Assembly: GCF_001625015.1 (NCBI RefSeq)
Contig: NZ_LVWJ02000014.1
Location: 496,001-560,000, forward strand
Source of the DNA: Lewinella sp. 4G2
GTDB taxonomy: Bacteria > Bacteroidota > Bacteroidia > Chitinophagales > Saprospiraceae
DNA length: 64,000 nucleotides
Direction: 5' to 3'
In this document: positions 1 through 64,000 of the stretch, piece after piece
How the letters are laid out: every line of letters begins with the position of its first letter
Position numbering within the stretch: the first letter of the stretch is position 1
Notes under the pieces: generated by a model
Told to the model about the DNA's origin: nothing
The model's input: the letters and a program-made list of their open reading frames with translations, nothing else
Databases searched by the model: none
Translations under genes and position numbers: made by a program

Positions 1-7
1 AAGTATC

Positions 8-1759
8 GTGTCCACAAATTTCTCTATCAAATTCGTACTCTTCTGGGCGCTGTCGCTGGTGCTAAGCAATGGGCAAGTAAACGGACAGGTCACCCTCGAA
101 CTGAGTACCGACGGAAACACCTGGGAAATATCTCCTAAAACCTTCGCCGATAGTACGGACGTCCGAGCAGAGCTCTCCGAATGGAAGGACAAACAACTCG
201 CCGGGGCCTACTGGGAAGCTTCCGTCGATACCCTCTACCGGACTGGCCCCCTGGCTTTCCGCGCCGTCACCCACACCGGCCCGCGTTACGTCTGGCGTGA
301 ATTGCGGATCCCCGGCAATGACGTGATTCGGAAATGGGTGAAAAGGGCGGGGTACCGTCCCCAGCGCTACACCCGCAGCAGCGCCCTGGACCCGGATGAA
401 TGGACGGAACTGCGCGACAGCATCGTGAGCCGCGCGGCGAACGACGGCTACCCCTTCGCAACCGTTGGCCTCGACAGCATCGAATGGCTCGCCCCCGGCG
501 AACTAGCCGCCAGACTGAGCGTCCGGACCGGCCCCCTCATTCGCGTGGGTGACGTGCGCTATCCGGAAACGGCGCGGGTAAGGCCGCTCTTCCTGCAACG
601 GTACCTGGGCCTCAGCCCGGGGGAACCCTACCGCCAAAAACAAGTCCGCCGCCTGAATGACCGGCTCGCCCAACTGCCCTACCTGAGCGTATCCGGCCCA
701 CCGCGGATCAGCTTTGAGGACAGCCTGGCCTTCTTCGATCTGCAGCTAAAAAAGCGGTCCGCCAGCCGGTTTGATTTTGTGATTGGCGTCCTGCCCGGCA
801 GTGGTACGGACGGCGGCATCCTCTTCACCGGCGACCTGAACGGGGAGCTGTATAATGGCTTCGGGCAGGGCGAACGGATCCTGGCCCGCTTCGAGCAACT
901 CCGCCCCCAAACCCAGGAATTAGCGTTGCTGGTGGATTACCCCTACGTGCTCGGCCTCCCCTTCGGCTTCGAGGGGGAATTGGACTTGTACCGGCGGGAT
1001 TCGACCTTCCTCAACCTTAACTGGCGCGCCGCGGCGACCTACCTCCGCGAAGGAAACGACCGCCTCAGCCTCTTCTGGGAAAACCGGCGGACGATCATTC
1101 CCGGCCAGTCCGATCGGTCCGAAACGATCAACCCCATGCCCAACGATACGGCCGGGGTGCGCCGCTCCTTCTTCGGCATCAGCGCCAGCCGGGTGCGGAC
1201 GGACCGCCGCTTCAGCCCCCGCCGGGGTTACGCCGCCAACCTAAGTTTAGCCGCCGGCTTCCGCAAACTACTGGACGTACCCGAAGTGGACTCCCTACCC
1301 AACAACCGCGGCCAGATCAAACTGGAGGGCGGGGCGGATTACTACCTCCCAGCCTTTGGCGGAGTGGTCGTCTACGGTGGCCTCCGCGGCGCGGCCCTGT
1401 TTGGTCGGGACCAGGTCCTCATCAACGAACAGTTCCGCCTCGGCGGCGCCAACCTGCTGCGGGGGTTCGACGAGCAATCCATTTTTGCCCGCGACTACTT
1501 GGTGGCCACCCTCGAACTCCGTCTACTCCTCGGCGGTAACGCTTACCTCTACACCTTCGCCGACGCCGCCCGCGTCAACGGCCGTAACCAGACCCAACCC
1601 AAACTGGAAATCGATTACCCCCTGGGCTTCGGCGCCGGCGTCAATTTCGAAACCCGCGCCGGCATCTTCGGCCTCAGCCTGGCCCTCGGCCGCAGCAACG
1701 GCGTCCCCTTCGATGCCGGCAACCCAAAGGTCCACCTAGGCTACCTCAGCGTATTCTGA
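8..1759 (+). CDS. Omp85/BamA-family outer-membrane barrel protein
   Basis: An outer-membrane protein of the Omp85 superfamily (BamA/TamA-like surface antigen), which inserts or exports proteins across the outer membrane. The N-terminus is hydrophobic and looks like a signal peptide of about 25 residues. Residues of roughly 90-240 look like POTRA-type periplasmic repeats, and the rest is a beta-rich barrel. Near residue 485 is LRGF, matching the conserved (V/L)RGF motif of barrel loop 6, and the protein ends in the hydrophobic-aromatic strand LGYLSVF typical of porin C-termini. At 583 aa it is shorter than BamA (about 800), so it has few POTRA units and is probably not the essential BamA. The start is a GTG only 8 bases into the window; a start further upstream cannot be excluded. 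Confidence 0.8.
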   Translation: MSTNFSIKFVLFWALSLVLSNGQVNGQVTLELSTDGNTWEISPKTFADSTDVRAELSEWKDKQLAGAYWEASVDTLYRTGPLAFRAVTHTGPRYVWRELRIPGNDVIRKWVKRAGYRPQRYTRSSALDPDEWTELRDSIVSRAANDGYPFATVGLDSIEWLAPGELAARLSVRTGPLIRVGDVRYPETARVRPLFLQRYLGLSPGEPYRQKQVRRLNDRLAQLPYLSVSGPPRISFEDSLAFFDLQLKKRSASRFDFVIGVLPGSGTDGGILFTGDLNGELYNGFGQGERILARFEQLRPQTQELALLVDYPYVLGLPFGFEGELDLYRRDSTFLNLNWRAAATYLREGNDRLSLFWENRRTIIPGQSDRSETINPMPNDTAGVRRSFFGISASRVRTDRRFSPRRGYAANLSLAAGFRKLLDVPEVDSLPNNRGQIKLEGGADYYLPAFGGVVVYGGLRGAALFGRDQVLINEQFRLGGANLLRGFDEQSIFARDYLVATLELRLLLGGNAYLYTFADAARVNGRNQTQPKLEIDYPLGFGAGVNFETRAGIFGLSLALGRSNGVPFDAGNPKVHLGYLSVF

Positions 1760-1774
1760 CCCCACACAAGACTA

Positions 1775-1832
1775 CCCGTCCCGAAGGGCCGGCCTACGTA
1801 GCGGTGGCACACCGTCAGGTGGCCCACTCTAC
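1775..1832 (+). repeat. REP-A intergenic repeat, copy 1
   Basis: A 58-bp element beginning CCCGTCCCGAAGGGCCGGCC and ending in GGTGGCCCACTCTACA. Near-identical copies lie at 23035-23092 and 23160-23217, and an inverted copy at 33722-33779. It holds short palindromes (CCCGAAGGG-like, GGCCGGCC) and shows no coding potential. It sits between two convergent genes. Confidence 0.75.
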
Positions 1833-1897
1833 AATGCGACGGTGGCCCAACCCACAATGCGACAACTACCCTTCCGATTAAACAAAGAATACCCACC

Positions 1898-3043
1898 CTA
1901 CCCCCTCCCAAAAAAAAGCCCCAAAACCGGCCCCGGCAACAACAACAAAAACAAGTACTCCGGCTCCACCCAGTCCACCGCGTACCCCAGTAGTTGCAGG
2001 CTACCGATCGTCACCGCGAAGCCGATACAGTTCACAATCGTCAGGGCCGTCCCCTTGATCTCCGGATCGGCCGCGCCGGCCACCAGCGTCGAAAACAGGG
2101 GGGAATCTGCCACAACCACCATCCCCCAGAATATCAGGAAGGGCAGAAAAACAGAGGCCGGCGCCAAGAAGAACAGCGGGGATAACAAACAACAAAGCCC
2201 GGAGGCACCAAGCGCAGTCCGTGCCGTCCGTCGCACCCCGTAAGTGGCACTGAGTTGGCCACCAAATACGCAGGCCAGGGCACCAGCGGCAATTATCCCG
2301 AAAGCCCAGAGGGAAAGAGCATTCGCCGTGCCATCGCTGCCAAAGTAGGCCAGCAGCCAAACCGGAACGAAGGCCCAGAAGGCATACAATTCCCACATAT
2401 GCCCGAAGTAGCCGAAGGCCGCGGCCCGGAAGGATTTGCGTTGAAAAACGCGGAGAAAGGACGTCAGTTGTACCCCTTGTCCTCCGCGGCGGTGAGGACC
2501 GTCCGGGACCAGCCACCACATGGATAAGCCTCCCAGTGCGGCGAGGGCGGAAGTGAAGTAGAGGATCAACTCCCAGGGTAGCGCTCCACCAAGCCCTTTA
2601 ATGAGGTGGGGAAAGGCCGTGCCCAACACCAGAGCGCCCACCAGATATCCGAGGGACCGCCCCAGGCCCTCACGGTAATAATCAGCGGCAATCTTCATCC
2701 CAATTGGATAAATGCCCGCCAGGAAAAATCCCGTCAAAAACCTTCCGGCAAGGAGCGTGGGGTAGGTACTCATTTCCCACGTCGCACTTAGGTTGGACCC
2801 GGCTGCGGCGAGGGCCGAGAAGAAAAAGACCTTCGAAGGGGAAAAACGATCCGCAATGGAGAAGACCGCAAAAACGAGTGTTCCGACAATGAATCCAATC
2901 TGGACCGCAGAGGTGATGTTCCCCACGGCGCCTACGGGCAGGCCGAAAGTAGCGGCCAGATCTCCCATCACCGCATTACCCGCAAACCAAACGGAAGTAC
3001 AGCAGAACTGAGCCAGTACGATGGTAGGAAGAAGGTGCTTCAT
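1898..3043 (-). CDS. MFS transporter
   Basis: A 381-aa integral inner-membrane protein made almost entirely of hydrophobic segments, about twelve, with the spacing of a major facilitator superfamily carrier. After helix 2 is a short loop with SIADRFSPSKV, resembling the MFS motif-A loop (G-x-x-x-D-R-x-G-R/K), although the leading glycine is not obvious. The cytoplasmic loop of about residues 180-200 is basic. Substrate cannot be told from sequence; exporters of sugars, nitrate or drugs share this fold. The next gene on the same strand, a LysE-type exporter, lies 41 bp upstream, so the two may be cotranscribed. Confidence 0.8.
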   Translation of the reverse strand: MKHLLPTIVLAQFCCTSVWFAGNAVMGDLAATFGLPVGAVGNITSAVQIGFIVGTLVFAVFSIADRFSPSKVFFFSALAAAGSNLSATWEMSTYPTLLAGRFLTGFFLAGIYPIGMKIAADYYREGLGRSLGYLVGALVLGTAFPHLIKGLGGALPWELILYFTSALAALGGLSMWWLVPDGPHRRGGQGVQLTSFLRVFQRKSFRAAAFGYFGHMWELYAFWAFVPVWLLAYFGSDGTANALSLWAFGIIAAGALACVFGGQLSATYGVRRTARTALGASGLCCLLSPLFFLAPASVFLPFLIFWGMVVVADSPLFSTLVAGAADPEIKGTALTIVNCIGFAVTIGSLQLLGYAVDWVEPEYLFLLLLPGPVLGLFFGRG

Positions 3044-3084
3044 TGCGTGGAGGGCGCGGCTTTAACCACGTCACGATGGGGAAG

Positions 3085-3699
3085 TTACCACCAAACCCTT
3101 AGCCCCAGCACCAACCCAAACATCCCCAGCGCCAACGCCCCAAACCGCTGCACCTTGATTACCATCTCCGGCTGCAAAAATTCTCGCAGCTTTTTAGCAG
3201 AGAGCACTTTAAGCGTATCCGTCAGAATGATCGTACCCAGGATGCCGCCGTAAATAGCCCAGGCGGACGGCTCGGGGAGGTCCCGGTCGTGAATCTGGGT
3301 AATGGAAAACACCGTCCAGAAACCAATGGTAAATGGGTTGAAGGCATTGATGGCTACCCCCTGCAAAAAGGCACCCAGCACGCTGCGCCGGGTCCGGATC
3401 CGTTCGCTGTCCGCCTCGATGATGACCGGGGGGCGGAACCACATGATCGTGGCCATCCCGACCAGCAGGATCATCCCAACCGTGCCCACCACCTCGGCGA
3501 AATAGGGGTAAGCCGTAAACTTCGTCACGGCCCCCATCCCGTAATGGGTCAGGAGCACGTAGATCAGGTCGCTCACCCAAATGCCCGCCGCCCCCACGAG
3601 CGCCATGAACGTCCCCCGTCGCAAACTCAGTTGCAACAACAGCACCAGGATCGGCCCCACCAGCAAGCTGAGGATCAGGCCGGCACGGATACCTTCCAA
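3085..3699 (-). CDS. LysE/RhtB-family amino-acid exporter
   Basis: A 204-aa membrane protein of the LysE family, which exports amino acids or related small molecules. The N-terminus has the family pattern GIRAGLILSLLVGPILVLLL, close to the GxxxGPx motif of LysE helix 1. About six hydrophobic segments follow, and NAFNPFTIGFW near residue 118 matches the second family signature (N-P-x-x-x-x-F/W). Length is normal. It lies just upstream of the MFS transporter on the same strand and may form a two-gene transport operon with it. The substrate is unknown. Confidence 0.82.
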   Translation of the reverse strand: MEGIRAGLILSLLVGPILVLLLQLSLRRGTFMALVGAAGIWVSDLIYVLLTHYGMGAVTKFTAYPYFAEVVGTVGMILLVGMATIMWFRPPVIIEADSERIRTRRSVLGAFLQGVAINAFNPFTIGFWTVFSITQIHDRDLPEPSAWAIYGGILGTIILTDTLKVLSAKKLREFLQPEMVIKVQRFGALALGMFGLVLGLRVWW

Positions 3700-3893
3700 G
3701 ATGTAGGATACGGTTGGGATTACGCAGGGGATTTTACAAAGGAGCAGGAAGGTAGGGAGAAAGAATAGGTGTTTACACGGACAGCTAAATCACTACAATT
3801 CCCGACTGACGTTCCCGGTTTGGAACACCACGATAGGCCGGACCACGAAGTAGCTGAGTAGCAAATCATTCCTCACTAATCAAATATCAACTA

Positions 3894-4364
3894 TTACATA
3901 CCCCCCGGTTCATCCGCCAAAATCTGATCCGCGTGCACTTTCGTCTTCACCTTGGTGTACACCCGGTCCACAATACCGTCTTCGTTGATCACCACCGTGG
4001 TTCTGAGCACACCATCGTATTCCCGGCCCATGAACTTCTTCGGCCCCCAGGTGCCGTAGGCGTCCATCATCTTGTGTTCCTCGTCCGCGACCAGCGGCAT
4101 GGGCAGGTCGTACTTGTTGATGAACTTCAGGTGCTTGGCGGGTTTGTCCGGGCTCACGCCGAGGAGCTCGTACCCTTTCTCTTTCAGCACGTCGTAGTTA
4201 TCCCGTAGCGAGCAGGCGGCGGCAGTGCAGCCGGGCGTATCGTCCTTGGGGTAGAAGAAGATGATGAGTTTCTTCCCGGCGTAATCGGCCAGGCTTACGG
4301 TGGATCCGTCCTGCAGGGTTCCGGTGAAACCGGGGGCTTTATCGCCAGCTTTGAGTGTCGTCAT
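3894..4364 (-). CDS. bcp: Thioredoxin-dependent peroxiredoxin (BCP/PrxQ type)
   Basis: A 156-aa cytosolic peroxidase that reduces hydrogen peroxide and organic hydroperoxides with thioredoxin as electron donor. The peroxidatic cysteine is C46 in the motif YPKDDTPGCTAAAC, with the resolving cysteine C51 five residues on, the arrangement of the atypical 2-Cys PrxQ/BCP class. Length is typical. The gene is divergent from the small membrane protein at 4454, and about 90 bp between them hold the promoters. Confidence 0.93.
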   Translation of the reverse strand: MTTLKAGDKAPGFTGTLQDGSTVSLADYAGKKLIIFFYPKDDTPGCTAAACSLRDNYDVLKEKGYELLGVSPDKPAKHLKFINKYDLPMPLVADEEHKMMDAYGTWGPKKFMGREYDGVLRTTVVINEDGIVDRVYTKVKTKVHADQILADEPGGM

Positions 4365-4453
4365 GGCAAGGGAACGGCTTCCCCTGGGATAGGTTTATTA
4401 ATTCGCTGAACCCTGCTTTTGCCCGGGCGTTAGGAAGGCAAACCCCAAATCCA

Positions 4454-4657
4454 ATGCGCCAAACCCTCGTCATGCTAGGCGTCCTCACCGTCGCCGTGGC
4501 CGTTTACTGGCCCATCCTCCGCATCGCCAGGGCGGATCTGGCCGCCCGCACCCGCGCCGGGCTCAGCAACGGTGGGGTTTACGCTGTACTGCTACTTCCA
4601 CTCGTCGGGCCGGTGCTTTACTTCATCTTTCGGAAGCACTTTTCGGTTGGGGAGTAG
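4454..4657 (+). CDS. Small two-helix membrane protein (PLDc_N-like)
   Basis: A 67-aa protein with two hydrophobic stretches, residues about 5-25 and 43-60, separated by a charged loop. The second helix, LLPLVGPVLYFIFRK, resembles the membrane-anchor domain found alone or at the N-terminus of phospholipase-D-like proteins (PLDc_N). I chose the ATG at 4454 because a longer frame from 4355 would overlap the peroxiredoxin start and its extra residues are not hydrophobic. Role unknown. Confidence 0.6.
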   Translation: MRQTLVMLGVLTVAVAVYWPILRIARADLAARTRAGLSNGGVYAVLLLPLVGPVLYFIFRKHFSVGE

Positions 4658-4713
4658 ATTGTAGAGTTGGCCTTACCAATCCCACCATAGCGGTGATAAC
4701 GTTCCAGTCGATC

Positions 4714-7700
4714 TTACCGCATCAACACCACATCACCGGTGTAAGAGACGACCTCACCGGTAAAGAGCCGGACCTGGGCCCGGTAGATAAACACGGCGGG
4801 GTTCATCAGTTTTCCGTCCAGGCGCCCGTCCCAGCTGGCCAAGTCGGAGGCGGGGTCATTGGATTCGCTGCGGAATACGCGGCCACCCCAGCGTTGGTAG
4901 ACTTCCAGGGATTCTACGGCCACCACCGCCGGGCCGGGGTAGATCCGGAAACGGTCATTATTACCATCCGAATTGGGGCTGAAGGCGGAGGGGATGTACA
5001 CCAGATCCTTGCGGTCAACGATCAGTTGGAGTTCGGCGTCGATTACGCAGCCGGAGGGGTCCACGGCAGTCACCGTAGCTGCGCCGGTGGCCGGAGGGCG
5101 GACGCTCAGAAACGGACAATTTGTACAAGTATCTCCGAAGGTCGTCCGCAGGAGGTAGGGCAGGCTGTCCGGGACAAAGCCTAGCGGGCCAACCTCCACG
5201 CTATCTCCCAGACGAACGAAACGGTCTGGGCCCAAATCAAAAGCGTAGCCCTGTCCTTCGCCAATCATGACCGTATACGTCGTATCGCAACCATTCGGGA
5301 TACCCGCCCGTAGCGTATACGAACCGGCCGCCAGGGAATCAAACCGGGGGACCATACGCACGGCGCCACCGGCGAGTTGGTATTCGAGGCCGAGGGAGTC
5401 GCCCAGGATCACGAGGCTTCCATCGTCGGCACCGGGGCACGTGGCCGCCGCGGCCGTCAGCGTAAGGGTGGGGACGCGGCTGGGCACTACGATGATGCTG
5501 TCCTCGGTCGTGCAGCCGGCGGAGTTGGTTACCGTGACTCCGTACACGCCCGCCGGCAGGTTGGTCACTTCGTTCGTTGTTGCTCCGTTGGCCCAGCGGA
5601 TGTCCACCAGCCCGGCGCCCGGCCCGATCGTCACCCGCCCGGCACCTGCGGCAGCGCCCCCGCAATCCTGAGCCGTGGTTTCGGTACTTACAGCGGGAGT
5701 CGGTGCCACGAACAAGGCCAGCGTATCCGGCGCCGTACAATCAGCCGCGGTGGAGGCGATAAAAGTTCCCGCGCCACCCCGGTTTGCGCCGTCGAAAAAG
5801 AGGCTATCGCCGGGGCACAGCGTCATTTCCTGCCGCGCGCCCGGTAGCGCATCGGTGACCTCAACGAGGATGCTGTCCGTACTGATGCACCCGCGGCTCA
5901 ACTCGGCGGCGACGAACAGCATCGTGTCCCGCTCGGGGGTAAAACGGACCGTTGGGCAGTCGTCGCAGTCCAAGTAAGTGCTGCTCGTCCACTGGTAATT
6001 ATTGAAGCCATTGAGGCTAAATACGAGTTCCTGGCCGAAGCAGATAATGGTGTCCGGCCCCAGGTCAATCTTCGTGGTCGGCTCCGTTATCACGCGCATC
6101 GTATCGCGCCCGATCCGCCCGCAACTATCCGTGGCTTCCACCCAGTATTCGCCGGCTGCGAAAGCCGTAAAGGTCCGTTCGGTCGTCCCGTCCACCCAGC
6201 GGTAACTGGCGTATCCCGGAGGCGCGGCGAGGGGTACGACGCCATTGTCGCACACCGTTTGGTCCGGTCCAAGATCAACGGGATCCGGGCGCTGCCGCAG
6301 GTGCAGGGTGATGGTGTCCGTAGCCACGAAACCGCAGGAATCCGTCGCCGTGAGCCAGTACGTCCCCGGCGCAAAGACGGTAACGCTATCGGACGTCTCC
6401 CCAGTGGACCACTGGTAAACCGCAAAAGAATCGGCTACACCCAGGCGGACGGGGACGTTATCGCAAAGCGTAGAATCTTGGGGTAACATCAGAGTCTGGG
6501 ATGGCAAACAACAACAGGTGAAAGCCAGGTCCGGATCGTCACAATCCGTGAGCCCATCGTCGTCATCGTCGAGGTCATTATCACAGATTTCGATATCGTC
6601 GTCCGTAGGGCCTCCGGGGTCACCGTCGTCGGGGCAGGTATCCCGGCAGGCGACGGTACTGAGGAGATCACCGATGGGTTCCCAGAAGAATTCTTCCCGT
6701 TCTACCGCTAGTGGCTGGCTTTGGAATTGGCTTACGCTCATCCGTACGGCAACGTCTAAAATATCGGGGTCGTACTCCCGGTTGGTGAGGCAGTCATTGG
6801 CAACGGTACCATCTTCCCGCAGGAGATTCATAATTGGTATCGTGTTGCCGGAACCAGAAAGTTGATTCCCGACCAGTAAGGGTTGATCCCCAATGGCATC
6901 TAACGATCTGCCTAAAGGTGTAGTGGTGCGGTACAGGTTTTCGTAAACATTGCCCCACAGGAGCTGGCCGTCTGTATCAAACCGTAATAAGGTTGCATCC
7001 CTGAAGGCTAAATTCAGCGTCCGTGCGCCTAGGTAGAGGAACCCTGTGGCCGTAGACTTTAAAGACTGTGCCCGGTATCCAAACAAGATGGGGAGGCGTT
7101 TTACCCAGAGTAACTGGCCGTCCAGGTTCGTACCGTACAGGTGAGTCTGCCCGGTGTTTACCATGGATGTTTCCGCCATCGTGATGACGCGGTTGCCCGT
7201 AATGGCTACGTCAATATTAGCATCAAGGATGTCCTGCACGAACCTGCGGGTAAACACCAGACTACCATCGGGATTGAAACAGGCCAAGGTGGGATTGATG
7301 CTATTTGCCCGGCGTTCCATGGTAGCCACGTACACTCGGTTCGAGGCCGCATCGTAGCGTGCCCTTCTGAAGTCGAGGTACTCCCGCCCAGTTAACGTTT
7401 GCGAAGTAGTAAGTGGCCCTCCGGTAGCCGGATCTATTCGTAAGACAACCCCCTGGCTGAGGCCCGCCAGCCCTACGTTGGTCTGGTTGATATTGCCGAA
7501 CAGCAGGTAGTTCTGGCCCGGCCCCGGCTGCACCAGGGTGTTGATGCCCAGCCGCCCAGAAGCAGTTGAATAATTAAAGGCCCAGTTCACGTCTCCGGTA
7601 GTGCCATCCACGCTGAAAAGGTGGGTTACAAAGGAACCCGGCACTCCCGCGGTTACCAGGCAAGCCAGGTTACCCGCATCATCGAGGATCATCTCCCTGA

Positions 7701-9471
7701 CCGGGGCCCAGTTACGTTCCGGATAAAGCTCGGTGTGCCACACCTGGTTGAGATCAAGATCGAAAAAGGCGACATAGGGGCCATTACTCGTATTCCCCCC
7801 GACGTAGTAACCCGTCGGCGCGTGGAGGACCGTGCTAAACAACGTACTCCGGCCAAAGTCGCCCCGCTCGAACTGAGCGGCGAAGGGCGCCGTACAACCG
7901 GGTTCCTGAAAAGGACAGTCAGGACCAACGCAGGGCGGCCGGCTGACGAAAACCAGTCGGCACCGGGTCTCCGCGCAGAATCCAAAATCCGCCGCCAGAC
8001 AAATCTCGTACACCCCCGCGGTGGGGAAGGTAAAGGTGAGATCCCTGCCCGTAGGTGAAGCCACCACACCGTCAACCGTCCACGTTTCGGAGGCCACTGC
8101 GCTGCTGGTATTCGTAAAGGTCGCCGGCTGCCCCACCTCGATGGAGGCCGGGATGCCGAATGAGGTCTGGCTAGTACACTCAACTCGTACGAATTGGGTA
8201 AGGGAGTCCGGACCACACAGCGGGTCATTGCTGGATACGACGAGCTGGAGGCGGAAGAAACCCTCCACCGGGAATTGGCGACTAAAGCTAGTCCCCGACC
8301 CTTCGTCCGTTTCGTTGACGCTCCACGTAAAATTATCTCCGTTGGTTCCGGTGGAACTGAAGTTGATAGTCGTCCCTACCTCTACCGTCACGTCCCCGCC
8401 GATGAAGTTGGCCGTGATCGGTGCCGGGCAGGGGACCTGGCAGGCGAGGCTGGTCAACAGACTTTTGCGGCGGCCAGTAAGGAAGAACTCCATCCGGTCG
8501 CCCTGCCCGGGAGTGAACTCGTGGCGGCAATCCTGGCGGCCGTAATCCATGTAGTTGTAGAAGTGGTCGTCCTGGTCCGTCGCGAAGCCGGAGTTTGTGT
8601 CCGTCGTACAGCTGTTGGCCGATCCGTTGCAGGGGACGCCGGCGCGGGAAGCATCGGGCGGGGTATCGCAGACGCGGTCGCCGTCCTGTAGGCAGTCATC
8701 GTTTTTACAGCCACCGTCGAAGGTATGGGCGAGGCCGAGGTAGTGGCCCAGTTCGTGGATGAGGGTAGTGACGCCGGCCTCGCCGCCGGTCAGTCCGCGG
8801 GCTTCGACCACAATTCCGTCGAATTCCCGACCGTGGGCCGAAGGGTAATAAGCGTAACCCGCCACGCCACAGCCAAAACCGAGGCCACAGATTTCGTCCA
8901 CCACCCAAACGTTGATGTATTTGGTCGGGTCGAAGCGTCTCAGGTTCTTGAGGGCGAGCTCATCGTCCGTAGCCGTGAGACTGGTGAGGGGTGATTGGGT
9001 CCGGGTGATACCGCTCGTTGGCTGGTTATCGGGCGTCCGCCGCGCCAGACAGAATTGGATGTCGGTGTCGGCCCCCGTCCCCCGGTCGAAGTAGCCCTGA
9101 TTGGCGAAGGCTTGGTTCGCAAAGTCGAGGCTGCGCAGGATGTCCGCGTCCGGAATGTTCTCCGCCCCGCCGTTGTGGACGACGTGGAAAACGATGGGCA
9201 GGGTGTAAGCCGGCATCAGGCTTTTGGTGGCGGTCGGCGAACGCTGGCTTTTTTGCCAGGCTTGCTCCAGGATCGCTTCCTCGGTCTTTAGGTCCGGGTA
9301 GCGGTCCAGTAGTTGTTGGTTGGCCTGGCTGGTGATGCACCCCGTCAGCAAGTCGGGTTCGGTGTTTTGCCCTGCTAATTGGTTCCAATGCAGGCTACAT
9401 AAAGCCACCAGGAGCAGTGGCAGTAGCCGGCCGCTCGCTTTAGTTCCGAACCAATACGTGAAGGTGTTCAT
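4714..9471 (-). CDS. Secreted M43 (pappalysin-like) metalloprotease with PKD and T9SS type B domains
   Basis: A 1585-aa secreted protein. A signal peptide (about residues 1-35) is followed by an M43-family zinc protease domain. The active site is HELGHYLGLAH near residue 239 (HExxHxxGxxH), with the Met-turn NYMDYG about 70 residues later and the paired cysteines usual for M43B. Next come two PKD-like segments (about 350-520), a beta-propeller-like stretch, a very acidic insert around residue 990 (DLDDDDDGLTDCDDPD, a calcium-binding or MopE-like pattern), and several SprB/PKD-like repeats. A gliding-motility-associated C-terminal domain (IPSAFSPNSDGNNDRF to the final VVLMR) closes the protein. 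That domain marks type B cargo of the type IX secretion system, so the protein is probably exported and surface-held or released. Substrate unknown. Confidence 0.88.
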   Translation of the reverse strand: MNTFTYWFGTKASGRLLPLLLVALCSLHWNQLAGQNTEPDLLTGCITSQANQQLLDRYPDLKTEEAILEQAWQKSQRSPTATKSLMPAYTLPIVFHVVHNGGAENIPDADILRSLDFANQAFANQGYFDRGTGADTDIQFCLARRTPDNQPTSGITRTQSPLTSLTATDDELALKNLRRFDPTKYINVWVVDEICGLGFGCGVAGYAYYPSAHGREFDGIVVEARGLTGGEAGVTTLIHELGHYLGLAHTFDGGCKNDDCLQDGDRVCDTPPDASRAGVPCNGSANSCTTDTNSGFATDQDDHFYNYMDYGRQDCRHEFTPGQGDRMEFFLTGRRKSLLTSLACQVPCPAPITANFIGGDVTVEVGTTINFSSTGTNGDNFTWSVNETDEGSGTSFSRQFPVEGFFRLQLVVSSNDPLCGPDSLTQFVRVECTSQTSFGIPASIEVGQPATFTNTSSAVASETWTVDGVVASPTGRDLTFTFPTAGVYEICLAADFGFCAETRCRLVFVSRPPCVGPDCPFQEPGCTAPFAAQFERGDFGRSTLFSTVLHAPTGYYVGGNTSNGPYVAFFDLDLNQVWHTELYPERNWAPVREMILDDAGNLACLVTAGVPGSFVTHLFSVDGTTGDVNWAFNYSTASGRLGINTLVQPGPGQNYLLFGNINQTNVGLAGLSQGVVLRIDPATGGPLTTSQTLTGREYLDFRRARYDAASNRVYVATMERRANSINPTLACFNPDGSLVFTRRFVQDILDANIDVAITGNRVITMAETSMVNTGQTHLYGTNLDGQLLWVKRLPILFGYRAQSLKSTATGFLYLGARTLNLAFRDATLLRFDTDGQLLWGNVYENLYRTTTPLGRSLDAIGDQPLLVGNQLSGSGNTIPIMNLLREDGTVANDCLTNREYDPDILDVAVRMSVSQFQSQPLAVEREEFFWEPIGDLLSTVACRDTCPDDGDPGGPTDDDIEICDNDLDDDDDGLTDCDDPDLAFTCCCLPSQTLMLPQDSTLCDNVPVRLGVADSFAVYQWSTGETSDSVTVFAPGTYWLTATDSCGFVATDTITLHLRQRPDPVDLGPDQTVCDNGVVPLAAPPGYASYRWVDGTTERTFTAFAAGEYWVEATDSCGRIGRDTMRVITEPTTKIDLGPDTIICFGQELVFSLNGFNNYQWTSSTYLDCDDCPTVRFTPERDTMLFVAAELSRGCISTDSILVEVTDALPGARQEMTLCPGDSLFFDGANRGGAGTFIASTAADCTAPDTLALFVAPTPAVSTETTAQDCGGAAAGAGRVTIGPGAGLVDIRWANGATTNEVTNLPAGVYGVTVTNSAGCTTEDSIIVVPSRVPTLTLTAAAATCPGADDGSLVILGDSLGLEYQLAGGAVRMVPRFDSLAAGSYTLRAGIPNGCDTTYTVMIGEGQGYAFDLGPDRFVRLGDSVEVGPLGFVPDSLPYLLRTTFGDTCTNCPFLSVRPPATGAATVTAVDPSGCVIDAELQLIVDRKDLVYIPSAFSPNSDGNNDRFRIYPGPAVVAVESLEVYQRWGGRVFRSESNDPASDLASWDGRLDGKLMNPAVFIYRAQVRLFTGEVVSYTGDVVLMR
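5641..5658 (-). repeat. GC-rich 18-bp dispersed word, in CDS
   Basis: On the minus strand reads GGCGCTGCCGCAGGTGCC, inside the M43 protease gene, where it encodes Gly-Ala-Ala-Ala-Gly-Ala. Confidence 0.65.
6287..6304 (+). repeat. GC-rich 18-bp dispersed word, in CDS
   Basis: Reads GGGCGCTGCCGCAGGTGC on the plus strand, antisense to the M43 protease gene. The encoded residues (HLRQRP) differ from those of other copies, so the DNA word is conserved rather than a peptide. Confidence 0.65.
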
Positions 9472-9576
9472 CTCTACTTCTTACCGTCTTTTCAGGAAGA
9501 GACGGTTGCTAAAGGTACAGTTGTACGTACCTAGTAGAGATTAGCCGATAAAATTTAACGTTGCGCGTCTCCCCGC

Positions 9577-10878
9577 CTACTTTTTACGGAAGAAGATGGA
9601 GATCGGTACGCCCGTAAAGTCGAAGGCTTGGCGGAGTTGGTTCTCCAGGTAATTCTTGTAGCTGTCCTTCATGTGCTGCGGGTGGTTGCAGTAGAAGGCG
9701 AAGGCCGGGTAGGCGATCGGTAGCTGGACGACGTACTTGATGGAGATCTCCCGGCCACGGTAGCTCGGCGGGCTGTAGCGCTCCATGGCGTTTTGCATCA
9801 CCTCGTTCAACTTGGAGGTTGGGATGCGGCGGTTACGGTTCTCGAATACCTGCATGGCGGCCTCGACCGTCTTCATGATCCGCTGCTTCTCGGTGACGCT
9901 CATGAAAATGATCGGCACGTCGGTGAAAGGGGCGAAACGTTCGCGGACCTTGGCCTCAAAATCCCGCGTCGTATTGGTTTCCTTATCCTTGATGAGGTCC
10001 CACTTATTCACGGCGATGACGACCCCCTTATTACGCTTCTGGGCGATGCGGAAAATGGCCAGATCCTGGCTTTCCACCCCGTCCTCGGCGGAAATCATCA
10101 GGACGACGATGTCCGCCCGCTCAATGGCCCGGACGGCGCGCATGACGGAGTAGAACTCCAGGTTTTCGTAGACCTTGGCCTTCTTGCGGATCCCGGCCGT
10201 ATCGATCAGGTTGAATTCGTGGCCGAACTTGTTGTAGTGGCTGTTGATGGTGTCCCGCGTCGTCCCGGCAATATCAGTTACGATGTTGCGCTCCTCGCCG
10301 AGCAGGGCGTTGATGAAGGAGGACTTACCGGCGTTCGGTTGGCCGACGATGGTCACTTGCGGTAAGGTCGTTTCCTCCTCTTCGTAGTTCTCGATGTGCT
10401 TCACTACCTCGTCGAGCAAATCACCCGTACCGGAGCCGGTGACGGAGGAGAGGTAGTGGGTATCGGGGAAGCCCATGGACCAGAATTCGGCGGCTTCCAG
10501 CGTCCGTGCGTGGTTGTCTACCTTGTTGACGGCCAGGAAAACCGGCTTGTCGGTGCGGCGGAGCATTTTGGCCACCTCCTCGTCAAGGTCGGTGATGCCG
10601 GTAGAAACGTCCACCATAAAGATGATCACCTTCGCTTCGTCGATGGCGATCTCCACCTGGTCGCGGATGGCGGCTTCGAAGACGTCGTCCGAATTACGGA
10701 CGAAGCCCCCGGTATCGACCACGGCGAATTCCTTTCCGTTCCAGTGGGAGTGGCCGTACTGGCGGTCCCGCGTTACGCCGGATTGGTCATCAACGATGCT
10801 CTGCTTTTCGCCGATGAGGCGGTTGTAGAGGGTTGATTTCCCCACGTTGGGTCGGCCTACGATTGCTATAATGTCCAT
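9577..10878 (-). CDS. der: Ribosome biogenesis GTPase Der
   Basis: A 433-aa tandem GTPase needed for late assembly of the 50S ribosomal subunit. Two G domains are visible: GRPNVGKSTL at residues 8-17 with DTGG and NKVD, and GQPNAGKSSF near residue 178 with DTAGI and NKWD. The C-terminal KH-like RNA-binding domain ends in FFRKK. Length is typical. It stands alone, divergent from the MscS gene, with 195 bp between them. Confidence 0.97.
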   Translation of the reverse strand: MDIIAIVGRPNVGKSTLYNRLIGEKQSIVDDQSGVTRDRQYGHSHWNGKEFAVVDTGGFVRNSDDVFEAAIRDQVEIAIDEAKVIIFMVDVSTGITDLDEEVAKMLRRTDKPVFLAVNKVDNHARTLEAAEFWSMGFPDTHYLSSVTGSGTGDLLDEVVKHIENYEEEETTLPQVTIVGQPNAGKSSFINALLGEERNIVTDIAGTTRDTINSHYNKFGHEFNLIDTAGIRKKAKVYENLEFYSVMRAVRAIERADIVVLMISAEDGVESQDLAIFRIAQKRNKGVVIAVNKWDLIKDKETNTTRDFEAKVRERFAPFTDVPIIFMSVTEKQRIMKTVEAAMQVFENRNRRIPTSKLNEVMQNAMERYSPPSYRGREISIKYVVQLPIAYPAFAFYCNHPQHMKDSYKNYLENQLRQAFDFTGVPISIFFRKK

Positions 10879-11003
10879 ATGGGCGCGAAGATACGACCGG
10901 GGGGCGTAGGGGTGGTGGCATCGGCTGAGTGTACGGTGTTTCCGTACGTAAAGGGGTTGGTCCTAAATTCTCACCTCGGTCCTAATTGCTTGCCCACTTG
11001 CTT

Positions 11004-11022
11004 GGCACCCGCGGCAGCGCCC
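11004..11022 (-). repeat. GC-rich 18-bp dispersed word, intergenic
   Basis: Plus strand reads GGCACCCGCGGCAGCGCCC, one base different from the commonest form. It lies about 50 bp upstream of the MscS start codon. Confidence 0.65.
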
Positions 11023-11073
11023 TGTTAAGCCCCTTCCCCAAGAACCTCCCCAAAATTCCTCCGTTCCACCGCC

Positions 11074-12003
11074 ATGGAAGATCAGGTAGAAGAAAAAGTG
11101 GATTCGATTCAGGACCTCGTCAGGGAGCTGTGGAGCGACCTGTTGCTGGCCATCCCCGGCCTCATCCTGGCGTTGATCATCATCATCGTGGGGCTCTTCG
11201 TGGCGCGGTGGCTGGCCAAGTTGGCCGGGCAAAAGATCCTTTCCCGGATGGATGACCCGCTGATGGGGCGTTTCCTCACGAATACGCTGCGCATTCTGCT
11301 CATCATCGGCGTCGTATTGCTGGCCCTGAACGCCATGGGGCTGGGCGGAATCGCCGCCGGTATTTTCGGTGCGGCCGGCGTGGGAGCAGTCGTGTTGGGT
11401 TTTGCGTTTCAGGACATCGGGGAGAACTTCATCGCCGGCATCGTGCTGGCCTTCAACCGGCCTTTCGAGGTGCTCGATACGATCGAGATCGACGGCTACT
11501 TCGGCAAGGTGCGGGGCCTGAATCTCCGTTATACCCACCTGAAAACTTTCGACGGTAAGGACATCTACATCCCCAACGCCGACGTACTTAAAAAACCCCT
11601 GCAGAACTATACGGCGGATGGCTTCATCCGCAGTGACTTCAGCGTCGGAATCGACTACGGCGACGACATTGATGGGGCTAAGGCCGTCATTCAGGAAGTG
11701 CTGGATGACCACCCGAACGTCGTCCACGACGAGGAGCACGAGAACTTCGTGATTGAGGACGAGCTCGGGGTAAGCACCGTCAATCTTAAGGTCTATTTCT
11801 GGCTCCACACCAAGGATTTCCGGGCCAATTCCCTGCAGAGTCGGGGACTCGTTATCCGCGACGTGAAAAACGCCATCGACCGGACGGGCTACAACATGCC
11901 GGCGGACATCACGGAGGTCAAACTTTACGGCGGCGCGCGTGACATCCCCATCCGTGTCGAATTTGACAATACGCCGAATTCCGAGGCCGAGAACCTCGAG
12001 TAA
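11074..12003 (+). CDS. Small-conductance mechanosensitive channel (MscS family)
   Basis: A 309-aa inner-membrane channel that releases solutes when membrane tension rises during osmotic downshock. Three hydrophobic segments occupy about residues 24-150. The third, pore-lining helix is rich in Gly and Ala (GLGGIAAGIFGAAGVGAVVLG) as in MscS TM3. The family signature GFAFQDIGENFIAG follows, then a beta domain (FNRPFEVLDTIEI) and a mixed C-terminal vestibule domain. Length is close to E. coli MscS (286 aa). The flippase-like gene starts 30 bp downstream but has its own promoter-like box. Confidence 0.92.
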   Translation: MEDQVEEKVDSIQDLVRELWSDLLLAIPGLILALIIIIVGLFVARWLAKLAGQKILSRMDDPLMGRFLTNTLRILLIIGVVLLALNAMGLGGIAAGIFGAAGVGAVVLGFAFQDIGENFIAGIVLAFNRPFEVLDTIEIDGYFGKVRGLNLRYTHLKTFDGKDIYIPNADVLKKPLQNYTADGFIRSDFSVGIDYGDDIDGAKAVIQEVLDDHPNVVHDEEHENFVIEDELGVSTVNLKVYFWLHTKDFRANSLQSRGLVIRDVKNAIDRTGYNMPADITEVKLYGGARDIPIRVEFDNTPNSEAENLE

Positions 12004-12021
12004 AGCTTTACGGCGGGGCCT

Positions 12022-12029
12022 TACCTTTG
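12022..12029 (+). promoter_or_regulatory. Bacteroidota -7 box TACCTTTG
   Basis: Matches the Bacteroidota sigma factor -7 consensus TAnnTTTG. It ends only 4 bp before the ATG at 12034, so a transcript from it would start at or inside the start codon. No good -33 TTTG was found. Confidence 0.35.
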
Positions 12030-12033
12030 CGGC

Positions 12034-13092
12034 ATGAACAAGCGCCTCGCCAATGCCCTGAAATTCATCGCCTTCGTCGGTGTCGGGGTGGGCATCCTTT
12101 ACCTGATGTACCGGAGCCAGCAGGCGGCTTACCTTTTGCAGTGCCAGCTCGACGGGGTGCCCGAGGATCAGTGCAGCTTGCTCGATAAATTGGCGGCGGA
12201 TTTCCGCAGCGCCAGCCCGTTCTACCTCTTCCTCACGCTCCTGGCCTTCTGCGTTTCCAACCTCAGCCGGGCGCTGCGGTGGAACATGATGTTGCGCACT
12301 TTTGGCAATACGCCGAAGCTGAGCAACGCTTTTCTCACCATCAATCTCGGCTACTTCGCGAACCTTGGCTTCCCGCGTTTGGGCGAGATTCTGCGGCCAG
12401 CCACCATGGCCCGCTACGAAAACATTGCGCTAGAACGCGTCGTCGGCACGGTCGTCGTAGAGCGCATGGTCGACGTCATCTTCATTCTGATCGCTACGGC
12501 GCTGGCGCTGGTGCTGGGCAAGGACGTGATAATGGACTGGGTACTTTCGTCCGTGGACGTTTCCAAGTTTGCGTCGCTGCCGTACATCCTGGGGATCGGC
12601 GGCGCTTTGGGATGCATCCTCCTCTACCTACTCTGGCACCAGCGGCAGCGCATTATGGCCACTAAAATTGGGGGGAAGATCATGGATATCCTGAAGGGTT
12701 TTGGCGAAGGCATTCAGACGGCCCTGCGGGTCAAAAGCCCGGCCTTGTTCCTCTTTCACAGCGTCAACATCTGGGTGATGTACTTCCTGATGACCTGGTT
12801 CACCATCCTGGCCTTTAAACCGACGGAAGCCCTATCCCCCGTCGCCGCGCTCGTCACTTTTGTGAGTGGCGGCTGGGGCATCGTCATCCCGAGCCCCGGC
12901 GGCATGGGCACCTACCACTTTCTGACGGGAGAGGCGCTGCAACTCTACGGCGTGAGCGCGCTGAATGCGTTTAGTTGGTCCAATATCAGCTTCTTTACGA
13001 TCCAGATTGGCTGTAACGTACTGATTGGTTTAGTGGCGCTGTTGCTGTTGCCGGTGATCAATAAGGGGTATGCGCCAGAGCGGGTTGGGTAG
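12034..13092 (+). CDS. Flippase-like membrane protein (LPG synthase TM-region family)
   Basis: A 352-aa polytopic membrane protein of the UPF0104/AglD-like family, named for the membrane part of lysylphosphatidylglycerol synthase. Family features include seven to eight hydrophobic segments, NLSRALRWNMMLR near residue 75, the motif NLGYFANLGFPRLGEILRPATMARYE (positions about 103-128), a VVERMVD segment, and a conserved C-terminal PSPGGMGTYHF. The soluble aminoacyl-transferase domain of MprF is absent, so it is unlikely to make lysyl-lipids. Members are thought to move lipid-linked substrates. A second, distinct member is at 37047-38024. Confidence 0.8.
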   Translation: MNKRLANALKFIAFVGVGVGILYLMYRSQQAAYLLQCQLDGVPEDQCSLLDKLAADFRSASPFYLFLTLLAFCVSNLSRALRWNMMLRTFGNTPKLSNAFLTINLGYFANLGFPRLGEILRPATMARYENIALERVVGTVVVERMVDVIFILIATALALVLGKDVIMDWVLSSVDVSKFASLPYILGIGGALGCILLYLLWHQRQRIMATKIGGKIMDILKGFGEGIQTALRVKSPALFLFHSVNIWVMYFLMTWFTILAFKPTEALSPVAALVTFVSGGWGIVIPSPGGMGTYHFLTGEALQLYGVSALNAFSWSNISFFTIQIGCNVLIGLVALLLLPVINKGYAPERVG

Positions 13093-13129
13093 GGTAGTTA
13101 CCCGTCTAAAATCTAATGTCTTTTTCAAT

Positions 13130-13272
13130 CCGGACGCTCGCGGGACCTCCTGCGTCGGACGCCACGAGGACCTATTGAAATGTGTAAGGTTCTAACTCTT
13201 TACCTACCCCCAAGGACCTCGTAGCGTGGTCAATTCGCGCGCAGCAAGAATTGAACTCCTGCGAGCGTCCGG
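13130..13272 (+). repeat. 143-bp inverted-repeat element, copy 1
   Basis: Starts CCGGACGCTCGC and ends GCGAGCGTCCGG, perfect 12-bp terminal inverted repeats that extend imperfectly inward. No reading frame of note. Two further copies (14791-14933, 14980-15122) differ at a few positions. With the intervening insertion sequence and one copy of its duplicated target removed, the spacing between copies 1 and 2 is 188 bp, matching the 189 bp between copies 2 and 3. Confidence 0.85.
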
Positions 13273-13321
13273 CCCCCCCGTCTATGTCCTAAACCAAATA
13301 CGTTGACACCAATGCATCGAA

Positions 13322-13723
13322 ATGTCAACAAAAAATCGGAAGATCCGTCCCACCAAGCGCTACGGCGAGTGCTTCAAACGAGCCCGCGTCAAAGATTTTG
13401 AGGAGGGCACCTTTAGTGTCAAGCAAATGGTCCAGCTTTACGGCGTATCTTATCAAACGATCTACAACTGGATCGCTAAATACAGTAGCATGGCCAAGAA
13501 GAATGCCGTTATCGTCGAAGTCCCCAATAGTCAAACTGCTAAGCTTGCAGAACTGCAACGTCAGCTCGCCGAACAGCAAGCCCTCCTCGGTCGGATGGCC
13601 ATTCAACTTGACCACAAAACGAGAATGCTGGCCATTTACGAAGAGGAGATGCCGGAGTTCAAAAAAAAAGCTGCTTCCACACTGCGCTCAGCCGACTCTT
13701 CGAGCAAAAAGAAGAGCCAATGA
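13322..13723 (+). CDS. IS3-family transposase OrfA
   Basis: A 133-aa DNA-binding subunit. Residues of about 15-60 form a helix-turn-helix (GTFSVKQMVQLYGVSYQTIYNWI) that recognises the element ends, followed by a leucine-zipper-like coiled coil (LAELQRQLAEQQALLGRMAIQL) that mediates multimerisation. Its stop codon overlaps the orfB start as ATGA. A run of nine A then G at 13661-13670 lies near its 3' end and probably shifts some ribosomes by -1 into the orfB frame. Confidence 0.9.
   Translation: MSTKNRKIRPTKRYGECFKRARVKDFEEGTFSVKQMVQLYGVSYQTIYNWIAKYSSMAKKNAVIVEVPNSQTAKLAELQRQLAEQQALLGRMAIQLDHKTRMLAIYEEEMPEFKKKAASTLRSADSSSKKKSQ
13661..13670 (+). promoter_or_regulatory. Putative -1 ribosomal frameshift site AAAAAAAAAG
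   Basis: The orfA codons here are AAA AAA AAA GCT. A -1 slip moves reading into the orfB frame, which is open from here to the orfB ATG and joins the two proteins (KKK then SCFHTALSRL). IS3 elements typically make their OrfAB transposase by such a slip at an A-rich heptamer. Confidence 0.7.
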
Positions 13724-14706
13724 CGAAGCAAACGATCTATTTAGCCTTGGGCGTTAGTCGACAAGCTCACGCTGCTTTTTGGAAGCGCCGAGCTAAGTAC
13801 GAGGATGCCATGAACGGAGCTGAGTCTCAGTTAAAACTGTTGCGCAGAGAACACCCCGGCCTGGGCCTACAGAAAGCCTGGAGTATGCTACGGCCGCGGC
13901 ATATCTCGCGCAACGCATTCTGCCGTGAGATGACCCGGCGTGGCTATGCCCTAGTCCGTAAACGCAACTACGTGCGGGTAACCCGATCGGGGTCCTATCG
14001 CTATCCTAATTTAATTAAAGAACTGATTATCAATGGGGTTAACCAAGTATGGCAGAGCGATACGACGTACTATCGCATCAACAATAGCTTTTACTACATC
14101 ACCTTCATCATTGACGTTTATAGCCGTCAGATCGTAGGTGTCCATACGAGCAAACACCTACTGGCAACGGCAAACATCGCTGCCTTGGAAAGCGCTTTTC
14201 GCCAGTGTGGTCAGTCAGATCTACAGGGTCTCATCTTCCACAGCGATGGTGGTTCGCAGTATCGTAGTCGTCAGTTCGTCGAACGACTGCGTAGCAGAGG
14301 CATCTCAAGTAGTATGTGCGACGTAGCGCTGGACAATGCTTACGCTGAACGCCTCAACGGTGTGATCAAACAAGAGTACCTCGACCACTGGCAACCCAAA
14401 GACTTTGACCAGCTAAAGCGCCTGGTAAACAGAGCCGTGAAGCACTATAATACCAAACGGATCCACGGAAGGTTGCCGTTGCGAAGCAGTCCCAAAGCCT
14501 TTGTGGCCGGCTGGCGATCGGATCAGCCAGGCTACCGCTATGCGCTCTTGATCAAGGACGGCCAGGGGGTGAATGAAGACCTGTGCCCAACCGTCGTGAA
14601 GTATTTACCCACGCCCGGCAAGTATGCCCGTGAGGGGCGTGGGCAAATACTCCCCGCCGGTGTCAAGTACCTAACTGAGGAAAAATTTAAAAACCGTCGT
14701 GCGTAA
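13720..14706 (+). CDS. IS3-family transposase OrfB (DDE integrase core)
   Basis: A 328-aa catalytic subunit with the retroviral-integrase fold. The first acidic residue is in WQSDTTYYRI near residue 112, the second in FHSDGGSQY near 175, and the glutamate in NAYAERLNGVIKQEY near 209-219, giving the DDE triad with the DD(35)E spacing typical of IS3. The N-terminal HTH_21-like segment (HPGLGLQKAWSML) is present. The C-terminal 60 residues beyond the core are unusually long and not recognisable. It probably works as an OrfAB fusion made by frameshifting, with OrfB alone made by translational coupling at ATGA. Confidence 0.93.
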   Translation: MTKQTIYLALGVSRQAHAAFWKRRAKYEDAMNGAESQLKLLRREHPGLGLQKAWSMLRPRHISRNAFCREMTRRGYALVRKRNYVRVTRSGSYRYPNLIKELIINGVNQVWQSDTTYYRINNSFYYITFIIDVYSRQIVGVHTSKHLLATANIAALESAFRQCGQSDLQGLIFHSDGGSQYRSRQFVERLRSRGISSSMCDVALDNAYAERLNGVIKQEYLDHWQPKDFDQLKRLVNRAVKHYNTKRIHGRLPLRSSPKAFVAGWRSDQPGYRYALLIKDGQGVNEDLCPTVVKYLPTPGKYAREGRGQILPAGVKYLTEEKFKNRRA

Positions 14707-14790
14707 TGGCGCGACTTCATTATTAATCTGTCAACGCTATTTGGTTAGGCACACTAAAATCTAAAATCAAACTTCAAACGTCTTTTCAAT

Positions 14791-14933
14791 CCGGACGCTC
14801 GCGGGACCTCCTGCGTCGGACGCCACGAGGACCTAATGAAGTGTGTAAGGTTCTAACTCTTTACCTACCCCCAAGGACCTCGTAGCGTGGTCAATTCGCG
14901 CGCAGCAAGAATTGAACTCCTGCGAGCGTCCGG
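14791..14933 (+). repeat. 143-bp inverted-repeat element, copy 2
   Basis: Same ends and length as the copy at 13130. The copy is followed by a C-rich run and a 46-bp spacer that contains TCTAAAATCTAAAATCAAAC, also present before copy 2. Confidence 0.85.
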
Positions 14934-14979
14934 CCCCCCCGTCTAAAATCTAAAATCAAACTTCAAACGTCTTTTCAAT

Positions 14980-15122
14980 CCGGACGCTCGCGGGACCTCC
15001 TGCGTCGGACGCCACGAGGACCTAATGAAGTGTGTAAGGTTCTAACTCTTTACCTACCCCCAAGGACCTCGTAGCGTGGTCAATTCGCGCGCAGCAAAAA
15101 TTGAACTCCTGCGAGCGTCCGG
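14980..15122 (+). repeat. 143-bp inverted-repeat element, copy 3
   Basis: Starts exactly 189 bp after copy 2, so element plus spacer repeats in tandem. The unit is cut off right after the terminal GCGAGCGTCCGG. The following 154 bp up to the helicase gene carry no recognisable feature and presumably hold its promoter. Confidence 0.85.
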
Positions 15123-15276
15123 CCAGAGAACCAAGCGCTAGCAAAATTTAATTCCCCACCTCCCTTCCTAGTAATCAGCCCCTTACGACGGCTGACTTTC
15201 AGATCGGCCAAAAAACCGCTCCGGAAGCCAACTAAAGGGAGCGCTCAGACATTGAAAAGGGGTTAACCCCAACTGA

Positions 15277-18200
15277 ATGAACGGTAATTTTAGAGCACTC
15301 TGGGCCGACCTTTCCGCTACTGAACGCGACGTTGCCGTCGTACTCAGTATGGTGTACGAGGAGCGGTCCGTCCTGGACCTTTCCCGCCTCCTCAACAAGA
15401 TTGGGCTGCACCCGCCCAAGGGAGAGAATAGGTTCACCCACGCGGTAACCGAGGAGATCGTTCATAAGCTCCACGAGTTGGGGCTTTTCGTCAAGCACGA
15501 TGAACGCAGTTGGCGTATCTCACCCGACATTAGCGAACGCATTATGCGCCGCGCCAGCCGCCGGCCGGATTTTGCCCACCTGCTCAATGAGATCCGCCGC
15601 GAGCTTCCCTACAAGACTTACTGGCAACCCTCCAGCGCCCGCGCCCTCATGCGGGAGATCCGCATCAACTTTTACCTCCAGAACGAAAGCCAGTTTGAGC
15701 GCCTGCAGAAGGATACCGAAACCTTCTACCCCGACAAGGCGGCCACCGGCTTCTTTACCGACCCGCTGTACGATGAATTCAGCGCCCGTTGGGTAGAAAC
15801 CCTGCCCGCCGCCTGGCGCATCGAGAGCGTGAACCGGGCCTTCCGCCGCGCCATCAATCAGGTAGAACCGCTCGACCCGCTGATCGAATTCCTCGAGCAG
15901 TACGACGGTATTCGGGGCGCTGACGCAGGTGCCTTGCGGGATTTGCTAGCAGAAGCATTCGTCCTCCAGGGCAAATGGTCCCGACTACAACTGTGGGCCG
16001 ACCTGGAAACGGACGACTGGCGCAAAGCCGCCAACAACCTGATCTACCGCGTACTGCGCGACGACGATGAGGGCGCCGAAAAACTAATCAAAGCGGTGAA
16101 GGTGGGATTCCAGCGGGACCACGCTAATAAGTACCCTACCCACCTCGCAGGTTACCTCTACCAACTTTCCATGCTCCGCGCCGGTGGCGTGAAGTCCGGC
16201 AGCGCCTTCGGTAGGAACCTGGACGCCATGGAACCGACCCAGAACCTCCGCCTTGGGGGTACTTTTCTGGTCTTCCGTGCCCTGCAAGCTTACCTACGCA
16301 ACGACGAAGAGGCCCAGCGCATCGCCCTTGACGGATTGGACCGTACCGAGCAAAACGCCTTCACCCTCACCTTCCGCGCTCTGTACGACCTGTGGACGAG
16401 CCCTTCTTCGGAACCCGCCCCGGAAGCCTACCTGACCATCCTCGATGAATTGCGGGACAAAGCCGCCACCAACGGCTACCGCTGGATGGAAATGGAACTG
16501 ACGCGCGTCCTCGGCCTACGCCACGCGGACCCGCAAGCGCGCCAGGCTTACACGGAACGCGCCAATAGCCTGAGCGATGAGCTCCGCATTTTCTCCCTTT
16601 CCGACGCCATGCCCCGCATCGAGCCGTGGGAGCGGGCGCTGGAAGTCCTTGCCTCCATGTCCTCCCTCGAAAAAGGGTCGGATAAGAAAGCCAAGAAAAC
16701 TTCCCGCTTCGTCTGGTTCGTCGACTTCGATACCCGGGAATTGGAACCCCGCGAACAGACGCTAGGAAAGAATGGCACCTGGTCCAAAGGCAGGAAAGTT
16801 TCCCTCAAGCGCGTCAAGACCGGCGAAGTAGAGGGGATGACACCGCAGGACGTATCCGTCGCCCAAACGATTGAGGACGACGCGACGAAATTCCACCCGG
16901 CCGGCAGCTACACGATTCGTTACGAAGACGCCTTACTGGCGATGGTGGGCCATCCCCACCTGTACCTGCTAAAGAATCCGGCGGTAGGGGTAGACCTCGT
17001 CCGCCGTAACCCCCAACTCCTCATTGAGGAAGGGGACAACCGCCTCTTCGTCCGCTTCGCCCAGGATTTTGTAGGAACGGGCGTACAGGTAGTCAAAGAG
17101 ACGCCGACTCGCTACCAAGTGATCGAGGTAAACGACAGCCACGATGCCATCCACCGCCAGATCGGTAACGGATTGGAGATTCCCAAACGGGCCCGCCACC
17201 GCGTGCAGGAGGTCAGCCGTAACCTGAGCAAACTCGTCGAAGTACAGAGTACCCTCAACGGCCTGATCGACGACGTCGACCAAACGAAGGCGGACCAGCG
17301 GACTTACGTCCACCTGCTACCCATCGGGGAGACCTTTAAGGTGGAGTTCTTCGTCAAGCCCCTCGCGGCGGAAGACCAGTACTTTAAGCCGGGCAAGGGT
17401 CGCAACAAGGTCATCGGTGAAGTCGCCGGTCAACGCATCCTGGCGGAACGCAACATGAAAAAAGAGATCGAGCTGGCCGAAGAGGTCATTCTCGACTGTC
17501 CTACCCTACAGAAACTCGTCCACCGCGACTACGAGTGGCAGGTAGACGAAGTGGAAGATTGCCTGTCCATCCTGCTTGAACTACAACCCTTACGGGCGCT
17601 GGACAAGATCGTCCTGGAACACCCCCGCGGCGAGCGTATCCGTCTCGTCGGCAGCGTGGATTTCAGCGATCTCAGCCTCGGCGTCAAAGAAAAAGCAGGC
17701 TGGTTCGACGTTGAAGGTGAGCTCCGCGTGGACGATAACCAGGTCATCAACTTCCGCGAACTGATGGAAAAGGTGGCCGAAAACGAGCAGAGCCAGTTCA
17801 TCCAGCTAAGTGAAGGCCAGTACGTGGCCCTCACCGAATCCCTACGCCGTAAGCTCTCCGAAATGGAGGGCCTCATGAGCCAGGATAAGGATGGTCTCCA
17901 CCTCCACCCGCTCGCCGCCGGCATCCTCGACGACGTGGCCGACCAATTGGGCGACTTCGAAGCTGACGTTGCCTGGCGGGAATCCATCCAGCGAATTCAA
18001 TCCGTAGGGACGACCATTGCCCGCGTGCCTTCCACCTTCCGGGCAGAATTGCGCCCCTACCAGTTAGATGGTTTCCGGTGGCTGATGCGCCTCGCCGAAT
18101 GGGGCGTCGGTGCCTGCTTGGCGGATGATATGGGTCTGGGTAAGACCATCCAGGGCCTAGCCTGTCTGTTGGCCCGTGCCGAACAAGGCCCCGCCCTCGT

Positions 18201-19413
18201 CATTGCCCCCGCTTCCGTTACCCGTAACTGGATGCGGGAAGCCGCCAAATTTGCCCCAACACTAAACCCAATCCTCCTGGGTGGAACGGACCGGGCAACA
18301 ATGATTGAGTCCGTCGGCCCCTACGACGTGCTAGTGGTGAGCTACGGCCTCCTACCCTTCGAAGGGGAAAACCTGGCCGCGAAACGCTTCGGGACGATCA
18401 TCCTCGATGAAGCCCAGGCCATCAAGAACCGGGGGACGAAACGGAGCCAGGTAGCGATGTCGCTACAGGGAGACTTCCGCGTAGCCACTACGGGTACGCC
18501 GATCGAAAACCACCTGGGTGAACTGTGGAACCTGTTCCAGTTCCTCAATCCCGGGTTACTGGGTACGTTCCAGCGCTTCAACGAGAAGTACACCATCCCG
18601 GTAACGAAGAACAACGACAACGAAAGGCGGCAACAATTGCGCCGCTTGATCCAGCCATTCATCCTGCGTCGGCGCAAAGAAGAAGTACTGGAAGAATTGC
18701 CACCGAAGACGGAAGTCACCCTCACCGTGGAGCTATCTCCGTCGGAGCGGGCTTTCTACGAGGCACTCCGCCAGAATGCTTTGGAGCAGATCGACAATAG
18801 CGACGGCCAGAACCGCCGCTTCCAGATTCTCGCTGAACTGATGAAGCTTCGCCAAGCAGCCTGCCACCCTAAAATGGTGGACCCAAGCGTGGACATCGAC
18901 AGCTCCAAACTGGAACTCGTCGCCGAAACCGTCAAGGAACTCCGGGAGAATGGCCACAAGGCGCTGATCTTCTCCCAGTTCGTTCGCCACCTCAAGCTGG
19001 TGGAGAAGATGATGCAGGAGATGGGTGTCCCCTATCAATACCTGGATGGATCTACCCCGGGCAAGAAACGCGACGAGGCCGTTCAGGCTTTCCAGCGTGG
19101 CGATGGTGACGTCTTCCTGATATCCCTGAAAGCTGGTGGTACGGGCCTTACCCTGACCGCCGCCGACTACGTTCTCCACCTCGACCCCTGGTGGAACCCC
19201 GCCGTGGAAGACCAAGCAAGTGACCGGGCTCACCGGATTGGGCAGCAACGCCCCGTCACCGTTTACCGCTTCGTTAGCGAGAACACGATCGAAGAAAAGA
19301 TCGTGGAACTTCACCACCAGAAGCGGGACTTGGCGGATAGCTTGTTGAGTGGTACGGAGCAGAGTGCTAGCCTGAGCGCGGAGGACTTGTTGAACTTGAT
19401 CAAGTTTGGGTAG
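15277..19413 (+). CDS. SNF2/RapA-type DEAD-box ATPase with long N-terminus
   Basis: A 1378-aa ATP-dependent DNA translocase of the Swi2/Snf2 family. The C-terminal 450 residues hold the motor: LRPYQLDGFRWL (Q-like motif), DDMGLGKT (Walker A, near 950), DEAQ (near 1043), TGTPIENHLGELW, SQF, the motif V LISLKAGGTGLTLT and the motif VI DRAHRIGQ (near 1316). The N-terminal 900 residues are alpha-rich at first and then include beta segments; no catalytic domain is recognisable there, though a SNF2_N-associated domain around 550-900 is typical of bacterial homologues. Likely roles are remodelling protein-DNA complexes or recycling RNA polymerase. It stands alone with no methylase or nuclease neighbour, so it is not a restriction or BREX/DISARM gene by context. 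Confidence 0.9.
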   Translation: MNGNFRALWADLSATERDVAVVLSMVYEERSVLDLSRLLNKIGLHPPKGENRFTHAVTEEIVHKLHELGLFVKHDERSWRISPDISERIMRRASRRPDFAHLLNEIRRELPYKTYWQPSSARALMREIRINFYLQNESQFERLQKDTETFYPDKAATGFFTDPLYDEFSARWVETLPAAWRIESVNRAFRRAINQVEPLDPLIEFLEQYDGIRGADAGALRDLLAEAFVLQGKWSRLQLWADLETDDWRKAANNLIYRVLRDDDEGAEKLIKAVKVGFQRDHANKYPTHLAGYLYQLSMLRAGGVKSGSAFGRNLDAMEPTQNLRLGGTFLVFRALQAYLRNDEEAQRIALDGLDRTEQNAFTLTFRALYDLWTSPSSEPAPEAYLTILDELRDKAATNGYRWMEMELTRVLGLRHADPQARQAYTERANSLSDELRIFSLSDAMPRIEPWERALEVLASMSSLEKGSDKKAKKTSRFVWFVDFDTRELEPREQTLGKNGTWSKGRKVSLKRVKTGEVEGMTPQDVSVAQTIEDDATKFHPAGSYTIRYEDALLAMVGHPHLYLLKNPAVGVDLVRRNPQLLIEEGDNRLFVRFAQDFVGTGVQVVKETPTRYQVIEVNDSHDAIHRQIGNGLEIPKRARHRVQEVSRNLSKLVEVQSTLNGLIDDVDQTKADQRTYVHLLPIGETFKVEFFVKPLAAEDQYFKPGKGRNKVIGEVAGQRILAERNMKKEIELAEEVILDCPTLQKLVHRDYEWQVDEVEDCLSILLELQPLRALDKIVLEHPRGERIRLVGSVDFSDLSLGVKEKAGWFDVEGELRVDDNQVINFRELMEKVAENEQSQFIQLSEGQYVALTESLRRKLSEMEGLMSQDKDGLHLHPLAAGILDDVADQLGDFEADVAWRESIQRIQSVGTTIARVPSTFRAELRPYQLDGFRWLMRLAEWGVGACLADDMGLGKTIQGLACLLARAEQGPALVIAPASVTRNWMREAAKFAPTLNPILLGGTDRATMIESVGPYDVLVVSYGLLPFEGENLAAKRFGTIILDEAQAIKNRGTKRSQVAMSLQGDFRVATTGTPIENHLGELWNLFQFLNPGLLGTFQRFNEKYTIPVTKNNDNERRQQLRRLIQPFILRRRKEEVLEELPPKTEVTLTVELSPSERAFYEALRQNALEQIDNSDGQNRRFQILAELMKLRQAACHPKMVDPSVDIDSSKLELVAETVKELRENGHKALIFSQFVRHLKLVEKMMQEMGVPYQYLDGSTPGKKRDEAVQAFQRGDGDVFLISLKAGGTGLTLTAADYVLHLDPWWNPAVEDQASDRAHRIGQQRPVTVYRFVSENTIEEKIVELHHQKRDLADSLLSGTEQSASLSAEDLLNLIKFG
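15914..15933 (+). repeat. GC-rich 18-bp dispersed word, in CDS
   Basis: Reads GGGGCGCTGACGCAGGTGCC inside the SNF2 gene and encodes Gly-Ala-Asp-Ala-Gly-Ala. Confidence 0.65.
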
Positions 19414-19427
19414 ACGCGACTCGGTTT

Positions 19428-19801
19428 GTTTTCGACAAGGAGTTAAAGGAGATAAAGAGGGATAAGGGGAGCGCTGTCGCGCCTGCTTCTTAAAACTCTC
19501 TACCGCCTTGTACATCTTTGCGAAACCAGATATGCAATAAGTAGCTCGAAACTAGCCACACTTGTTTCGCAAAGAAGCGTAAGACGGCTAAGACGAAAGA
19601 GAAGACTGGCACCGTGTCTTGCTTCTTAAACCTCTCTACCGCCTTGTACATCTTTGCGAAACTGGAGACGCCGTAAGTAGCTAAGAACTGCCAAACTTGT
19701 TTCGCTAAGAAGCGTAAGACGGCTAAGACGAAAGAGAAGACTGACGTTACGTGTGCCTAGCTTCTTATCCGCCTTTCCCTCCTTATCCTTCTTGTCGAAA
19801 A
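19428..19801. repeat. Chained purine/pyrimidine hairpin array between SNF2 and rsmG
   Basis: Three purine-rich arms (for example TTTCGCAAAGAAGCGTAAGA near 19564, repeated with one change near 19698, and TTTTCGACAAGGAG at 19428) alternate with pyrimidine-rich arms (CTTCTTAAA...TTTGCGAAA near 19486 and 19622, and CTTCTTATCC...CTTGTCGAAAA near 19761). Each arm can pair with a neighbour, and the outermost arms pair with each other. The unit period is about 136-139 bp. The purine arms are built from 7-9-bp words ending in AAGA. The same core recurs at 42594-43318. No coding potential. Confidence 0.75.
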
Positions 19802-19851
19802 TCTGATTACAAGCCCTAAAATTCAAAGCGTCCCCCTATTCCCCGCCTCCG

Positions 19852-19859
19852 TAGCTTTG
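19852..19859 (+). promoter_or_regulatory. Bacteroidota -7 box TAGCTTTG for rsmG
   Basis: Exact match to TAnnTTTG, 19 bp before the rsmG ATG, a usual spacing for a short leader. The -33 element is not clear. Confidence 0.45.
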
Positions 19860-19878
19860 CCGCAAATATCCCCGCCCC

Positions 19879-20517
19879 ATGTCCGCCGAATTAGTTTACC
19901 AACATTTTCCTGAGCTTTCCGATAAGCAACGTGAGCAATTTGCCCAGCTGGATGCGCTCTACCGCGATTGGAACTCCAAGATCAACGTCATCAGCCGGAA
20001 GGATATTGACAATTTGTACCCCAACCATATTCTCCATTCGCTGGCCATTGCTAAAGTGGTACGGTTCAAACCCGGAGCGAAGGTCCTGGACCTGGGGACG
20101 GGCGGTGGCTTCCCCGGTATCCCCCTAGCCATCCTGTTTCCGGAAACTGAATTTCACCTCATCGACGGCATCGCCAAAAAGATTCGCGTCTGTAATGAGG
20201 TGATCAAAGGGCTGGGGCTAACGAACGTCCGGGCTGAACAGAAGAGGGCGGAGGAACTGAAGAAGCCGGTGTACGATTTCGTCGTCACCCGCGCCGTAGC
20301 GAAAATGGCCCGCATTGCGGAGTGGAGCATGCGCTTGATCACGCGCAAGCAACAACACGCTATTCCCAACGGCATCCTGGCGTTAAAAGGGGTGGGGCTA
20401 GAGCAGGAGATGAAAGAGTTGCCGAAGAAATCCTACCTCGAAGAATACCCCATCAAGGACATGTTCCCCGGCGTAGACTTTTACGAGGTAAAGGCCGTGA
20501 TCTACCTGCAGTATTGA
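19879..20517 (+). CDS. rsmG: 16S rRNA (guanine527-N7)-methyltransferase RsmG
   Basis: A 212-aa SAM-dependent enzyme that methylates N7 of G527 in 16S rRNA, a position linked to streptomycin susceptibility. The SAM-binding loop is VLDLGTGGGFPGIPLA near residues 74-89, followed by the acidic motif HLIDGIAKK. The catalytic-region motif VVTRAVAKM is near residue 135. Length is normal. It is followed by a long hairpin terminator at 20556-20613. Confidence 0.95.
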   Translation: MSAELVYQHFPELSDKQREQFAQLDALYRDWNSKINVISRKDIDNLYPNHILHSLAIAKVVRFKPGAKVLDLGTGGGFPGIPLAILFPETEFHLIDGIAKKIRVCNEVIKGLGLTNVRAEQKRAEELKKPVYDFVVTRAVAKMARIAEWSMRLITRKQQHAIPNGILALKGVGLEQEMKELPKKSYLEEYPIKDMFPGVDFYEVKAVIYLQY

Positions 20518-20555
20518 TCAAGCTGCCATCAGTATTTGAGCAGCGTGAAAACGAA

Positions 20556-20613
20556 GAGGGTGCGTAAACTCCCGTAAGCAAATGACTTTGCTGGCGGAAG
20601 GTTACGCACCCTC
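20556..20613. terminator. Bidirectional nested hairpin terminator
   Basis: Arms GAGGGTGCGTAA and TTACGCACCCTC are perfectly complementary over 12 bp. Between them sits an inner hairpin AGCAAA-TGAC-TTTGCT. It lies between convergent rsmG and the small membrane gene at 20640. Confidence 0.75.
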
Positions 20614-20639
20614 GATATTTGTTGAGTAGGAGTTATAGC

Positions 20640-20798
20640 CTACATGTAGCCCAGTGCGAGCACGAGGAACGTCAGCATGAATGGCATCGCGACCCAGAAC
20701 CACTGGTTGAAGAAGACGAGCATGACCGCGAAGATCACGAAGGAGATCAAAAAGTAGAGCCAGTATTTGCGGCGGTCAGCGGCGGTAGAATTTGCCAT
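20640..20798 (-). CDS. Small membrane protein, 52 aa
   Basis: Begins MANSTAADRRKYWLYFLISF and continues with two hydrophobic helices separated by NQWFW. It is flanked by a terminator on one side and a short intergenic gap on the other. The reading frame is compact, starts with ATG and has sensible codon use for this genome. It resembles small inner-membrane proteins common in Bacteroidota, function unknown. Confidence 0.6.
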   Translation of the reverse strand: MANSTAADRRKYWLYFLISFVIFAVMLVFFNQWFWVAMPFMLTFLVLALGYM

Positions 20799-20873
20799 GG
20801 GGATTATAATTTTGGGAGTACAAAGATAGGGACAAGAAATCAGTATTGAAGGGGCAAAACAACGGTTGGAACT

Positions 20874-21614
20874 TTAGTACCCCACCTCGTTGGCTGCCGC
20901 TTTGTCGAGCCACCAGATCAGTTTACCCGAGGTGGGGTTCACGTGAGCTACGGGGAAATCCTGGGCGCCGTGCTCCCGGTTCAGGATCTGCGCTACCCGT
21001 TGGGTCTTGCCGTTTCCGGTGATTAGGAATGATACCTCGTCGGAGGCATTCAGTACCGGGCCGGTCATCGTTACGCGCTTTTGTCCGCTTTCCGGGTGGG
21101 TCGCTACCGCGCAAATTTCTTTGCTGTCCATCAACTCCTTCATGTTGCTGGGGAAAATGGAAGCCGTGTGACCATCACCGCCCATCCCGAGCATGTTGAT
21201 GTCCAGGATCGGCAATCCATCGCTGTTCATGGGGAGCAGACGGACCATCGTTTCCGCGTATTTTTTTGCCGCTGCCGCGGGTGCCAAGTCAGTAGGGACG
21301 GCGTGGATCTGGCTCTGCACGACGGGCACCTTATCAAAGAGAAGTCGCTTGACTTCACCGTAATTGCTCTCCGGGTCATCGTGGGGAACGCAGCGCTCAT
21401 CCCCCCAAAAAAAGTGGAGGCGCGACCAGTCGATCCGGTGGACGTACTCCTCCGCCAATAGATTGAACAGCAATTTAGGGGTACTGCCACCCGAGAGCGC
21501 CCAGAAGATCGGCCCCTCCGGTTTATCCGCCAGTTTCTGTACGATGTGGTCGGCGAAAGCGCGGGCGACGGCGCGGCCGTCTACGGAAATTCTTAAGTCG
21601 GGGTTGTAACTCAT
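20874..21614 (-). CDS. pgl: 6-phosphogluconolactonase
   Basis: A 246-aa cytosolic enzyme hydrolysing 6-phosphogluconolactone to 6-phosphogluconate, the second step of the oxidative pentose phosphate pathway. Family motifs visible are ALSGGSTPKLLF near residue 37, the segment FFWGDERCVPHDDPESNYG, and LGMGGDGHTASIFP near 146. I use the ATG at 21614 because the 11 residues of a longer frame from 21647 are not conserved-looking; 21647 remains possible. The next pathway enzyme, Gnd, is 7 kb away. Confidence 0.93.
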   Translation of the reverse strand: MSYNPDLRISVDGRAVARAFADHIVQKLADKPEGPIFWALSGGSTPKLLFNLLAEEYVHRIDWSRLHFFWGDERCVPHDDPESNYGEVKRLLFDKVPVVQSQIHAVPTDLAPAAAAKKYAETMVRLLPMNSDGLPILDINMLGMGGDGHTASIFPSNMKELMDSKEICAVATHPESGQKRVTMTGPVLNASDEVSFLITGNGKTQRVAQILNREHGAQDFPVAHVNPTSGKLIWWLDKAAANEVGY

Positions 21615-21668
21615 TGGGGGCTTGTCTTCTTGGTTAATACAATTCATTTGAAGGGCTAAGGTTTGGCC

Positions 21669-22913
21669 TTAGCTGGCTGCGGCCATCACGGCCCGCCACA
21701 CGCGCAGGACGTTACCCGAACACATCTTCTCGATGTCCTCGTCCGAATATCCACGTTTGAGCAGCGTGTAGATGAGGTTGGGGTAGGCGCTTACGTCCTT
21801 CAGGCCTGTAGGTAAGGAATCACCGACGCCGTCAAAGTCCGAGCCGAAACCAACGTGGTCGACGCCGGCGAACTGAACCACGCGGTCGATGTGGTCCGCG
21901 ACCGTTTCCACGTCAGCGTACAGGGTGGGGAATTCTTTGGTGAAGGCTTCTTCCAGTTCTTCCGTTCCTTCGTCGCCGTATTCGATCCCAGCCTCAACGA
22001 GACGTTCCCGAAAAATATCGCGGAGGCTATCCTGGCGGCTGCGCAGGTTGCCATCCAGGAAAGTGGAGCCGAAGTTGATTTGGATAACGCCACCTTCTTC
22101 CCCCAAACGGGTGATCATCTCATCACTCATATTGCGTTCGAAGCCCGGGGTGAAGTGGCGGGCACTGGAGTGGCTGGCGATCATCGGCACGTCCGTCATC
22201 TCTACCACCTGCCAGAAGGTGCTGTCACTTACGTGGCTGATGTCCACCATGATCCCCACTCGGTTCATTTCGGCGACGACCTCCCGGCCAAAGTCGCTCA
22301 AACCACCGTGAGTAGCCGTGGTGTCGTAACTACTGTCGCAGATCAGGTTATCCTTGGCGTGCGTGAGGGTGATGTAGGAGATGCCCTTATTGCGGTACTC
22401 CTCCACCCGGCTCAGTTGGTCTTCGATGGGGGAGCCATTCTCCATACCCATGGGCAGGCTCATGATGCCGTTCTTGAAGTTCTGTACCATTTCCTCCGGC
22501 GTAGTGGTGATCCGGAAGTTATCCGGGTGGGCTGCCGCAATGCCTTTTACCATGGTGATAAGGCTATCCGCCAGTTTGGGGCTCTCCCCCGGCTCCTCCT
22601 GCAAACCACTGGGGATGTAGATCGACATAAAGGGAGCGTCCAACCCTCCTTTGACGGCCCGCTTGTAATCAAAATCCCCCGCGTCCGTCTCAATGGGGAT
22701 GCCGAGGAACTCCTTATCCAATTTGAAATTCTTCACCTTCAACCGGTAGGGCAAGTCCACGTGCCCGTCCGTGATCAAGAATTGTTGAACCAGCTCTTCG
22801 GCGTGCGCCCGCATTTCCGCGTCGGACATTTCAGGGGCGCCCGTACCCCCTTCGCTGCTGCAGGCGGATAGGATGAGCAATAAAAAGAGGAGAGGAAATT
22901 GGCGTAACGTCAT
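21669..22913 (-). CDS. Membrane dipeptidase lipoprotein (peptidase M19)
   Basis: A 414-aa zinc dipeptidase of the renal dipeptidase family that splits dipeptides, including some with D-residues. The N-terminus is a lipoprotein signal with lipobox LSAC, so the mature protein is anchored by Cys-18 in the periplasm or outer membrane. Metal-ligand motifs visible are DGHVDLPYR (HxD) near residue 50, VDISHVSD and ASHSSARHF, and the segment DHVGFGSDFDGVGD near 352 is a family signature. It ends 54 bp before pgl and on the same strand, so the two may be cotranscribed. Confidence 0.92.
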   Translation of the reverse strand: MTLRQFPLLFLLLILSACSSEGGTGAPEMSDAEMRAHAEELVQQFLITDGHVDLPYRLKVKNFKLDKEFLGIPIETDAGDFDYKRAVKGGLDAPFMSIYIPSGLQEEPGESPKLADSLITMVKGIAAAHPDNFRITTTPEEMVQNFKNGIMSLPMGMENGSPIEDQLSRVEEYRNKGISYITLTHAKDNLICDSSYDTTATHGGLSDFGREVVAEMNRVGIMVDISHVSDSTFWQVVEMTDVPMIASHSSARHFTPGFERNMSDEMITRLGEEGGVIQINFGSTFLDGNLRSRQDSLRDIFRERLVEAGIEYGDEGTEELEEAFTKEFPTLYADVETVADHIDRVVQFAGVDHVGFGSDFDGVGDSLPTGLKDVSAYPNLIYTLLKRGYSDEDIEKMCSGNVLRVWRAVMAAAS

Positions 22914-22953
22914 GGGGTGAAATTACGCGTTTTTATGGGTCCGATTAAAGACC

Positions 22954-23011
22954 CCGGTAGGGGTCCCCAAGATAGCCCGGGGTCAGAGAGGCGCAGCCGA
23001 ACGACCCCGGG
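22954..23011 (+). repeat. REP-B palindromic repeat, copy 1
   Basis: Begins CCGGTAGGGGTCCCC, then GATAGCCCGGGGTC and ends GACCCCGGG; the last two pair as a hairpin. Related inverted copies lie at 33665-33714, 35188-35247 and 56341-56396. It is adjacent to a REP-A copy, as at 33.7 kb. Confidence 0.7.
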
Positions 23012-23034
23012 AAAGGAAAATCCCCAAAACCATC

Positions 23035-23092
23035 CCCGTCCCGAAGGGCCGGCCTACGTAGCGGTGGCACACCGTTAGGTGGCCCACCCTAT
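23035..23092 (+). repeat. REP-A intergenic repeat, copy 2
   Basis: 58 bp, nearly identical to the copy at 1775. The 430-bp gap here (22914-23342) contains no gene, only REP-B, two REP-A copies and short GGCCCAC-type variants. Confidence 0.75.
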
Positions 23093-23159
23093 AAATGGAA
23101 GGAAGGTTCACAAAACGATAACGCGAACGACCCCGGGAAAAAAGATTTTACAAACCATC

Positions 23160-23217
23160 CCCGTCCCGAAGGGCCGGCCTACGTAGCGGTGGCACATTGT
23201 CAGGTGGCCCACTCTAC
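23160..23217 (+). repeat. REP-A intergenic repeat, copy 3
   Basis: Second REP-A copy in this gap, 125 bp after the previous one and preceded by a partial REP-B end (GACCCCGGG). Confidence 0.75.
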
Positions 23218-23342
23218 AAACGGCGTGGCCCATTCCACACAAACGAATCGTGGCCCACCCGAAAACGCCATCGCACACCCCACATATTCCATGGCCCACC
23301 CTATAAAAACCATAACCAAACAATCCCGCAAATAAAAAGCTC

Positions 23343-24017
23343 CTAAACAACCCCAGCAAAAGCCTCCCAAACCTCCCCCTCCGGAACCGGCGCCGTGTGC
23401 AACACCCGTTCCCCGGTGACGGGATGGTCATACCCCACGCGGTAGCTATGCAAATCAATCGTGCCCCCCTCGTTGCTACGCTTGAAGCCGTACTTTTTAT
23501 CCCCCCGGATCGGGCAGCCGATGGCGGCGAGTTGGGCGCGGATCTGGTGTTTGCGGCCCGTCTTCAGGTTAATGCGCAAAAGGTGGTAGCGGTCGCTGGA
23601 GCCCAGGTACTTGTAATGGAGGCGGGCCTCGCGGGAGTTTTCGCTGGGCTCGTCACTCACCGCAGATCGGTTACCCGGAGCGTTGGAGAGGTGGTGCACG
23701 AGCTCACCGCTATCCTCCGTGGGGCGCTCCCCGACAATGGCGAGGTAGGTCTTATCCATGGTGCCCTTTTGCAACTGCTTGGTGAGGGACGTCTGGGCGG
23801 AGGGCTTCTGGCCTAGCACCACTACCCCGGAGACCGGACGATCGAGCCGGTGAATAAGGTAAAGATTGTGGCGCACGTAAGCAGCGCCCATCCCCAGCAG
23901 GCTTGGGTCTCCCGTCTTATCGGGCTGTACGGCAAGGCCGGCCGGTTTGTTGAAGACGATCACCTGGTTGTCCTTGTGGATCATCCAGTCGCTGATACGG
24001 CCGGGGAAGCGGTTCAT
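23343..24017 (-). CDS. RluA-family pseudouridine synthase
   Basis: A 224-aa enzyme converting uridine to pseudouridine in rRNA or tRNA. The catalytic aspartate is in HRLDRPVSGVVVLG near residue 55, the RluA-family motif II. It also has the N-terminal strand VIVFNKPAGLAVQ and the family segment INLKTGRKHQIRAQLAAIG. No S4 domain is present, as in RluA and RluC-like short forms. I use ATG 24017 because residues upstream of it do not resemble the family; 24068 is the alternative. The exact target nucleotide cannot be read from sequence. Confidence 0.88.
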   Translation of the reverse strand: MNRFPGRISDWMIHKDNQVIVFNKPAGLAVQPDKTGDPSLLGMGAAYVRHNLYLIHRLDRPVSGVVVLGQKPSAQTSLTKQLQKGTMDKTYLAIVGERPTEDSGELVHHLSNAPGNRSAVSDEPSENSREARLHYKYLGSSDRYHLLRINLKTGRKHQIRAQLAAIGCPIRGDKKYGFKRSNEGGTIDLHSYRVGYDHPVTGERVLHTAPVPEGEVWEAFAGVV

Positions 24018-24101
24018 AGTTGATGGTTTTGGGGCCGCACGCAGCGCCCGGATGGTAGTGGGAAGCAATGATCCGTACCGGTGGACACCATTCTTTACAG
24101 G

Positions 24102-24302
24102 CTAGTGCTCATCCTTGATCTCCTCATAATCGATGTAATCATCCTCGTCGCCGGGTTGGGGCTGGCGGGGATCGTGAAAGTCCGTATTCACATCCACCTC
24201 AGGGGGGCGGGGGGCGCCCTTTACCTGAGCCTGGACGTTCTGGTACCACGTATAACCGCGGTACGCCAGGTAGATGAACAATGCCGTGAAGAGAAAATCC
24301 AT
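24102..24302 (-). CDS. Small membrane protein (DUF4834-like)
   Basis: A 66-aa protein with one N-terminal membrane helix (MDFLFTALFIYLAYRGY), a basic patch and a very acidic, proline-containing tail ending DDYIDYEEIKDEH. This is the layout of the Bacteroidota DUF4834 family. A longer frame would run into the end of the neighbouring T9SS gene, so the ATG at 24302 is preferred. Confidence 0.65.
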   Translation of the reverse strand: MDFLFTALFIYLAYRGYTWYQNVQAQVKGAPRPPEVDVNTDFHDPRQPQPGDEDDYIDYEEIKDEH

Positions 24303-24352
24303 GACGCGAAGATAACCGGCTTTGATTGGATAAAGATCAGCTACGGACCTTT

Positions 24353-27007
24353 CTACCGCATCAATACCACCGAGCCAGAAGCTGACTGAACCTCTCCCGT
24401 TCGGAGGCGGAAGGTTACCGACCAAATAAAGGCACCGCTCGTAACGGCCTGGCCATTAAAGGTGCCATCCCACCCCCGGCCGGCCCGGTTGGGGAGGTAG
24501 CCGCCATCCTCCCAGAGCAGGGCACCCCAGCGGTTGAAGATGCGGAAGGATTCAATCTCCGCCACCTGCTGGGGGTTGGCGAATACGCTGACGAAGTCAT
24601 TCATCCCGTCATTGTTGGGAGAGAAGATATTGGGGACGAAGACCGGTACTCGACCATCGATGGCTACCTGGGTCACGAGGCTATCCCGGCAGCCATAAAT
24701 GTCCTCAACGGCCAAGCTGATGGATTGGGTTTCCGGCGCCATCACGTTGGTCTCCGGGCAATCCGGGCAATCAAATAGCTCGGGTGGCGACCAACTATAG
24801 GAAAAGATCTGCTCATCGGGGACGAAGTAATCCACCGCAATACGGGCAGTCCCCGCCAGTTCCTGGGGGACGAGTGTCGGCAGGCGAGCCATGCGCGGGG
24901 CAGCCTGCGGCCAAAAGAAGGAAGGGTCCGTCACCACGCAACCCGCTGCGTCCCGGACGTACAACTGATAGAACTCACCCGGCCGCAGGCGGTCAAAGCC
25001 TGTTTCGTCGAAGTAATTCGTACCGTTCACGCTGTACGAGTAGGGAGGTAATCCCCCTTGGGCCGAGGGTCGCAACGGCGCCCGCCGGATATTTTCACAG
25101 TTGATCTCCGGCAGCAGCACGGGGTCGGGGTTCATCAATTCCACGTCGCGCTCGTCGGTACACCCCAACGAATCCGTTACGCCGACGCGGTAGGTGCCGG
25201 CAGGTAAATCGTCGTAGGAGAGTTGCGTGGTATCCTGCCCGTTGAAGGTATAGGTGTAGGGAGCCGTCGTCGGTACGTGGGTCAGTTCTACCGTGCCATC
25301 CGTCAGGCCGGCGCAGCTCGGGTTGGTCGTCCGTGGGCTCAGGAAGGGCGCCAGGAAGCTTACTTTGAAGGCCGTATCGAGCCGGCTCGTACAGGCTTGG
25401 TCCTGAATGCGCGTCAGCCGGTAGTCGCCGCCGCGGGGGAAGGACCAGGTTTGGAGGGAATCCTCCGCAAAGACCTGCGTTTCCAATCCGCCACCACTTA
25501 CGGAATAGGTCACCGTGAATGGCCCCTGCCCGGTCAGGAAGAAATCGCCGAGTACGGTGCCGTCGGCGCAGCCCCGGAAGTCCTGGGCCTCCGCAGCCAA
25601 CCGCGGTGGCTCGCTGCGGAAGGTATTTACGGTCTTACGCTGAGTTTGCCCGCAGTTGTCGGATACCGTCACGGCGATCTCGGCCGGCAGCGGACTGGCG
25701 AGCTCCGGGTTAGCTTCCGCCGAGCCGAAGCTCCAATTGTAGCGGAAGGGCGGCACGCCACCCTCCACGAGGGCGTCCAACCGGGCGGTTTCGCCGGGGC
25801 AGTAAAAGGCTTCTTCCAAACCCAGGTCCAGTGGTTCCGGCTCCTTGATGAGGAATTGGATGGAGTCCGTAAAACAGGCGCAGGGTACGTCGAGGTAGAA
25901 CCAGATGTTCTCCGTCCCTTCGTTGACGTTATCGGCGAAGGCCGTGACGGGTACGAGGGCAAAGTCCTCCCCCGCGGGGATGACGACGGTGCCGTTTCCG
26001 GAAGCAAAATCCCGACCGCGGGTAGCCGTCGAGTTGCGGCCGATCCGGTAATTCACGGTCTGGGGTGAATTAGGGTTACTATCCGGTCCCCGCTGTACGC
26101 GGAAGTTTACGGGAGAGCAACCTTCGTAAACGACCGGTGGCTCATCGCCCGCCACGTCGTCCTCCAAACTCACACTGCCACCGAGGTTGAAGCTGCCCGC
26201 TTCGAGGAAGACGGCGGAATCGAATTGGTTATCCGTAATATCAGCAACGACGAGGCGGATGTGGTAGGTCTGGCATACCCGCAGGCGGACGGTCGCTTCG
26301 AGCACGGTCGTCTGCCCGTCGTATTCAATCAATTCGAAGCGGGGGCCACGGCCCGTACCGCCCCGGCACCGGTTGCTTTCCCGGATGTCGGGGAACTCAT
26401 TATCAAGGTAGTATTGGGAGTTCGACCGGAAGTTGACGTTGTTGATGGATACGGCCTGGTCCGTCCCCGGCACCAGCGCCAGGTTGATCGCCCGGTTCGA
26501 GAACGGCCCCCGGATGCCCGGCCCACTGATGAAGAAGCCAAAAATGTCGTTGAAATTCTGGCCCACGAATTCGCAGTATTCCTCGGAAGCGAATACGTAG
26601 CGGAAGGTGACTTCCGGCGTCAGGGGCACGAAATCGAATTCGATGCCGGCCCGGTCGTAGACGTCGCCCGTAGAGGCAACGTTCAGGTCCTGATCCGAGG
26701 TAAAGGTCTCGTCGAAACGGAAGCCGGTACTCGTATAATTATTGGGGCCGACGGCCAGTTTGGCCTTCCCGGTGGAGAGGATGATCCCTTCGTCGAAGCC
26801 CACGCTGGAGAGGCCGCCCTTAAAGAAACCGAGGGCGCCTTCGCTCTCGCCGATCTGCTTGATGTTGGTGATCGTTTCGCAGGAGCCGGAGGTGAACACG
26901 TCGCGCACGAGGGTTTCGGCGTCGAAGGAATCGTCCACTTCCAGCGTTTGGGCGGGGAGGGAAGCGGTACCGATCAACAACGAAATTAGTGTCAGTAGCA
27001 GGCGCAT
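24353..27007 (-). CDS. Secreted choice-of-anchor-L / Calx-beta / T9SS type B protein
   Basis: An 884-aa surface or secreted protein. After a signal peptide (about 19 residues) comes a choice-of-anchor-L domain (about 30-270: GIILSTGKA, FDFVPLTPEVTFRYVFASEEYCEFVG, NDIFGFFISGPGI). A Calx-beta-like domain follows at about 290-385 (DFASGNGTVVIPAGEDFALVPV, then acidic ENV-type end), then PKD or SprB-like repeats. The C-terminal gliding-motility-associated domain (VPNIFSPNNDGMNDFVSVF to VVLMR) directs type IX secretion, type B. Adhesive or structural roles are likely; no catalytic motif is seen. The shared VVLMR ending with the M43 protease shows a common export route. Confidence 0.85.
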   Translation of the reverse strand: MRLLLTLISLLIGTASLPAQTLEVDDSFDAETLVRDVFTSGSCETITNIKQIGESEGALGFFKGGLSSVGFDEGIILSTGKAKLAVGPNNYTSTGFRFDETFTSDQDLNVASTGDVYDRAGIEFDFVPLTPEVTFRYVFASEEYCEFVGQNFNDIFGFFISGPGIRGPFSNRAINLALVPGTDQAVSINNVNFRSNSQYYLDNEFPDIRESNRCRGGTGRGPRFELIEYDGQTTVLEATVRLRVCQTYHIRLVVADITDNQFDSAVFLEAGSFNLGGSVSLEDDVAGDEPPVVYEGCSPVNFRVQRGPDSNPNSPQTVNYRIGRNSTATRGRDFASGNGTVVIPAGEDFALVPVTAFADNVNEGTENIWFYLDVPCACFTDSIQFLIKEPEPLDLGLEEAFYCPGETARLDALVEGGVPPFRYNWSFGSAEANPELASPLPAEIAVTVSDNCGQTQRKTVNTFRSEPPRLAAEAQDFRGCADGTVLGDFFLTGQGPFTVTYSVSGGGLETQVFAEDSLQTWSFPRGGDYRLTRIQDQACTSRLDTAFKVSFLAPFLSPRTTNPSCAGLTDGTVELTHVPTTAPYTYTFNGQDTTQLSYDDLPAGTYRVGVTDSLGCTDERDVELMNPDPVLLPEINCENIRRAPLRPSAQGGLPPYSYSVNGTNYFDETGFDRLRPGEFYQLYVRDAAGCVVTDPSFFWPQAAPRMARLPTLVPQELAGTARIAVDYFVPDEQIFSYSWSPPELFDCPDCPETNVMAPETQSISLAVEDIYGCRDSLVTQVAIDGRVPVFVPNIFSPNNDGMNDFVSVFANPQQVAEIESFRIFNRWGALLWEDGGYLPNRAGRGWDGTFNGQAVTSGAFIWSVTFRLRTGEVQSASGSVVLMR

Positions 27008-27172
27008 CAGGCTCGGAGGGGATCATGTCCGGTGCGAAAAAGGTCGTCCGTTCTTCCAACGCCGGCCGGGGCCGTTTGTGGGGAGTTGGGGCGCATTAGT
27101 AACGGTAATTTCGTCATTTTATGCGAATACTTTGTTTGGCGGCCCGGTCCTGCCCTGCTTGCCCTCCTCCCT

Positions 27173-27192
27173 GGCACCCGCGGCAGCGCCCC
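27173..27192 (-). repeat. GC-rich 18-bp dispersed word, intergenic
   Basis: Plus strand reads GGCACCCGCGGCAGCGCCCC, between divergent T9SS genes. Confidence 0.65.
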
Positions 27193-27224
27193 TTGATCGC
27201 GCGTCACGGGGCGAAGCACGGACT

Positions 27225-27232
27225 TATCTTTG
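27225..27232 (+). promoter_or_regulatory. Bacteroidota -7 box TATCTTTG
   Basis: Exact TAnnTTTG match ending 5 bp before the ATG at 27238, so the transcript would be leaderless or the start codon slightly different. No clear -33 element. Confidence 0.35.
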
Positions 27233-27237
27233 GGCTT

Positions 27238-28284
27238 ATGTTCCACTACCGTGTTCTGCTGATGTGTTTGCTGATACTCTGCGCAGGTGGGGTGGCACGG
27301 GCGGCTGGCAATGACGTGGACGGCGGAATGATCGCCGGCAACGGAGGGGAGATTGTTGCCTTTTGCCCGGGCCTGGAGCTCGACCAAACGGTCATATTTA
27401 CCTCCACCAGCCCGCGGCAGGACAGCAACTATTTCTACGCCATCACGACGGCGACGGACGAGCCGGTGGTGATCGAAATTTTGGATAGCAACCGTTTCGA
27501 TTTCGGGCCGGTGAATCTCGAAGAGCTGCGGGTATATGCCATCAGCTACACGGGCAATCTCGCCGTTGTCCCCGGTTTCCCGATCACGCTCAGGCCGCTT
27601 TCGGACGGCTGTTTCGCCCTGTCGAATAACTTCGTGACCATCGTGATGGATACGCCGGAGGAGGGGCAACTCGCTACCCGGGCGGGTGACGATACGATCA
27701 CCGTAAACGTGGAATCGGCCACCGAAAGCACCGTGTTTTTCGACCTCAGCAACAACCCCCGCCTGCCCCAACAACTGGTGGTGACGGACACGAACAACCT
27801 GATTTTATCCGTCTTTGACAACGTAGACAGCCTGAATTTTCTGGGCGCTGACGCAGGTGCCTGCCGGGTGTGGGGCATAGCCTACGCGGCGGACCCGGGG
27901 GCCGAACCCGGCACCGAATTGACCGCAGAATTGAGGTCGGACGGCTGCGCGGTGAGGTCCGTCAACTTCGTCCGGATCAACCGGATCAAGGACCCCGTTT
28001 CGACGGGAAGCGAGCCCGGCAATGCCAATTTTGCCCGTCTGAAAGTGTATCCCAACCCGGTAACTGACGGCCAGGCCACCCTACGGCTAACAGGGCTAAG
28101 AGCCGGTGAACCAGGCTTCTTGCAATTATTGAGTGTGGACGGAAGACCGATCCTTACCCTCCCCCACCCAGTCGCCGCTGAGGCAACTTTGCGCCTGGAC
28201 CTGACGGATCTTCCGCCGGGAATTTACTTCGCGGTTTACGCCACTTCGGCCGGCCGTGCGTTTACCAGATTCATCGTCCACTGA
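27238..28284 (+). CDS. Secreted protein with T9SS type A sorting domain
   Basis: A 348-aa exported protein. Signal peptide at residues about 1-24 (MCLLILCAGGVARA), then three similar modules, each containing a phrase such as AISYTGNLAVVPG or GIAYAADPGAEPG and a C-rich VNFVRI/NFVTIVMD ending, so an internal repeat of about 85-95 residues is likely. The last 80 residues (LKVYPNPVTDGQATLRL to FIVH) are a type A T9SS sorting domain. No enzymatic motif. Starting at 27238 gives a clean signal peptide; an upstream in-frame ATG at 27121 gives none. Confidence 0.75.
   Translation: MFHYRVLLMCLLILCAGGVARAAGNDVDGGMIAGNGGEIVAFCPGLELDQTVIFTSTSPRQDSNYFYAITTATDEPVVIEILDSNRFDFGPVNLEELRVYAISYTGNLAVVPGFPITLRPLSDGCFALSNNFVTIVMDTPEEGQLATRAGDDTITVNVESATESTVFFDLSNNPRLPQQLVVTDTNNLILSVFDNVDSLNFLGADAGACRVWGIAYAADPGAEPGTELTAELRSDGCAVRSVNFVRINRIKDPVSTGSEPGNANFARLKVYPNPVTDGQATLRLTGLRAGEPGFLQLLSVDGRPILTLPHPVAAEATLRLDLTDLPPGIYFAVYATSAGRAFTRFIVH
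27843..27861 (+). repeat. GC-rich 18-bp dispersed word, in CDS
   Basis: Reads GGGCGCTGACGCAGGTGCC inside the T9SS type A gene and encodes Gly-Ala-Asp-Ala-Gly-Ala, as in the SNF2 gene. Confidence 0.65.
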
Positions 28285-28296
28285 TCTCCCCTCCCG

Positions 28297-28602
28297 ATGC
28301 AAACCCTGTTGCTTACGATCGTCTGCCTGCTTTTCGTTGCCATGCTGGCGGTGAATATTTACTTCCGGGCGAAGGTGCTACGGGCATACCGATTGCTGGT
28401 GCAGGGGCGGGTGGACTTTACCCCGGCCCAGATCTTCAGCACGGCGCGGGTGGAGGATGAGATCGTACCCAACTACCCCGGCCAGGAACAGCCGATCCGC
28501 GACTTCAGTCGCTACCTGCAGCTGAGTATTAAGATGACGACCGTGCTGATGGCCCTCATCACCGCGTTCGGCGGTATTCTGATGTGGTACCGGTTTGAGT
28601 AG
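28297..28602 (+). CDS. Small membrane protein, 101 aa
   Basis: Two membrane helices, residues about 3-25 and 78-97, bracket a cytoplasmic-looking loop with REDGRVDF-type charged residues and the segment FTPAQIFSTARVEDEIVPNY. It begins 12 bp after the T9SS type A gene stop, so they probably share a transcript. I do not recognise the family. Confidence 0.6.
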   Translation: MQTLLLTIVCLLFVAMLAVNIYFRAKVLRAYRLLVQGRVDFTPAQIFSTARVEDEIVPNYPGQEQPIRDFSRYLQLSIKMTTVLMALITAFGGILMWYRFE

Positions 28603-28698
28603 CTCCCCTGGTTTGCCGCCGGACTTTGGGCGATTGGCGCGTAAACTGAACCTCCCCCTTTTCCCTACCTTTAGGTAATAAATAAACGAACTACGACT

Positions 28699-30114
28699 AT
28701 GAACCACCAGCTTTACGATTTCGGTATGATTGGCCTCGGCGTAATGGGCCGCAATTTTCTCCTCAACGTCGCCGACGACGGCTTCGCCGCCCTGGGCACC
28801 GACATTAATGAAGACAGCGTCAAGGCACTCAACGAAGAGGGCGAAGGCATGAACGTGAAGGGCGTCCACACCCAGAAAGAATTCGTGGAGTTGCTGAGTA
28901 AACCGCGCAAGATCATGCTGCTCGTACCGGCCGGTAAGATCGTGGACAAGGTCATCGAAGGCCTCCTACCCCTGCTGGATGATGACGACATCATCATCGA
29001 CGGTGGTAACAGCCACTACGACGATACGAACCGCCGCTACGAATACCTGAAGACCAAGAATATCCGCTTCCTCGGTACCGGCGTTTCCGGTGGCGCTGAG
29101 GGTGCCCGCCGTGGCCCCAGCATCATGCCCGGTGGCGATAAATCTGCGTGGGAAGACGTGAAGTCCGTCCTCGAAACCGTAGCCGCCAAGGTGAACGGAG
29201 AACCCTGCGTAACCTACATCGGGGAGTCCAGCTCCGGCCACTACGTGAAGATGGTCCACAACGGCATCGAGTACGGCCTGATGCAACTCATCGCGGAGGC
29301 TTACGATATCCTCAAGCGCGTCGGCGGCATGGGTAACGACGAAATGAGCGCTCTCTTTGACCAGTGGAACAAGGGCCGCCTCAACAGCTTCCTCATGGAG
29401 ATCAGCGCCGATATCCTCAAGCAGCGCGACGAGAAGATGGACACGCACTTGCTCGATCTCATCCTCGACAAGGCCAAGCAAAAGGGTACCGGTAAGTGGA
29501 CAAGCCAGACGGCGATGGACCTCGGCGTTCCCGTCCCAACTATCGATTCCGCCGTTACGATGCGGGGCATTTCTGCCTTCCGGGAGTACCGGCAGGATGT
29601 GTCGAAGATGTTTGAGCACGTCCATACCCCCGAAGAAACCCTGACCGGTGAGGCACTGGCTGAATCAGTGGAAAAGGCACTTTACTCCGCTTTCATCATC
29701 ACCTACGCGCAGGGGATGCACCTGCTGGCCGAAGCCAGCGAGGAACTGAATTACAACCTCGACCTGGAAGGCATCGCTCGCATCTGGCGGGGTGGCTGTA
29801 TCATCCGCGCTACCCTCCTCGAAAAGATCCGTAAGGCCTACAGCAAGCGCGACGGGCTGAAGAACATGATGGCGACCTCAGAATTCCGCGACGAATTATT
29901 CGATTGCCGCGACTGTACGGTGGACGTTTTGACCGCCGCCATGAAAGCGGGCGTGCCGACGCTGTGTCTCTCCTCCGCCTTTAACTACTACGAGTCCTTC
30001 CGTTCGGCGCGGCTGCCCCTCAACATGGTGCAGGCCCAGCGGGATTACTTCGGCTCCCACACCTACGAGCGGATTGACCAGACGGGTATCTTCCATACGG
30101 ATTGGGGGAAGTAA
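28699..30114 (+). CDS. gnd: 6-phosphogluconate dehydrogenase (NADP-dependent, decarboxylating)
   Basis: A 471-aa cytosolic enzyme that oxidatively decarboxylates 6-phosphogluconate to ribulose 5-phosphate, producing NADPH. The nucleotide-binding motif GLGVMGRN is at residues 12-19. Substrate-site motifs are GTGVSGGAEGARRGPSIMPGG near 125-145 and SSGHYVKMVHNGIEYGLMQL near 178-197, with the catalytic lysine and the conserved asparagine. Length is that of the long NADP-type Gnd (about 470). With pgl at 20.9 kb it supplies two steps of the oxidative pentose phosphate route; glucose-6-phosphate dehydrogenase is not in the window. Confidence 0.97.
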   Translation: MNHQLYDFGMIGLGVMGRNFLLNVADDGFAALGTDINEDSVKALNEEGEGMNVKGVHTQKEFVELLSKPRKIMLLVPAGKIVDKVIEGLLPLLDDDDIIIDGGNSHYDDTNRRYEYLKTKNIRFLGTGVSGGAEGARRGPSIMPGGDKSAWEDVKSVLETVAAKVNGEPCVTYIGESSSGHYVKMVHNGIEYGLMQLIAEAYDILKRVGGMGNDEMSALFDQWNKGRLNSFLMEISADILKQRDEKMDTHLLDLILDKAKQKGTGKWTSQTAMDLGVPVPTIDSAVTMRGISAFREYRQDVSKMFEHVHTPEETLTGEALAESVEKALYSAFIITYAQGMHLLAEASEELNYNLDLEGIARIWRGGCIIRATLLEKIRKAYSKRDGLKNMMATSEFRDELFDCRDCTVDVLTAAMKAGVPTLCLSSAFNYYESFRSARLPLNMVQAQRDYFGSHTYERIDQTGIFHTDWGK

Positions 30115-30179
30115 GATCGGCTCCTGATCACTTCTTGCTACCTTGCAGTTTTAATCAAGTAGTCTAAGCTTTCAGCCCC

Positions 30180-30629
30180 ATGGATATTCTCTACACCGCC
30201 ATCCAACACGCGCACTCTGGCTTGCGCTGGGTGGTGCTCATTTTACTCGTTGCGGCCATCATCAAAGCGGCTAGCAAGCGGCGTGGTGGTTCGGTTTACC
30301 CCGGTAAGGATTCGTTGGCGCTGTTTGCCTTCATCTCTACCCACATCCAGTTGTTGCTGGGTTTGGTCCTGTACCTGTGGTTATCACCAAAATTTAAGTT
30401 TGATGGTGACACCATGTCAAATGCAGTTAGCCGTTTCTACGCCGTGGAGCACCTTGTAGGGATGTTGTTTGGCATTGCCTTGATTACGGCCGGATACATC
30501 CGCGCTAAGAAGCAGGCGGAGTTGAATAAGGGTTGGAAGACGATCGGTACGTTCTACCTGTTCGGCCTGCTCGTCATCGTAGCTTCCATCCCCTGGCCCT
30601 TCCGCGAGCTTGGTGCCGGTTGGTTTTAG
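30180..30629 (+). CDS. Four-helix membrane protein, possible b-type cytochrome
   Basis: A 149-aa polytopic protein with four hydrophobic segments. Histidines fall inside or at the edge of helices at H10, H12 (QHAHSGLRW), H55 (ISTHIQLLLG) and H91 (AVEHLVGML), an arrangement that could hold heme. Homologues in Bacteroidota are often annotated as cytochrome b, but the sequence alone does not prove heme binding. It follows gnd by 65 bp and ends at a strong intrinsic terminator. Confidence 0.6.
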   Translation: MDILYTAIQHAHSGLRWVVLILLVAAIIKAASKRRGGSVYPGKDSLALFAFISTHIQLLLGLVLYLWLSPKFKFDGDTMSNAVSRFYAVEHLVGMLFGIALITAGYIRAKKQAELNKGWKTIGTFYLFGLLVIVASIPWPFRELGAGWF

Positions 30630-30651
30630 GAACCAACAGACCATAAAACTT

Positions 30652-30689
30652 AAAAAGTGCCTACGCGAGCAATTGCGTAGGCACTTTTT
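30652..30689 (+). terminator. Strong intrinsic terminator
   Basis: Arms AAAAAGTGCCTACGC and GCGTAGGCACTTTTT form a 15-bp stem followed by T residues. It terminates the gnd/membrane-protein transcript and can also act on the opposite strand. Confidence 0.92.
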
Positions 30690-30735
30690 GTTTGGCGTAC
30701 ACCGATTGATTTTGCCTCACCGTAGCATTATACTA

Positions 30736-30753
30736 GGGCGCTGCCGCAGGTGC
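30736..30753 (+). repeat. GC-rich 18-bp dispersed word, intergenic
   Basis: Reads GGGCGCTGCCGCAGGTGC between the terminator and the small minus-strand gene. Confidence 0.65.
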
Positions 30754-30819
30754 GATGCCATGGGGGATGGCGGCAAAAGGTACCGTTGATGGATAGACCG
30801 ATGCTAACTACTAAGGGAT

Positions 30820-30981
30820 TTACCGTGGGTCGTGCGGCCGGTCGATGATCTGTTCCGTTTCGGATTTCCCCACCACATTGACCTGCCCCGTGTACTGTAG
30901 GATGGCCAGTACGACAATGGCCAGGATCAGCAGATAGATCAGGCTACGGGAGCTGGAGGGTTTGGGAGTTTCGTCGGGCAT
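30820..30981 (-). CDS. Small membrane protein, 53 aa
   Basis: Begins MPDETPKPSSSRSLIYLLIL with one membrane helix (about residues 14-30), then a short polar tail ending DRPHDPR. It is a compact ATG-initiated frame in an otherwise gene-poor stretch. Function unknown; the tail could face either side of the membrane. Confidence 0.55.
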   Translation of the reverse strand: MPDETPKPSSSRSLIYLLILAIVVLAILQYTGQVNVVGKSETEQIIDRPHDPR

Positions 30982-31135
30982 CGTTGCAATTTACCATTCT
31001 AACGGACGGCCACTATTGATGTTGGATATCACTTGGGCTAGCAAGGTACCGTGGATGGCAAGATGGGCCCAAACGTTTTGATCGTAATCACATTGATTAC
31101 AAAGCAATGCAATCAGCAATAAAGTAAGCAAATAG

Positions 31136-31166
31136 TTGCACAAAGCAGTTTGCGTCACTATCTTCG
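31136..31166 (+). promoter_or_regulatory. Candidate promoter, TTG-20-TATCTTCG
   Basis: TTG at 31136-31138 and TATCTTCG at 31159-31166 (7 of 8 positions of TAnnTTTG) are 20 bp apart, as expected for the Bacteroidota housekeeping sigma factor. It points at a stretch without genes that ends in a terminator. Confidence 0.45.
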
Positions 31167-31171
31167 TTACA

Positions 31172-31278
31172 TCACCGGGAAGCACACCAACCTAAACACC
31201 TAAGACCTTACATATTCGTTTTTGCAACCTCTTTTTCAGGAGCCGACCCTCATTGTGATTGGGGGTCGGCTTTTTCTT
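31172..31278 (+). ncRNA. Candidate small RNA, about 105 nt
   Basis: Lies between the candidate promoter above and an intrinsic terminator at 31241-31275, in the 386-bp gap before recG (30982-31367). No open frame with a convincing start was seen, and the downstream gene is on the other strand, so the terminator has no other obvious gene to serve. No known RNA family is recognised. Confidence 0.45.
31241..31275 (+). terminator. Intrinsic terminator, plus strand only
   Basis: Stem AGCCGACCC paired with GGGTCGGCT, followed on the plus strand by TTTTTCTTTT. On the minus strand there is no T-run, so it is not the recG terminator. Confidence 0.85.
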
Positions 31279-31367
31279 TTGCTGGGGGGATTACTGATGG
31301 GAATAACGATGGACGGGTAATGGCGACCCCGTCTAACTTCCAAAATCTAGCTTCTAAAATCCGACTC

Positions 31368-33500
31368 CTAAGAAATCCTCCCCCACCCCTTCACCGCGCG
31401 CATGTACCGATCCAGATGAGCGGCCAGGCGCTGGTGTTCCGGCCGTTCTAGTTTGGGGTCGGCCTCTAGTATTTCCTTGGCTTTATCGCGGGCTACGTTG
31501 AGGATCACCCCGTCCTGGGCCAGATCGGCCAGGCGCATTTGGAGGACGCCTGATTGTTGGGTACCATCCAGCATGCCCGGGCCGCGGAGGCGGAGGTCGG
31601 CCTCGGCGATCTTGAAGCCATCCGTCGTACCGACCATCGTTTCGATGCGGGTGCGGCTTTCCTTGCTCAGTTTGACGCTGGAGAGAAGGATGCAGAAGGA
31701 TTCCTTCGCCCCCCGGCCCACCCGGCCGCGCAACTGGTGGAGCTGGCTGAGGCCAAACCGCTCGGTGTGGACGATCACCATGATGGTGGCGTTCGGTACG
31801 TTGACGCCAACCTCGATCACCGTGGTGGCCATCATGATCTGCGTCTCCCCGTTCTTGAAGCGCTGCATCTCGAAGTCCTTGTTCTCGGGCTTCATCTTAC
31901 CGTGGACGATGCTAATCTGGTAATCCGGCGGCGCAAAGCGCTGGATCATTTCGTCGTACGCTTCCTCGAGGGCCAGGAGGTCGAGCTTTTCGTTCTCTTC
32001 GATGAGGGGATAGACGACGTAGGCCTGCCTGCCCTTGGCGATCTCTTCGCGGATGCGGCCAAAGACGCGCTCTCGCCGGTGCTCGGTGAAGTGGACGGTC
32101 TTGATCGGCGTCCGGCCCGGGGGCAGTTCGTCGATGACGGAGACGTCCAGGTCACCGTAGGCCGTCATGGCGAGGGTGCGGGGGATGGGTGTGGCCGTCA
32201 TCACCAGCACGTGAGGTGGGTAGGGCTTGTTCTTCACCCAGAGTTTGGCCCGTTGCTTGACGCCGAAGCGGTGCTGCTCGTCGATGATGGCGATCCCCAG
32301 GTTTTTGAAGACGACCGTCGGCTCGATGAGGGCGTGGGTGCCGAGCAGGATGTCGATCTCCCCCGCGGCGAGTTGTTCCAGGAGTTCGCGGCGGGCTTTC
32401 CCCTTGACGCTGCCGGAGAGGAAGGCTACCCGCAGGTCCATCCCCTCCAGGTATTCGGTGATGCCTTCGTAGTGCTGATAGGCCAGGATCTCGGTGGGCG
32501 CCATCATGCAGGCCTGGAAGCCGTTGTCGAGGGCCATCAGCATCGTCATGAGGCCGACCATGGTTTTGCCGGAGCCGACGTCGCCCTGGAGGAGGCGGTT
32601 CATCTGGACGCCGCGGCCGAGGTCGGCCCTAATTTCTTTGAGTACCCTTTTCTGGGCACCCGTTAGTTCGAAGGGGATCTTTTCGTCGTAGAACTTCCGG
32701 AAAATGGGGCCGATACTGCCGAAGGTGTAGCCGGCGATCTTGTGTTCCCGGACAAGTTTCAACTGCAGCAGTCGCAACTGAAGCAGGAAGAGTTCTTCAA
32801 ATTTCATCCGGCGGACGGCCCCGTCCAGGGCGGCTTGGTCCGGAGGTAAATGGAGATTTCTCAGGGCCTGGGCCCGGTCCATCAGTCGTAAACCCTGCAC
32901 CAGCGGCAGCGGCAAAATTTCCTGCAAATCGGCGGGCTGCAAGCGGTCGAAGACGTTGCGAATGAGCTTGCGCCGCCCCCTGGTGTCAAGCCCCCGCTTG
33001 TTGAGTTTTTCCGTGCTGGCGTAGACGGGCTCGAAGGTGGCCTGGTCCAGATTGCCGGCGCGGGCGGCGAGTTCCATCTCGGGGTGGGTGATGCTGAGGC
33101 GGTGGTTGAATTCCTCGACCTTGCCGTAGACGATGTATTCCTCGCCGGTCTTGTACATGCGCGAGAGCACGTGGAGGCCGCGGAACCAGACGAGCTCGAG
33201 GGCCGCCCCGGAGGCATCGCGGATGCGCCCCGTCATACGTTTACCCCGCCCTTCGCCGACGGTATTGAGCGTGACCAAAGTCCCCTTCACCTGGACGGCT
33301 TCGCCGTTGGGGATGATGTCGATGATGCGGTGGAACTTCGTGCGGTCCACGTACCGAAACGGGTAGGCGTGGAGGAGGTCACCGATGGTGAACAACTGGA
33401 GTTCCTCCCCGAGAAGCTTAACCTTTGCGGGGCCGACACCCGGCAGGAGGGAGAGGGATTGATCGAGGAAACCGGCCTTGGAGGTGGCGGGGGTGGGCAC
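31368..33500 (-). CDS. recG: ATP-dependent DNA helicase RecG
   Basis: A 710-aa branch-migration helicase that regresses stalled forks and processes Holliday junctions. The N-terminal wedge domain is seen in about 60-160. Motor motifs are GDVGSGKT (Walker A, near 310), DEQHRFG (near 407), the TATPIPRT motif III, and the C-terminal TRG-type region around RGPGMLDGTQQSG. The protein is slightly longer than the usual 690. It shares this region with RuvC further on. Several REP elements lie just upstream of its start. Confidence 0.97.
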   Translation of the reverse strand: MPTPATSKAGFLDQSLSLLPGVGPAKVKLLGEELQLFTIGDLLHAYPFRYVDRTKFHRIIDIIPNGEAVQVKGTLVTLNTVGEGRGKRMTGRIRDASGAALELVWFRGLHVLSRMYKTGEEYIVYGKVEEFNHRLSITHPEMELAARAGNLDQATFEPVYASTEKLNKRGLDTRGRRKLIRNVFDRLQPADLQEILPLPLVQGLRLMDRAQALRNLHLPPDQAALDGAVRRMKFEELFLLQLRLLQLKLVREHKIAGYTFGSIGPIFRKFYDEKIPFELTGAQKRVLKEIRADLGRGVQMNRLLQGDVGSGKTMVGLMTMLMALDNGFQACMMAPTEILAYQHYEGITEYLEGMDLRVAFLSGSVKGKARRELLEQLAAGEIDILLGTHALIEPTVVFKNLGIAIIDEQHRFGVKQRAKLWVKNKPYPPHVLVMTATPIPRTLAMTAYGDLDVSVIDELPPGRTPIKTVHFTEHRRERVFGRIREEIAKGRQAYVVYPLIEENEKLDLLALEEAYDEMIQRFAPPDYQISIVHGKMKPENKDFEMQRFKNGETQIMMATTVIEVGVNVPNATIMVIVHTERFGLSQLHQLRGRVGRGAKESFCILLSSVKLSKESRTRIETMVGTTDGFKIAEADLRLRGPGMLDGTQQSGVLQMRLADLAQDGVILNVARDKAKEILEADPKLERPEHQRLAAHLDRYMRAVKGWGRIS

Positions 33501-33579
33501 GGGGGGAGGGTTTCAAACAGGAGGGTGAAAATACTACAAATTGTTGAGGGGAGGGTTGGCATTGCTGCGCAATGTTTAG

Positions 33580-33617
33580 TTCGCAGGAGTAGGGGAGGTT
33601 GGGGAGGCCTGCGGCGC
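33580..33617 (-). repeat. REP-C repeat, copy 1
   Basis: On the minus strand begins GCGCCGCAGGCCTCCCC and ends CTCCTGCGAA with a pyrimidine-rich middle. Four more copies lie at 33789, 33886, 35264 and 35308. Confidence 0.65.
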
Positions 33618-33664
33618 AAACTAAACCCGGAGCGTAACCGAAGTCTCGGGGGCGTAAACGAAAA

Positions 33665-33714
33665 CCCGGAGCGCGTCTTCGACGAACACCGGGCTACAAG
33701 GTGTACCCCTCCGG
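33665..33714 (-). repeat. REP-B palindromic repeat, divergent copy
   Basis: On the minus strand begins CCGGAGGGGTACACC and continues GTAGCCCGG; more divergent than the copy at 22954. It abuts the inverted REP-A copy. Confidence 0.5.
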
Positions 33715-33721
33715 GGTAAAG

Positions 33722-33779
33722 TAGAGTGGGCCACCTAACAGTGTGCCACCGCTACGCAGGCCGGCCCTTCGGGGCGGGC
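33722..33779 (-). repeat. REP-A intergenic repeat, inverted copy
   Basis: Reverse complement of REP-A with a few substitutions. The gap 33501-33963 (463 bp) holds only repeat elements: REP-C, REP-B, REP-A, REP-C, REP-C, in that order, plus a short GGACCAGAGGTCC palindrome. Confidence 0.72.
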
Positions 33780-33788
33780 AGTCTTGTA

Positions 33789-33834
33789 GCGCCGCAGGCC
33801 TCTCCTACTCCCCAACCTCTCCGGCTCCTGCGAA
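33789..33834 (+). repeat. REP-C repeat, copy 2
   Basis: GCGCCGCAGGCCTC, a pyrimidine-rich middle, then CTCCTGCGAA. Confidence 0.65.
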
Positions 33835-33885
33835 AAAATTTGCGTGGGCCCAGACTCTCATCCGGACCAGAGGTCCGAAACCAAA

Positions 33886-33930
33886 GCGCCGCAGGCCTCT
33901 GGTTCTCCCTTTCTCTATTGCTCCTGCGAA
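33886..33930 (+). repeat. REP-C repeat, copy 3
   Basis: Same ends as copy 2; the middle reads TGGTTCTCCCTTTCTC. Confidence 0.65.
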
Positions 33931-33963
33931 CAAATGCTCGTCCAGCAATACTTCAGGAGAGTT

Positions 33964-35109
33964 TCACTTTGTAATCACCCGACAAGCCGCGCGCGCCCGC
34001 ACCGCCCGTTCTTTCGCCTGTGCCACCGTGTCGCCGAGGGCCGTGATGTGGCCCATTTTACGGAAGGGGCGGGTCTCCTCCTTTCCGTAGAGGTGGGGGT
34101 AGACTTCGGGGATGGCGAGGAGTTTTTCCCAGCCATCGTAGACCGCGGGACCGGTGTGGCCTTCGGCGCCGAGGAGGTTGATCATGGCGGCGGGGCGGAG
34201 GAGATCCGTGGGGCCGAGGGGGAGGTCGAGGATGGCGCGTAGGTGTTGCTCGTACTGGCTCGTCATGCAGGCCTCAATGGTGTGGTGGCCGGAGTTGTGG
34301 GGCCGCGGCGCGACTTCGTTGACGAGGATCTGCCCGTCCTTCGTGAGGAATAATTCGACGGCGAGGAGGCCGACGATCTCCATTTCGGCAACGACCTTGC
34401 GCGCCAGGGCGGCGGCGCGGGCGTTGGTGTCTCCGTCGATGGCGGCGGGGCAGATCAGGAATTCGACGAGGTTGGCCGTGGGGTGGAACTCCATCTCTAC
34501 CGTCGGGAAAACGGAGATCTCTCCGGAGGGGGAGCGGGCGACGATGACGGCCAGTTCCTTATCAATGTCGGCCATGGCCTCCACGAGGCAGGGGGCGTCG
34601 ATCAACTTGCCGTCCAGGTCCTCCTGGTTGCGGAAGACGGCAACGCCTTGCCCATCGTACCCACCCGTGCGAGATTTCTGGACGAAGGGGAAGGACCAGT
34701 CGCCGTTCTCCACGGCCCGGCGCACACCCGCGGCATCATCGTAGAGGGTGAAGGGGGTGGTGGCGATGTCGCGGTCCGCGTAGAATTGTTTCTGCAGTCC
34801 CTTGTCCTTGATCAGGTCCACCTTATCGGATTGAGGGTAAACCTTGACGCCCTCCGCTTCGAGCGCCCGCAGCGCATCCGTATTGATGTGTTCGATCTCG
34901 ATGGTGACAACGTCGAGGCCACGGCCAAATGCCAGGGCGTCTTCCTTGTTGCGGAAGTCACCTTCCGTGAAGACGGTAGCGTAGGGCGCGGCGGGGAAGC
35001 CGTCGTTCTTGTCGAGCACGTGGATGGGAAGGTGCCAATCCGCGCCGGCCTGGCACAGCATTTTACCGAGTTGGCCACCGCCGAGGATGCCTAGTTTTGG
35101 GGAGGACAT
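33964..35109 (-). CDS. purK: 5-(carboxyamino)imidazole ribonucleotide synthase PurK
   Basis: A 381-aa ATP-grasp enzyme that carboxylates AIR to N5-CAIR with ATP and bicarbonate in de novo purine synthesis. GILGGGQLGKM at residues 7-17 is the N-terminal nucleotide loop of the family, EIEHINTDAL near 75 binds ligand, and the glycine-rich ATP-grasp loop VQKSRTGGYDGQG is near 148. Start at ATG 35109 leaves the expected N-terminus; a longer frame upstream merely translates a heptamer repeat. Length is typical. PurE is not next to it. Confidence 0.95.
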   Translation of the reverse strand: MSSPKLGILGGGQLGKMLCQAGADWHLPIHVLDKNDGFPAAPYATVFTEGDFRNKEDALAFGRGLDVVTIEIEHINTDALRALEAEGVKVYPQSDKVDLIKDKGLQKQFYADRDIATTPFTLYDDAAGVRRAVENGDWSFPFVQKSRTGGYDGQGVAVFRNQEDLDGKLIDAPCLVEAMADIDKELAVIVARSPSGEISVFPTVEMEFHPTANLVEFLICPAAIDGDTNARAAALARKVVAEMEIVGLLAVELFLTKDGQILVNEVAPRPHNSGHHTIEACMTSQYEQHLRAILDLPLGPTDLLRPAAMINLLGAEGHTGPAVYDGWEKLLAIPEVYPHLYGKEETRPFRKMGHITALGDTVAQAKERAVRARAACRVITK

Positions 35110-35114
35110 TTTTT

Positions 35115-35166
35115 GAGATTCGAGTTGCGAGATTCGAGTTGCGAGATTCGAGTTGCGAGTTGCGAG
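35115..35166. repeat. Heptamer tandem repeat
   Basis: Alternating 7-bp words GAGATTC and GAGTTGC, seven units in all, directly upstream of the purK start. Belongs with the other 7- and 8-bp repeats listed in this window. Confidence 0.8.
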
Positions 35167-35187
35167 GGTGCAAGATAGAAACGAAAA

Positions 35188-35247
35188 CCCGGGGTCTCTC
35201 GAGGCATCGCCTCTCTGACCCCGGGCTATCATGGTGATCCCTACCGG
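35188..35247 (-). repeat. REP-B palindromic repeat, inverted copy
   Basis: On the minus strand begins CCGGTAGGGATCACC and GATAGCCCGGGGTCAGAGAG, nearly identical to the copy at 22954 over the first half. Confidence 0.7.
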
Positions 35248-35263
35248 AATCACGAGTTAATAA

Positions 35264-35301
35264 GCGCCGCAGGCCTCCCCAACCTCCCCGACTCCTGCGA
35301 A
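35264..35301 (+). repeat. REP-C repeat, copy 4
   Basis: GCGCCGCAGGCCTCCCC, then a short pyrimidine middle and CTCCTGCGAA. Confidence 0.65.
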
Positions 35302-35307
35302 ATAAAT

Positions 35308-35364
35308 CGCCGCAGGCGCATGCCAGGAATCTCTCTTTCTCCCCATCTCTACCTCTCCTGCGAA
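35308..35364 (+). repeat. REP-C repeat, copy 5, reaching into a gene end
   Basis: CGCCGCAGGCG with a longer pyrimidine middle and CTCCTGCGAA. It overlaps the last codons of the DUF4230 gene, so the repeat supplies the end of that protein. Confidence 0.6.
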
Positions 35365-35954
35365 ACCGCCCCAGCATCCAACACCACCACATACCCAGCC
35401 CCCCCAGCCAAAAACGCGATCGTCTCCAACACCGCCGCGCCTTGCGCCCTCGCCTCGTCCATTAAGCGGCTCTGGAGGGCGTCGGCGCGGAGTTTGTCCT
35501 TGGCGGCCTTGTTGAGGGCGGAGTAGTCCTCGGCCGTGAAGGCGTTGAACCAGCTTTCGTTGAGGTCGCGGTACACGATGTCGTGGTCGATGGCCAGGAT
35601 CTCCGGTTCGGGGAGGTTGCTGAGGGTGATGGTCTTTGCGGCATCGTCGATGGCCACGTCCATTTTTTGGAGGTCGTAGCCCACGAGGATCTTGCCCGTC
35701 ACTTCCACCGACGCTTGTTTGTCGAAACTGAACTTTGCCGGTAGCGGGAGGTAGAGCGTTACGTTACGCGTCTGCGTGCGGCTGAACAATTCATTGACGT
35801 CGCCCTCCACCGTCACTAACTTACTGACTTTGCGGACTTGTTCCAACAGTACCGTCCCCTCGTCCTTTATCTCGGCATCCTGCGGCAGCGCAAAAGCGTA
35901 GAAGGCGGCGGCGCCCAGGAGAAAGGAGAGGAGGATGATTAGGGCGGTTTTCAT
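35349..35954 (-). CDS. DUF4230 family membrane-anchored protein
   Basis: A 201-aa protein with an N-terminal membrane anchor (residues about 5-23), an acidic linker, then a beta-rich domain of the DUF4230 family, recognised by VRKVSKLVTVEGDVNELFS, ILVGYDLQKM and the LNESWFNAFTAED-type helix. Family members are common in Bacteroidota and of unknown function. The end of the gene is formed by a REP-C repeat, so the final residues are probably not conserved. Confidence 0.8.
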   Translation of the reverse strand: MKTALIILLSFLLGAAAFYAFALPQDAEIKDEGTVLLEQVRKVSKLVTVEGDVNELFSRTQTRNVTLYLPLPAKFSFDKQASVEVTGKILVGYDLQKMDVAIDDAAKTITLSNLPEPEILAIDHDIVYRDLNESWFNAFTAEDYSALNKAAKDKLRADALQSRLMDEARAQGAAVLETIAFLAGGAGYVVVLDAGAVSQER

Positions 35955-35965
35955 TTTATAGTTGG

Positions 35966-36052
35966 GTGCTTTGGTATTTTGGTGCTTTGGTGCTTTGGTG
36001 CTTTGGGCTACCGCGCGTTGGAGCAGCGGCAGCCCAAAATACTAAAGCACCA
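35966..36052. repeat. Octamer tandem repeat with hairpin
   Basis: Three or four copies of TGGTGCTT, interrupted once, then GGGC and an inverted right arm (GCCCAAA...GCACCAA). The same octamer is at 38196-38235 and 38973-39003. Confidence 0.75.
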
Positions 36053-36057
36053 ACGCA

Positions 36058-36969
36058 CTACTTAACTTTCGCGGTAACGGGGTACATCAAACCCTCATAC
36101 TTGTGCAGCACCGCCTTCACGCTGCCCACCACCACGGGTGATTCGATGAGGACGGGGATCTTGTTCTGGTCGTCCGTTACGAAGATTTTCATTTCGTCGC
36201 CTTCTTTGAAGACGTCGCCGGCAATGAGTTGGGGGCTGAATTCGCGGGTGTTGAATTGGCCGACGCCCTTCACGTCCGTGCCCTTGCGCGCGCCGAGGTA
36301 CTTGACCTGGAGGGGGTAGATCTTGCGGTCCATCATGATCTTGATGGGGATTTCCTGGTTGACTTGCATGTCCTCGTACTTCAGGTTGCGCGCCCAGTAC
36401 ATGGTGGAAATGAGGTCGTGCATGCAGCCGTCAAAATCAATGGTTTCGCTCTTCAAATCGTCGCGCGTCCGGCCGCGGGCGCTGACGGCTTTGTGGTCGA
36501 TCTGGTCAAAAGTCGTGCGGTCGTAGCGCAGGTAGCCGCCCTCCTGCACGTCCTTGATGTGGATGGCCGGCAGCAGCGTTTCCTTGTCGATGTAGCTCTC
36601 GTAGCGGTCGCGCACCTTGTAAAACCACTCGTAGCTTTCGTAGGTCGTGCCCGTCACCGTGATGTGGTAAAATTCGGGCAGTTCGTTCACCTGGAAGACG
36701 ACCTCGCCCGCGCTCAGCCACACAAAATTCCAGTTGTAGTAGAGCTTGTAGGTGATCTTTTCGCCGGCCAAAAAAGTATCGTTATCCGTATCGCAAGCGT
36801 CCTGCACGTTCATCGGCGGATGCCAGTTGGGCGCTCGCGCGGGTGCGGGGGAAGTGGGAGAGTAAAACGCCGGATTGAGCCCAAAACCATAGCCCGTCGC
36901 GGACGCCAAAGACCCACCTCCAAACAGGAAAAGGGCCAAAAAAACAGCGATGGATAGCATTTTAGACAT
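36058..36969 (-). CDS. DUF3108 periplasmic protein
   Basis: A 303-aa exported protein with a signal peptide (residues about 1-24). The mature part matches DUF3108: FLAGEKITYKLYYNWNFVWLSAGEVVF near 65-92, then FYKVRDRYESYIDKETLLP and a beta-rich C-terminus. DUF3108 proteins are thought to fold like lipid- or ligand-binding envelope barrels; the role here is unknown. A proline-alanine linker at residues 38-46 (SPAPARAP) is encoded by one of the GC-rich words. Confidence 0.82.
   Translation of the reverse strand: MSKMLSIAVFLALFLFGGGSLASATGYGFGLNPAFYSPTSPAPARAPNWHPPMNVQDACDTDNDTFLAGEKITYKLYYNWNFVWLSAGEVVFQVNELPEFYHITVTGTTYESYEWFYKVRDRYESYIDKETLLPAIHIKDVQEGGYLRYDRTTFDQIDHKAVSARGRTRDDLKSETIDFDGCMHDLISTMYWARNLKYEDMQVNQEIPIKIMMDRKIYPLQVKYLGARKGTDVKGVGQFNTREFSPQLIAGDVFKEGDEMKIFVTDDQNKIPVLIESPVVVGSVKAVLHKYEGLMYPVTAKVK
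36829..36847 (+). repeat. GC-rich 18-bp dispersed word, in CDS
   Basis: Reads GGGCGCTCGCGCGGGTGCGG, a variant copy, antisense to the DUF3108 gene. It encodes the proline-alanine linker APARAP there. Confidence 0.55.
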
Positions 36970-37023
36970 GGGAAAATCATTTAAAAGTCGGAAACGAAGA
37001 CCTAATAGCCGCCTGGCCCTGAT

Positions 37024-37049
37024 GACTACAGACTATAGACTATAGACTA
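37024..37049. repeat. Heptamer repeat GACTATA
   Basis: Units GACTACA, GACTATA, GACTATA, GACTAAA between two genes; the same family forms hairpins at 60763 and 61528. Confidence 0.65.
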
Positions 37050-38024
37050 AATACTGTCATTCCTTTCGACGATCAACCAGTACCCAGGTAACGCCGGCAA
37101 CAAAACATTAACGACGAACAGCGTCGCAAAGGCCAGCACCGTAGCCGCCGCAACATCCGGGGCATCCCCCCAGAGTAAGAGGCCGAGTTCCGTCCGCGTC
37201 ACCAAATTGGCGCCCGGGGGCATTGGGATACCCGCCTGCACGAGGTAGATACCACTGATGCCGGCGAGTGTTTTCAGTAGGGGCAGGGCCAAACCGAAGA
37301 ACCGCAGCAGTAAATAGAGTTGCGTACAGTAAACGACGAAACGCAGGCAGGCGTAGCCACAGGCACGGTACATTAACCCGCTTTTAACCTTGGTCAGGCC
37401 GTAATCCAGTTGGGTAGTGTCGTAACCCCAGCGACCGTTCAAATAACGCAGGAGACCGGAAAAGGCTGGTTTACCCAGGAAGAAACCGAGGGCCAGCAGC
37501 GCCGGGCCGAGCGGCCAGAGCCACTGCACGGGGAAGCTGATCTTACCCTGGAGGAGGTCGCCGGCCGTCCACATCAGGCCCGGCCAGGCGATCAGCAGGA
37601 AGGCCACCCACTGGCAGGCACTGCCGAGGACGGAGCTGGCGACGACGGCCGGCCATTCCTCCTTGGTAGCTACCGTCATCCGCCCGCCGATCTCCCCGAT
37701 CCGGTTGGGCGTCGCCGCGCTGAGGCTGACGCCGGCGATGACCGTCCGCCACGTCCGGCGGAAGGGGTAATTCAGGAAAGCGTTGATGAGCGGGTGCCAC
37801 TTGCGGGCCTCCAGCCACCAGTTGACGGGCATCAGGGCCAGGACGAACAACAGGAAAACGAGGCGCTCCGGCCGCATCAGGTTTTCGGCGAAAACGGACC
37901 AATCCAGCGTTGCCGTCAAGCGCCATAAGTGGTAGACGAAGGCGGCGAAAATAGCGACTCCCAATAGGCGCAGGGCCCACCACTTCCAGGAGGAACTAAA
38001 ACTTTTATTTGGCCCTTTCGTCAA
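37047..38024 (-). CDS. Flippase-like membrane protein, second member
   Basis: A 325-aa polytopic membrane protein of the UPF0104/AglD-like family. The signature NRIGEIGGRMTVATKEEWPAVV near residues 107-128, NWWLEARKWHPLI and IPMPPGAN near 262 match the family, though they differ clearly from the copy at 12034. It has eight or so hydrophobic segments and no soluble synthase domain. The two proteins are old paralogues rather than a recent duplication. Confidence 0.78.
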   Translation of the reverse strand: MTKGPNKSFSSSWKWWALRLLGVAIFAAFVYHLWRLTATLDWSVFAENLMRPERLVFLLFVLALMPVNWWLEARKWHPLINAFLNYPFRRTWRTVIAGVSLSAATPNRIGEIGGRMTVATKEEWPAVVASSVLGSACQWVAFLLIAWPGLMWTAGDLLQGKISFPVQWLWPLGPALLALGFFLGKPAFSGLLRYLNGRWGYDTTQLDYGLTKVKSGLMYRACGYACLRFVVYCTQLYLLLRFFGLALPLLKTLAGISGIYLVQAGIPMPPGANLVTRTELGLLLWGDAPDVAAATVLAFATLFVVNVLLPALPGYWLIVERNDSI

Positions 38025-38195
38025 ATTATTTGTTGGTTAGGGGAGATTGCGGCTACCTTGGTGGTGAATTCTTCGTGTAAAACTCGCTCAATTTTATCAG
38101 ACGGAGCTTAAAGCTTCTTTTTTAACGCGTAAGGGCTTGGATGGGAGTATGACTCTTAGGTAAAGCATTTCGGCTTTCATTGGGTGCATTAGTTT

Positions 38196-38235
38196 TGGTG
38201 CTTTGGTGCTTTGGTGCTTTGGTGCTTTGGTGCTT
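38196..38235. repeat. TGGTGCTT octamer, five tandem copies
   Basis: Five perfect copies in the 363-bp gap between the flippase-like gene and ruvC. Otherwise the gap shows nothing beyond a possible promoter near 38370. Confidence 0.85.
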
Positions 38236-38387
38236 TAGCTCCGCTGCTACTTCGTGGTGGTGCTTTGGACGCCAACCTTCATTAGCCCTTTGGGTTTTTG
38301 TGCCTTTCGTGTTTTTGTGTTCAGCCTACTGCAGGCACTACTTTGGTGTTTATCACGACCTTACTGATGTGATCTATCCTCAAAACA

Positions 38388-38966
38388 ATGGCAAAAAAGA
38401 AAAAACCGGACGTCGCTCCCTACCGCATCCTCGGCATTGACCCGGGGACGGTCGAGTTGGGTTTTGCCGTGATTGAGATCCACCCACGGTCCAAGCGGAT
38501 TTTGGAGTTGGGGACGCTCAAGCTCGCTCAGTTTAAGGACCACGCTAAACGGCTGGCCCTCATCCACCGGCGGCTCACGCAGGTGATCGGGACGCACACG
38601 CCCGTGGCGATGGCCATCGAGAGCCCCTTCTTCGGGAAGAACCCGCAATCCATGCTCAAGCTGGGCCGCGCCCAGGGCGTCTGCATGGCCGCCGCGATGA
38701 ACCTCAACGTGCAGGTGACGGAATATGCGCCGCGGAAGATCAAGCAGTCCATCGCCGGCAACGGTAACGCCAGTAAGGAGCAGGTTGCTAAAATGCTAGA
38801 GAACGAGTTCGACCTCGATACCAGCCGCATTAAAAACGACGCCACGGATGCGCTCGGGGCGGCGCTTTGCCATTACTACGCTACGCGCGGGCCGTTGGGT
38901 GGCGGGACGAGTTTTAAAGGTTGGGAAGGGTTTTTGGCGGCTAATAAGGATAGGGTGAAGGGGTAG
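38388..38966 (+). CDS. ruvC: Holliday junction resolvase RuvC
   Basis: A 192-aa endonuclease that cuts Holliday junctions symmetrically. The four acidic active-site residues are D18 (ILGIDPGTVELGFAV), E78 (AIESPFF), D151 and D154 (KNDATDALG). The lysine-rich N-terminus and a glycine-rich C-terminal tail flank the core; length is in the normal range. RecG lies 5 kb away; ruvA and ruvB are not in the window. Confidence 0.96.
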   Translation: MAKKKKPDVAPYRILGIDPGTVELGFAVIEIHPRSKRILELGTLKLAQFKDHAKRLALIHRRLTQVIGTHTPVAMAIESPFFGKNPQSMLKLGRAQGVCMAAAMNLNVQVTEYAPRKIKQSIAGNGNASKEQVAKMLENEFDLDTSRIKNDATDALGAALCHYYATRGPLGGGTSFKGWEGFLAANKDRVKG

Positions 38967-38972
38967 GGGGAT

Positions 38973-39003
38973 GGTACTTTGGTGCTTTGGTGCTTTGGTA
39001 CGC
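38973..39003. repeat. TGGTGCTT octamer repeat
   Basis: Three imperfect copies (TGGTACTT, TGGTGCTT, TGGTGCTT) just after ruvC. Confidence 0.75.
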
Positions 39004-39019
39004 TGCTATTACGCGGTAG

Positions 39020-39257
39020 AGCTTTGGGCGAATGTTTTCAGTTATATGCATCCAAGAACGTAATATCGAAATTGTTACCTGTAGACTTGCCTGCTGCTGA
39101 AGTGGCTAAGGTCCTCAATCAAATCGCACCATCTTCTTAAACGAGATCTCGGCAATGAAGTATTTGGTTATGGTGCAGCCATTGGTGAAACCGGAGATTA
39201 CGTAGACCACATTTTTTCGATTATTCAAATTTCAGAATGCTCCGGGAATGATCAATA
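39020..39257 (+). pseudogene. Frameshifted 3' remnant of an unknown gene
   Basis: Two reading frames carry protein-like sequence. The first runs through LLPVDLPAAEVAKVLNQIAP and ends at a stop near 39140. The second then takes over with RDLGNEVFGYGAAIGETG and ends at 39257. A single-base shift near 39130 would join them, and no start codon fits the upstream part. The stop overlaps the ATG of the next gene, as in coupled genes, which suggests this was a full gene whose 5' part is lost. I cannot assign a family. Confidence 0.45.
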
Positions 39258-39889
39258 GATTTAGCCATATATGTTCGCCATTAGTGATAGTTCTTTTAGG
39301 GCTATCGCTAATGCTGATTAGTGCATGCTCAGACGACGACGATGGGCGCTTGCCATTTGCTGAAATTGACGGATCGATGCTTAAATGGCACCCATACCCT
39401 GACGTCGCAAACACCGATTCTATATCGTTCACTTCCTCCGCTTCGATCAGTGTAGCCTACAGTTTCTCTGATTATATTAGGGGCATTAACTGCCTGGATG
39501 ATGGAGTCACGCGAGATTGTGAGATTAGGTACCAGACGCTTTGGTTTCGTAGCCCCAATTCAGATAGAGAGTATTACCTCAACGTAGTCTTGCTGCCCGA
39601 GAGAAGCCTCACCTTCAACTATAGCTCTACGGGTGGTATATCGACGGAGATTGCTCGCACCATCTTCCCTGACAACGCGCCGGAAATTCCCTTATCCGAT
39701 ATATTTGACGTTATGTACCTCGAAACCGTTACGTATAACGGTATGACAACTGAAGGTTTCCGAATCACCACTCGAACCACTTCCCCACCTTTCCTGCTCG
39801 ACTCTCCGCCAAAGGAGGTACTGTACCTTGCGAATTTTGGCGTAGTTGAATGGTCTGACTACAGCGGGAATACATTTTTTCTTCAGTAA
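39248..39889 (+). CDS. Orphan lipoprotein
   Basis: A 213-aa lipoprotein with a lipobox LISAC, an acidic stretch SDDDDG after the cysteine and a beta-rich remainder. Base composition is visibly lower in GC than neighbours and codon use is different, which suggests transfer. Its ATG overlaps the end of the broken upstream gene, the layout of a partner or immunity gene that outlived its neighbour; that reading is speculative. No family recognised. Confidence 0.65.
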   Translation: MINRFSHICSPLVIVLLGLSLMLISACSDDDDGRLPFAEIDGSMLKWHPYPDVANTDSISFTSSASISVAYSFSDYIRGINCLDDGVTRDCEIRYQTLWFRSPNSDREYYLNVVLLPERSLTFNYSSTGGISTEIARTIFPDNAPEIPLSDIFDVMYLETVTYNGMTTEGFRITTRTTSPPFLLDSPPKEVLYLANFGVVEWSDYSGNTFFLQ

Positions 39890-40234
39890 GGACTGACAGG
39901 AATTCGTTAGTCAAAACAATCCCCTGCATCGCCTCGATTTATAGCATGCTCAAAAATTTGAGAACCGCTTCAGGCACCTGGCTTCCATCGGAAAATTAGC
40001 ATTCCATTGTTATTAAACCGTACGACTGACTACAGTGAATAGATTGACGTTAGGCTGGAGCGTATCTATTGGCAGTCCCATTCAGGCTGATCCCGATTTG
40101 GTTATAGCCGTCAGCTCCCTCCGCAATTGGCGATAGTGGCACTACCTCCATCATTTAACAAAAGGGAGCCATACCACCCCCCAAACTCTCCCACCCTATC
40201 TTGCCCATCTTTCCGCACCCGCGCCAGCGCCCAA
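39890..40234. other. Gene-free gap, no feature seen
   Basis: Lower GC than the surroundings. Contains a 14-bp palindrome CTCAAAAATTTGAG near 39949 and nothing else of note. The end of the gap carries the promoter region of the next gene and one GC-rich word at 40215. Confidence 0.5.
40215..40232 (-). repeat. GC-rich 18-bp dispersed word, intergenic
   Basis: Plus strand reads GCACCCGCGCCAGCGCCC, three bp before an ATG start. Confidence 0.55.
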
Positions 40235-42508
40235 ATGGTCAAACAGCTTCTTCTTTTCCTGTTCGTTCTCGTCAGTGGCGGCGCCTACGCCGACTGCCCC
40301 GCCCCACCCCCCTACTACGGCTACAAATTCCTTAACCCGGAACTGCTCGATTACGACAGCGAGCTCTACCCCTTCTACGAAGCCTTCCGCGCCGACTACG
40401 CCGACCCCGCCCTACTCGCCGAGAACCTGCGCGAGCACGACAACCTGACCGAGTGGTACGAGCGGTACTGCGAACAGGTGGAGATCGACGACATCCGTGG
40501 GCTGCTCTACGGGAACACCGCGCCGGTGCTGAAGCGGATCATGGACCTCAGCGTCAACCCCAAGGCGAAGCCGGCGGACCTGCCGAATAAGTACCGCAAC
40601 AACGCCTTCGCCCGTCACCTCGTCAGCTACCGGTGCACGGAGGTGGCGCAGTACCTGTACTACGCCAAGCGGGTGGAGCCCTACGTCGTGCGGCGGAAGA
40701 AGACCTTTGCCACCCAGGCCTCGGCCAAGGCGGAAATGACCTCGCTGATCGATGAGGGGCTGGACCACTTTAAGGGGGCCGAGAGCCACTACGTCCGGCT
40801 GCGCTACGCCTACCAGCTCATCCGCCTGGCCCACTACCTGAAGGAGTACCAGTACGTGTTGGAGCTCTACGATTACCTGATGCCCAAGATCGCCGCGGAC
40901 CCGAGCGTGCTCTACCACTGGATCGAGGGCCACCGCGCCGGCGTGCTGCAGACGTTGGGGGATTACCCGACCTCCGCCTACCTTTTTAGCCGCGTTTTCG
41001 AGCAGTGCGTCAGTTGCCGGGAGAGCGCCCACCGGAGCTTCCGGATCCGCTCCGACGAAGAGTGGCGCGCCGCACAACTCCTCTGCGCCAACGACGGGGA
41101 ACGGGCGATGCTGCACGTCCTTCGCGCCCAGGATGGCCGAGCCCACCTCGTCCATGAAATGGAAGCCATCTACCGGCTGGAACCCGCCTCCCGCACCCTC
41201 GAACCTCTGCTGATGCGGGAACTGCTGGAACTGGAACGCGACCTGCTCGGCCTCGACTTCAACCCCCGCAAGGCCAGCAACAAACGCTACGCCCGGCGCC
41301 CCCGCCCGGAAGCCGGTAAGCGCTTAGTGGAGTTGCAGGGCTTCGTCAACACCCTCGTCGACGAAGGGAAGACGGCCCGGCCGGATCTCTGGCTCTTCGC
41401 CCGCGCCACCCTCGAAATACTGGGGGGAGATTATTACTACGCCAACGAATCCTTCGCCCAGCTCCGGCAGCGAAGCGAGAACGACAGCATCCTGGCCCAG
41501 GTGGCCATCCTCCAGGAAGTGAGCGACCTGCTCGCCCTCGACTACGTGGACGACGAAGTAGAACGCCGTTACTATACGCTGCTCAAGGACCGGTCCCTAC
41601 GCGAACGCTACCCCTACCTCAAACCCCTCGTCAACGACAAACTCGAGGTCGTCTACGCCCGGCGCGGCCAACCGGGGAAGGCCGCCCTGCTGCGGTACGG
41701 TTTCGACGCCATCGAGAAGCACCCCCAGCTCGACCTCATCCAAGAACTGATGGAGATGACGGACAGCCTTTCCGGCAATTCCTTCGACCGCGGCCTCCTC
41801 GCCGAACGGGTGGGCGACAACGCCGTGGCCGACCTCCACCACCTCACCGGCCTATATTACCTGCAGCGGGGGCAGTGGGAGATCGCGCTGAGCCAGTTCA
41901 AGAAGATCCCCGCGGCGCAGCGGGATGCTTACGGCCGGTACGCACCCTTCGTCCGCCAGTTTCACGACCGGGTGAATTACGTCCCGGACGCCAGCTACGC
42001 GACCTACAACAAGGTTGAACTGCTGGAAAAACTCCTCAGCCTGGAGGACGAGGCCCGCAAAACGGAGAACGACACCCTCGCGGCCCGCAATTTCTTCAAC
42101 ATCGGCTTAGCCCATTACAACCTGAGCTACTACAGTTACGCCTGGAGTTTTGGGGATGCCTTCCGCTCCTCCACCAGCGCGGCCCGGGCGGCAAAATCCC
42201 CGCCACCGGGGGACGTCTTTTCCCACCCCAACGCCCCCCTCGGCAACCTGGAGAATTTCAACATGGACCGCGCCCGCTATTACTTCGAACGCGCCCTCAC
42301 CCGCGCGCCGACCCGCGAAGCCGCGGCCCTGGCCACTTATTACGCCGCTAAGGTGGAACGCAACCAGCATTACGCCCGGGGGCGGCCCGGCGGGCAGCGG
42401 CCTTTTGGCTATTTTCGGCAGCTGAAGAATGACTATGCGGATACGGAGTTCTACGCTTACGCGATTCGGGAGTGCCGGACGTTGGCTTGGTTTGCTAGTC
42501 GGGAGTAG
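40235..42508 (+). CDS. Large orphan secreted protein with helical repeats
   Basis: A 757-aa protein with a signal peptide (residues about 1-19, ending GGAYAD). The rest is rich in Tyr, Arg, Leu and Ala, alpha-helical, and shows TPR-like packing (for example LRYAYQLIRLAHYLKEYQYVLELYDYLM and FFNIGLAHYNLSYYSYAW). No catalytic motif and no T9SS domain. Starting at 40235 gives a clean signal peptide. I do not recognise the family; a periplasmic scaffold or envelope-associated TPR protein is a reasonable guess. Confidence 0.75.
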   Translation: MVKQLLLFLFVLVSGGAYADCPAPPPYYGYKFLNPELLDYDSELYPFYEAFRADYADPALLAENLREHDNLTEWYERYCEQVEIDDIRGLLYGNTAPVLKRIMDLSVNPKAKPADLPNKYRNNAFARHLVSYRCTEVAQYLYYAKRVEPYVVRRKKTFATQASAKAEMTSLIDEGLDHFKGAESHYVRLRYAYQLIRLAHYLKEYQYVLELYDYLMPKIAADPSVLYHWIEGHRAGVLQTLGDYPTSAYLFSRVFEQCVSCRESAHRSFRIRSDEEWRAAQLLCANDGERAMLHVLRAQDGRAHLVHEMEAIYRLEPASRTLEPLLMRELLELERDLLGLDFNPRKASNKRYARRPRPEAGKRLVELQGFVNTLVDEGKTARPDLWLFARATLEILGGDYYYANESFAQLRQRSENDSILAQVAILQEVSDLLALDYVDDEVERRYYTLLKDRSLRERYPYLKPLVNDKLEVVYARRGQPGKAALLRYGFDAIEKHPQLDLIQELMEMTDSLSGNSFDRGLLAERVGDNAVADLHHLTGLYYLQRGQWEIALSQFKKIPAAQRDAYGRYAPFVRQFHDRVNYVPDASYATYNKVELLEKLLSLEDEARKTENDTLAARNFFNIGLAHYNLSYYSYAWSFGDAFRSSTSAARAAKSPPPGDVFSHPNAPLGNLENFNMDRARYYFERALTRAPTREAAALATYYAAKVERNQHYARGRPGGQRPFGYFRQLKNDYADTEFYAYAIRECRTLAWFASRE

Positions 42509-42593
42509 TTGGTAGTTTCTAGTAGGCAGTTGCTAGTTGCTAGTTGGGGGAGTAATGGCTTTGGGGCTTTGCTCTATTTAAGCACTAAATGGC

Positions 42594-43318
42594 CTGATAG
42601 CTGCCCACGCATATTTCGCAAAGAAGAATTAGATGGTTAAGACGAAAGAGAAGAATGATACCGACTTCTCTCCCCTCTCTATCGCCTTAAACTTCTCTGC
42701 GAAACTAATAACGCAGCGGAGCTAAAATTCACACCCTGAGCTGATAGCTGCCCACGCATATTTCGCAAAGAAGAATTAGATGGTTAAGACGAAAGAGAAG
42801 AATGATACTGACTTCTTCCCCCTCTCTATCGCCTTAAACTTCTCTGCGAAATTAATAACGCAACGGGGCTAAAATTCACACCTTGAGTTGTTTGCTGTCC
42901 ACGCATATTTCACAAAGAAGAATTAGATGGTTAAGACGAAAGAGAAGAATGATGGTTTCTCTCCCCTCTCTATCGCCTTAAACTTCTTTGCGAAACCAAT
43001 AACGCAGCGGGGCTATAATTCACGTCTTGAGCTGTTTACTGCCCACGCATATTTCGCAAAGAAGAATTAGATGGTTAAGACGAAAGAGAAGAATGACACT
43101 GACTTCTTCCCCCTCTCTATCGCCTTAAACTTCTCTGCGAAATTAATAACGCAACGGGGCTAAAATTCACACCTTGAGTTGTTTGCTGTCCACGCATATT
43201 TCGCAAAGAAGAATTAGATGATTAAGACGAAAGAGAAGAATGATACTAGCTTCTTAATCCTCTCTATCGCCTTAAACTTCTTTGCGAAACCAATAACACA
43301 GCCGAGCCAGCTGTAAAA
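42594..43318. repeat. Five-unit purine/pyrimidine hairpin array
   Basis: Five tandem units with a period of 145-147 bp, starting near 42594, 42741, 42887, 43032 and 43179. Each unit has a purine arm TTTCGCAAAGAAGAATTAGA ending GAGAAG and a pyrimidine arm ending CTTCTCTGCGAAA or CTTCTTTGCGAAA, which pair as a long hairpin. Spacer text between units varies slightly. The first 85 bp (42509-42593) also holds a short AGTTGCT heptamer repeat. The gap 42509-43423 has no gene. Confidence 0.85.
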
Positions 43319-43423
43319 AGCTTGAGCTACCCCACCATTAATCCCCCAAAATTCCCCCTTCGTCGATTCCAAAAACTTACCCCACCAATTTTTTTGATCT
43401 TCGCTCCGCAACAAGCCACACCC

Positions 43424-44305
43424 ATGGAACTCAAGATCACCAACTTAGAAAAGACCTACGCCAACGGCGTCCACGCCATCAACAACTGTAACCTGACGAT
43501 CCCGCGGGGGATGTTCGGGCTACTCGGGCCCAACGGCGCGGGCAAATCCAGCCTCATGCGGACGATCGCTACCCTGCAGGAAGCCGACTCCGGTAGCATC
43601 ACCCTGGGCGACATCGACGTGCTGAAGGACAAGGACGCCATCCGCCGCGTCCTCGGTTATTTGCCGCAGGAGTTCGGGGTCTACCCGAAGGTCTCCGCGG
43701 AAAATATGCTCGATCACGTCGCTACCCTTAAGGGCATCACCAACCGGAAGGAGCGGAAGGAAACCGTCGCCTTTCTGCTGGAGCGCGTCAACTTGCTCGA
43801 TAAACGGAAGAACAACCTCGGCACCTTTTCCGGGGGCATGAAGCAACGCTTCGGCATCGCCCAGGCCCTCCTCGGCAACCCCCAACTCATCATCGTCGAC
43901 GAGCCGACGGCCGGCCTGGACCCGACGGAACGCAACCGCTTCCACAACCTCCTTAGCGAAATCGGGGAGAACACCATCGTTATCCTCAGTACCCACATCG
44001 TGGAGGACGTCACCAACCTCTGCAACGAGATGGCCATCATCCGCGCCGGGCAGGTGATCGCTACCGGGCAGCCGGGCGCCCTCGTCAACGAAATGCAGGG
44101 CCGCATCTGGAGCAAGCTCATCGACAAGGCGGATCTGTACCGCTACGAAGCCGAATTGCAGGTCATTTCTACCCGCCTCAAGGGAGGCCGGACGCAGATC
44201 CACGTCTACGCCGATACGCAGCCCGACGCCACTTTTGATGCCGTGCAGGCCGACCTGGAGGACGTCTACTTCACCCGCATCGCCGGTGGCGCCGTCCCCG
44301 CCTAA
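43424..44305 (+). CDS. ABC transporter ATP-binding protein
   Basis: A 293-aa ABC ATPase. Walker A GPNGAGKS at residues about 35-42, the signature FSGGMKQR near 134, Walker B IIVDEPTAGLDP near 155 and a switch histidine in STHIVED. The ATG at 43424 fits; a longer frame from 43322 adds residues unlike the family. It pairs with the permease-peptidase 48 bp downstream and presumably powers it. Substrate unknown. Confidence 0.93.
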   Translation: MELKITNLEKTYANGVHAINNCNLTIPRGMFGLLGPNGAGKSSLMRTIATLQEADSGSITLGDIDVLKDKDAIRRVLGYLPQEFGVYPKVSAENMLDHVATLKGITNRKERKETVAFLLERVNLLDKRKNNLGTFSGGMKQRFGIAQALLGNPQLIIVDEPTAGLDPTERNRFHNLLSEIGENTIVILSTHIVEDVTNLCNEMAIIRAGQVIATGQPGALVNEMQGRIWSKLIDKADLYRYEAELQVISTRLKGGRTQIHVYADTQPDATFDAVQADLEDVYFTRIAGGAVPA

Positions 44306-44353
44306 GCACCCCCTTCTCCTTTTTCCCTTCCTGGATCTTTAGACTAGTCAGCA

Positions 44354-47300
44354 ATGCTCAACATTCTGAAATTCGAACTGCGCTACCGCATCGGCCGGCC
44401 CGCTACCTGGGCCTACTTTGGCCTCCTCGCCTTCGGTGGCTTTTTGCTCGCGGCCAACAACGCGCTCGTGAGTAGCGAAAAAGCCTTCGCCAATTCCGCC
44501 TACAACATCACCATCCTCATGATGGTGTTCAGCATCTTTTCGGCGCTCATCGCCTCGGCTGTCATGGGCGTGCCCGTTTATCGGGACATCGAACACGGCG
44601 TCAAGAACTACTACTTCTCCTACCCGGTCGGCGAAAAAGAATACCTGCTGGGTCGTTTCCTGGGGTCCTTCCTTACGCTGATGCTCATCAGTCTCGGGCT
44701 GGTCGTTGGGCTCGTGGTGGGGTATTCGTTGGGGCCGGTCCTGGGTTGGGAGGAGGCCGAACGCTTCGGGCCGCACCGCTGGGGTGCCTACCTGAATGGC
44801 CTCGTTTTCTACCTCTGGCCGAACCTCCTGTTTGTCGGCACGATCTTCTTCTGCCTGGTGGCCCTCACCCGCAAGATCTTCGTCAGCTACGTCGGTAGCA
44901 TTCTCTTTTTCGTCGGTTACCTCGTATCCCAGACGCTTACGCAAGACCTGGATAATGGCCTCGTTGCCGCCCTCGTTGATCCCTTCGGTTTGGCGGCCTG
45001 GTCCGAAGCCACCAAGTACTGGACGCCCGGCGAGCAAAACGAACTCATTGCGCCCATCACCGGCAACCTCCTGCTGAACCGCCTTTTCTACCTGGCGCTC
45101 TCGGCGCTCATCCTCGTCTTCACCCTCCTCCGCTTCGATTTCCAACGCTTCCTCGGGGGCGCCAAGGCCAAGAAGATCGTGGACGTGGGCGCTGTTCCCG
45201 ATACAATGCGGGACAAGTTGGGCGCTCGCGCAGGTGCGGAGAAATTGGACGGGAGAACTCCAGCAATGGGCCCTCCACCGGCGGTACGACAAAGCTTCAA
45301 CAACGGGGTCTACTTCCGGCAGATGCTGAGTCAGTCCTGGATCGAGTTCAAGTCCATTCTGCGTGACCCTTACTTCCTGGCCATCATCACGGCGGCCATC
45401 CTCTTCCTTTACCTGGACGCCCACCTGGGCAACTCCACCTACGGGACGCCCTCCCTACCGGTGACCTACTACATGATCGAGGCCAAAAACAGCACTTACA
45501 TCCTGCTCGTGATGATCATGCTGGTGTTCTACACCGGTGAGGTCGTCCACCGCGACCGGACGGTCAAGTTCAACCAGATCGCCGATGCCTTACCCATCCC
45601 GAACTGGACGCTCTTCGGCGGTAAGCTGCTGACGATGACCGGCGTCGCCTTCCTCCTCGCTACGATGGTCTGGGTGATCGGGGTCATCCACCAGACCGTG
45701 GAGGGCTACTTCAACTACGACTTCGGACAGTACTTCACGGACCTCTACCTGCTCACCTTCCCTCAGTACCTGGTGCTGATGTCGCTGGCCTTCGTCGTGC
45801 ACGTCCTGGTCAATAAGAAGTTTCTAGGCCACGTGATCGCCATCGGAATCTACGCCGCCGTGCTCTTCATTCCTGGATTACTCGACATTGATTACAACAT
45901 GATCCTGTTCGGTAGCCGCCCGGGGTACATCATTTCGGACATGAACGGGTTTGGTCACTTCATTAGTGGAGTAACCACCTTTAATCTCTACTGGTTAGCC
46001 TTCGGTGGCATGCTGCTCGTCGGTGCCCTGTTGCTCTACGCCCGGGGCACGGAGGATGCCTGGAAAAGCCGCTTCCAACTGGCCCGCCAACGGGTAGGCT
46101 GGCGACCACTGGCCGTTCTCGGCGCTTCCGTCGCGCTCTTTGCTTTGACCGGCTTCACCATCTTCAACAACGTCAGCGTCAAGAACCAGTACGTTGGTTT
46201 TGAGACCTCCCAGAACGAGCAGGAACGGTACGAGCGGACCTACCGCCGGTACCGAACCCTTAACCAACCCAAGATCACGACGGTAGACTACCAGGTCGAC
46301 ATCTTCCCCGAAGACCGGGCCGCGGATGGCCGGGCGACCTACACCGTCCACAACTTCGGGGAGACACCCATCGATACGATTGTGTTCGACCTTTCGTACG
46401 ATAAGACAGTATTCAACATCAACGAATTCACCCTCGGTGGAGAGGCACCCGAGCTGGTCAAATTCGACGAGGCCGTTAACTTCATGATCTACAGTCTAGA
46501 CCGACCCCTGGCCGTCGGTGACTCGGCGGAAATGGTCCTGGACGTCCGGCTGGACTTCGAGGGTTTCGCCAACGAAGGCTACCAGAGTGCCATCGTGGAG
46601 AACGGCACCTTCCTCAACTCCGGCCTCTTCCCCTCCTTCGGTTACTCCGGGGGCAGCGAGATCGGTAGCAACCAGGAACGCCGGAAGCGCGGCCTCGAGA
46701 TCCGGGATTACGGCCTGCCGGCTCCGGACGACGCCAAGGGCAAGTCCACCCTCCTCTTCGACGCCAACGCTTACCTGGTGGACTTCACCGCCACCATCAG
46801 CACCGCGCCCGACCAGATTGCCATCGCGCCGGGAAAACTCGTCCGCGAGTACGAGCGGGACGGCCGCCGCGTCTTCGAGTACCAAAACGAAGGGAAGATT
46901 CAGAACTTCTTCAACATCTCTTCGGCCCGTTACGAGGTGCTGGAGGAAATGCACGCCACCCCCACGGGGCAGTCCATCAAACTGCAGATCTTCCACCACC
47001 CGGAGCACGACCGCAACCTGGACCGGTACATGGACGCGATGAAGCGGTCACTGGATTACTACACGGAGAACTTCTCTCCCTACCAATTTGACCAACTACG
47101 GTTGCTGGAGTTCCCCCGTTACGCCAGCTTCGCCCAGTCCTTCCCGAATACGGTCCCTTACGCCGAGTCCTTCGGCTGGGTGGCCGACTTCTCCAACCCC
47201 GACGATACGGACTACGCCTTTACGGTGACGGCCCACGAGGTCGCGCACCAGTGGTGGGGCCACCAGATCACGCCTTCCGCCACGCGGGGTGCCAACCAGC

Positions 47301-48031
47301 TTTCGGAAACGATGGCCGAGTACAGCTCCCTGATGGTGATGAAGGAACGCTACGGCGAAGCTGCGATGCCTCAGTTCCTCAAGTACGAGCTGGACCGCTA
47401 CCTCAGCTCCCGCGCTGGAGAAAGCAAATTTGAAAAGACGCTGCTGGACAATGACGACCAGTCCTACGTCTGGTACCGGAAGGGCGCCATGATCATGTAC
47501 ACGTTGGCGGATTACGTCGGGGAGGACAAGCTCAACGCCAGCTTCGCCCGTTTCCTCGACGAGTTCGGCCAGCGGGACGAGCCCCCCTTCCCCACTTCGC
47601 TGGATTGGTACGCCGCCATCCAACGCGCCGTGCCGGATAGCCTCCAGTACTACCTCCGGGAAAGCTTCGAGGGCATCACCCTGTACGAAAACCGGGCGCT
47701 CGAGGCTACCTCCGAACCGAAGCCAGGCGAGGAAGGAAAGTACCTCGTCACCCTTAAGGTCGACACCCGCAAGATCACCTACGACGGGGAAGGCGAAGAG
47801 ATCGACCGCCCCACGGAGCGCAGCCTGATCGAGATCGGCGTCTTCGGCGAGGACACGACGAACGAAGACGGATTAGAGGTCAAAAACGCCCTCTACCTAG
47901 AAAAGCGCTGGCTGACGCCAGGTGAACACACCATCACCATTGAGGTGGACGAGGAGCCGGTGGAGGCGGGCATTGATCCGTATAATAAGTTGATTGACCG
48001 CGTTAGTGACGATAACGTTGTTAGTCTTTAG
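44354..48031 (+). CDS. ABC-2 permease fused to M1 aminopeptidase
   Basis: A 1225-aa fusion. The first 590 residues hold two ABC-2 type permease modules with six or so helices each, separated by a loop (about 285-315). Residues from 620 form a periplasmic or external M1-family metallopeptidase: HEVAHQWWGHQ near 958-968 (HExxH) with the second metal glutamate in QLSETMAEYSS 18-20 residues later, plus an N-terminal beta domain. The usual GAMEN exopeptidase motif is not obvious. Such fusions occur in Bacteroidota. It is coded with the ATPase at 43424, so the peptidase may act on the exported or imported peptide. Confidence 0.9.
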   Translation: MLNILKFELRYRIGRPATWAYFGLLAFGGFLLAANNALVSSEKAFANSAYNITILMMVFSIFSALIASAVMGVPVYRDIEHGVKNYYFSYPVGEKEYLLGRFLGSFLTLMLISLGLVVGLVVGYSLGPVLGWEEAERFGPHRWGAYLNGLVFYLWPNLLFVGTIFFCLVALTRKIFVSYVGSILFFVGYLVSQTLTQDLDNGLVAALVDPFGLAAWSEATKYWTPGEQNELIAPITGNLLLNRLFYLALSALILVFTLLRFDFQRFLGGAKAKKIVDVGAVPDTMRDKLGARAGAEKLDGRTPAMGPPPAVRQSFNNGVYFRQMLSQSWIEFKSILRDPYFLAIITAAILFLYLDAHLGNSTYGTPSLPVTYYMIEAKNSTYILLVMIMLVFYTGEVVHRDRTVKFNQIADALPIPNWTLFGGKLLTMTGVAFLLATMVWVIGVIHQTVEGYFNYDFGQYFTDLYLLTFPQYLVLMSLAFVVHVLVNKKFLGHVIAIGIYAAVLFIPGLLDIDYNMILFGSRPGYIISDMNGFGHFISGVTTFNLYWLAFGGMLLVGALLLYARGTEDAWKSRFQLARQRVGWRPLAVLGASVALFALTGFTIFNNVSVKNQYVGFETSQNEQERYERTYRRYRTLNQPKITTVDYQVDIFPEDRAADGRATYTVHNFGETPIDTIVFDLSYDKTVFNINEFTLGGEAPELVKFDEAVNFMIYSLDRPLAVGDSAEMVLDVRLDFEGFANEGYQSAIVENGTFLNSGLFPSFGYSGGSEIGSNQERRKRGLEIRDYGLPAPDDAKGKSTLLFDANAYLVDFTATISTAPDQIAIAPGKLVREYERDGRRVFEYQNEGKIQNFFNISSARYEVLEEMHATPTGQSIKLQIFHHPEHDRNLDRYMDAMKRSLDYYTENFSPYQFDQLRLLEFPRYASFAQSFPNTVPYAESFGWVADFSNPDDTDYAFTVTAHEVAHQWWGHQITPSATRGANQLSETMAEYSSLMVMKERYGEAAMPQFLKYELDRYLSSRAGESKFEKTLLDNDDQSYVWYRKGAMIMYTLADYVGEDKLNASFARFLDEFGQRDEPPFPTSLDWYAAIQRAVPDSLQYYLRESFEGITLYENRALEATSEPKPGEEGKYLVTLKVDTRKITYDGEGEEIDRPTERSLIEIGVFGEDTTNEDGLEVKNALYLEKRWLTPGEHTITIEVDEEPVEAGIDPYNKLIDRVSDDNVVSL
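45220..45237 (+). repeat. GC-rich 18-bp dispersed word, in CDS
   Basis: Reads GGGCGCTCGCGCAGGTGC in the loop between the two permease modules and encodes Gly-Ala-Arg-Ala-Gly-Ala. Confidence 0.65.
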
Positions 48032-48035
48032 TCGG

Positions 48036-48081
48036 GTAGTAGGGTAGTCGGGTAGTACGTACTACCCGACTACCCTACTAC
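48036..48081. repeat. Perfect 46-bp palindrome of octamers
   Basis: Two 23-bp arms with no loop, built from 8-bp words such as GTCGGGTA and GTAGGGTA. It lies between the fusion gene and pnuC, 21 bp before the pnuC ATG. It could act as a terminator or cruciform. Confidence 0.85.
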
Positions 48082-48101
48082 GATACTACGATACTACAAA
48101 T

Positions 48102-48722
48102 ATGTCCGAACTCCTCACCCAACTCGCCGCCGCTCAGCCACTGGACTGGTTGGCCATCCTGACGTCCATTGCCTACGTGGTACTGGCGGCGCGGGGGAAC
48201 AACTGGTGTTGGTTGTTTGCGGCCGTTAGTACTTCGGTTTGGGGGTACCAGTCGCTGGTGGTCTACGACTTGGTATCCGATGCGTTGTTGCAGGGGTTTT
48301 ACCTCGTCATGGCCGGCGTTGGGGTGTGGCAGTGGCAATTTGGTTCCCGGTCCGGTACGGCGCTCCCCGTTAGCCGGATGACTTTGGGGCAGCACCTATT
48401 TTACCTGTCCTTGGCCGGCACCTGCGGCAGCGCCCTCGGCTACTTTTTCAGTAATACCCTCCAGGCGGCGGCGACCTACCCGGATGCGCTGACGACGGCC
48501 TTCAGCGTGGGGGCGACCTTCCTTTTGGTGCGGAGGAAGCTGGAAAACTGGCTGTACTGGATCGTGATCGACGCCGTGTACGTGTGGATCTACCTCGGGC
48601 AGGGGGCGCAGCTTTTCGCCTTGATGATGGTGATCAACATTGGCGTGGCGGCTTACGGCTGGGTGAACTGGCGGCGGGAGTTGTTGGCAGCGAACACCGT
48701 ACCTACGCAACGGTTGGAGTAA
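48102..48722 (+). CDS. pnuC: Nicotinamide riboside transporter PnuC
   Basis: A 206-aa inner-membrane transporter importing nicotinamide riboside for NAD synthesis. Features are seven hydrophobic segments, a W/N-rich early motif (ARGNNWCWLFAAVSTSVW), QGFYLVMAGVGVWQW near 67, and the C-terminal ENWLYWIVIDAVYVWIY, which fits the family substrate-binding residues. The kinase NadR is not adjacent. A GC-rich word lies inside the gene. Confidence 0.9.
   Translation: MSELLTQLAAAQPLDWLAILTSIAYVVLAARGNNWCWLFAAVSTSVWGYQSLVVYDLVSDALLQGFYLVMAGVGVWQWQFGSRSGTALPVSRMTLGQHLFYLSLAGTCGSALGYFFSNTLQAAATYPDALTTAFSVGATFLLVRRKLENWLYWIVIDAVYVWIYLGQGAQLFALMMVINIGVAAYGWVNWRRELLAANTVPTQRLE
48417..48435 (-). repeat. GC-rich 18-bp dispersed word, in CDS
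   Basis: Plus strand reads GGCACCTGCGGCAGCGCCC within pnuC and encodes Gly-Thr-Cys-Gly-Ser-Ala. Confidence 0.65.
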
Positions 48723-48753
48723 GCGCCGCTAGCCAGCGGGCTCAACTCCTACC

Positions 48754-49809
48754 ATGCCGACTACTACTGATTCTCCTCTTTTACGCGCCACCCTACAGGT
48801 TGCGCTGGTCATTGGGGTGATTGCCCTGTTGTACTTTGGCAAACCACTGTTGCTACCCCTGTTGGTAGCTGGCATTTTGGCGCTGATCATCGATCCGATT
48901 GACGATAAACTACGGTCGTTCGGGTGGAAGCCAGGCTTCGCCATTTTCGGGGCCTTTTTTGTGTTGCTGCTCTTCTTCCTGATCCTCTTTTTCGCCATCG
49001 GGCAACAGGTAAATGCCTTCGTTGAAAACTGGCCGGAGATCGAGCAATCGCTATCGGCGCAGCTGAATAAATTCCGGTCCAACTCGGGTTTGGGCAGCCT
49101 CATCCCCGAACTACCTTCGGGCGATCCGGACGAATCCATGATGGCCGACATGCCGGTTTCCGGAGGCAGCATCCTGAGTATCCTGGGTACTACCATCGGT
49201 GCGATGGGCGACTTCGTACTCACGCTCGTCTACGTCATCCTGCTCCTGACCCAGAAGCAACGCCTGCGCCACTTCATTCTACGCTTGTCACCGGATGAAG
49301 ATCGGGGCCTCGCCCACCAGACCCTGAACGAAAGCCGGACGGTCGTGCAGCGCTACCTCCGGGGGCAGTTGATTTTGATCGCTACGCTCTCCGTTCTCTA
49401 CGCCATTGGTTTTTTGATCGTGGGGATGGACTACGCCATTCTCATTGCCATCCTGGTCGCCTTCATGAGTCTGATCCCCTACTTGGGTAACATCATTGGT
49501 GGTTTGATCGCCGTGGCCCTCGCCTTTTCCGACGGCGGTGGTTCCTACGCCGTCTTTGGTGTCCTCATTACGATGAGCGTCGCCCAGGTGGTAGAGAGTT
49601 ACTTTTTGACGCCGCTCATCGTTGGCGACGAGGTGAGCCTGAACCCGTTGGCTACCATCATCTGCGTGGTGGGCCTCGCCATCCTTTGGGGACCAGTTGG
49701 AGCGGTGATCGCCATTCCGCTGACGGGGATCATCCGGACGATCTTCAGCCACGTAAAGGGCCTGCAGGACTTTGCCTTCCTGATGGGGCAGGATAAGATT
49801 GAGAGTTAG
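48754..49809 (+). CDS. AI-2E/PerM-family transporter
   Basis: A 351-aa inner-membrane protein of the AI-2 exporter (PerM) family. Eight hydrophobic segments, with an N-terminal pair, a soluble loop of about residues 85-145, and a C-terminal half with SLIPYLGNIIGGLIAVALA near 250 and the closing segment IGWGPVGAVIAIPLTG-like GLAILWGPVGAVIAIPLTG, both hallmarks. Substrates of this family vary and include autoinducer-2 and ions. It follows pnuC by 31 bp and may share its transcript. Confidence 0.88.
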   Translation: MPTTTDSPLLRATLQVALVIGVIALLYFGKPLLLPLLVAGILALIIDPIDDKLRSFGWKPGFAIFGAFFVLLLFFLILFFAIGQQVNAFVENWPEIEQSLSAQLNKFRSNSGLGSLIPELPSGDPDESMMADMPVSGGSILSILGTTIGAMGDFVLTLVYVILLLTQKQRLRHFILRLSPDEDRGLAHQTLNESRTVVQRYLRGQLILIATLSVLYAIGFLIVGMDYAILIAILVAFMSLIPYLGNIIGGLIAVALAFSDGGGSYAVFGVLITMSVAQVVESYFLTPLIVGDEVSLNPLATIICVVGLAILWGPVGAVIAIPLTGIIRTIFSHVKGLQDFAFLMGQDKIES

Positions 49810-49969
49810 GCTTAAGAAAAGCCGACCTGAACAAATCTGCCGGGTTCACGTTAGCCCTGCGCTCGCTCCTTTCGATGCGGCCTGAACCGAATTCCTCACT
49901 GTAACCTGCGTGCGCTGGTTGAGCTTAATTGCCTCACCGCTCCGTTTCCAGCAACACCCCCAACCCGCC

Positions 49970-50872
49970 TTGGCCGTCTACTCCATTAGCGACCTGGAAA
50001 AGCTCACCGGCATCAAGGCCGCTACGCTACGTGCGTGGGAGCAGCGCTACCAGATCGTTACCCCCCGGCGGACGGAAACCAACATCCGGTACTACCTCGA
50101 CGAGGATTTGCGCGAGCTACTCAACGTCGCCCTACTGAATAAGAACGGCCTCAAGATCTCCAAGATCGCCAAGATGAGTGCCCACGACCGCGCCGAGAAG
50201 GTGGCCTCCCTCAGCTCCATCACCGTCAGCGAGGATACCCAACTCGACGCGATGACGCTGGCGACCGTGGAAATGGATGAGTTCAAGTTCAGCCACATCC
50301 TTGATACCAACATCAAGCAGCGGGGGATTGAGGAGACAATGCTGCAGTTCATTTACCCCTTCCTCAGTAAGTTAGGAGTGCTCTACTTTACGGGTTCCGT
50401 CACGCCCATTCAGGAAGCCTTCATCGGGGGGATCATCCGCCAGAAGATCATTTCCGCCATCAACGACATTGCGCCCGCGCGCAAACCGAAGGGGCCGACT
50501 TTTGCCCTCTACCTACCCGACGGGGAACGGCAGGAACTCAGCCTGATGTTCATCAGCTACCTCCTGCGGAAGCGGCAGTTTCAGACCTTTTACTTGGGAG
50601 CGGACGTCAGCGTCAGTGACCTGGCCGACCTCTCCCGCGTGCAGCAACCGGATTACCTGTTCACCATCGTTGGCAACGCCTACATCCACGAGCCCGTGGA
50701 GAGCCACGTGGCCGGGGTGCTGGAGGCCTGCCCCAATTCCACCTTGCTCCTGACGGGTTACCAGGCGGCGATGCACGACTTTTCGGAGACGGAGCGCGTC
50801 CGTGTCATCTCCGGCCTCGACGCCATGCTGAAGTTCGTAGATGAGCTCGCCGCCGTGGGCCGACGCGCTTAA
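49970..50872 (+). CDS. MerR-family regulator with degenerate B12-binding domain
   Basis: A 300-aa regulator. The N-terminal MerR winged helix (YSISDLEKLTGIKAATLRAWEQRY) binds DNA; the rest resembles the cobalamin-binding region of CarH/LitR-type light or B12 sensors. The cobalamin ligand motif, usually E-x-H-E-L-G, reads GERQELSL here, so the histidine is replaced by Gln and the glycine by Ser; it probably does not bind B12 in the normal way. I use TTG at 49970, which starts just before the conserved YSI; a GTG at 49910 is the alternative and adds 20 residues. Confidence 0.8.
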   Translation: MAVYSISDLEKLTGIKAATLRAWEQRYQIVTPRRTETNIRYYLDEDLRELLNVALLNKNGLKISKIAKMSAHDRAEKVASLSSITVSEDTQLDAMTLATVEMDEFKFSHILDTNIKQRGIEETMLQFIYPFLSKLGVLYFTGSVTPIQEAFIGGIIRQKIISAINDIAPARKPKGPTFALYLPDGERQELSLMFISYLLRKRQFQTFYLGADVSVSDLADLSRVQQPDYLFTIVGNAYIHEPVESHVAGVLEACPNSTLLLTGYQAAMHDFSETERVRVISGLDAMLKFVDELAAVGRRA

Positions 50873-50929
50873 GGTTCGGCCAACTGCTACGGTAACGATT
50901 TGCTAACGGTATGGCCCGGCGCTTCGCCC

Positions 50930-50937
50930 TATCTTTG
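50930..50937 (+). promoter_or_regulatory. Bacteroidota -7 box TATCTTTG
   Basis: Exact TAnnTTTG match 20 bp before the TTG start of the next gene; no convincing -33 element. Confidence 0.45.
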
Positions 50938-50957
50938 CCCTCCGAAGTGCTCAATAC

Positions 50958-51494
50958 TTGAAAAAACTAATTCCCTTTCTTTCCACTGCCCTCCTGCTTC
51001 TCGTCGCCGTCCTGATGGTGCAGGGCTACCGGAACGCTACGCCCGGCGAGGTACTGTACCGCCAGTATTTCCAAGCCGAAATGCCCGCGAATGCCGGCAA
51101 TACCCGCGCCGTTGCCGTCGCCACTTTGGACCCCGACGCCAGCCTACTGGAGCAGGGCCGCCGTCATTACCTCTCCGAAGATTATGACCTCGCGCTGGTT
51201 TCCCTGCGCGCTTATTTGGAGAGCAATCCTTTCCCGGACGACTACCTGCCCGAACTCATGGCTGGCACCTCCGCCATGGCCACCGGCAACTACGCCGAAG
51301 GGAAGCGCTACCTCCAGCAGTTGCCCGACACGCACGACGAAGCGGACGCCGCCGCCTTGTGGTACCTCAGCCTGATCGACCTCCACGAAGAACAACTCGG
51401 TGCGGCCCGCGCGAAGTTGGAATTGCTCAGCCAGCAACCGCTTGGCAGCGAATACCCCGTCAACGAAGTGTTAGGGGAGCTAAACGCGAAGTAG
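50958..51494 (+). CDS. Membrane-anchored TPR-like protein
   Basis: A 178-aa protein that starts with TTG (MKKLIPFLSTALLLLVAVLM) and has one N-terminal membrane helix. The rest shows tetratricopeptide-like pairs (LLEQGRRHYLSEDYDLALVSLRAYL and ALWYLSLIDLHEEQLGAARAKLELL). No family assigned. The TTG is supported by the promoter-like box and by the absence of an ATG nearby. Possibly a periplasmic scaffold. Confidence 0.68.
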   Translation: MKKLIPFLSTALLLLVAVLMVQGYRNATPGEVLYRQYFQAEMPANAGNTRAVAVATLDPDASLLEQGRRHYLSEDYDLALVSLRAYLESNPFPDDYLPELMAGTSAMATGNYAEGKRYLQQLPDTHDEADAAALWYLSLIDLHEEQLGAARAKLELLSQQPLGSEYPVNEVLGELNAK

Positions 51495-51585
51495 CCACCA
51501 AACGGAGCAGCTAAATGGGTTATCAGACGAACCCCCGGCCGGGCGCGGCGTTTCACCGCCGTAACCAACCATCAACCCGACCGCC

Positions 51586-52182
51586 ATGGCCGCTTCCCTA
51601 CTCGATACTATTTTCTCTACCGCAAAGGACTTCACCAACGATTTTGATACCCAACGAATCCAGGAAGTCACCGGCCAGAAGATCGATTCCGTCGATGAAT
51701 TCATGGCCAAGACGGAGACGTTCGGCACCAAAGATTACGGCAAAGGCTTCCTGGCCGGTTTTATCGGTGGCCTCGTGGCCGTGGGCATCAAAATGATCGT
51801 CGATAACCAAGTGGCGCCGGGCACTAAGCAGGCCGAGGACAAGATCGCCGACGCCGCAGTCGATGGCATTGAAGATATGGCGGGCGACATCTTTACCGAC
51901 GAGCAAGAAGAGGTCGTCGCTACCCTCATCGAATTTGGCATGGGTGGGCTCATCGGTGGCGCCTACGGCCTGCTCATTGAGGCCATCCCCGACGCTCAAA
52001 AGATCAGCCGCGACCAGTTGATGACGACCACCAAGCAACTGGCCATGCCCGCCCTGGGCCTCATTCCCGCTGCGGGTGCAGACCTTGCCCAGGATAAAGC
52101 GCAGAACCTGGCCGGCCACGCCGCCTTTGTCGGTACCGTGGAGGTCGTCCGCCGGGCCGTCCGTTTAGGTCTAGAAGAGTAG
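51586..52182 (+). CDS. Unknown protein with two Gly/Ala-rich helices
   Basis: A 198-aa protein. The N-terminal 50 residues are polar and charged. A first hydrophobic helix (GFLAGFIGGLVAVGIKMIV) near 55, an acidic loop near 85-110, a second glycine-rich helix (GMGGLIGGAYGLLIEAI) and a C-terminal helix (FVGTVEVVRRAVRLGL) follow. Not recognised; a small inner-membrane or envelope-associated protein is likely. Confidence 0.55.
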   Translation: MAASLLDTIFSTAKDFTNDFDTQRIQEVTGQKIDSVDEFMAKTETFGTKDYGKGFLAGFIGGLVAVGIKMIVDNQVAPGTKQAEDKIADAAVDGIEDMAGDIFTDEQEEVVATLIEFGMGGLIGGAYGLLIEAIPDAQKISRDQLMTTTKQLAMPALGLIPAAGADLAQDKAQNLAGHAAFVGTVEVVRRAVRLGLEE

Positions 52183-52189
52183 CTTTGCA

Positions 52190-52254
52190 GTCGGGTAGTA
52201 GCGTAGTCGGGTAGTCGGGTAGTACCGCACCACCCGACTACGCTACTACCCGAC
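52190..52254. repeat. 23-bp-arm hairpin of octamers
   Basis: Arms 52190-52212 and 52232-52254 are perfectly complementary; both are made of 8-bp words GTCGGGTA and GTAGCGTA. It lies between the unknown protein and rsmI, 13 bp before the rsmI ATG. Confidence 0.85.
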
Positions 52255-52267
52255 TACCCGACTACCC

Positions 52268-52933
52268 ATGCTCTACCTCGTCCCCACGCCCATCGGCAAC
52301 CGTGAAGATATTTCCCAGCGTTCGCTGCGCATTCTCGCGGAAGCGGATCTCATTCTGGCGGAGGATACCCGTACGAGCCGGCCATTGATGAAGCACTACG
52401 GGATCGAGACGAATTTGCGGTCCTACCACGCCCACAACGAACACGCCATCGTGGACCAACTCGTCGCGGAACTCGGCGAAGGGGCGGTCTTTGCGCTCAT
52501 CACTGACGCGGGTACGCCCGGTATCAGCGACCCCGGTTTTTTGTTGGTCCGGGCTTGCCGGGAGGCCGGGGTTGAGGTAAGTTGTTTACCCGGCCCGGCG
52601 GCCTTCGTCCCGGCCTTGGCGGCTAGCGGCATTCCCTGCGATAAGTTTCACTTCGAGGGTTTCCTGCCCCACAAAAAGGGGCGGCAGACGCGGCTCATTT
52701 ACCTTTCCGGGCTGGACAACACCTTTGCGTTGTACGAAAGCCCGCACCGGATCGTCAAACTACTTGGCCAGCTCATCGAGTTTTGTGGGGAGGGCCGCAA
52801 GGCCTGCGTGGCCCGCGAGATCACCAAGCTCCACGAGGAGATCACGACCGACACCCTCGCGGCGTTGAAGGCGCACTACGAGGCCAAGCCTTCCATCAAG
52901 GGGGAGATCGTCGTCGTGGTTGCCGGCAAATGA
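52268..52933 (+). CDS. rsmI: 16S rRNA (cytidine1402-2'-O)-methyltransferase RsmI
   Basis: A 221-aa SAM-dependent enzyme that methylates the ribose of C1402 in 16S rRNA. The N-terminal LYLVPTPIGNREDISQRSL and the early EDTRTSRPLMKHYGI are the family signature, as is TDAGTPGISDPGFLLVRA near residue 78. It is shorter than most RsmI (about 280), so the usual C-terminal domain is missing or reduced. The following gene starts 37 bp after its stop. Confidence 0.93.
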   Translation: MLYLVPTPIGNREDISQRSLRILAEADLILAEDTRTSRPLMKHYGIETNLRSYHAHNEHAIVDQLVAELGEGAVFALITDAGTPGISDPGFLLVRACREAGVEVSCLPGPAAFVPALAASGIPCDKFHFEGFLPHKKGRQTRLIYLSGLDNTFALYESPHRIVKLLGQLIEFCGEGRKACVAREITKLHEEITTDTLAALKAHYEAKPSIKGEIVVVVAGK

Positions 52934-52970
52934 TGGCGGTGGTACTTTTGCCCGCCAACCCATCCACGCT

Positions 52971-53615
52971 ATGCTCGCCACCAAAGTTATCGCCACGGGA
53001 GTTACCCACCTGACGGACGCCCGCTACTTCGCCGCCTGGGAAGTCCAACTACTGGCCTTCCCCCTCGGCCCCGGCGGGGTGGACTGGACGACGCTCAACG
53101 CCATGCGTGAATGGATCACCGGTCCGGAGATCGCCGTAGAATTATCCTCCGGCGCTGACGCAGGTGCAGTGTTGGAGGGGATGGTGGAACACGGGCTGAC
53201 GTCCGTCGTTATCCCCAACTCCGCACCCGCGGCAGCGCAAAAAACCTTTCTTGACGGTGATCGAAAAGTGTACGCTCACCTCCCGGTTGCGGGCTACCAT
53301 TCCACCGAAGACGTACGCGAAGCACTGGAGGAACTGACGGAAGCGACGGGCATCATCCTGGATTTTGAGGACGGAGGAATTACCTGGCAGGACCTCGCCG
53401 AAGGATCGCCGTTCACCCTGGATGACCTGCGGGAACTACTGAAAGCCTATCCCATCTACCTGCAAATCGCCCTGGCGGATACGGACCCAAAGGGTATTGT
53501 AACTGACTTCTCTTCACGGGGATTCGCCGTGCGCGGCAGCAGCGAAGAAAAGGTAGGCTACAAGAGTTTTGATGACATCGACCCGCTGTTCGAAGGCCTC
53601 GAAATTTTTGAATAG
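52971..53615 (+). CDS. TrpF-like TIM-barrel protein
   Basis: A 214-aa protein that resembles phosphoribosylanthranilate isomerase: the N-terminus TKVIATGVTHLTDARYFAA lines up with the family KICGIT-type start, and ILDFEDGG near 144 corresponds to the catalytic aspartate strand. The general base Cys of TrpF (KICG) is Ile-Ala-Thr-Gly here, so normal isomerase activity is unlikely. Two GC-rich words occur in the gene. It lies between rsmI and a YgjP-like gene, not with trp genes. Confidence 0.65.
   Translation: MLATKVIATGVTHLTDARYFAAWEVQLLAFPLGPGGVDWTTLNAMREWITGPEIAVELSSGADAGAVLEGMVEHGLTSVVIPNSAPAAAQKTFLDGDRKVYAHLPVAGYHSTEDVREALEELTEATGIILDFEDGGITWQDLAEGSPFTLDDLRELLKAYPIYLQIALADTDPKGIVTDFSSRGFAVRGSSEEKVGYKSFDDIDPLFEGLEIFE
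53151..53167 (+). repeat. GC-rich 18-bp dispersed word, in CDS
   Basis: Reads GGCGCTGACGCAGGTGC in the TrpF-like gene and encodes Gly-Ala-Asp-Ala-Gly-Ala. Confidence 0.65.
53223..53238 (-). repeat. GC-rich 18-bp dispersed word, in CDS
   Basis: Plus strand reads GCACCCGCGGCAGCGC, 56 bp after the previous word and inverted relative to it; encodes Ala-Pro-Ala-Ala-Ala. Confidence 0.6.
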
Positions 53616-53617
53616 CC

Positions 53618-54400
53618 ATGGCCAAGCGCCCCCGAAAAGTTGGTGAACGGTGGACAACGCTGGAGTTGGACGGGCTCACCGTACCGGTACAAGTTGTCCT
53701 GGAACGGGGCCGTCGAAATATTCGGGCCTCCCTGGCATCCAAAGCCCTGATCATCCGCGTACCGGACCACCTCCGCGGCCAGGAGCGGCGCGCCGGTATT
53801 GAGGACATGCTGAACTGGGCCCGCGCTACCTACCAAAAGAAACCGGAAGCCTTCGCGCGTTTCCGGACGGCCGCCGTAGCTGACGCCTACACCTTTACCA
53901 TCCAGGACGAGACCTACCGGATCAACGTGGAAAGCCACCCGCTGAAACACCATACTATTTCCAAACAGGCTGACGGCACGCTGCTGGCTCTGCTCTACGC
54001 GGACGATGATCGGGTGGAATCCGGCAAGATCATCCCCAAACTCCTGGCCCGCTACTTTGCCAACGAGCACCTCCCGGAGGTGACCAAACGGGTGCACGAA
54101 CTGAACGAGCGCCACTTTCAACGCCCGGTTAATTCGGTAAAGATGAGCGATACGACCTCGCGCTGGGGGAGTTGTTCCAGCAAGGGCAACATCAACCTCT
54201 CCTCGCGGCTACTGCTGGCCCCACCGGAAGTGCTGGATGCCGTCATCATTCACGAGCTGGCCCACTTGGTGGAGGCGAACCATTCTTCCCGGTTCTGGGC
54301 GCAGGTGGCCCGGGCCCTGCCGGACTACAAAACCTACGACCGCTGGCTGAAGGAACACGGCCGGAGTCTGAGTTTCCAACCCACCCCGGTGGCGGACTGA
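53618..54400 (+). CDS. YgjP-like zinc metallopeptidase (DUF45)
   Basis: A 260-aa protein of the YgjP/WSS1-related family. The zinc site is HELAHLVEANH near residues 211-221 (HExxH plus a third His), preceded by the family segment SRWGSCSSKGNINLSSRLLLAP. The N-terminal domain is beta-rich (VVLERGRRNIRASLASKALIIRVP). It starts 2 bp after the TrpF-like gene, so the two are surely cotranscribed. Substrate unknown. Confidence 0.88.
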   Translation: MAKRPRKVGERWTTLELDGLTVPVQVVLERGRRNIRASLASKALIIRVPDHLRGQERRAGIEDMLNWARATYQKKPEAFARFRTAAVADAYTFTIQDETYRINVESHPLKHHTISKQADGTLLALLYADDDRVESGKIIPKLLARYFANEHLPEVTKRVHELNERHFQRPVNSVKMSDTTSRWGSCSSKGNINLSSRLLLAPPEVLDAVIIHELAHLVEANHSSRFWAQVARALPDYKTYDRWLKEHGRSLSFQPTPVAD

Positions 54401-54490
54401 ACGCTATTTAAGCGGTAGCAGGACTTCCGGTTTACGGATGTCCGTTCGCCGGCCAGCCCTTACTTTCGCCAGTAACCAACGTTTACCATT

Positions 54491-55366
54491 TTGCGCCTAC
54501 TTCTTTTGATTACCGTCAGCCTCTGCCTTTCGGCCTGCGTTTCGTCCGGAAAATTTAAACGGACGAGCCAAGCCTACGTCCAGCGGATTGACACTCTGAA
54601 TAGCCAAATCGATCTCCAGGACAATAAGATCGACCGGCTAAACCTCATGCTCGAGCGCAGCCGGGGCGCTAACGATGCGCTGATCCTTACTCAGGACAAA
54701 TTACAGGATCGCCTCGCCCAGCAGGAGGACGAACTCGACGACGTGCAGGGCAACCTGACCAATACCAGCTCCCGCTTGGCCGGAGAGCTGAAGGCCGCCC
54801 GGGCGGAAGCCGCCGCCATCCAGGCATCGAGGGATTCGTTGCTGGCCCAGCAACAAGCGCTCGTTGAGGAATTTGAGGCTGGCCTTACCAAGGCTTCCGT
54901 CGTGATGGATAAGGCGCTGATGGATGCCGTCCCGACGGAAAAGTACCGCATCAACATCACCGGTGGCGAGGTGCGGCTGAGTGTGCAGGAAGATCTTTTG
55001 TTCCAGCCCAAATCCGTCAACAAACTGGCGGACGAAGCTGAGATCATCCTCCGGAGCGTGATGGACGCGCTGCAGGCGGACCCACTCCTCAAACTGGAAG
55101 TGATCGGCCATACGGACAACAAACCTAACCCGCGCCGGAACACGAGCAACCTGGAATACGCGTCGTTACGGGCCAACTACCTCGCCCAGGAACTCGCCGA
55201 AACCTATTACCTCAGCCCCAACCGTGTCGTCGCCGCCAGCCAGGGGGAGTTCGGACCGCTGACGTCCAACGCGACCGATGAGGGCCGGGCCACCAACCGG
55301 CGGGTGGATTTTGTGCTCCGCAACAGTGTTTCTAACCTGCTGCGGCAACTTGGCAAGTTGGAATAA
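54491..55366 (+). CDS. OmpA-family lipoprotein with coiled coil
   Basis: A 291-aa protein with lipobox LSAC, a long coiled coil (about 35-130, leucine and glutamine rich) and a C-terminal OmpA-like peptidoglycan-binding domain (about 155-275). The motif GHTDNKPNPRRNTSNLEYASLRANYL matches the domain's diaminopimelate-binding Asp and Arg. It starts with TTG. It probably links the outer membrane to the cell wall. Confidence 0.88.
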   Translation: MRLLLLITVSLCLSACVSSGKFKRTSQAYVQRIDTLNSQIDLQDNKIDRLNLMLERSRGANDALILTQDKLQDRLAQQEDELDDVQGNLTNTSSRLAGELKAARAEAAAIQASRDSLLAQQQALVEEFEAGLTKASVVMDKALMDAVPTEKYRINITGGEVRLSVQEDLLFQPKSVNKLADEAEIILRSVMDALQADPLLKLEVIGHTDNKPNPRRNTSNLEYASLRANYLAQELAETYYLSPNRVVAASQGEFGPLTSNATDEGRATNRRVDFVLRNSVSNLLRQLGKLE

Positions 55367-55414
55367 TTTGCTTACTATTTAACCTTTCGTCATCAAATTC
55401 AGCACATTACGTCG

Positions 55415-55422
55415 TATCTTGC
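55415..55422 (+). promoter_or_regulatory. Candidate -7 box TATCTTGC
   Basis: Seven of eight positions resemble TAnnTTTG, 18 bp upstream of the exonuclease ATG. Weak -33 element. Confidence 0.35.
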
Positions 55423-55440
55423 GCAGATAAAAACAGCAGT

Positions 55441-56196
55441 ATGTTAGAGCAGATCGACGTTACCAAAGTGCTTTTCCTGGACATTGAAACGGTAAGCGGG
55501 TCGCCCTCCTACGCGGAGATGGACGAGACGATGCAGGGCCTGTGGGGCTACAAGGCGCCCTCCGCCACGCGCCGCTACGGGGAAGAATTTACGGAGGAGG
55601 AATTAGCTGATGCTTACACGGAAAAGGCCGGCATTTTTGCGGAGTTTGGTAAGATCGTCTGCATCAGCGTCGGTTTCGTTTTCCGAGACAAGAGCGATAA
55701 GCGGTTGCGAATCCGCCTAAAATCTTTCGCCGACCGGGACGAGAAGAAGCTGCTCCAGGACTTCAACACCATGCTGGACCAGTACTACGGCGACGTGCAG
55801 CGGCAGTTCATCTGTGGCCATAACATCAAAGAGTTCGACGTCCCCTACATGTGCCGGCGGATGGTCATCAACCAACTGAAACTGCCCCGGATGCTGAGCA
55901 TCGTGGGAAAGAAACCCTGGGAACTTCAGCACCTGCTCGATACGATGACGCTGTGGAAGTTTGGCGACTTTAAAAATTACACTTCCCTGAAGCTACTCGC
56001 CGGCGTCTTCGGCTTCCCCACCCCGAAGGACGACATCGACGGCAGCGACGTAGGCCGCGTCTTCTGGGAAGAGGATGACCTGGAGCGCATCGCCACCTAC
56101 TGCGAAAAGGACGTCCTAGCTACCGCGCAGCTTTTCCTCCGCTATCAGCTGAAACCGTTGTTGGAGACGGATCAGGTGCAGTATGCGGATTCGTAG
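55441..56196 (+). CDS. DEDDy-type 3'-5' exonuclease
   Basis: A 251-aa exonuclease related to the proofreading domain of family B DNA polymerases. D14 and E16 in FLDIETVSG form motif I, CGHNIKEFDVPYM near 122 motif II, and YCEKDVLATAQLFLRY near 224 the motif III with the Tyr of the DEDDy class. No polymerase domain. It may act in DNA repair or in RNA processing. Confidence 0.88.
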   Translation: MLEQIDVTKVLFLDIETVSGSPSYAEMDETMQGLWGYKAPSATRRYGEEFTEEELADAYTEKAGIFAEFGKIVCISVGFVFRDKSDKRLRIRLKSFADRDEKKLLQDFNTMLDQYYGDVQRQFICGHNIKEFDVPYMCRRMVINQLKLPRMLSIVGKKPWELQHLLDTMTLWKFGDFKNYTSLKLLAGVFGFPTPKDDIDGSDVGRVFWEEDDLERIATYCEKDVLATAQLFLRYQLKPLLETDQVQYADS

Positions 56197-56340
56197 CTGT
56201 CTACCTGTCACTTTTATCACGCTGTCATACCTATCACGACTATCACGTCTCCCCTCTCCTTCGGACCACGTAGTAGCCGCGAAGCGAAAGGGGCCGGGGG
56301 AGAGGGCCTGAGCGACCCCGGAATTATGCATCATACACAC

Positions 56341-56396
56341 CCAGGGTCTTCAGCCTTACGGCTTCGGGACCCTGGGTTATGGGGGGACCCCTTCAG
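56341..56396 (-). repeat. REP-B palindromic repeat, fourth copy
   Basis: On the minus strand reads GGGGTCCCCCCATAACCCAG, then an inner hairpin and GACCCTGGG. The 440-bp gap 56197-56637 holds only this, a partial GACCCCGG end near 56310, and an A/T-richer promoter region near 56520 (TAGCTTTG). Confidence 0.6.
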
Positions 56397-56637
56397 GGTC
56401 TGGCTAACCTGGGAAGAGGTGCTTAGTACGTGGATTCGTGAAAGATGTGTCCGGTAGCCGTCTAAAGGCGGGGTGGGTGGCCCTTCATTATTCGTGGTAA
56501 CTCGGGAGTTGGGCTTGGTTTGTTAGCTTTGGCGGCCGGTTGGGAACGATTTATTTTTCGTTCTGACCTTTTAACTGGATTCGAGGGGCTTGATCCCGCT
56601 CCTCTTCGCACGCTCTAACTTTCACAAGTCACTTTTC

Positions 56638-59600
56638 ATGAAGCAATTCTTTACCTGCTTGCTCCTCCTCGCCGTGGGGACGGGCCTCTCGGCGCAGTCC
56701 GAAAAAGCTGCCCAAAACTATCTCCAGCAAAACTACGAGCAACTCGGCCTTAAGGCGGGTGACGTAGCGGATCTGCGGGTCTCCGACGCCTACGCCTCCC
56801 CCGGTGGCGTGGAGCACGTTTACCTGGCGCAGTACCACAACGGTATCCCAGTGAATAACGCTCAGGCGATTCTGCACTACCGTGGCCAGAAGCTGGTGAG
56901 CAAGAACATCGGCCTGGAACGCGACGTGGTGGCCAATGCTCCCGCGGCAACGCCAGCCGTCAACGCACACAAAGCTGTATTTAACGCTGCCTCCGAAGTG
57001 GCTCCCGCCTTTGGCCAGCCCATCGCGATGGCCAAGAGTGGTGCCGACGAGCGCTTCGTCTGGCCCGCCGTATCTCCGGAGCCCATCACGGCTCAGCTGA
57101 ACTACCTCCATACGGAGGAAGGCCTGAAGCTGGCCTGGCGAGTCCTCATCGACCAGCACGAGGCGGACGCTCACTACTACTACATCATGGTGGATGCCAA
57201 TACTGGCGATCTGATCAGTAAGGACGACCTCGTCCTCCACTGTGACTTCGGTGGTGGCCACCAGCACGACCTGGCCGCTGACTGCCGCGCGGCGACTCCT
57301 AAAGTGACGAACGCCGCCACTACGCTGGGTAAGCAGTCCGTCATGGACGGAGCGACGTACAACGTCATTCCCTTCGGCGAGGAATCTCCCCTCCACGGAG
57401 CGCGCGTCCTGGAAGTCAACCCAGCAGACGCTAACGCTTCCCCCTTCGGCTGGCACGACACCAATGAGACGGAAGGTGCCGAATTCACCATCACCCGTGG
57501 CAATAACGTTTACGCTTATCCCGACCGTGAAGTAGGTACCGATAACAACAATAGCCCCGACGCCGAAACCGCCGAAGGTGGTGCCGAGCTCCTCTTCGAC
57601 TTCCCCTTCACCCCCGGAGGCAACGTGGATGGTAACCTTTCCGCCGCCATGGTGCAGTCTTTCTACACCACGAATAAGATGCACGACTGGTTGTACGCCC
57701 ACGGCTTCACCGAAAGCGCGGGTAACTTCCAGAACAACAACTACAAGAACGGTGGCCAGCCCGGTGACGAAGTCTTCGCCGAGGTAATGGACGGATCCGG
57801 CACCAACAACGCCAACTTCTTTACCCCCGCGGACGGTGGTAACCCCCGGATGCAGATGATGCTCTTCACTAATAATCCTGGTTTGCTCCAGGGTGTGGAG
57901 CCGGCTTCACTCATGTCAACTTTCGCTACCGGCGAAGCTGACTTTGGCCCCGACGTTGCGCTGAATGGCCCTTACGAAGGGGACGTAGTTCGTGCCTTCG
58001 ATGCTTCCGCCGCGCCAAACCTCATGTGTGAGGCCGCCGTAAATGGTTCTGATCTGGCGGGGAACATCGCGCTCATCACCCGTGGCGACTGTTTCTTCGT
58101 GGACAAGGTCCTGAACGCTCAGGACGCTGGCGCCATCGCCGTCATCATCTGTAACAACGTAGATGGGTTGATTGGTATGACCGGTAACCCGGCACGGCAG
58201 ATCACTATCCCAGCCGTTAGTACCACGACTCAAGTATGTGATCTCTTCCGCGCGGAGTTGGACGCTGGTAACAACGTTCGGGTCAAATTGGAGAACCAAT
58301 CTCCTCCGCCCACGGCCAGTGACTTCGACGCCGGCATCGTGGCCCACGAATTTGGCCACGGTGTATCTAACCGCCTCGTGGGCGGCCCCAGCAACGCCAG
58401 CTGCCTCCGCAACGATGAGCAGATGGGTGAAGGTTGGTCCGATTTCTTCACGCTGGCCTCTACGCCACTGACCATCACCGACACTCCGGACGGTACCGAA
58501 GCACGAGGAATTGGTAACTACGCCACTGGTAGCACGATCTCCGGACGTGGTATTCGTTCACAGGCGTACAGTACCGACCTCAGTATCAACGATAAGACTT
58601 ACAACGACGTCATCTTCACTGGCTTTGAAGGTGCCCCCCACCCCCTCGGTGAAGTTTGGGCCGCTACCCTTTGGGATCTTTACTGGCACTACGTGGAGCA
58701 GGATGGCTTCGACCCCGACCTCATCAACGGAACGGGTGGTAACAATAAGGCCGTCCGCCTCGTCGTGGAAGGCATGAAGTACACCGCCTGTGGCCCCGGC
58801 CTCATTGATGCTCGCGACGGTATCCTGGAAGCCAACCGCGTTGTTTTTGGAGGTGCAGAACAGTGTGAGCTTTACGAAATCTTTGCTAAGCGTGGCCTCG
58901 GCTTCTCCGCTACTCAGGGTACGGACGACAACCGGACGGACAACGACGAAGGTTTTGATCTGTCTCCCTACTGTGACGCCAACGTCCAACTCAAGAAAAC
59001 CGTCGACGCCAACGTGATCGAGCCCGGGGAAGCAGTTGGCTACACGCTGCGAGCGTTCAGCTACCGCCCCGAGGTTACGGAGAACGTAGTCATTACCGAC
59101 GTGATTCCCGCGGGTATGGTCCTCGACCAAGCTACCGTTGAGGGTGTACCTAGTTTCACGCTGGAAGGAGACGTGATTACGTTCAACATCGGCACCATGG
59201 CCTTTGAAGATGAAGTCGTCATTCGCTACGATCTCACCGCCGATCCCACCCTTGGTTCCGAAACCTACTTCTTTGATGGTGCTGAGGATGGTGATGACAA
59301 TTGGTCATTCGTAAACGAAGCGGGTGCTATACTCTGGACGGATACCGAAAGCCGCGCTTTCGAAGGTGACCTCGCTTGGTTCGTAGCCAACGATGAAGTA
59401 GAGTCCGACCAGCAACTGGTAACCTTTGACCCAATTTTGGTAGAGGGTGCTAATCCCGCGCTACGCTTCTTGACGCAGTACGCCACCGAGCCCGGTTGGG
59501 ATGCAGGTATCGTTGAAATCAGCTTGGACGAGAACACCTGGACGCGCGTTCCCAGCAGCCAACTCCTCCGGGGTAAGTTCCGTGGTGAAGTGGCGCCCAA

Positions 59601-60159
59601 TGCTACCGAAGCGCTACGCGGCGACGGTTCCTTCTGGGGCGACAGCCGTGGTTACCAGGAAATCATCATCGACCTGAGCCAATACCGCGACCAGGAGATC
59701 TTCTTCCGTTTCCGCTTCCTCTCCGACGCCAACACCGGCGCTACCGGATGGTGGGTGGACAACATCGAAATGCTCGACCTCTTCTTCTACGAGTCTCCCG
59801 CCGTACTGACCTCCGACCTCAACGACAACTTTACCGCCGAAGTTGGTGACCTAGGTGTCCTCGTTGAAAATGGTATGCTGGTTGACGTCGTCGACGCCGA
59901 GCTCGGCCAGACCAGCGTAGATGTGTTCCCGAACCCCGCCAGCGAAACGGCTAACGTCCGCATCACCGCAGAGCGTTCCGGCGCCGCCACCGTACGGCTC
60001 ATGACTGCTGACGGCCGTACCCTCGCCGTCCGCCAGTTGGACCTCACGCCCGGAAAGAACCAGACTTCTTTCGCCACGGACCAACTGCCCGCCGGCATCT
60101 ACCTCATCCAGGTAACCGGTGCGGACCACGTGACGACCAGTAAGCTGACCGTTCAGTAG
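56638..60159 (+). CDS. Secreted M36 (fungalysin) metalloprotease with PA and T9SS domains
   Basis: A 1173-aa secreted zinc protease. Signal peptide residues about 1-20, an inhibitory propeptide (FTP-like, to about 200), then the M36 core. A PA (protease-associated) domain is inserted at about 421-551 (LITRGDCFFVDKVLNAQDAGAIAVIICNN). The active site is HEFGHGVSNRLVGG near residue 571 with the downstream glutamate in EQMGEGWSDFF. A MAM-like domain (about 875-1050) and a type A T9SS sorting domain (VDVFPNPASETANV to KLTVQ) follow. The ATG at 56638 gives the clean signal peptide. Role: extracellular protein degradation. Confidence 0.92.
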   Translation: MKQFFTCLLLLAVGTGLSAQSEKAAQNYLQQNYEQLGLKAGDVADLRVSDAYASPGGVEHVYLAQYHNGIPVNNAQAILHYRGQKLVSKNIGLERDVVANAPAATPAVNAHKAVFNAASEVAPAFGQPIAMAKSGADERFVWPAVSPEPITAQLNYLHTEEGLKLAWRVLIDQHEADAHYYYIMVDANTGDLISKDDLVLHCDFGGGHQHDLAADCRAATPKVTNAATTLGKQSVMDGATYNVIPFGEESPLHGARVLEVNPADANASPFGWHDTNETEGAEFTITRGNNVYAYPDREVGTDNNNSPDAETAEGGAELLFDFPFTPGGNVDGNLSAAMVQSFYTTNKMHDWLYAHGFTESAGNFQNNNYKNGGQPGDEVFAEVMDGSGTNNANFFTPADGGNPRMQMMLFTNNPGLLQGVEPASLMSTFATGEADFGPDVALNGPYEGDVVRAFDASAAPNLMCEAAVNGSDLAGNIALITRGDCFFVDKVLNAQDAGAIAVIICNNVDGLIGMTGNPARQITIPAVSTTTQVCDLFRAELDAGNNVRVKLENQSPPPTASDFDAGIVAHEFGHGVSNRLVGGPSNASCLRNDEQMGEGWSDFFTLASTPLTITDTPDGTEARGIGNYATGSTISGRGIRSQAYSTDLSINDKTYNDVIFTGFEGAPHPLGEVWAATLWDLYWHYVEQDGFDPDLINGTGGNNKAVRLVVEGMKYTACGPGLIDARDGILEANRVVFGGAEQCELYEIFAKRGLGFSATQGTDDNRTDNDEGFDLSPYCDANVQLKKTVDANVIEPGEAVGYTLRAFSYRPEVTENVVITDVIPAGMVLDQATVEGVPSFTLEGDVITFNIGTMAFEDEVVIRYDLTADPTLGSETYFFDGAEDGDDNWSFVNEAGAILWTDTESRAFEGDLAWFVANDEVESDQQLVTFDPILVEGANPALRFLTQYATEPGWDAGIVEISLDENTWTRVPSSQLLRGKFRGEVAPNATEALRGDGSFWGDSRGYQEIIIDLSQYRDQEIFFRFRFLSDANTGATGWWVDNIEMLDLFFYESPAVLTSDLNDNFTAEVGDLGVLVENGMLVDVVDAELGQTSVDVFPNPASETANVRITAERSGAATVRLMTADGRTLAVRQLDLTPGKNQTSFATDQLPAGIYLIQVTGADHVTTSKLTVQ

Positions 60160-60192
60160 GCCGAACGCTCGCACCTGAGTTATCGGACTTAA

Positions 60193-60226
60193 AAAGCCCG
60201 CTTCACCAATTGGCGAAGCGGGCTTT
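60193..60226 (+). terminator. Intrinsic terminator of the M36 gene
   Basis: Stem AAAGCCCGCTTC paired with GAAGCGGGCTTT around the loop ACCAATTGGC, followed by CTTATT. Confidence 0.88.
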
Positions 60227-60251
60227 CTTATTGTCTAAATTGGCTTGGCGA

Positions 60252-60701
60252 TCAGGAGGCCAACTTGGTTTTTACCATGGCGGCGATCGCTTTGCCTTCG
60301 GCGCGGCCGGCGGCGGCTTTGTTGGCCATGCCCATCACTTTGCCCATGTCCTTCATACCGCTGGCGCCGGTCTTGGCAATCACGTCGTCGACCAGTTTGC
60401 CGAGTTCCTCTTCCGAAAGTGCTTCGGGCAGGTAGCGGCTGATCACTTCGATCTCTTCGCGCTCGGTGGCGGCCAGGTCTTCCCGGTTTTGCTTAGTGTA
60501 GATGTCCAGGCTGTCCCGGCGGCTCTTCACGAGTTTTTGCAACAGCGCGATCTCGCCGTCCTTATCCAGTTCCTTGCCGCTGCCGTCCGTCTTCTGCAGC
60601 AAGATGGCGGATTTGATGGCGCGGATGCCACGCAGACTCACCTTATCCTTAGCCTTCATGGCCGTTTTCATGTCGGTAGTGATTTGCTGTTCGAGGGTCA
60701 T
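60252..60701 (-). CDS. GatB/YqeY domain protein
   Basis: A 149-aa helical protein of the GatB/YqeY family. It starts TLEQQITTDMKTAMKAKDKV, the family N-terminus, and LPEALSEEELGKLVDDVIAKTGASGMKDMGKVMG near 90-123 resembles the tail of GatB that helps tRNA-dependent amidation. Free-standing YqeY proteins are of unknown function, thought to touch tRNA. Length is typical. Confidence 0.92.
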   Translation of the reverse strand: MTLEQQITTDMKTAMKAKDKVSLRGIRAIKSAILLQKTDGSGKELDKDGEIALLQKLVKSRRDSLDIYTKQNREDLAATEREEIEVISRYLPEALSEEELGKLVDDVIAKTGASGMKDMGKVMGMANKAAAGRAEGKAIAAMVKTKLAS

Positions 60702-60762
60702 AGTTTGTAGTTTGATTACGTAAAAGAGAACGGCTTGGGGGTGGGGAAAAGTTGCGGTATTA

Positions 60763-60835
60763 TAGTCTACAGTCTATAGTCTTTAGTCTGTAGTCCTGGC
60801 GTGACTGAAGACTATAGACTACAGACTATAGACTA
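60763..60835. repeat. Heptamer hairpin (TAGTCTA family)
   Basis: Left arm of 7-bp words TAGTCTA, CAGTCTA, TAGTCTT, TAGTCTG and an inverted right arm of GACTATA, GACTACA. Lies between yqeY-like and hisIE genes. Confidence 0.75.
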
Positions 60836-60840
60836 ATAAT

Positions 60841-60857
60841 GCGCTGCCGCAGGTGCC
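60841..60857 (+). repeat. GC-rich 18-bp dispersed word, intergenic
   Basis: Reads GCGCTGCCGCAGGTGCC, six bp after the heptamer hairpin. Confidence 0.65.
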
Positions 60858-60901
60858 AAGTAATAGGGACGGAGCCCAGGCGGAGTGACAAAGACAGAGC
60901 T

Positions 60902-61510
60902 TCAACTATGCCGTGACCGCAACACCTCCCGGACGTCATCCAGCGTATAGCCCTTCGCGGCCAATAGGACAATGTAGTGGTACATCAGATCGGCGGCTTC
61001 ACCGAGGAAGAGGTCGCGATCATCGTCTTTCGCTTCGATGACGAGTTCTACGGCTTCTTCCCCCACCTTCTGGGCGACTTTATTGATGCCGCGGGCCAGG
61101 AGCTGGCTGGTGTAGCTTTTCTCCGATGGGTTATCCCGCCGGTTCTGGATGGTTCTTTCGAGGTGGCTGAGAAACTCGCCTTGATTCGCTTCCCCCCAGC
61201 AGGTATCGTCGCCGGTATGGCAGGTGGGGCCGGAAGGGTTTGCCTGGATGAGGAGGCTATCCCGATCGCAATCGGCGGCCATGCTGACGAGGTGGAGGTA
61301 GTTTTCGCTGGTTTCTCCCTTCGTCCAGAGGCGGCCCTTACTTCTGCTGAAAAAGGTGACCTTTTTCGTGGCCAGGGTTTGCTCCACGGCCTCCCGGTTG
61401 ACATAGCCCTGCATCAGGACGACCCGCGTAGTGGCATCCTGCACGATGGCGGGGAGCAATCCGTCGGGGGATTTAGCAAAATCAAGTTGGCTGAGGTCGA
61501 ACGCTTTCAT
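60902..61510 (-). CDS. hisIE: Bifunctional HisIE (histidine biosynthesis)
   Basis: A 202-aa enzyme carrying two steps of histidine synthesis. The N-terminal phosphoribosyl-AMP cyclohydrolase (HisI) has zinc ligands C81, C97 and C104 (AADCD and CHTGDDTC). The C-terminal phosphoribosyl-ATP pyrophosphatase (HisE) has GEEAVELVIEAKDDDRDLFLGEAADLMYHY near 151-180, the metal-binding helices. The order HisI-HisE and length are normal. It stands apart from any other his genes in the window. Confidence 0.95.
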   Translation of the reverse strand: MKAFDLSQLDFAKSPDGLLPAIVQDATTRVVLMQGYVNREAVEQTLATKKVTFFSRSKGRLWTKGETSENYLHLVSMAADCDRDSLLIQANPSGPTCHTGDDTCWGEANQGEFLSHLERTIQNRRDNPSEKSYTSQLLARGINKVAQKVGEEAVELVIEAKDDDRDLFLGEAADLMYHYIVLLAAKGYTLDDVREVLRSRHS

Positions 61511-61527
61511 GGGGCGAAGGTAGTTTT

Positions 61528-61593
61528 TAGTCTACAGTCTTTAGTCTGTAGTCTGTAGCGGCGGCCTGACTATAGACTACAGACTGTAGACTA
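61528..61593. repeat. Heptamer hairpin (TAGTCTA family)
   Basis: Left words TAGTCTA, CAGTCTT, TAGTCTG, TAGTCTG; right arm GACTATA, GACTACA, GACTGTA, GACTA. Lies 18 bp upstream of the hisIE start codon. Confidence 0.75.
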
Positions 61594-61669
61594 GCCATCA
61601 TTTTCTACGTCAACACCTTGTTTAGAATTATGCTTTGATCTATATTCGGTGAGCATCTACTCCACCGCT

Positions 61670-62395
61670 ATGGATAATAATTTCGACCTCTCTGGCTCCG
61701 AGGAACAGTATTTGGACCAACTCATCAGCTCCACTTGGGGAGAAATTGAGCGCTATTCGAAGCCCGTTCCCACCCAGACCATTGGTTCACTAATCAATTG
61801 GCAACCACGGCCCACTGCTGGTGAACCTACCCCAGCGGTAGCGGAGGCAGCGATCGCCGTCATCGTCACCAAGCTGCGGTCTGCGGGTATTCATTTGGAC
61901 GGCGCAAAGTGGCGCGGCAGCCAGGCCTATTACCACTGGCTGACGACCGAGTTTCTGACTTTGCCCATCGAAGCGCCAGCTGGCCCGCGGCATCCCCTGC
62001 GTTTCTCATACGTACAGTTGGACCAGTATGGCGTGGACAACATATTCCGTACCGTCGAAGCCTTCACGTCCGAATTGTTTGCCCTAAGGCAACCGCCCAG
62101 CCGAAATTGGCTGCACACCTCTGAGTCAACTCCCATCAGTAGCTACCTGTCTTCCGCCTACCTCCAAATCTGGCAGGACTGCTTCTTTCGGGCCAGCGCA
62201 ACGCAACTACGCCCTACCGCCGTACACGACTACCGGGAAGCCGGCCGGGTACAGCTCGACTTCTTCATTAGTTACCAGGTAAAATTGGAAAACGGGACCC
62301 AAAAGGAATTTTCCGGCTCCGGAGAAGCGCAATTAATGCTAGTTGGTGACACCTGGCGCCTGACGGCCATTGACTTCCCTGGCTTCGGCGGATGA
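61670..62395 (+). CDS. Unknown protein with possible NTF2-like C-terminus
   Basis: A 241-aa soluble protein. The N-terminus is helical (DLSGSEEQYLDQLISSTWGEIERY); the last 80 residues (QLDFFISYQVKLENGTQKEF to TAIDFPGFGG) have the beta pattern of an NTF2/SnoaL-like fold. No catalytic motif. I use ATG 61670; a GTG at 61649 would add seven residues. No family recognised. Confidence 0.6.
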   Translation: MDNNFDLSGSEEQYLDQLISSTWGEIERYSKPVPTQTIGSLINWQPRPTAGEPTPAVAEAAIAVIVTKLRSAGIHLDGAKWRGSQAYYHWLTTEFLTLPIEAPAGPRHPLRFSYVQLDQYGVDNIFRTVEAFTSELFALRQPPSRNWLHTSESTPISSYLSSAYLQIWQDCFFRASATQLRPTAVHDYREAGRVQLDFFISYQVKLENGTQKEFSGSGEAQLMLVGDTWRLTAIDFPGFGG

Positions 62396-62406
62396 TGCTT
62401 CCGTCT

Positions 62407-63612
62407 TTATTCACGGAGCCAACTTCCGTCGGGCTGAGTGCAGAGGGAATCGGCGCTCTTCAGGTAGCCCAAGTACAGATCCGTCAGCTTATCACGGGCA
62501 TCCAGCAGGCGCAGTTCGTTGCGGAGGTACCGCTCCCGAATGTCAAGCAGGAATAAGGGGGTGGCGGCAGCGGCAGCAGTTACCCGGCCGCCAAGATCAT
62601 TAAGGTAGGTCGCTTCTTCCCGATAGGCCCGTTTGCGTTCGCCGTAGGCCGCTAGCAGGCTACTGAAACGGGTATTGAAAACCTGTTCATCACGATCGGC
62701 TTCTTGCTGGTCGCGATCCACCTCCTGCAGGAGATCCGCCCGTTCCAGTTCGAGTTCGCGGATCTTTAACTTATCGTTCCCCCGGTTCGGGAGTTGGAAG
62801 CCGAGGCCAATGGAAAATCGTTCTTCAAAGGGGTTGACGCGCGGCCCCTGGTATTTGAATTGCGCAAAATCCAGATACTGCCGCTGGCCGGCGCGTTCGA
62901 GGGCCAATTCTTGCTCGATGAGGGAGAGATCATAAGCCGTTTCTGCGTTGAGTTCGGCACCATTCGTCGCTAATTCATCGCCGTTACCCGCAATTGATAG
63001 TGCTTCAGGCTCTACGAAGCCCGCAAAGGAAAGGCTATCCCCGGCTAAACCGGCAGTGGCCAACAGTAAGTCGCGCTGACGTTGAGCTTCCCCGGCCCGG
63101 AGTTGTAGATCGGTGCGGTCCGTACGCAGGCGGAGGAGTTCGCGGTAGTCCACGTCCAGGCTACCGGCCATTTTACCGAGGACGGTCTCCCGATCCCGTA
63201 GGATTAAATCCAGTTCGCGCAGCATCCGTACTTCTTCGGTGAGGACGAATAGCTTTAGCCAGTCCTCGTAGCGGTCTTCGATGGCTTCGCAGGTGAGTTC
63301 CTGCCGTTCAAAGTCGGGGCGGTTTTCCAGCGTATTCGATAGCGATTGTTGAGCCTTACGCTTCCCCGGTGTGGAGGGCAGTAGCCGGAGGGTATACTCC
63401 TGGCTGGCGGCATCCAGATCCCGGGTTTCGGTACGGAATTCGTAGCGTTCGATCCAGGGCATGCGGGGGGCGGCGCCAAGATCCTGACCAGCACTAAGAG
63501 AAGCTTCGTTTGTGGGTAAGGGCCGGGAGAAAAAGGTCTCCGCCGTAATGATTTGCCCCCGTACGCAAGTCAGTACGCCCAGTAGTAGGATACCCGTTAA
63601 CAGCCCCCTCAT
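62407..63612 (-). CDS. TolC-family outer-membrane efflux protein
   Basis: A 401-aa protein, signal peptide (residues about 1-19), then long amphipathic helices rich in Glu, Arg and Leu (for example LELERADLLQEVDRDQQEADRDEQ), the pattern of TolC-type outer-membrane tunnels. It overlaps the adaptor gene at 63609 by 4 bp (ATGA), so the two are translated together as an efflux operon. Confidence 0.85.
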   Translation of the reverse strand: MRGLLTGILLLGVLTCVRGQIITAETFFSRPLPTNEASLSAGQDLGAAPRMPWIERYEFRTETRDLDAASQEYTLRLLPSTPGKRKAQQSLSNTLENRPDFERQELTCEAIEDRYEDWLKLFVLTEEVRMLRELDLILRDRETVLGKMAGSLDVDYRELLRLRTDRTDLQLRAGEAQRQRDLLLATAGLAGDSLSFAGFVEPEALSIAGNGDELATNGAELNAETAYDLSLIEQELALERAGQRQYLDFAQFKYQGPRVNPFEERFSIGLGFQLPNRGNDKLKIRELELERADLLQEVDRDQQEADRDEQVFNTRFSSLLAAYGERKRAYREEATYLNDLGGRVTAAAAATPLFLLDIRERYLRNELRLLDARDKLTDLYLGYLKSADSLCTQPDGSWLRE

Positions 63613-64000
63613 CGGCTTACGTTTTCAGCGCCAACCGAGCGCAGGCCCACTTTCTCCTTCTGGAGAAATCCGTTCTCGGGGGTGATCTCCACGATAACCT
63701 CGCGGCCGTAAGTCTCAAAGTCACGCAGTTTCCGCAGGCGGGCGGGGATGCTGACGATCCGGGAACCCAGACCGATCACCGTGCCAGTGTACACGAGGCT
63801 TGGGTCGCGGAGGGAGTAGACTTCGAATACACTTCCGATATCGACTTTGGAGGTCTGGTCCTCGTGCAAATAGCCGCGGATCACGCTGGAGTGGGGTTCG
63901 TAGAAGGAGAGTAGGGTCTCGTAGGAGGGGACGTGTTCCTCCTCCTTTACGTCAATGTTGCCAATCAGCCCGTCGTCGGGGGCGGTGACTTCGAAGGGTT
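63609..64000 (-). CDS. HlyD-family efflux adaptor, partial
   Basis: The 3' end of a periplasmic adaptor gene; the start lies beyond the window. The frame is open to the edge. It contains the barrel-type segment FEVTAPDDGLIGNIDVKEEEHV, an alpha-hairpin-like beta region EVYSLRDPSLVYTGTVIGLG, and a final FETYGREVIVEI with ENGFLQKEKVGLRSV, as in HlyD/MacA adaptors. It couples an inner-membrane pump, not in this window, to the TolC protein downstream. Confidence 0.8.
   Translation of the reverse strand, partial: PFEVTAPDDGLIGNIDVKEEEHVPSYETLLSFYEPHSSVIRGYLHEDQTSKVDIGSVFEVYSLRDPSLVYTGTVIGLGSRIVSIPARLRKLRDFETYGREVIVEITPENGFLQKEKVGLRSVGAENVSR

Follow-up and report, generated by a model that had tools for sequence, protein, structure and literature searches.

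What is the run of repeated hairpins that lies between two genes of Lewinella sp. 4G2, and how did it arise? The locus occupies positions 42594-43318 of the window, the 64,000-nt stretch of DNA that was analysed as a whole. A first-pass annotation had described it as five tandem hairpin units of 145-147 bp with purine and pyrimidine arms. The five-unit array is real, as confirmed by reading of the sequence, by TRF, by an inverted-repeat check and by fold z-scores, and it is bigger and more regular than a plain terminator requires, as had been proposed. The unit length holds approximately for four units, of 144-147 bp (147, 147, 144 and 147), but not for the last one, which is shorter and matches unit 1 over 123 nt at the DNA level. 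The array and its surroundings comprise the following features:

19429..19801, + strand: second family array in the window, 15 nt behind a stop codon and with the arm order B> A< A> A< A> B<
40235..42508, + strand: upstream gene, 757 aa, with its stop codon 104 nt before the first arm
42613..42705, + strand: hairpin unit 1 (purine arm 42613-42653, pyrimidine arm 42665-42705)
42706..42759, no strand: first spacer, with clear similarity to those in the sibling array C14:896127-897031
42760..42852, + strand: hairpin unit 2
42907..42996, + strand: hairpin unit 3, with the head TTTCACAAAG
43051..43143, + strand: hairpin unit 4, whose whole repeat is 97.3% identical to repeat 2
43198..43290, + strand: hairpin unit 5, whose pyrimidine arm is the joint-best match of the arm model (tied with one other)
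43424..44305, + strand: downstream gene, an ABC transporter ATPase (PF00005), starting 133 nt past the array

Each unit contains an imperfect inverted repeat of 91 nt (88 nt in unit 3), and the hairpins are separated by spacers of about 54 nt. When one unit is scored as an inverted repeat, its arms measure 40 nt and are 73% complementary. The purine arm reads TTTCGCAAAGAAG in four of the five units and TTTCACAAAGAAG in unit 3, while the pyrimidine arm ends in CTGCGAAA in units 1, 2 and 4 and in TTGCGAAA in units 3 and 5. RNA fold z-scores for four stretches of the array were -4.8 and -5.4 on the two strands of unit 1, and -2.8 and -3.3 for the others. The GC content is 42% in the array versus 58% in the window. 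Searches of the upstream 757-aa protein against Pfam (E 1e-5) and NCBIfam (E 1e-3) gave no match. Degenerate TAGTTGC words follow immediately on the stop codon of its gene (42506-42546), ahead of the array.

The internal similarities of the array bear on its growth. TRF reports positions 42600-43302 with a period of 147, 4.8 copies and a score of 1133, and also a period of 291 with 2.4 copies and a higher score of 1201. Repeats 2 and 4 are 97.3% identical, compared with 95.2% for repeats 1 and 2 and 87.8% for repeats 3 and 4. The preference of TRF for the 291-bp period, together with the identity of repeats 2 and 4, suggests that the array may have grown by duplication of a two-unit block. This is only partly borne out, as repeats 3 and 5 are 81.0% identical, not above the value for repeats 1 and 5; the last repeat lies partly outside the homology.

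The genome-wide search for the arm that the first-pass annotation had proposed revealed a dispersed family. Unit 1 gives 40 DNA matches in the 5.2-Mb genome of the strain. The head pattern TTTCGCAAAGA occurs there in 55 copies versus 1 for its reversed-pattern control, and a second head, TTTTCGACAAG, in 38 copies versus 4 for the reversed control. Arms selected by regular expression (head with up to two changes, purine content of at least 72%) gave 142 hits, 9 of which were set aside as chance, and 82 arms entered the alignment. The arm encompasses 41 nt: TTTTCG(CA/AC)AAG-RRG is followed by three copies of a degenerate 9-nt word, NNN-RAG-RNG, and conservation among the 142 hits drops after position 41. 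Columns C5, G11, G14, G23 and G29 are invariant in the 82 aligned arms. The earlier description of 7-9-bp words ending in AAGA was right about the AAGA words, but the period is 9, as the 142 arms match themselves at lags 9 and 18 with values of 0.51 and 0.50 versus 0.24-0.39 at the other lags between 3 and 24. An arm model built from sequence only gave at least 147 matches in this genome; the number is a lower bound because only 150 candidates were scored.

Among the genomes searched, the family is restricted to this one. At E<=0.001 the arm model has no match in 39 relatives. At E<=0.01 two of 40 genomes match, the second of them through a single partial hit with E 0.0096. In a sample of 120 genomes of the taxonomic family, which overlaps the 39 relatives and was searched with stricter filters at E<=0.001, scoring 54 candidates per listed genome, only the genome of the strain itself matched, with none in the other 119. 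The 147-bp unit, searched as DNA, was likewise found in this genome alone (1 of 40); conservation of the array as plain sequence in relatives, which the first-pass annotation had held would speak against its view, is thus not seen in this set. The pattern TTTCGCAAAGA by itself was matched in 54 of 60 genomes, at most in 16 and 12 copies outside the genome of the strain (controls 4 and 4).

Several other origins were considered and rejected. The array is unmatched among 72,556 plasmid records and 50,697 phage records, which argues against a phage or plasmid origin; two viral-contig hits to one arm pattern were dropped as they lie, by eye, inside one protein-coding sequence, and the second arm pattern gave no viral-contig hits. 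A known RNA family was discarded, since the 10 weak Rfam matches, up to E 5, include none that reaches the gathering score. Of 133 arms, 117 are open in the frame with AAG/RNG codons (17 stops among 1729 codons), versus 52 and 17 in the two remaining frames. A coding origin was nevertheless rejected, because the open frame probably reflects mostly word composition and an in-frame TAG occurs in the purine arms of the array at 42594-43318. No description of the family was recognised in the open-access literature, in searches with terms other than the 41-nt arm itself.

To describe the sites, 48 fetched stretches and the window were scanned, arms less than 350 bp apart were merged into one site, and repeats from overlapping loci were removed. 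The scan yielded 163 arms in 43 sites, or 156 arms after removal of overlaps; seven arm-model hits in the control correspond to reversed sequence that still holds reversed arms. Seven of the 44 places fetched for head words have no arm (L092, L093, L094, L098, L101, L102 and L117), and the first six of these armless places, L092 included, all lie inside a long ORF. The typical element is about 90-110 bp long and consists of a 41-nt arm, a loop of 5-27 nt and a second, different arm in inverted orientation. Steps from one arm to the next are > < in 54 cases, < > in 34, > > in 19 and < < in 6. In 2000 shuffles of orientation within sites, the > < doublets averaged 29.7 and never exceeded 40. Inverted doublets able to form a hairpin, with loops of 5-27 nt, are present in 26 of the 43 sites, and the 17 sites that have no > < doublet include 6 single arms.

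The two heads are unevenly distributed. At the 20 sites that contain both, the TTTTCGACAAG type occupies 27 of 40 outer ends and only 8 of 37 inner arms. Eleven hairpins have two CGCAAAG-type heads, and in nine of these the arms are of opposite type, with one tie and one same-type pair, according to a consensus that was written by hand from these same arms and makes some assignments narrow. At one locus (L111:2717-3052) a 237-bp tandem duplication spans, by eye, one gene's end, the element and the beginning of the gene that follows.

The elements are extragenic and lie near the 3' ends of genes. With a simple codon-usage gene caller, 154 of the 156 arms overlap no called gene; one exception shares 37 nt with the 3' end of a 242-aa ORF (L048, where the flank is tabulated as 975 nt owing to a cut-off), and the other lies within a weak 33-codon ORF (L112). 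Fifteen sites are situated between convergent genes, 21 between genes of the same direction and 7 between divergent ones, two of the 43 sharing one intergenic region. Flanks that face a 3' end measure 30 nt or less in 28 of 51 cases, versus 3 of 35 for flanks towards a 5' end (Fisher p 8e-6). Twenty proteins, 19 of them direct neighbours of sites, were compared with Pfam: the neighbours include chorismate synthase, TyrRS, SSB, a GidB/RsmG methyltransferase and a MoxR-type ATPase, and 4 of the 20 have no match. The earlier description of the surroundings as an accessory patch finds no support in these neighbours, and every one of the 21 genomes in the genus set, the own genome included, has a match to the upstream gene.

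The closeness to stop codons could alternatively reflect selection for a function at the 3' end. The elements would then be RNA structures under selection, standing in for ordinary terminators either as terminators themselves or as hairpins that block exonucleases, a reading that we consider unlikely. It is favoured by folding: on one strand or both, z is below -2 for 48 of the 54 hairpins, with mean z of -3.8 and -4.1 for the two strands, so the stems beat shuffled sequence. The foot of the stem points the other way. It reads TTTTCG...CGAAAA on both strands (82 arms and sites read), and with T before and A after the stem, no U-tract follows it, which speaks against a canonical intrinsic terminator. 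Neither strand is favoured, as the sense strand folds better in only 6 of 10 one-direction loci (p 0.36), and seven divergent sites and six single arms do not agree with a role at 3' ends.

The pairing of the two arms also departs from what is expected of a structured RNA. In 29 non-redundant hairpins, the identity between arms at the 22 variable columns is 0.445, versus 0.503 when partners are swapped within type, and 4999 of 5000 permutations equalled or exceeded the observed value. When G-U pairs are included, pairing at the variable columns amounts to 0.596 and 0.588 on the two strands versus 0.636 and 0.635 after swapping, with 2987 and 2999 of 3000 permutations at or above the observed values in these hairpins. 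No sign of compensatory base changes between arms was seen in the 29 hairpins. That the arms of one hairpin pair worse than swapped ones is unexpected for a "hairpin", and, seen on both strands, it counts against selection for a folded 3' end; the stems nevertheless fold better than shuffled sequence. The deficit may come partly from the two arm types, which have opposite polarity at some sites.

In a different explanation, a nucleoid or RNA-binding protein would read each arm linearly, as a row of binding sites spaced 9 nt apart, the inversion would serve both strands and imperfect pairing would be kept to prevent the arms from folding up. The invariant columns C5, G11, G14, G23 and G29, the drop of conservation past column 41, the persistence of single arms and the opposite types in 9 of 11 hairpins (by the hand-written consensus) would all fit such a reading. 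No candidate protein emerged, however, the family was found at 43 sites with no match in relatives, and the two arm types of opposite polarity may account for part of the deficit; we regard this explanation as improbable, and somewhat more so than that of selected 3'-end structures.

The same places in relatives were inspected for traces of the family or of other hairpins. Proteins related to the upstream one were found at 7 loci, in Neolewinella, uncultured Lewinella, another Lewinellaceae genome and one uncultured Saprospirales, which marks the host as Neolewinella-like. The ABC ATPase was found beside the gene only in the own genome (tblastn, loci reaching about 1.5 kb). Behind the upstream gene, some relatives have different hairpins, by eye, either built of words (L218, L221) or GC-rich (L225); hairpins of other sequence at the same position, as in L218 and L225, would be in line with a selected RNA structure. 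A purine word arm begins right after the TyrRS stop codon in L197, again by eye. In the first 100 nt behind three genes, z < -2 was obtained at 2 of 17, 5 of 16 and 2 of 17 loci, against 1, 0 and 2 for coding controls (17, 16 and 17 loci kept of 20, 19 and 20 after exclusion of truncated or wrong-frame ones). So few strong folds leave a conserved 3'-end hairpin at these three genes unsupported and weigh against the RNA reading.

Chorismate synthase was found in all 21 genomes. In the nearest relative (G019, locus L174; 91% identity, the highest value), the pair formed by this gene and an M13 peptidase is kept, according to shared sequence at the far end. No arm is seen by eye between the two genes, making this a syntenic empty site, and the gap holds instead a different, shorter purine/pyrimidine inverted repeat. 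It is the single syntenic empty site known, and loss of an element is possible there.

Comparison with known repeats places the family nearest, by layout, to the REPINs, which are inverted doublets of REPs (PMC3116915), and to the BIMEs. Shared features are the inverted doublet with a spacer, the capacity to form a hairpin, extragenic dispersal and the occurrence in clusters and as singlets. The family differs in that its arms are made of purine words that are not self-palindromic, and in that no RAYT link was found. According to PMC3733652, REPs of the GTAG and CGTC superfamilies are situated between convergent and unidirectional genes, at less than 20 bp from the 3' ends; some of their families are species-specific, and CGTC REPs have no dedicated transposase. 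The present family resembles them in its closeness to 3' ends, its species specificity and the lack of a dedicated transposase, and differs in having no tag, a hairpin of about 100 nt and arms of 9-nt words. No unpaired GTAG or CGTC tag was found at one end, the head consensus of the 82 arms being TTTTCG, and the arm is not the 20-40-bp self-palindromic unit of a REP. The selected arms are 72-94% purine over columns 9-44 (the selection demanded at least 72%), which would make self-pairing of one arm hardly possible. Because the tag, the RAYT link and the self-complementary unit are all lacking, the family is not filed as REP, and its exact anatomy (41-nt arm, 9-nt words, invariant columns) falls outside the REP definitions of the cited papers.

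Mobilisation by a RAYT or IS200 transposase was explored and rejected. The own genome has 6 matches to Y1-type transposases, and no arm scoring >=18 was found in the stretches around them; the best sub-threshold score is 11.7, apparently in coding sequence, and a site (C14:2701342) lies 3.3 kb from one match. Four are clear IS200/Y1-type genes (L158, L159, L160 and L161) with inverted repeats of their own that are unlike the arms. These four score higher with the IS200 model than with the RAYT model, all fall below the NCBIfam cut-off for RAYT and one falls below that for IS200. A cognate RAYT gene flanked by the repeat was thus not seen among the 6 matches.

MITEs are short, non-coding elements with inverted ends, a target duplication and a parent element. 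The family is similarly short and non-coding with inverted ends, but the ends make up nearly the whole element, no parent element is known, and no target duplication is detectable (mean 1.1 nt versus 1.09 permuted, 20 sites). A looser parallel is offered by the TAACTGA-type intergenic heptamers, which also occur in some Bacteroidetes and which PMC4679880 describes as exact direct repeats; in the main host most of them lie a short way upstream of start codons. They share with the family short words between genes, whereas the family consists of degenerate 9-mers, mostly in facing pairs and mostly near stop codons.

On balance we favour, with modest confidence, the view that the array arose when one member of a lineage-specific, REPIN/BIME-like family of non-coding extragenic inverted doublets multiplied locally. 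In this scheme doublets would be copied from site to site as units, probably via a folded single strand that leaves no target duplication, by a machinery presumably supplied in trans, for which no candidate gene was found. Units would then multiply by slippage or unequal crossing-over, and elements would be retained behind stop codons, where an insertion would do no harm or even be of slight use, by placing a hairpin at the 3' end of an mRNA. Tandem repetition is seen again in the sibling array (C14:896127-897031), which comprises six doublets and one lone arm. The unit and part of the spacer are matched there at 83-88% identity over up to 138 bp, and a further, shorter piece at 79%. The arm model allows such families to be counted, and the present one opens direct tests of how such repeats move and of whether they shape mRNA 3' ends.

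The shared stretch between the two arrays also bears on the idea that short purine words expanded independently at each site by neutral slippage, with no transposition. Other word-built hairpins, of 7-8-mers, in the window and the genome lend it some plausibility. Unrelated sites, however, share the length of 41 and the invariant G columns outside the searched head, and up to 138 bp are shared by two arrays. Given the shared columns and the fixed length, this account is largely disfavoured, and we hold it to be very unlikely.

Word-built hairpins of other sequence are nevertheless common. In the window, five inverted repeats score >=20, all of them intergenic and built of words, and the hairpins of the present family score lower. 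Other loci of the genome (328 kb) contain six more, and for 5 of these the distance to a stop codon is at most 7 nt. In relatives' loci (84 kb), 2 of 5 repeats scoring >=18 are built of words, and shuffled sequence gave none. The earlier remark that CGCAAAGA-type words recur in bacterial genomes holds for other Bacteroidota but not for the own genome, which lacks the exact pattern: CGCWAAGRCGCWAAGRCG was found in 13 of 148 Bacteroidota genomes, at 30 places versus 1 for the control, and 0 times here. Ten of these loci (L162-L171), compared by eye, resemble the family in a similar TTTCTCGCAAAG head, in AAAGA words and in single and inverted arms. The CGCAAAGACGCTAAG words differ in their period of about 8, in head and in length, and have 0 matches in the own genome, so the likeness falls short of established homology. 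No paper on four CGCAAAGA-type strings was found in the open-access literature. Genes of GxxExxY or S23 type, which we presume from L164 to accompany CGCAAAGA words, are not suggested by any of the 20 Pfam-scanned proteins (19 direct site neighbours).

The family might represent an extragenic element of a new class, made of heterotypic inverted doublets with fixed 41-nt arms of 9-nt words that are read linearly and avoid mutual pairing. Similar hairpins of other words behind stop codons, in this genome and in some relatives, would then make it one fast-changing, general 3'-end system of Bacteroidota; we give this broader proposal only a small chance.

Further repeats were noted in the window. 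Near-perfect hairpins of TAGTCGGG octamers lie at 48029-48088, where the hairpin includes the stop codon of gene 44354-48031, and at 52189-52255, starting 7 nt past a stop; the TAGTCGGG words contain GTAG, the tag of one REP superfamily. Intergenic hairpins of TAGTCT-type heptamers are situated at 60763-60835 and 61528-61593, and one with GGTGCTTT octamers at 35982-36058, similar GGTGCTTT words being present near some family sites (e.g. L053 and L097). Positions 14754-15124 hold a near-perfect 189-bp tandem duplication (TRF, 2.0 copies, 99%).
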